Positions 1 through 14,600 of a stretch of 14,600 bases of DNA are shown one piece after another (the stretch's first letter is position 1; each line of letters starts with the position of its first letter). The position numbers were made by a program, and so were the translations under genes. The notes beneath the pieces were generated by a model. The model made no database searches. It was not told where the DNA came from and worked only from the letters and a program-made list of their open reading frames with translations. Origin of the DNA: Gemmatimonadota bacterium. GTDB lineage: Bacteria; Gemmatimonadota; Gemmatimonadetes; Gemmatimonadales; GWC2-71-9. The stretch lies in assembly GCA_029862935.1 (NCBI GenBank), contig JAOTWK010000041.1:1-14600 (forward strand), read 5' to 3'.

Positions 1-4
1 CGGG

Positions 5-544
5 TTGGGCCATCCCACTGTGGTGGCAAGCATCGCGGCGGTCGGCGGGCCGGTGCATCGCCTCATGGCGCTCTCGGACGAGGGGGAGGCCGTGCCCGCC
101 CCGGGCGTGACCGTGGAGTTGCCTGAGGACCGGGTGTCGAGCGAGTTGGCGCGCCTTCGCGAGGCGTTGGGCCCGCTCGGCTTCGGCGTCTACCAGGCGG
201 AGCAGCACTTCGGGTTCGAGCCGGACCGGCTCGCGATCGTCACCGGCACCGACCCGTACGAGTTCCTGCGGATCGTCCGCATTGATGGGATCAACTACGA
301 CCTCGAGCACGAGGCGGTGGTGGCCAAGCTTCGCGAGTGGGACAGCCGTTACGGCCTCGACTACCTCGGAGCGGGGCTGGATTGGGTGAACGCCCGGTTC
401 AAGACCCTGCCGTCGGACATGGCGCCCTTCGCCCAAGAGGTCTACGCCTTCTGCCCGGACGTGGTGGACCAGGGCACGGAAACCGTGGAACGCCTCGCGG
501 ACGAAATGCGGCGGTCCGGGACGCTCTACTGCTGGTGGGACTGA
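5..544 (+). CDS. DUF4253-like domain protein, possibly 5'-truncated
   Basis: The protein of up to 179 residues has a C-terminal half resembling the DUF4253 family: NYDLEHEAVVAKLREWD at about residues 98-113, a LPSDM segment near 135-139, the FCPDVVDQG motif at 149-157 and the terminal WWD. The family has no established biochemical role, so no function is assigned. The first available start is TTG at position 5, directly at the window edge; the frame is open to the left border, so the true start may lie outside. An in-frame ATG at 65 is the first canonical alternative. The N-terminal region of about 40 residues is Val/Pro/Glu-rich and not recognisable. A 64-nt gap follows before the serine hydrolase gene, which has its own strong ribosome site, so the two need not be functionally linked. 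Family call is from remembered motif pattern, start uncertain. Confidence 0.7.
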   Translation: MGHPTVVASIAAVGGPVHRLMALSDEGEAVPAPGVTVELPEDRVSSELARLREALGPLGFGVYQAEQHFGFEPDRLAIVTGTDPYEFLRIVRIDGINYDLEHEAVVAKLREWDSRYGLDYLGAGLDWVNARFKTLPSDMAPFAQEVYAFCPDVVDQGTETVERLADEMRRSGTLYCWWD

Positions 545-608
545 CGGCCGAGCCTAATCGCGTCGAGCCTGCGAAAGCCATGGGGCACTGGCTGCAAGGA
601 GATCGAGA

Positions 609-1979
609 GTGAGATTCCGCAGTACTTCCATATTAGGTGGCTCCATTCTGCTGGCGCTCGTGGGACGAGCCCCTGCGTCAGGCCAGCTTGCCGAGCCGTC
701 GCTCCGGTCGAAGATCGACAGCATCGTGGCGCCCTATCTGGCTGCCGCGGACTTCATGGGTGTTGTAGCCGTCAAACGCGATGGGGAAGCACCGCTCATC
801 CTGCCGTACGGTCTTGCCAGCGTCGAACTCGACGTGCCGCATCAGGCTGAGAGCGTCTTCATGATCGGCTCCGTCTCGAAGCAGTTCACCGCTGCGGCCA
901 TTCTGCTCCTGGAGCAGGAAGGCAAGCTGAGCACGCAGGACCTGGTGAGTGTCCATCTCCCGACGTTTCGCCACGGCCAGGTGATCACCATCGATCAACT
1001 GCTGACCCATACATCGGGCATCGCGGACGTCTTCTCGCTGGAGCGTTTGGGCCAGTCAGCCGGTCAGGGTGGGACGTTCGAGGAGGTGATCAGCGACCTC
1101 AGCGACGCAGATCTGACGCACGCACCGGGCTCGGCGTATGCCTACAGCAACGGTGGCTACGCTGTGCTCGCGGCAATTGTCGAATCAGCCTCGGGAATGC
1201 GCTTCGGAGCGTTCCTTCGGGAGCGGGTGTTTCTGCCGCTGAACATGGCAAGCACGTGGCACGATGGCCCCGGACCGGTTCGGAGCGGTCGCGTACCTGG
1301 GTATGACCCGTGGGGCCGAGACCAGCTGACCCGGGGCATGCCCATCGCTGCCTCCTTTAGTACCGGTTCCGGATCCCTTTGGGCTTCGGCGGTGGACCTG
1401 CTTGCCTGGACCGCGGCGCTGCATAATGGCGGCATACTGAGCGACTCCGCGTATCGGAAGATGACGCACGATTACGGCAACGGGTACGGCTACGGCGTGA
1501 GCGTGTTTCGGCGCTTTGGCCGCAACGTGGTGGGGCACGACGGACGCATCGGCGGGTTCGCCAGCGATGTTGCTCGGTACGTGAATGACCGTCTGACGGT
1601 TGTCATCTTGAGCAACGTGCAATCCGTGGCCAAAGACGAGATCCGTCGGCTGGTCGCGGCTGCCGCATTGGGAGAGCCGTATGCGGTGCCGCCACCACGG
1701 CAGTACGCCATGCGGCCGTCCGCTTCCCTCTCCGAGTTCACGGGCCGCTACTCGTTCGGACCCGGGTTCATTGTGACCGTGACCGCATCAGACGGTCGGC
1801 TGCTCGCCCGAGCGAATGAGGGGGGCAATTCGGAGCTCGTCCCGCTGAACGACAGGGACTGGTTCTCGCGCACACTCTACGCCACCGTCCGGTTTGCCCG
1901 AAATGAAGACGGCTCGGTGGACAGGCTCATCTGGGGTCAAGGGAGCGGGGCGCCCGTAGGACAGCGGGTTCGAGAATGA
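609..1979 (+). CDS. Secreted serine hydrolase, class C beta-lactamase / penicillin-binding fold
   Basis: The 456-residue protein has a Sec-type signal peptide (residues about 1-25, hydrophobic stretch ILGGSILLALVG, AxA-like site before QLAEP) and should act in the periplasm or outside. The beta-lactamase (PF00144) catalytic motifs are present in order: SxxK as SVSK at 88-91 (nucleophile S88), YxN as YSN at 179-181, and HDG at 310-312 in place of KTG, which is usual for the esterase/D-aminopeptidase-like branch. LLTHTSG at 131-137 is another family signature. Residues from about 350 onward look like the beta-barrel tail domain seen in many such proteins. The GTG start at 609 is supported by AAGGAG at 596-601, 7 nt upstream. 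Substrate cannot be told from sequence: esterase, peptidase or beta-lactamase are all possible, and nothing around it points to antibiotic resistance. The gene ends facing iorB, with a strong hairpin between them. Confidence 0.9.
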   Translation: MRFRSTSILGGSILLALVGRAPASGQLAEPSLRSKIDSIVAPYLAAADFMGVVAVKRDGEAPLILPYGLASVELDVPHQAESVFMIGSVSKQFTAAAILLLEQEGKLSTQDLVSVHLPTFRHGQVITIDQLLTHTSGIADVFSLERLGQSAGQGGTFEEVISDLSDADLTHAPGSAYAYSNGGYAVLAAIVESASGMRFGAFLRERVFLPLNMASTWHDGPGPVRSGRVPGYDPWGRDQLTRGMPIAASFSTGSGSLWASAVDLLAWTAALHNGGILSDSAYRKMTHDYGNGYGYGVSVFRRFGRNVVGHDGRIGGFASDVARYVNDRLTVVILSNVQSVAKDEIRRLVAAAALGEPYAVPPPRQYAMRPSASLSEFTGRYSFGPGFIVTVTASDGRLLARANEGGNSELVPLNDRDWFSRTLYATVRFARNEDGSVDRLIWGQGSGAPVGQRVRE

Positions 1980-2091
1980 CCGGATCGAAACACGTAGCTA
2001 CCGTCTGACGAATGATCCTTGCCGGATGCAGCCCGCGGTCGGTGCGCAGCTGCGTGCCGGGAGGAGGATCTCGGGGCCACCGATGTCAGGT

Positions 2092-2142
2092 CAGCACCTG
2101 AAGCGCGAGGCGGGCCGCGAACCGGCCCGCCTCCAGGTGCTG
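2092..2142. terminator. Strong hairpin between convergent genes, probable bidirectional terminator
   Basis: Two nested inverted repeats build one long stem. The inner stem pairs 2107-2117 with 2123-2133 (11 bp, perfect, GC-rich, 5-nt loop CGAAC). The outer stem pairs CAGCACCTG at 2092-2100 with CAGGTGCTG at 2134-2142 (9 bp, perfect). Only a 6-nt bulge (2101-2106) on the left interrupts the 20 base pairs. It sits in the 205-nt gap between the stop of the serine hydrolase (1979) and the stop of the opposing iorB-like gene (2185). No T-tract follows on either strand, so it is not a textbook intrinsic terminator; it could equally protect mRNA 3' ends. Nothing else is recognised in this gap. Confidence 0.65.
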
Positions 2143-2184
2143 CACACGTCGAAAGAACTCACTGAGACCGGCTGTCTCCGGACC

Positions 2185-4431
2185 TCACGCACGAAGCTGG
2201 AGCTGCGGGGCGAACGGTTGAACGGGCACCCGCTTGCCGGTCGCACGATACAGGGCATTGGCGAGGGCCCCGAAGATGGGCGGGAAGGGTGGCTCTCCCA
2301 GACCCGTCGGGTCGATCTCGTTCTTGACGAAGTGAACGTCGATGGCCTTGGGGGCCTCGCTGTGACGGATGGTGCGGTACGTATCGAAGTTGGTGTGCGC
2401 CGGTACGCCGTTCTCGAACGTCATCGAACCGTACATCGCATTGCCGACGCCGTCCACGATGGCGCCCTCCGCCATGTTCATGGCGGCGTCGGGGTTCACC
2501 ACGATCCCGCAATCCAGGGCGCAGCACACCCGTTGGATGACCGGCGCGCCGTTCTGGACCGTCACGTCCAGCACGTGCGCCGCATAGGAGTTGTGGCAGA
2601 AGTAGGCCGACACGCCGCGGTGCACGCCGGGCGCGGCGCCCTTGTCCCACCCGGACTTCTCACGCACCAGCTCCAACACCCCGGCAAAGCGGTCGGCGTC
2701 GTAGTCGTTGCGCTCGCCGACCGGGCGGGTTTTCGCGCGATTCAGCAGCTCGAGACGGAACGCGATGGGATCCTTCCCCATCGCTTCGGCGACCTCGTCG
2801 AGAAACGCCTGCTCCACCCCGGCGATGAAGTTGGACCTCGGCGCCCGGAATGCTCCAATGGTGATGTTGGAGTTGACCGACCATTCCTCGGCGAGGTAGT
2901 TGTCCACGGCGCCGGCCGGGAACCGGTCCGCGTGGAGCGGACTCTCCGGGATACCCCCGGCCTTCACGTGGAAGGCGATCAGGTTGTTGTCGGCATCCAA
3001 TGCCGCCCGGTACGTGGCATGGTAGGTCGGACGATAGATGCCGAACGTCATGTCGTCTTCCCGGGTGTACATCAGCTTGACCGGCGCCTTCATCCGCCGA
3101 GAGATGACTGCCGCTTCGACCAGGTAGTGACTGTAGGCTCGCCGGCCGAACCCGCCACCCATGCGCGTCAATGTGATGTCGATCTTCTCGAGCGGCAGGC
3201 CAAGGCGGGCGGACAGCGTTTGCTCGATGAACTCGGGTGCCTGAACCGGTCCCGCCAACTCAGCCTTGTCGTTCGTGACGTGCGCGAAGCAGCAGATCGG
3301 CTCCATGGGGTTGTGGGCAAGGAACGGTGCGGTGTAGGTGCGCTCGACGATCTTCGCCGCCCGTGCGAACGCCGCCTCCGGATCGCCGTCCCTGCGCACC
3401 ACCGTGCCGGGCTTGGCCGCCATCTCGGCCATGCGCGCGGTGTGGTCCGCCGTGCTCTCGCGTCCTGCAGGGATGTGGACGGTCTGCGTGCGGCCAAACC
3501 CGCCCACGACCTCGGTGCGGTCGGCGGCGGGCTCCCACTCGAACCGCAGCGCCCGCTTGGCGTTCATGACTTCCCAGGTCGTGTTGCCGACGACGGCGAC
3601 TAGTTCCGGGAACGTGTTCGTGTCGAAGAAGTTCCGTTCGTATCCGTCTTCGAACGTCTTGAACGTGAAGATGTCCTTGATGCCGGGCATGGACCGGGCG
3701 GCCGTGTCGTCCACCGCCTTCAGCTTCATGCCGAACGCCGCGGGATGCGCGATCATGGCGACGAGCGTCCCCTCCCAGCGCTCGTCCATCGTGAACAGGG
3801 GCTGCCCCGTCACGATCTCGGGCCCGTCCACGTTCTTCTGGGACGTGCCGATGATCGTGAAGTGCTTCACCTCCTTGAGTTCCACCGCTTCGGGTACCGG
3901 GATCGTCGCCGCCGCCGACGCCATGGCACCGTAGCCCGCCGACCGGCCGCTGCTTCGATGATAGAGGACGCCTTCCTTCGTGGTGACCTCGTCCACGGGC
4001 ACGCGCCACGCCTGCGCCGCCGCCTGGCGCAGCATCTGCCGGGCGGTGGCGCCTGCCGTGCGCAGCCCCTGCCACCCGCGCCGGATGCCCTGACTCCCGC
4101 CCGTGAACTGCCGGGCGTAGAGCGTCGAGTTGAAGGGCGCCTGCTCGACCACGACCTGTTTCCAGTCCACGTCCAGCTCTTCGGCCACGATCATGGGCAT
4201 GGAGGTCTTCACGTTCTGCCCGAACTCAGGATTGGGCGACAGAATCGTCACGCGGCCGTCCGCCCCGATTCGCACGTAGCCGTTCGGCTCGAACCAGGAC
4301 TCGGGCACGTCGTCCAGCGCCGCGAGGTCGAGTCCGGCGAGCCAGTTGAACCCCAGCATCATGCCGCCGCCGGCGAGGGCGGACACCTTCAGAAAGGACC
4401 GTCTGTTATGCGTCGTCTCGATGAGAGCCAC
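2185..4431 (-). CDS. iorB: Molybdopterin-binding subunit of a xanthine dehydrogenase-family hydroxylase (IorB-like)
   Basis: The 748-residue protein is the large, catalytic subunit of a molybdenum hydroxylase resembling isoquinoline 1-oxidoreductase beta subunit; these enzymes hydroxylate N-heterocycles or oxidise aldehydes with water as oxygen source. The N-terminus has a twin-arginine signal (NRRSFLK at 9-15, then a hydrophobic segment to about 28), so the folded holoenzyme is probably exported. Visible signatures are FLAHNPMEP at 370-378, cofactor-binding GGGFGRR at 425-431, and GLGEPPFPP near 710-718, in which E713 is the expected catalytic glutamate. Length fits the family. The start is GTG at 4431, supported by GAGGAA (minus strand, 4443-4438) 6 nt upstream. 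It lies 66 nt downstream of the [2Fe-2S] subunit, as in an iorAB operon. No cytochrome c subunit is present nearby, so the electron acceptor is unknown. The actual substrate cannot be deduced; the symbol marks family resemblance. Confidence 0.92.
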   Translation of the reverse strand: MALIETTHNRRSFLKVSALAGGGMMLGFNWLAGLDLAALDDVPESWFEPNGYVRIGADGRVTILSPNPEFGQNVKTSMPMIVAEELDVDWKQVVVEQAPFNSTLYARQFTGGSQGIRRGWQGLRTAGATARQMLRQAAAQAWRVPVDEVTTKEGVLYHRSSGRSAGYGAMASAAATIPVPEAVELKEVKHFTIIGTSQKNVDGPEIVTGQPLFTMDERWEGTLVAMIAHPAAFGMKLKAVDDTAARSMPGIKDIFTFKTFEDGYERNFFDTNTFPELVAVVGNTTWEVMNAKRALRFEWEPAADRTEVVGGFGRTQTVHIPAGRESTADHTARMAEMAAKPGTVVRRDGDPEAAFARAAKIVERTYTAPFLAHNPMEPICCFAHVTNDKAELAGPVQAPEFIEQTLSARLGLPLEKIDITLTRMGGGFGRRAYSHYLVEAAVISRRMKAPVKLMYTREDDMTFGIYRPTYHATYRAALDADNNLIAFHVKAGGIPESPLHADRFPAGAVDNYLAEEWSVNSNITIGAFRAPRSNFIAGVEQAFLDEVAEAMGKDPIAFRLELLNRAKTRPVGERNDYDADRFAGVLELVREKSGWDKGAAPGVHRGVSAYFCHNSYAAHVLDVTVQNGAPVIQRVCCALDCGIVVNPDAAMNMAEGAIVDGVGNAMYGSMTFENGVPAHTNFDTYRTIRHSEAPKAIDVHFVKNEIDPTGLGEPPFPPIFGALANALYRATGKRVPVQPFAPQLQLRA

Positions 4432-4497
4432 CGGAGGTTCCTCGCGGAGATGAGGTTGAACGCGTACTACCGTTGATCGGGAACGCGCGCACGGCGG

Positions 4498-4965
4498 TTA
4501 GCCCCTGCCCTTCCCGGCCGCCGCCGTCTTGATGGCGGCATGGATGCGGAGATAGGTCCCGCAGCGGCAGATGTTGCCGTCCATTCCCGCGTCGATCTCT
4601 GCGTCACTCGGAGCAGGATTCTGGGCCAGCAGGGCGGCGGCGCTCATGATCTGCCCCGCCTGGCAATAGCCGCACTGAGACACATCGTGTTCGAGCCACG
4701 CCTGCTGCACCGGATGCGTCCCGTCGGACGAAAGCCCTTCGATCGTCGTGATGCGTTGGTTGCCCACACTCGACACGGGCAGCACGCACGAGCGGACGGC
4801 GACGCCGTCCAGGTGAATCGTGCACGCACCGCATTGCGCGATACCGCAGCCGTACTTCGTTCCCACCAGCTTCAGATGATCGCGTAGGACCCACAGGATG
4901 GGTGTGCGGGGATCGACGTCGACTTCGACGTTCTTGCCGTTTACGGAAAGCGTGATTGGCGCCAT
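4498..4965 (-). CDS. iorA: [2Fe-2S] subunit of molybdenum hydroxylase (IorA-like)
   Basis: The 155-residue protein is the small electron-transfer subunit partnering the IorB-like protein. The N-terminal plant-ferredoxin domain has C40, C45, C48 and C60 for the first [2Fe-2S] cluster ([12 protein letters not shown] motif). The C-terminal helical domain has C98, C101, C133 and C135 for the second cluster ([10 protein letters not shown] and NICRCGTY motifs), which sits near the molybdopterin site in known relatives. All eight cysteines are present. I chose ATG at 4965 because the protein then begins [10 protein letters not shown] as family members do; the frame runs open further upstream to 5151 but that stretch is unlike the family, and no clear Shine-Dalgarno precedes 4965. 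It has no signal peptide, so if the enzyme is exported it would travel with the Tat signal of IorB. It is first gene of the iorAB-like operon and reads away from the AraC-type element at 5103-5141. Confidence 0.92.
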
Positions 4966-5102
4966 GGCTGCGATCGATTCAGGACGAAGGGAAGGTGAAC
5001 GAAAGCGGATCGAAATGTTCGCTTTCTTGAAGCTGCCACCCGCGAACCGGAGACGCAAGGGCGTCGCATAGTTGCATAAGGAACCTCGTGAAGGCGTCAG
5101 GA

Positions 5103-5141
5103 TCATTAGCAAAGCGCGCCATTCGTGGTCGGATTGCGCCA
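5103..5141 (-). promoter_or_regulatory. Two-part operator, probable AraC-type site (copy A)
   Basis: Read on the minus strand, two half-sites lie in direct orientation: TGGCGCAATCCG (5141-5130) and TGGCGCGCTTTG (5121-5110), starts 20 nt apart. The second continues as CTAATGA. The same arrangement occurs upstream of the araC-like gene (copy B), where the 19-nt second module matches at 17 positions and the first 12 nt at 10 positions. All four half-sites fit TGGCGCNNTYYG. Tandem direct half-sites about two helical turns apart are typical for AraC-family binding. Position between divergent iorA and xdhC allows control of both. The repeats and identities are seen directly; binding by the local regulator is inference. 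Confidence 0.7.
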
Positions 5142-5157
5142 TTCCGGGCACATGGCG

Positions 5158-5188
5158 TTGACAGCGGCCCCGGCGCGTCGCCTACCTT
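5158..5188 (+). promoter_or_regulatory. Probable promoter of xdhC-mocA
   Basis: A perfect -35 hexamer TTGACA lies at 5158-5163 and a TAnnnT-type -10 candidate TACCTT at 5183-5188, with a rather long 19-nt spacer. TGGCG at 5153-5157, an inverted copy of the operator core, abuts the -35 box. The start codon chosen for xdhC is about 110 nt downstream. Confidence 0.45.
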
Positions 5189-5295
5189 TACGCTCCCTTT
5201 GGAACGAGCGTGACCATGCTGCGATCTCCTCGCCATAGACCGCGCCGACCTGCCTCCCGGTGGGTCGTTCGGCTGCCGCTCGGGGTCGCCAGTCG

Positions 5296-6369
5296 ATGAA
5301 GGAGTGGCACGAAACCGCCGCGATCGCGCGGAGCCTCCGCGACGCACTGGGCGCCGGGGAGGCGGTGGCGCTCTGTACCGTCGTGGCGATCGACGGGTCG
5401 GCGTATCGGCGACCCGGTGCCAAGCTCCTGGTCGGACCGACGATCCCCGGGCGCGGGGGCCTGAGCGGCGGGTGCCTGGAAGCCGACGCTCGGGAGGTTG
5501 CGCTCGAGGCGCTCGACACCGGACAGGCGCGCATCCGGCGCTACGAGACCGGCGAGGACACCGTCTGGGCACTCGGGTTGGGGTGCGACGGGACAGTCGA
5601 GGTGTTCGTGCAGCCCGTGAACCCAGGCCAGACCGCCGTGTGGAAGCGCGTGGCGGAGCTGCTTCAAGGGGAAGACGCGTTCGTGCTTGCCACGGTGGTC
5701 TCGGGACCGGCGACGGGGCAGTCCGTCGTGATCCACGGCGGCCGGGTGAGCAGCGCGACCGGAGTGGAAGGGGTGGACGAGCAGCTCATCCCCCTGGCCC
5801 GGGACCGCCTGGCCGACCGGCGGTCCCGGCTCGTGGACGTGGACCAGTGCACCGTGTTTTTCGACGTGCTACTCCCACCGCCGCGGCTCGTGATCGTCGG
5901 CGCCGGGGACGATGCCATGCCGCTGGCGCAGGCGGCCGCGGCCGTCGGGTTCCGCGTCACGGTGATCGATCACCGCCCCACCCAGCTCGCGGCGGAACGA
6001 TTCCCGGAGTCGGCCCACCTCGTCCAGGCAGCGCCGGAGGACGATGCCGGCACCCTGGCCCTCGATCGGGAGTGTTTCGCCGTCGTGATGAACCACGCGT
6101 TGGTGCGGGACCGCGCGTGGATCCGCACGCTGCTCGCGTCGCCCGTGTCGTACATCGGCGTCCTGGGCCCGCGGGCGCGGATCGACAAGATCCTGCAGGA
6201 GTTCCCCCGGGACACGTCGGACCGCGTGTTTGGACCCGTCGGTCTCGACGTCGGGGCGAACGGTCCGGAGCAGATCGCCGTGAGTATTCTGGCCGAGATC
6301 CTGGCCGTTCGTGCGGGCCGCACGCCGCAACACCTGCGCGAGCGGCGAGGCCCGATCCATGGCGGCTGA
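5296..6369 (+). CDS. xdhC: XdhC/CoxI-family molybdenum cofactor maturation protein
   Basis: The 357-residue protein belongs to the XdhC/CoxI family, which binds, and helps sulfurate and insert, the molybdenum cofactor of xanthine dehydrogenase-type enzymes in the cytoplasm; it is not part of the mature enzyme. The N-terminal XdhC_CoxI domain shows GSAYRRPGAKLLV and the SGGCLE motif with its conserved cysteine. The C-terminal Rossmann-type domain shows LVIVGAGDDAMPLAQAA and VTVIDHRP, and the family hallmark GLDVGANGPEQIAVSILAEI near the end. I placed the start at ATG 5296 because MKEWHETAAIA matches the usual beginning; an in-frame GTG at 5260 is possible and neither has a strong ribosome site. 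It overlaps mocA by 11 nt, indicating translational coupling, and is divergent from iorAB, its likely client. Confidence 0.9.
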   Translation: MKEWHETAAIARSLRDALGAGEAVALCTVVAIDGSAYRRPGAKLLVGPTIPGRGGLSGGCLEADAREVALEALDTGQARIRRYETGEDTVWALGLGCDGTVEVFVQPVNPGQTAVWKRVAELLQGEDAFVLATVVSGPATGQSVVIHGGRVSSATGVEGVDEQLIPLARDRLADRRSRLVDVDQCTVFFDVLLPPPRLVIVGAGDDAMPLAQAAAAVGFRVTVIDHRPTQLAAERFPESAHLVQAAPEDDAGTLALDRECFAVVMNHALVRDRAWIRTLLASPVSYIGVLGPRARIDKILQEFPRDTSDRVFGPVGLDVGANGPEQIAVSILAEILAVRAGRTPQHLRERRGPIHGG

Positions 6370-7021
6370 ACGGGAGGGGCCCGTTGCGGGGATCGTGCTC
6401 GCGGCGGGCACGTCGTCGCGGCTGGGGCGCAACAAGCTGCTGCTGGAACTCGGCGGCGAGTCGGTGGTGCGGCACACGGTGCGCAATGCCATCGAGGGCG
6501 GCCTCACGCCGGTACTGGTGGTCCTCGGGTTCGAGGCGGGCCAAACGCGCGACGCGCTGACCGGCCTCGCGTGCGAACCGGTGGACAACCCGGAGTACGC
6601 CCTCGGCATCAACCGCTCGCTGCAGGTGGGTCTCGCCGCGGTGCCGCCGGAGGCCGTGGCCGCCGTGGTACTGCTCGCGGACATGCCGCTCGTCACCGGC
6701 GCGATGATCACGGCGGTCGTGAGGGCGTACCGTCGGTCGGCCGCACCGCTGGTGATCTCGCAGTTCGGAGAGGCACAGGCCCCGCCCACGCTGTACGATC
6801 GGTCGCTGTTCGGCGCGTTCCGGGAGCGCGAAGGCGAGGGTGCCGGCAAGCGGGTGGTCACGCGGCATCGCCAGGACGCCGTGTCGATCACGTTCCCGCC
6901 GGGTGCCTTGGTGGACCTGGACCGACCCGACGACTATCGGCGGCTGCAGGCCATGTTCGCGGACAACGTCCGTGATGCCCCCAACCCCCCAACCCGATCG
7001 GGACGCCCCCGCTCCAACTAG
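6359..7021 (+). CDS. mocA: MocA/MobA-like nucleotidyltransferase (molybdenum cofactor cytidylyltransferase)
   Basis: The 220-residue protein is a NTP-transferase of the MocA type, which joins CMP from CTP to molybdopterin to give the dinucleotide cofactor used by many xanthine dehydrogenase-family enzymes. The nucleotide-binding signature LAAGTSSRLGRNKLL is at residues 14-28, and the metal-binding LLADMP motif follows near 107-112. The start ATG at 6359 overlaps the end of xdhC by 11 nt in another frame. An upstream extension to 6311 is open but would only add non-family residues. The C-terminal tail after about residue 203 (APNPPTRSGRPRSN) is Pro/Arg-rich and probably disordered. A MobA (GMP-adding) role is less likely beside an XDH-family enzyme and XdhC. 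Confidence 0.87.
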   Translation: MAAEREGPVAGIVLAAGTSSRLGRNKLLLELGGESVVRHTVRNAIEGGLTPVLVVLGFEAGQTRDALTGLACEPVDNPEYALGINRSLQVGLAAVPPEAVAAVVLLADMPLVTGAMITAVVRAYRRSAAPLVISQFGEAQAPPTLYDRSLFGAFREREGEGAGKRVVTRHRQDAVSITFPPGALVDLDRPDDYRRLQAMFADNVRDAPNPPTRSGRPRSN

Positions 7022-7124
7022 ATGAGAACCCGAGCCGGTGCGGATGGTCGGCGGCGATGGAATCAGGCACAATCCTGCCACTCGGCTCGACGGCGGCGGT
7101 ACTCTGGTGGTGAAGCCCAGCGTG

Positions 7125-7164
7125 TGGCGCATTTCGCCAACACGTTGGCGCGGTTTGCGAATGA
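7125..7164 (+). promoter_or_regulatory. Two-part operator, probable AraC-type site (copy B)
   Basis: Two direct half-sites TGGCGCATTTCG (7125-7136) and TGGCGCGGTTTG (7146-7157) start 21 nt apart; the second continues CGAATGA to 7164. It is the counterpart of copy A at 5103-5141 and has the same orientation relative to araC as copy A has relative to iorA. A third, inverted core overlaps: CGCCAAC at 7135-7141 pairs with GTTGGCG at 7144-7150 as a near-perfect palindrome. The element ends inside the predicted -35 box, which fits autoregulation. Binding is inferred. Confidence 0.7.
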
Positions 7165-7189
7165 CAGGCCCAGCCTGGCGGCCTATGTT
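7161..7189 (+). promoter_or_regulatory. Probable promoter of araC-like gene
   Basis: ATGACA at 7161-7166 (5 of 6 to TTGACA) and TATGTT at 7184-7189 (4 of 6 to TATAAT) are separated by exactly 17 nt. The distal end of operator copy B overlaps the -35 hexamer, a geometry seen for class II activators or for repression. The start codon is 82 nt beyond the -10 box. Confidence 0.5.
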
Positions 7190-7271
7190 CTGGCATCGGG
7201 CAGACCCGGCACCCGATCCCTCGCGCCCGGGCAGGTCCGACGCGGCCCAACGATGGCCCCGGAGGAGCGCC

Positions 7272-9355
<2,084 letters not shown>

Positions 9356-9373
9356 CGTATCAAGCGCTGACCG

Positions 9374-9781
9374 TTAGACGGCCCCACCGCGCTTGGACTT
9401 TCTCGTGTGCGCCCGCAGCCAGTCTGCGAGTTCGCGCTCGGACACATGCCCCTCTGCCAACGCAAACATCACCGTGACGATCTCCTCCTCCTGCGCCGCA
9501 AAGCCCAATCCATTGAGCTCGAGAAAGATCACCATCACGATGAACGCCACCCGTTTGTTCCCGTCACGGTAAGGGTGGTTCCGACAGAGGGCGAATCCAT
9601 ACGCGGCAGCCAGGGTGGGCACGTCCGTCGTCTCGTCGTAGTGCCACTTGTGACGCGCCCTCGCGAGGGCAGCCTCAAGCGCGTCCTCGTCCCGCATACC
9701 CGCCAACCCGCCGTGCTCTCGGACTTGATCCAGATGCACCGCGTCCACGACGAGCCGCTCGACCCACCGGGGCTCCGCCAC
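9374..9781 (-). CDS. doc: Death-on-curing (Doc) family toxin, Fic fold
   Basis: The 135-residue protein matches the Doc branch of the Fic family. HLDQVREHGGLAGMRDEDAL at 16-35 is the typical N-terminal Doc pattern, and the active-site Fic motif HPYRDGNKR is at 69-77 with H69 and the anion-binding GNKR. Doc of phage P1 phosphorylates elongation factor EF-Tu and so stops translation; the target here is not shown. Start is GTG at 9781, whose G is also the last base of the antitoxin stop codon (TAGTG junction), so translation is coupled. An earlier gene order of antitoxin then toxin is standard for type II modules. The stop TAA at 9374 lies 90 nt from the aldo/keto reductase end. All catalytic residues are intact, so the toxin looks active. 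Confidence 0.9.
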   Translation of the reverse strand: MAEPRWVERLVVDAVHLDQVREHGGLAGMRDEDALEAALARARHKWHYDETTDVPTLAAAYGFALCRNHPYRDGNKRVAFIVMVIFLELNGLGFAAQEEEIVTVMFALAEGHVSERELADWLRAHTRKSKRGGAV

Positions 9782-10008
9782 TACTTCGCGAGCTGTCGCA
9801 GAGCGTTGCGGTACTTCTTGGCCGTCTTCGCAGCGATGGCCAGGGCCTTCTCGACAGTCGGGTCATACGGACTGAGCAGAATGCCTTGCTCGGTCTCGAC
9901 CGCCAGCACGCGGTCACCGGCGGCGAGGTGCAGGCGCTCAGCCATGTCCTTCGGTATGGTGGCGCCAACGGACCCACCCACCTGGCGAAGCTTGAGTTCG
10001 CGAACCAT
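9781..10008 (-). CDS. AbrB/MazE/SpoVT-type antitoxin
   Basis: The 75-residue protein has a swapped-hairpin AbrB-like DNA-binding domain over residues 1-48, with GGSVGATIPKDMAERLHLAA and GDRVLAVETEQGILLSPYD as the hallmark strands. The C-terminal helix (about 52-75, TVEKALAIAAKTAKKYRNAL) should bind and block the toxin. I chose ATG 10008 since GGAGGG (minus strand, 10018-10013) stands 4 nt upstream; an in-frame ATG at 10020 overlaps that site. The stop overlaps the toxin start by one base. P1 Doc is paired with Phd, so this is the alternative AbrB-Doc pairing, which is known from other bacterial chromosomes. A palindrome at 10046-10061 is the likely autoregulatory operator. Confidence 0.88.
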   Translation of the reverse strand: MVRELKLRQVGGSVGATIPKDMAERLHLAAGDRVLAVETEQGILLSPYDPTVEKALAIAAKTAKKYRNALRQLAK

Positions 10009-10045
10009 GTTGCCCTCCATGACGCAGCGGCCTGTTGGAGGAAAG

Positions 10046-10061
10046 TAGCACAGGAGTGCTA
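10046..10061. promoter_or_regulatory. Palindrome upstream of toxin-antitoxin module, probable operator
   Basis: TAGCAC (10046-10051) and GTGCTA (10056-10061) form a perfect 6-bp inverted repeat with a 4-nt AGGA centre. It lies 38 nt upstream of the antitoxin start, where type II modules usually bind their own antitoxin. The first TAGCAC is also within the leader of the divergent YdeI-like gene. I could not define a well-spaced -35/-10 pair. Confidence 0.5.
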
Positions 10062-10100
10062 TCAACGACAGGGACACGAAGCGGAAGCTCGCTGAGACCT

Positions 10101-10346
10101 ATGCCTGGTCAGTCACGACTCCGCCGCCCCCGGAATCCGATGCCGGTGCTCGTGCGTGACGCCCTCGTCCGCCGCGACCTCATGGACGCGTTCCGGAAAC
10201 GGCCCCCGTATCAGCAAAACGACTACTTGGGGTGGATCGCGCGGGCCAAGCGGCCTGCAACGCGTGAGAAGCGACTGGCACAGATGCTCGATGAACTCGC
10301 AAGCGGCGATCGTTACATGAACATGGTGTACCGTGCCAAGCGGTGA
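10101..10346 (+). CDS. Small YdeI/OmpD-associated-like protein
   Basis: The 81-residue product carries the signature block RPPYQQNDYLGWIARAKR at 34-51, then KRLAQMLDELASGDRYM, which I recognise from the C-terminal domain of YdeI-type proteins (OmpD-associated family, linked in some bacteria to resistance against cationic peptides); many bacteria encode this block alone as a 65-80 residue protein. No signal peptide or membrane segment is present. ATG 10101 gives MPGQSRLRRPRNPMP, and the basic RNPMP lead-in is usual for relatives; ATG 10140 would give 68 residues and cannot be excluded, as neither has a good ribosome site. It is divergent from the toxin-antitoxin pair. Molecular role is unknown. 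Confidence 0.75.
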   Translation: MPGQSRLRRPRNPMPVLVRDALVRRDLMDAFRKRPPYQQNDYLGWIARAKRPATREKRLAQMLDELASGDRYMNMVYRAKR

Positions 10347-10371
10347 CGGCACCGGGTCCTCATCGCGACGC

Positions 10372-10881
10372 ATGCGCGGGACGCGGCGCTCCTCCTCGCT
10401 CCCCCCTTGTTCGATCCGAGGGGCGACGGCCCTCCCGCTTCTTCTTCTCGGTGCACTGGCCTGCCCGTCACCAGCCGAACCCGCCTCTGGTGTCACCTTG
10501 CTCGTCACCAACGGGACTTGTCAGATGGGCGAGTGCGAGCCGCTGCTGATTCTCGGATTCCCGAGCAACCAGCCGCAGACGCCCGGGGGCTTCTGGTCGC
10601 TGGACCTCGGTCTCGTCAGTGCGTCACCGGCGTGTCTGATGCTGCCAGCCTCGGCAACCTTTCGCGTGATTGGCGTGTCCGACGACGGAACCAAGACCGA
10701 TACGACGACCTACACGTGGACGACTGCTGATCCGCTCTCGTTGGCAGGCCAGCCAGCGACATCGTCACGCCTTCTTACTGCGCCCACCACAGTGGCCTTC
10801 GTGCCGGCCAACGCGGGCGGATGGAGGATCACGCTACCCGGTGAGTCCCCACCGGCTCGTAGCTCTGCCTGTGCACCCTGA
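10372..10881 (+). CDS. Hypothetical exported protein, probable lipoprotein
   Basis: The 169-residue product has a basic N-terminus (RGTRR), a hydrophobic stretch ATALPLLLLGALA at 18-30 and then C31, a loose lipobox (ALAC). The mature part is Thr/Ser/Pro-rich with three spaced cysteines after C31 in its first half (in NGTCQMGEC and SPACLML), repeated beta-strand-like segments and the ending WRITLPG, suggesting a small beta-sandwich outside the cytoplasm. I do not recognise a family and assign no function. ATG 10372 starts just ahead of the signal; the frame is open back to GTG 10333, overlapping the preceding gene, but no ribosome site favours either. Codon composition resembles neighbours. 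Confidence 0.6.
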   Translation: MRGTRRSSSLPPCSIRGATALPLLLLGALACPSPAEPASGVTLLVTNGTCQMGECEPLLILGFPSNQPQTPGGFWSLDLGLVSASPACLMLPASATFRVIGVSDDGTKTDTTTYTWTTADPLSLAGQPATSSRLLTAPTTVAFVPANAGGWRITLPGESPPARSSACAP

Positions 10882-10918
10882 ATTCGCCGGCCCTCGCGCG
10901 ATGCGAGATCGCCACAAC

Positions 10919-10928
10919 AAAGGAGGTG
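10919..10928 (+). promoter_or_regulatory. Perfect extended Shine-Dalgarno sequence before a CTG start
   Basis: AAAGGAGGTG is fully complementary to the usual 3' end of bacterial 16S rRNA (CACCTCCTTT) over 10 nt. The GGAGG core ends at 10926, six bases before CTG at 10933, which is optimal spacing. It decides the start of the glyoxalase-fold gene, whose frame offers no ATG, GTG or TTG between the previous in-frame stop (10879-10881) and this point. Confidence 0.8.
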
Positions 10929-10932
10929 TGAC

Positions 10933-11298
10933 CTGCTCAAGGCTGCAATTCCCGTCCTGCATATCAGTAGCTCAGTCGCGACCGAGGCGTTCTACTGCAA
11001 CCAACTCGGCTTCCAGCGGCGATTCGCGTACCGTCCCGCGACGACACCGGACCCGTGCTACATGGGCTTGACGCGGGACGGGGTGTGGCTGCACCTGTCG
11101 TCACATTCGGGCGACGGGGTCCCGGGCAGCGCGGTCTACGTGGTGGTGGATGATGTGGATGCCCTGCATGCGGAGTTGGTCGCGAAGGGTGTTCCGATCG
11201 ACACCGGACCGGTAGATCAGACGTGGGGCAACCGCGAGATGTACGTCAAGGACGCTGACCGTAACAGCATTCGTTTCATCCAAGAGCGTAGCGGTTGA
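10933..11298 (+). CDS. Glyoxalase/bleomycin-resistance (VOC) family protein, CTG start
   Basis: The 121-residue product is a complete VOC-fold protein of the bleomycin-resistance type: LKAAIPVLHISSSVATEAFY opens the first beta-alpha-beta module, QLGFQRRFAYRP follows, then YMGLTRDGVWLHLSS at 43-57, VDDVDALHAELVAKGVPID at 72-90, and the family ending WGNREMYVKDADRNSIRF at 98-115. Such proteins bind or modify small molecules; the substrate here is unknown, and true drug resistance is not implied. A start at ATG 11062 would remove the first 43 residues and half of the fold. Relatives begin with M-L-K-A; here the M position is CTG at 10933, behind a perfect Shine-Dalgarno. The next gene starts 4 nt after the stop, so the two are probably co-translated. 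Confidence 0.82.
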   Translation: MLKAAIPVLHISSSVATEAFYCNQLGFQRRFAYRPATTPDPCYMGLTRDGVWLHLSSHSGDGVPGSAVYVVVDDVDALHAELVAKGVPIDTGPVDQTWGNREMYVKDADRNSIRFIQERSG

Positions 11299-11302
11299 CC
11301 AC

Positions 11303-12100
11303 ATGCCGCACCTGACCAGACCCATCGTGGTGGGCGCAGTGGCGGCCCTCGTGGTGGGGTGTGCGACCGGACATCGGCGCCTGTCGGGAGCCTCGGCGGA
11401 CACCGTGCGGGTCCTCGCCTACAACATCCATCACGGCGAGGGCATGGACGAGGTGCTAGACCTCCAGCGCCTGGCGGCGCTGATCCGAGACCTCGACCCC
11501 GACCTCGTGGCGCTCCAGGAGGTCGACAGTGTGACCACGAGAACCGCGGCCGTCGATCAGGCGGAAGTGCTGGGACGTCACACGTCCCTCGAACACGTGT
11601 TTGGCGCGTTCATGCCGTATCAGGGTGGAGCATACGGCATGGCGCTACTGTCTCGATGGCCCATTGCCGAGTCGTCGAACCTCCGGCTGCCCGACGGAGC
11701 GGAGCCGCGGACGGCCCTGAGTGCTACGGTCACGTCACCCACAACCGGGCGGCGGCTTCGGTTTGTGGGAATTCACTTCTACCGGACGGATGAGGAGCGG
11801 CTCGCCCAGGCCACCAGCCTCGAGGCCCAGCTCGGCCGGGGAGATCTTCCCACCATTTTGGCAGGCGACTTCAATTCGCTGCCGGGCTCAACGGTGATGA
11901 CTCACCTGGCGAGGTCGTGGCGCATCGTCGCCAAGGGCGGCGACCGATTCACGTTCCCTTCGTACGCGCCGGAACGCGAGATCGACTTCGTCCTGCTTCG
12001 ACCGGCCGATCGGTTCGAGGTGTTGAGCCATCGCGTGATTGACGAACCGGTCGCCTCGGATCACCGACCCGTCATGGTCGACCTTGTGATACGGCACTGA
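11303..12100 (+). CDS. Endonuclease/exonuclease/phosphatase-family lipoprotein
   Basis: The 265-residue protein has a lipoprotein signal with lipobox VVGC (C20), so it is anchored outside the inner membrane. The metal-dependent hydrolase motifs of the DNase I-like superfamily are all there: N41 in YNIHHGEG, E73 in LQEVD, H158 in GIHFYR, D189 and N191 in GDFNS, D228 in EIDFV and the terminal D253-H254 in SDHRPV. This family covers nucleases, phosphatases and sphingomyelinase-like phosphodiesterases; the secreted location fits scavenging of phosphodiesters, but substrate is open. ATG 11303 begins 4 nt after the glyoxalase-fold gene, with no ribosome site of its own, which suggests coupling. Confidence 0.9.
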   Translation: MPHLTRPIVVGAVAALVVGCATGHRRLSGASADTVRVLAYNIHHGEGMDEVLDLQRLAALIRDLDPDLVALQEVDSVTTRTAAVDQAEVLGRHTSLEHVFGAFMPYQGGAYGMALLSRWPIAESSNLRLPDGAEPRTALSATVTSPTTGRRLRFVGIHFYRTDEERLAQATSLEAQLGRGDLPTILAGDFNSLPGSTVMTHLARSWRIVAKGGDRFTFPSYAPEREIDFVLLRPADRFEVLSHRVIDEPVASDHRPVMVDLVIRH

Positions 12101-12156
12101 GGGTGGATCGTTGCGTGTCGAGCCGTTGAACGCTGGGCGCGGACCGGCTTCGAGCC

Positions 12157-12654
12157 ATGGGTGAGTTCGTGTATCGGCCGATGCGGACCGGCGAGGAGGA
12201 AGCCGTCGCGGACCTCGCCGCGCGGGTCTTCAACCAAGCCGTCGCCCCGGGCTATGCCGACGAGGGCGTTCAGGAATTTCTCCGATACGCCTCCGCCGCT
12301 CGGGTGCGCGAGCGACTGCAGGCCGACCATTTCGTGCTGGTGGCGGAACGGCGCGGGGAGCTCGTCGGGTTCATCGAGATGCGCCACTCCGAGCATGTGG
12401 CGATGTTGTTCGTGACGCAGCCGGGGCGCGGTGTGGGGAGAGAGTTGCTCCGGCGGGCGATTGCCCGTTGCCGGCAGGCCGTTCCCGACCTGACCCGCGT
12501 CACAGTCCACGCTGCCCCAGGGGCGGTCGAGATCTACGCGCGGCTCGGATTCAGGGCGCTGGAACCGGAGCGGATCGAGAGCGGCATCCGCTTCGTGACG
12601 ATGGCGCTCGAGTTGGATCACGCAGTGGATGGGTCTGGGAGCGGTACCGGCTGA
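12157..12654 (+). CDS. GNAT-family N-acetyltransferase
   Basis: The 165-residue cytoplasmic protein fits the GNAT fold. The acetyl-CoA pyrophosphate-binding motif A is QPGRGVGRELL at 88-98, preceded by the beta-strand HVAMLFV, and the C-terminal motif B region is AVEIYARLGFRAL at 123-135. The N-terminal FVYRPMRTGEEEAVADLAARVF is a common GNAT opening. Acceptor substrate cannot be predicted. Start ATG 12157 lacks a strong ribosome site; the last residues (DGSGSGTG) look like a flexible tail. It lies 56 nt after the phosphatase-family gene on the same strand and faces the desaturase gene across an 87-nt gap without an obvious hairpin. Confidence 0.88.
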   Translation: MGEFVYRPMRTGEEEAVADLAARVFNQAVAPGYADEGVQEFLRYASAARVRERLQADHFVLVAERRGELVGFIEMRHSEHVAMLFVTQPGRGVGRELLRRAIARCRQAVPDLTRVTVHAAPGAVEIYARLGFRALEPERIESGIRFVTMALELDHAVDGSGSGTG

Positions 12655-12741
12655 CCGGGCACAGCCGCCACCGCAGATTGCACGTTCAAGAACACGTTCC
12701 GATTCGAGCCCAGCACGCCATCGGCTTCGGGGCGCGCATTC

Positions 12742-13800
12742 TCAGACGCAGACGTGTTCGCGGATGTGCGCGGGGACGAGTCGGCGTTCCGATACCACCC
12801 CGTGCACCACGGCCTTGAAGAAGTCGGCCAGGAACGTCAGGTACGACGTATAGACCGACGACCCCGCCATCCGATAGTTCTCCCGCAGTATCCGGTGCGC
12901 TCTGGGAAGGTTGTACCACGGAATCCCGGGGTACAGGTGGTGCTCCAGGTGGTAGTTGATGTTGCAGATGAGGAACGACAGCACGGGTGTCGTCGTCACG
13001 GTGCGGGTATCGGTCAACTCGTTCCCCGAGGTCGTCATGCCGTGCTCGGCGATCCCACGGACGTTCGCCACCTGACCGGCGACGATCAGCGGGAGGAGCC
13101 AGCCCTCCACCATCCATGACGAGGGAAGGAGCGCCCACCCGAGCGCCACGATGCCGATCATCGCGAGCCACTCGAGCAGTACCAGCATACGATCGCCGTT
13201 CTTCTTCGCGTTGATCACGGCGTTGATCGGCACCAGGACCAGATAGAGATACACGGCGAGGAAGAAGACGAAGACATAGAGCCATCGCAGCCAGAACGAG
13301 CTGGTGGTGATGTTCTCGATATTGTCCGGATCCCCTGCGTCCCGCACGTACTTGTGATGCAGCGGGTGCATGATCCGGTACCCGGACGCCGAAAACACGA
13401 CGGGGGTACCGACCAGAAACCCGATCCAGCGGTCGATCTTCGGATTGCGGGTGAAGAGGTTGTGCGACGCCTCGTGCCCCAGCACGGACAACGTGCTGAG
13501 CGAGAGACCTGCGATGAGATAGCCCACGATGCTGACGGCCAGGGAGCCGGAGCTGATGGACAGCCACGCTGCCCCGAGCCAGATCGCGAAGTGGAGCGGA
13601 ACCACCCAGTTCCATCGCTTGTCGAGGCGGTGCAGTGCCTTCAGGGCGTTGCGCTGCTCCGGTGAGAAGTCCTGCCGCGTCATCGGGGAAGCGACGTTCC
13701 CCTCAGGGCAGAAATACAGTTCGTCCTTCGCTGTTCGCCTAACCGTGTTGGCTTCGGCGACGGCCTTTCCATCCGTCGCACCAACCATCCCCTGTGACAT
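12742..13800 (-). CDS. Membrane fatty acid desaturase
   Basis: The 352-residue integral membrane protein contains the three histidine boxes of the di-iron desaturase/hydroxylase family (PF00487): HEASH at 109-113, HPLHH at 145-149 and HLEHH at 284-288, the last within NYHLEHHLYPGIPW, plus an extra H253 in RGIAEHG. Hydrophobic segments at about 66-82, 88-108, 170-195 and 208-243 suggest four or more membrane spans. Such enzymes place a double bond or hydroxyl in acyl chains or carotenoids using O2 and an electron donor, which is not encoded nearby. A polar 45-residue leader precedes the family part; ATG 13800 is used, M5 (13788) is an alternative, and neither has a clear ribosome site. The exact substrate is not evident. 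Confidence 0.9.
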   Translation of the reverse strand: MSQGMVGATDGKAVAEANTVRRTAKDELYFCPEGNVASPMTRQDFSPEQRNALKALHRLDKRWNWVVPLHFAIWLGAAWLSISSGSLAVSIVGYLIAGLSLSTLSVLGHEASHNLFTRNPKIDRWIGFLVGTPVVFSASGYRIMHPLHHKYVRDAGDPDNIENITTSSFWLRWLYVFVFFLAVYLYLVLVPINAVINAKKNGDRMLVLLEWLAMIGIVALGWALLPSSWMVEGWLLPLIVAGQVANVRGIAEHGMTTSGNELTDTRTVTTTPVLSFLICNINYHLEHHLYPGIPWYNLPRAHRILRENYRMAGSSVYTSYLTFLADFFKAVVHGVVSERRLVPAHIREHVCV

Positions 13801-14008
13801 GTGCGTGTATCGCTTCCGTTACCGTGGTCAACCAATTCCGCTTTTCGAACTCTGCTGACAAGAACACCATTGGAAACCCAAAAGTTTCGCCGCGGACGGC
13901 GGGAAAATAGTGAGGTTCTGCCGGAGAGTCGAGTCCCCTCGCTCGTCTTGCCGGGGGAGGCCACGGCGTCCATCTTGGGGCCTGCGGACCGTCTTTCTGG
14001 AGCGGAGC

Positions 14009-14383
14009 TTGTCAGCGATTGCGGAGATCACGGGGCACAGCGCGAGCTACCGCCCGTTCCGGGACCGCCGAGCACCGCACGTGATTGTGGCGCTCCTGCT
14101 CGCGGCCGCGTTGGGCTGCACCGGACCACACACCCGGGACGAGGAGCGTACCGTGCCCTCCAGAACGATCGAGGAAGTGCTCGCCGCTCATGCCGACTCG
14201 CTGATGGCGTTGCCCGGCGTGATCGGCACGGCGCTCGGGCAATGCGACGGCGACCTTTGCATCCGTGTGTTCGTGACGGACTCGAGCGAGACCGTGCGCC
14301 GTCGCATTCCCGATCAACTCGACGGGTATCCCGTTCGCGTCGAGGTCACGGGACCGTTCCGTCCTCGACGGGACTCGGCGTAA
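14009..14383 (+). CDS. Small hypothetical lipoprotein
   Basis: The product of about 124 residues has a basic segment (RPFRDRR at 15-21), a hydrophobic core VIVALLLAAALG and C37 as probable lipidated cysteine. The mature part contains TIEEVLAAHADSLMALPGV followed by TALGQCDGDLCIRVFV, with C79 and C84 five residues apart, and DGYPVRVEVTG, a compact alpha-beta pattern resembling a small conserved domain of unknown role found in other proteins. I give no function. The frame is open upstream to GTG 13910, but that part is Arg/Ser-rich and non-protein-like; TTG 14009 has GGAG at 13999-14002, 6 nt upstream, and I prefer it with moderate trust. GTG 14081 would give almost no signal n-region. It is divergent from the desaturase. 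Confidence 0.65.
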   Translation: MSAIAEITGHSASYRPFRDRRAPHVIVALLLAAALGCTGPHTRDEERTVPSRTIEEVLAAHADSLMALPGVIGTALGQCDGDLCIRVFVTDSSETVRRRIPDQLDGYPVRVEVTGPFRPRRDSA

Positions 14384-14428
14384 GCGAATCGCGTTACGCT
14401 CCGCCTACACATCCAGGCTTTCTTCTCA

Positions 14429-14600
14429 ATGCAGCATTCAGCGCTGAAGACGCGGTTGCTCTGCATGCTGCTCGTGGGCATCGGAGCGTGCGGCCGCACG
14501 TCGCCACCGCCGACCTACGAGCTCGCGTTCGTGTCCGACCGCGATGGGAACGGCCTGGACATCTTCCCGACCACGATCGACACCGCCTCTTTCCGCAACA
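14429..14600 (+). CDS. Beginning of a PD40/TolB-like beta-propeller lipoprotein (cut by window edge)
   Basis: Only the first 57 residues are present. A lipoprotein signal ends in the lipobox IGAC (C21), and the mature protein starts with ELAFVSDRDGNGLDIF at 31-46, a typical first blade motif of WD40-like PD40 repeats found in TolB and many exported proteins. ATG 14429 gives a good basic-hydrophobic leader; ATG 14465 in the same frame would leave too short a signal. It follows the small lipoprotein by 45 nt on the same strand. Confidence 0.7.
   Translation, partial: MQHSALKTRLLCMLLVGIGACGRTSPPPTYELAFVSDRDGNGLDIFPTTIDTASFRN

Follow-up and report, generated by a model that had tools for sequence, protein, structure and literature searches.

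The two-part element at 7125-7164, upstream of an araC-type gene, is very probably a class II operator read by the AraC/PF12625 regulator whose gene spans 7272-8279; this regulator is predicted to regulate its own operon with an aldo/keto reductase and probably to drive iorAB as well. The window is the whole stretch of 14,600 nucleotides that was analysed. The predicted operator is of an ordinary kind, unusually well conserved and associated with an apparently uncharacterised regulator clade. The features considered are the following:

2185..4431, minus strand: iorB-type molybdopterin subunit (PF02738, PF20256), with a twin-arginine-like N-terminus by eye
4498..4965, minus strand: iorA-type 2Fe-2S subunit of the molybdenum hydroxylase (PF01799, PF00111)
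5078..5083, minus strand: weak -10-like hexamer of iorA, TTCCTT, recognised by its position at the expected offset
5103..5141, minus strand: putative operator copy upstream of iorA, half-sites 5141-5130 and 5121-5110, 20-nt period (motif scan, shuffles, flexible-spacing score)
5296..6369, plus strand: xdhC-type maturation factor (PF13478, PF02625)
6359..7021, plus strand: mocA-type cytidylyltransferase (PF12804)
7125..7164, plus strand: predicted operator at araC, a box of two direct half-sites with a 21-nt period, upstream half 7125-7145, downstream half 7146-7164 (motif scan, shuffles, model score)
7161..7189, plus strand: predicted araC promoter of the sigma-70 type, ATGACA-17-TATGTT, with the -35 in contact with the downstream half-site and the -10 at 7184-7189
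7272..8279, plus strand: araC, regulator (PF12625 Arabinose_bd, PF12833 HTH_18)
8300..9283, plus strand: aldo/keto reductase (PF00248), 20 nt after araC, probable operon

Two copies of a tandem element

The window scan locates the half-site TGGCGCNNTYYG at 5130-5141 and 5110-5121 on the minus strand and at 7125-7136 and 7146-7157 on the plus strand; in both copies the two half-sites are direct and about two helical turns apart, as in AraC-type tandem operators, with a start-to-start distance of 20 nt at iorA, which is non-canonical, and of the canonical 21 nt at araC. The first-pass annotation had proposed this element at both sites, and the exact tandem pattern indeed occurs twice in the window against none in 200 dinucleotide shuffles, while the lone half-site is common (11 in the window at one mismatch versus 8.7 expected). 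The 17 of 19 positions said to be identical between modules of the two copies are confirmed, the module termed distal in that annotation being the gene-proximal one here; the equal orientation relative to the genes also holds, each copy being directed toward its own gene, 138 nt (iorA) and 108 nt (araC) 5' of the start codon.

A model built from 31 boxes assigns to the araC copy 30.7 bits (E 4e-9), a score due in part to construction since this copy is among the training boxes. The iorA copy lies outside the training set; in the fixed register the model scores its proximal half only, at 14.9 bits (E 4e-4), and the score becomes 29.8 bits when the spacing may vary. The copy at iorA is real, though atypical in its 20-nt period and in having no clear -10.

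The araC product matches PF12625 at 124.1 bits and HTH_18 at 66 bits, above the curated cut-offs, and is therefore assigned to the PF12625 subgroup of the AraC/XylS family. The 2Fe-2S small subunit and the MoCoBD large subunit identify an IorAB-type molybdenum hydroxylase, for which no equivalog cut-off was reached in the NCBIfam search.

Conservation and spread of the box

Conservation upstream of araC homologues, one of the checks proposed with the initial description, is evident: the motif of that description matches at least 18/20 positions in 27 of 49 araC-homologue loci, which are related to each other so that the counts represent non-independent events, a threshold also reached by 6 of the 1960 shuffles and by 1 of the 67 distant segments. 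The comparison of the element with other genomic sites was made in the genomes of relatives. At a threshold of at least 17/20, 39 araC loci are found, all with the 21-nt period. The 49-locus test is held-out and uses the earlier motif alone, and is not circular; it excluded L002, L004 (the same as L172), L009, L160 and L162, whose araC lies at the edge of a contig or close to it, L135 and L136, with a partial araC, the second araC match in L003, the loci of genomes G165, G173, G338, G245 and G037, mostly resembling retained loci, and the plasmid loci L220-L226. When the spacing is left unfixed, 58 of 63 half-site pairs are at 21 nt, two at 22 and one each at 14, 42 and 43, with one pair in reversed sequence; a degree of circularity attaches to the box-model results given below for genome co-occurrence, the 45-genome scan, targets, the -10 register and iorA homologues, and in part to the period counts, because boxes found beside araC were the training set of R1 and the PWM.

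In the phylum of G001, an Acidobacteria MAG, 396 genomes were compared: the box model hits 26 of 31 AraC-positive and 9 of 365 AraC-negative ones, a comparison that may miss positives and negatives since one step scored only the best five candidates per genome and another applied stricter filters. The AraC-positive genomes with no box at E <= 0.01 are G037, G160, G245, G349 and G354, and strong boxes occur in four genomes with no AraC match (G065, G083, G203 and G274). In a scan of 45 genomes, 39 had between one and three places at E <= 1e-3, for a total of 46 places, of which 39 share their stretch with an araC match.

The box is found in Acidobacteriota, Verrucomicrobiota, Pseudomonadota and Bacillota. 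In particular, all five Verrucomicrobiota araC loci have it within the retrieved region, one of them being a training box, and 11 of 15 plasmid araC loci have it above 20 bits, the other four scoring below this value; a near-consensus box of Aeromonas (49.2 bits) starts 201 nt before the first gene of an RND efflux operon in which araC is the last gene. Many of the regulators are only about 37-50% identical to that of the window, and others (P0002-P0015) are 75-85% identical to it. The contig scan for relatives returned 10 loci, nine from Acidobacteriota and one from Opitutaceae, and among viral contigs 45 stretches fit a pattern, none of which encoded a relative.

These distributions bear on whether the neighbouring araC is incidental and the site is read by another AraC-family protein, of the ArgR-GbdR-CdhR type with half-site GGTCGC and a 15-bp spacer. 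A 6+15 nt architecture with a similar half-site has been published for CdhR (PMC5806209), but the co-occurrence of the box with the AraC clade and their closeness in several phyla make this explanation very improbable.

Promoter geometry and predicted mode of action

In 50 of the 58 boxes, the pattern TANNNT is located at columns 58-60, compared with 0.33 per column elsewhere, which places the -10 at 16-18 nt past the 42-nt tandem, and the -10 of araC is in the same register. This fixed distance suggests that the -35 directly adjoins the downstream half-site, the arrangement of class II AraC activation; such geometry is present at araC and absent at iorA, in whose intergenic region a sigma-70 consensus promoter was sought and none was found.

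The half-site also has some resemblance to a sigma-54 (-24/-12) promoter, TGGCGCGTTTTGCA recalling TGGCAC-N5-TTGC with GG and GC elements among the most conserved letters; this reading is barely credible for a tandem element that has a 21-nt period and, at a constant distance beyond it, a sigma-70-like -10, and was rejected because GG and GC are two bases closer together than in the sigma-54 consensus.

Read from the box, its period and recurrence, the -10 register and the neighbouring genes, the class II operator would work as follows. Two regulator subunits would bind head to tail on the two half-sites, approximately TGGCGYNNTYYGC, 21 nt or two helical turns apart, with the downstream one against the -35 of the sigma-70 promoter; from the position of this half-site and of the -10, the bound regulator is expected to activate transcription by contact with RNA polymerase, autoregulating the operon of araC and the aldo/keto reductase. 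Control of iorAB by the same regulator is probable too, through the second copy, whose half-sites one base closer and poor -10 may give weaker or more activator-dependent expression.

A possible but distinctly less probable explanation retains the predicted operator at araC and takes the iorA copy as a decaying or chance one, devoid of function, with iorAB controlled otherwise. It accords with a 20-nt period that has no parallel among the 63 scored pairs, with a -10 that is not canonical and a model match confined to the proximal half, as well as with iorA homologues elsewhere that have no box. Several observations are against it: the exact tandem motif is absent from the 200 shuffles, the flexible-spacing score compares with 15.2 bits for the best of 30 reversed loci, the orientation is correct with a similar distance to the gene, and iorAB adjoins araC again in three other genomes (G003, G157 and G250; about 0.33 expected by chance). 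Furthermore, a 22-nt variant precedes an alcohol dehydrogenase (ADH) gene in G306, suggesting that a one-base change in spacing may be tolerated. A point against control of iorAB from the box is that the one lying between araC and iorA in G157 and G250 faces away from iorA and has no -10.

Predicted targets of the box and related systems

Of the boxes that score more than 21 bits, 66 in all, 26 stand before a zinc ADH, eight before araC, seven a short-chain dehydrogenase (SDR), four an aldo/keto reductase (AKR) and one an iorB remnant; the AKR family is also near araC in many other loci. The predicted main targets are alcohol, aldehyde and ketone oxidoreductases together with araC, not molybdenum hydroxylases, and the molybdenum enzyme of the window looks like a local addition. 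Conservation at orthologous iorA genes, the other check proposed, fails: with one locus taken per genome, 30 iorA homologues of phyla other than Gemmatimonadota reach 13.9 bits at best, versus 15.2 in reversed sequence, and none of the 30 exceeds the reversed best, so these 30 were rejected as box carriers; the window copy and the three other iorAB loci adjoining araC are exceptions. The molybdenum hydroxylase regulon of the first-pass annotation is not sustained as worded by these results.

That regulon entailed one sensor for iorAB, xdhC-mocA, araC and the AKR. Gene order and the element common to both sites in the window speak for it, and sequence placement supports the part concerning araC and, by operon position, the AKR; the part concerning xdhC-mocA is unsupported, since the model found no box toward xdhC in the window. 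With no match to xdhC or mocA among the 24 loci listed, none to xdhC in a set of 50 loci, and ADH, SDR and AKR as main targets elsewhere, the single regulon is improbable. Near xdhC, inspection by eye shows TTGACA (5158-5163) with TACCTT 19 nt further along, and an isolated string resembling the half-site; no consensus promoter was found there.

Since the box is chiefly found ahead of genes for NAD(P)H-linked enzymes that oxidise or reduce alcohols, aldehydes and ketones, a carbonyl or alcohol compound is the likely inducer, and induction of the aldehyde/alcohol type is the resulting hypothesis. Tentatively, and with slightly more doubt than confidence, TGGCGYNNTYYGC-N8-TGGCGYNNTYYGC may be regarded as the ancestral operator code of a carbonyl/electrophile-sensing PF12625 AraC subfamily, nearly unchanged from Gemmatimonadota to Bacillota, in which targets (ADH, SDR, AKR, ALDH, RND efflux, molybdenum aldehyde oxidase) would be exchanged from lineage to lineage under a constant operator and promoter geometry. 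A predictive operator becomes available for a widespread and apparently uncharacterised AraC clade, so that in uncultured Acidobacteriota, Gemmatimonadota and other groups its target genes should be recognisable by sequence.

Published systems are compared here on the accessible parts of the cited sources. GliR (PA3027) of Pseudomonas aeruginosa is an AraC relative whose equivalog NF050186 matches residues 13-330 of the window regulator at 139 bits, far below the cut-off of 570; the QhpR equivalog NF049968 gives 191.2 bits, below its cut-off of 250. Motif A of GliR from ChIP-seq, YYGGCGHTDTYSGMC, with sites such as CTGGCGCTATTCGCC and GTGGCGTTATTCGCC, resembles the window half-site, and one copy encompasses the -35 of PA3026 (PMC8151288). 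GliR differs in that its motif is described in that part of the source as a single 15-mer, not a 21-nt tandem, and its targets are glycerolipid genes (PMC8151288). For GliR and similar relatives, the prediction is that each published single motif is one half of a 21-nt tandem.

CdhR, GbdR, SouR and ArgR have a GATase-type N-terminus, not PF12625. The CdhR site of Pseudomonas, to which those of GbdR, SouR and ArgR are called very similar, consists of two direct GGTCGC half-sites with a 15-bp spacer and shares the 21-nt period and direct half-sites with the window box, but differs in the half-site (TGGCGC in the window) and in the description of CdhR as class I (PMC5806209). The operator, described as tandem, was found neither in the accessible parts of PMC5806209, PMC8262776, PMC8151288 and PMC4176358 nor in the other literature searched, and that search, outside which most subscription journals lie, returned nothing on AraC with iorAB, QhpR, an AraC regulon of Acidobacteria or Gemmatimonadetes, or AraC with ADH/AKR direct repeats.

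The predicted window operator has a further counterpart in Escherichia coli AraC. Its araI1-I2 comprises tandem half-sites with a 21-bp period that overlap the -35. Both sites, beside the promoter, are bound during activation (PMC8151288). Half-site sequence, ligand and regulon differ from those of the window. In the YqhC-yqhD-dkgA system of E. coli, induced by aldehydes, dkgA is an aldo/keto reductase gene. YqhC, an AraC-type protein, binds the promoter of the aldehyde reductase gene yqhD and dkgA, both overexpressed in regulator mutants, with no clear induction by glutaraldehyde in the parent strain, and its N-terminal domain is called AraC-N type, not PF12625 (PMC8262776). The best solved-structure match by sequence is VirS (PDB 8rcx; E 3.6e-20, residues 15-328), which is distant from the window regulator; the VirS mymA operon includes ADH and SDR genes.

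The tandem elements and the genes around them

A tandem element of two direct half-sites, referred to as the box, had been placed by the first-pass annotation upstream of both araC (7125-7164, plus strand) and iorA (5103-5141, minus strand), and both copies were found there. The exact pattern TGGCGCNNTYYG-N8/9-TGGCGCNNTYYG occurs twice in the window and in none of 200 shuffles, with a half-site period of 21 nt in the araC copy and 20 nt in the iorA copy, and the 19-mers on the gene-proximal side are indeed identical at 17 positions. The genes concerned, assigned with Pfam, are:

2185-4431, minus strand: iorB
4498-4965, minus strand: iorA
5296-6369, plus strand: xdhC
6359-7021, plus strand: mocA
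7272-8279, plus strand: araC
8300-9283, plus strand: aldo/keto reductase

The aldo/keto reductase gene lies 20 nt behind araC, which has the box upstream; among the 120 matches listed, AraC relatives share 70-99% identity with the window protein. The window also encodes a beta-lactamase-family serine hydrolase (PF00144) with a DUF3471 domain (609-1979, plus), an endonuclease/exonuclease/phosphatase-family protein (11303-12100, plus), a GNAT acetyltransferase (12157-12654, plus), a fatty acid desaturase (12742-13800, minus) and a Fic/Doc-type protein directly behind a MazE-like antitoxin (9374-9781 and 9784-10077, minus), the latter two being a probable toxin-antitoxin pair.

Conservation across genomes and plasmids

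The motif proposed in the first-pass annotation (20 positions, spacing 20 or 21) was scored without retraining from 2.5 kb upstream to 1.5 kb downstream of araC in 49 homologous loci (41 from genomes, 8 from plasmids), which are related to one another, so that the counts are not independent events. At least 18 of 20 positions matched in 27 loci, compared with 6 of 1960 shuffles and 1 of 67 distant segments from the same loci; at least 17 matched in 39, compared with 63 shuffles and 2 distant segments, and all 39 have the 21-nt period. The conservation expected at araC loci is borne out. The 10 misses at this threshold include L137 and the Aeromonas locus, where the box sits outside the scored span, and L010, L108, L168 and L213, where it is present with different letters.

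A model trained on the sequence of 31 boxes, the window araC box among them, found a box at E <= 0.01 in 35 of 396 genomes from the phylum of an Acidobacteria MAG (G001), the best few box and AraC candidates per genome being scored. Of the 31 genomes with an AraC match at 1e-70, 26 had a box, compared with 9 of the 365 lacking such a match (Fisher test computed), a partly circular comparison because many training boxes come from the same 396 genomes. Strong boxes are present in four of these nine, where the first gene encodes an aldo/keto reductase (G065, which encodes a PF12625 protein elsewhere), a zinc alcohol dehydrogenase (ADH; G083 and G274) or an iron ADH (G203). An earlier strict pattern matched 21 of the 396 genomes versus 8 when read backwards; seven of the 21 were AraC-positive, including the pattern's two source genomes. 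Across the 45 box- or AraC-positive genomes, 46 box places reached E <= 1e-3; they are spread over 39 genomes (1-3 per genome), with an araC match on the same stretch for 39 places and none for 7.

In Verrucomicrobiota, five of 240 genomes each gave one araC locus, and all five fetched regions contain a box, that of L010 being a training box. AraC relatives are encoded in 49 plasmid records; among the 15 loci examined, 11 have a box above 20 bits (including Rhizobium, Sinorhizobium, Paraburkholderia, Cupriavidus and Paenibacillus) and the remaining four score 8.7-19.6, against reversed-sequence maxima of -7.8 to 11.6. The best-scoring box of L214 lies 4.5 kb away from araC. The araC flank first scanned in Aeromonas salmonicida pS44-1 held no box; the araC relative there comes last, behind a three-gene RND efflux operon, and the region upstream of the operon was therefore examined, where a 49.2-bit box starts 201 nt ahead of the first gene. 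This near-consensus box occupies 1766-1805 of the locus (L219; NZ_CP022176.1, a conjugative plasmid). In the Rhizobium plasmid loci L212 and L218, consecutive genes around araC are preceded by up to four box-like copies, near 2300, 3070, 4006 and 6096, which score 9.7-24.1 bits and are uncertain at the low end of this range.

Box geometry, putative target genes and known relatives

With free spacing, 58 half-site pairs lie 21 nt apart, two at 22 and one each at 14, 42 and 43, against one pair in total in reversed sequence, a result not wholly independent of the matrix, which derives from 21-nt-period boxes; of the 22-nt pairs, that at L109 overlaps a real box and that at L133 lies upstream of an ADH gene. 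TANNNT starts at column 58, 59 or 60 in 50 of the 58 boxes above 26 bits, the average at other downstream columns being 0.33 per column. Given a 17-nt spacer, the -35 therefore falls at the box end, in the class II position, and the window araC promoter (ATGACA-17-TATGTT, 7161-7189) agrees with this geometry. The box is a real feature and, on sequence grounds, its reading as a predicted operator is well supported; the operator is of a known type, and the conservation of operator and promoter geometry is unusually deep.

For 66 boxes above 21 bits, the first downstream gene encodes a zinc ADH (26), AraC (8), a short-chain-type oxidoreductase (SDR, 7), an aldo/keto reductase (4) or, once each, an MFS protein, an iron ADH and an iorB remnant, while 18 had no assignment by tblastn. 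Pfam agrees with the query-gene labels (ADH_N/ADH_zinc_N, adh_short, MFS_1, Fe-ADH). It also classifies several of the 18: an aldehyde dehydrogenase in L165, SDRs in L143, L168 and L215, an aldo/keto reductase in L217 and a PQQ-repeat/malectin protein in L110. Inspection by eye added an NTF2-like protein in L217 and a cupin in L166. Several weak boxes may be chance matches. Two regulator subunits would sit head to tail on the box and would activate from the class II position upon sensing a small carbonyl or alcohol, a ligand guessed from the target enzymes.

The nearest NCBIfam families are QhpR (191 bits, cut-off 250) and GliR (139, cut-off 570); both scores are below the cut-offs and the regulator is therefore neither. 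For GliR, ChIP-seq motif A includes CTGGCGCTATTCGCC (peak 20) and GTGGCGTTATTCGCC (peak 2), which share TGGCG and TTCGCC with the window araC half-site TGGCGCATTTCGCC, and one copy encompasses the -35 of PA3026 (PMC8151288). Against the half-site matrix these sites score 9.0 and 8.0 bits, respectively, out of 23.2, values matched by 2-3 per 10,000 random 14-mers at 66% GC; the motifs are similar, not identical. Other reports describe CdhR half-sites GGTCGC with a 15-bp spacer, calling GbdR, SouR and ArgR sites very similar (PMC5806209), and a VqsM motif unlike the box half-site (PMC4176358). A functional parallel is E. coli YqhC, an AraC-type protein; it binds the yqhD-dkgA promoter, and both genes are overexpressed in yqhC mutants (PMC8262776).

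Molybdenum hydroxylase genes

The first-pass annotation had titled the system a molybdenum hydroxylase regulon, which is right only in part: iorAB adjoins araC in three genomes, but 30 iorA-homologue loci (best locus per genome) had no box, with a best score of 13.9 bits and a mean of 3.1 versus 15.2 and 4.3 in reversed sequence. At E <= 1e-25, the 45 genomes contain 172 matches to window iorA, with at least one in 41 of them. About 0.33 araC-iorAB neighbours are expected by chance, assuming a 10-kb span and 5.2-Mb genomes (Poisson P 0.005 for three or more, or 0.044 for two or more, since G157 and G250 possibly represent one event). In G003, the box, an MFS gene, araC, a c-type-cytochrome-like gene (by eye), iorA and iorB follow in one direction, with 58% (iorA) and 31% (iorB) identity to the window and one in-frame TGA within the iorA match. 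In G157 and G250 the box lies between araC and iorA, directed away from iorA and without a -10; these boxes, of 26-29 bits, are at 675-714 of L135 and 9657-9696 of L138. In G388 it is directed at the remnant of an iorB-type gene (L107, 5436-6005), downstream of the box and divergent from araC; the ~190 residues left match MoCoBD_2 at its end only. A molybdenum hydroxylase would thus join the predicted box regulon now and then and is not its core; the window iorA copy is plausibly one such case. Upstream of window iorA, a search found no consensus promoter, and TTCCTT occupies the expected -10 place.

The Rhizobium etli plasmid locus L220 (1-2153) has 2Fe-2S and molybdopterin-binding genes near a broken araC relative, with no box above 5 bits beside the iorA-like gene and boxes elsewhere in the locus.
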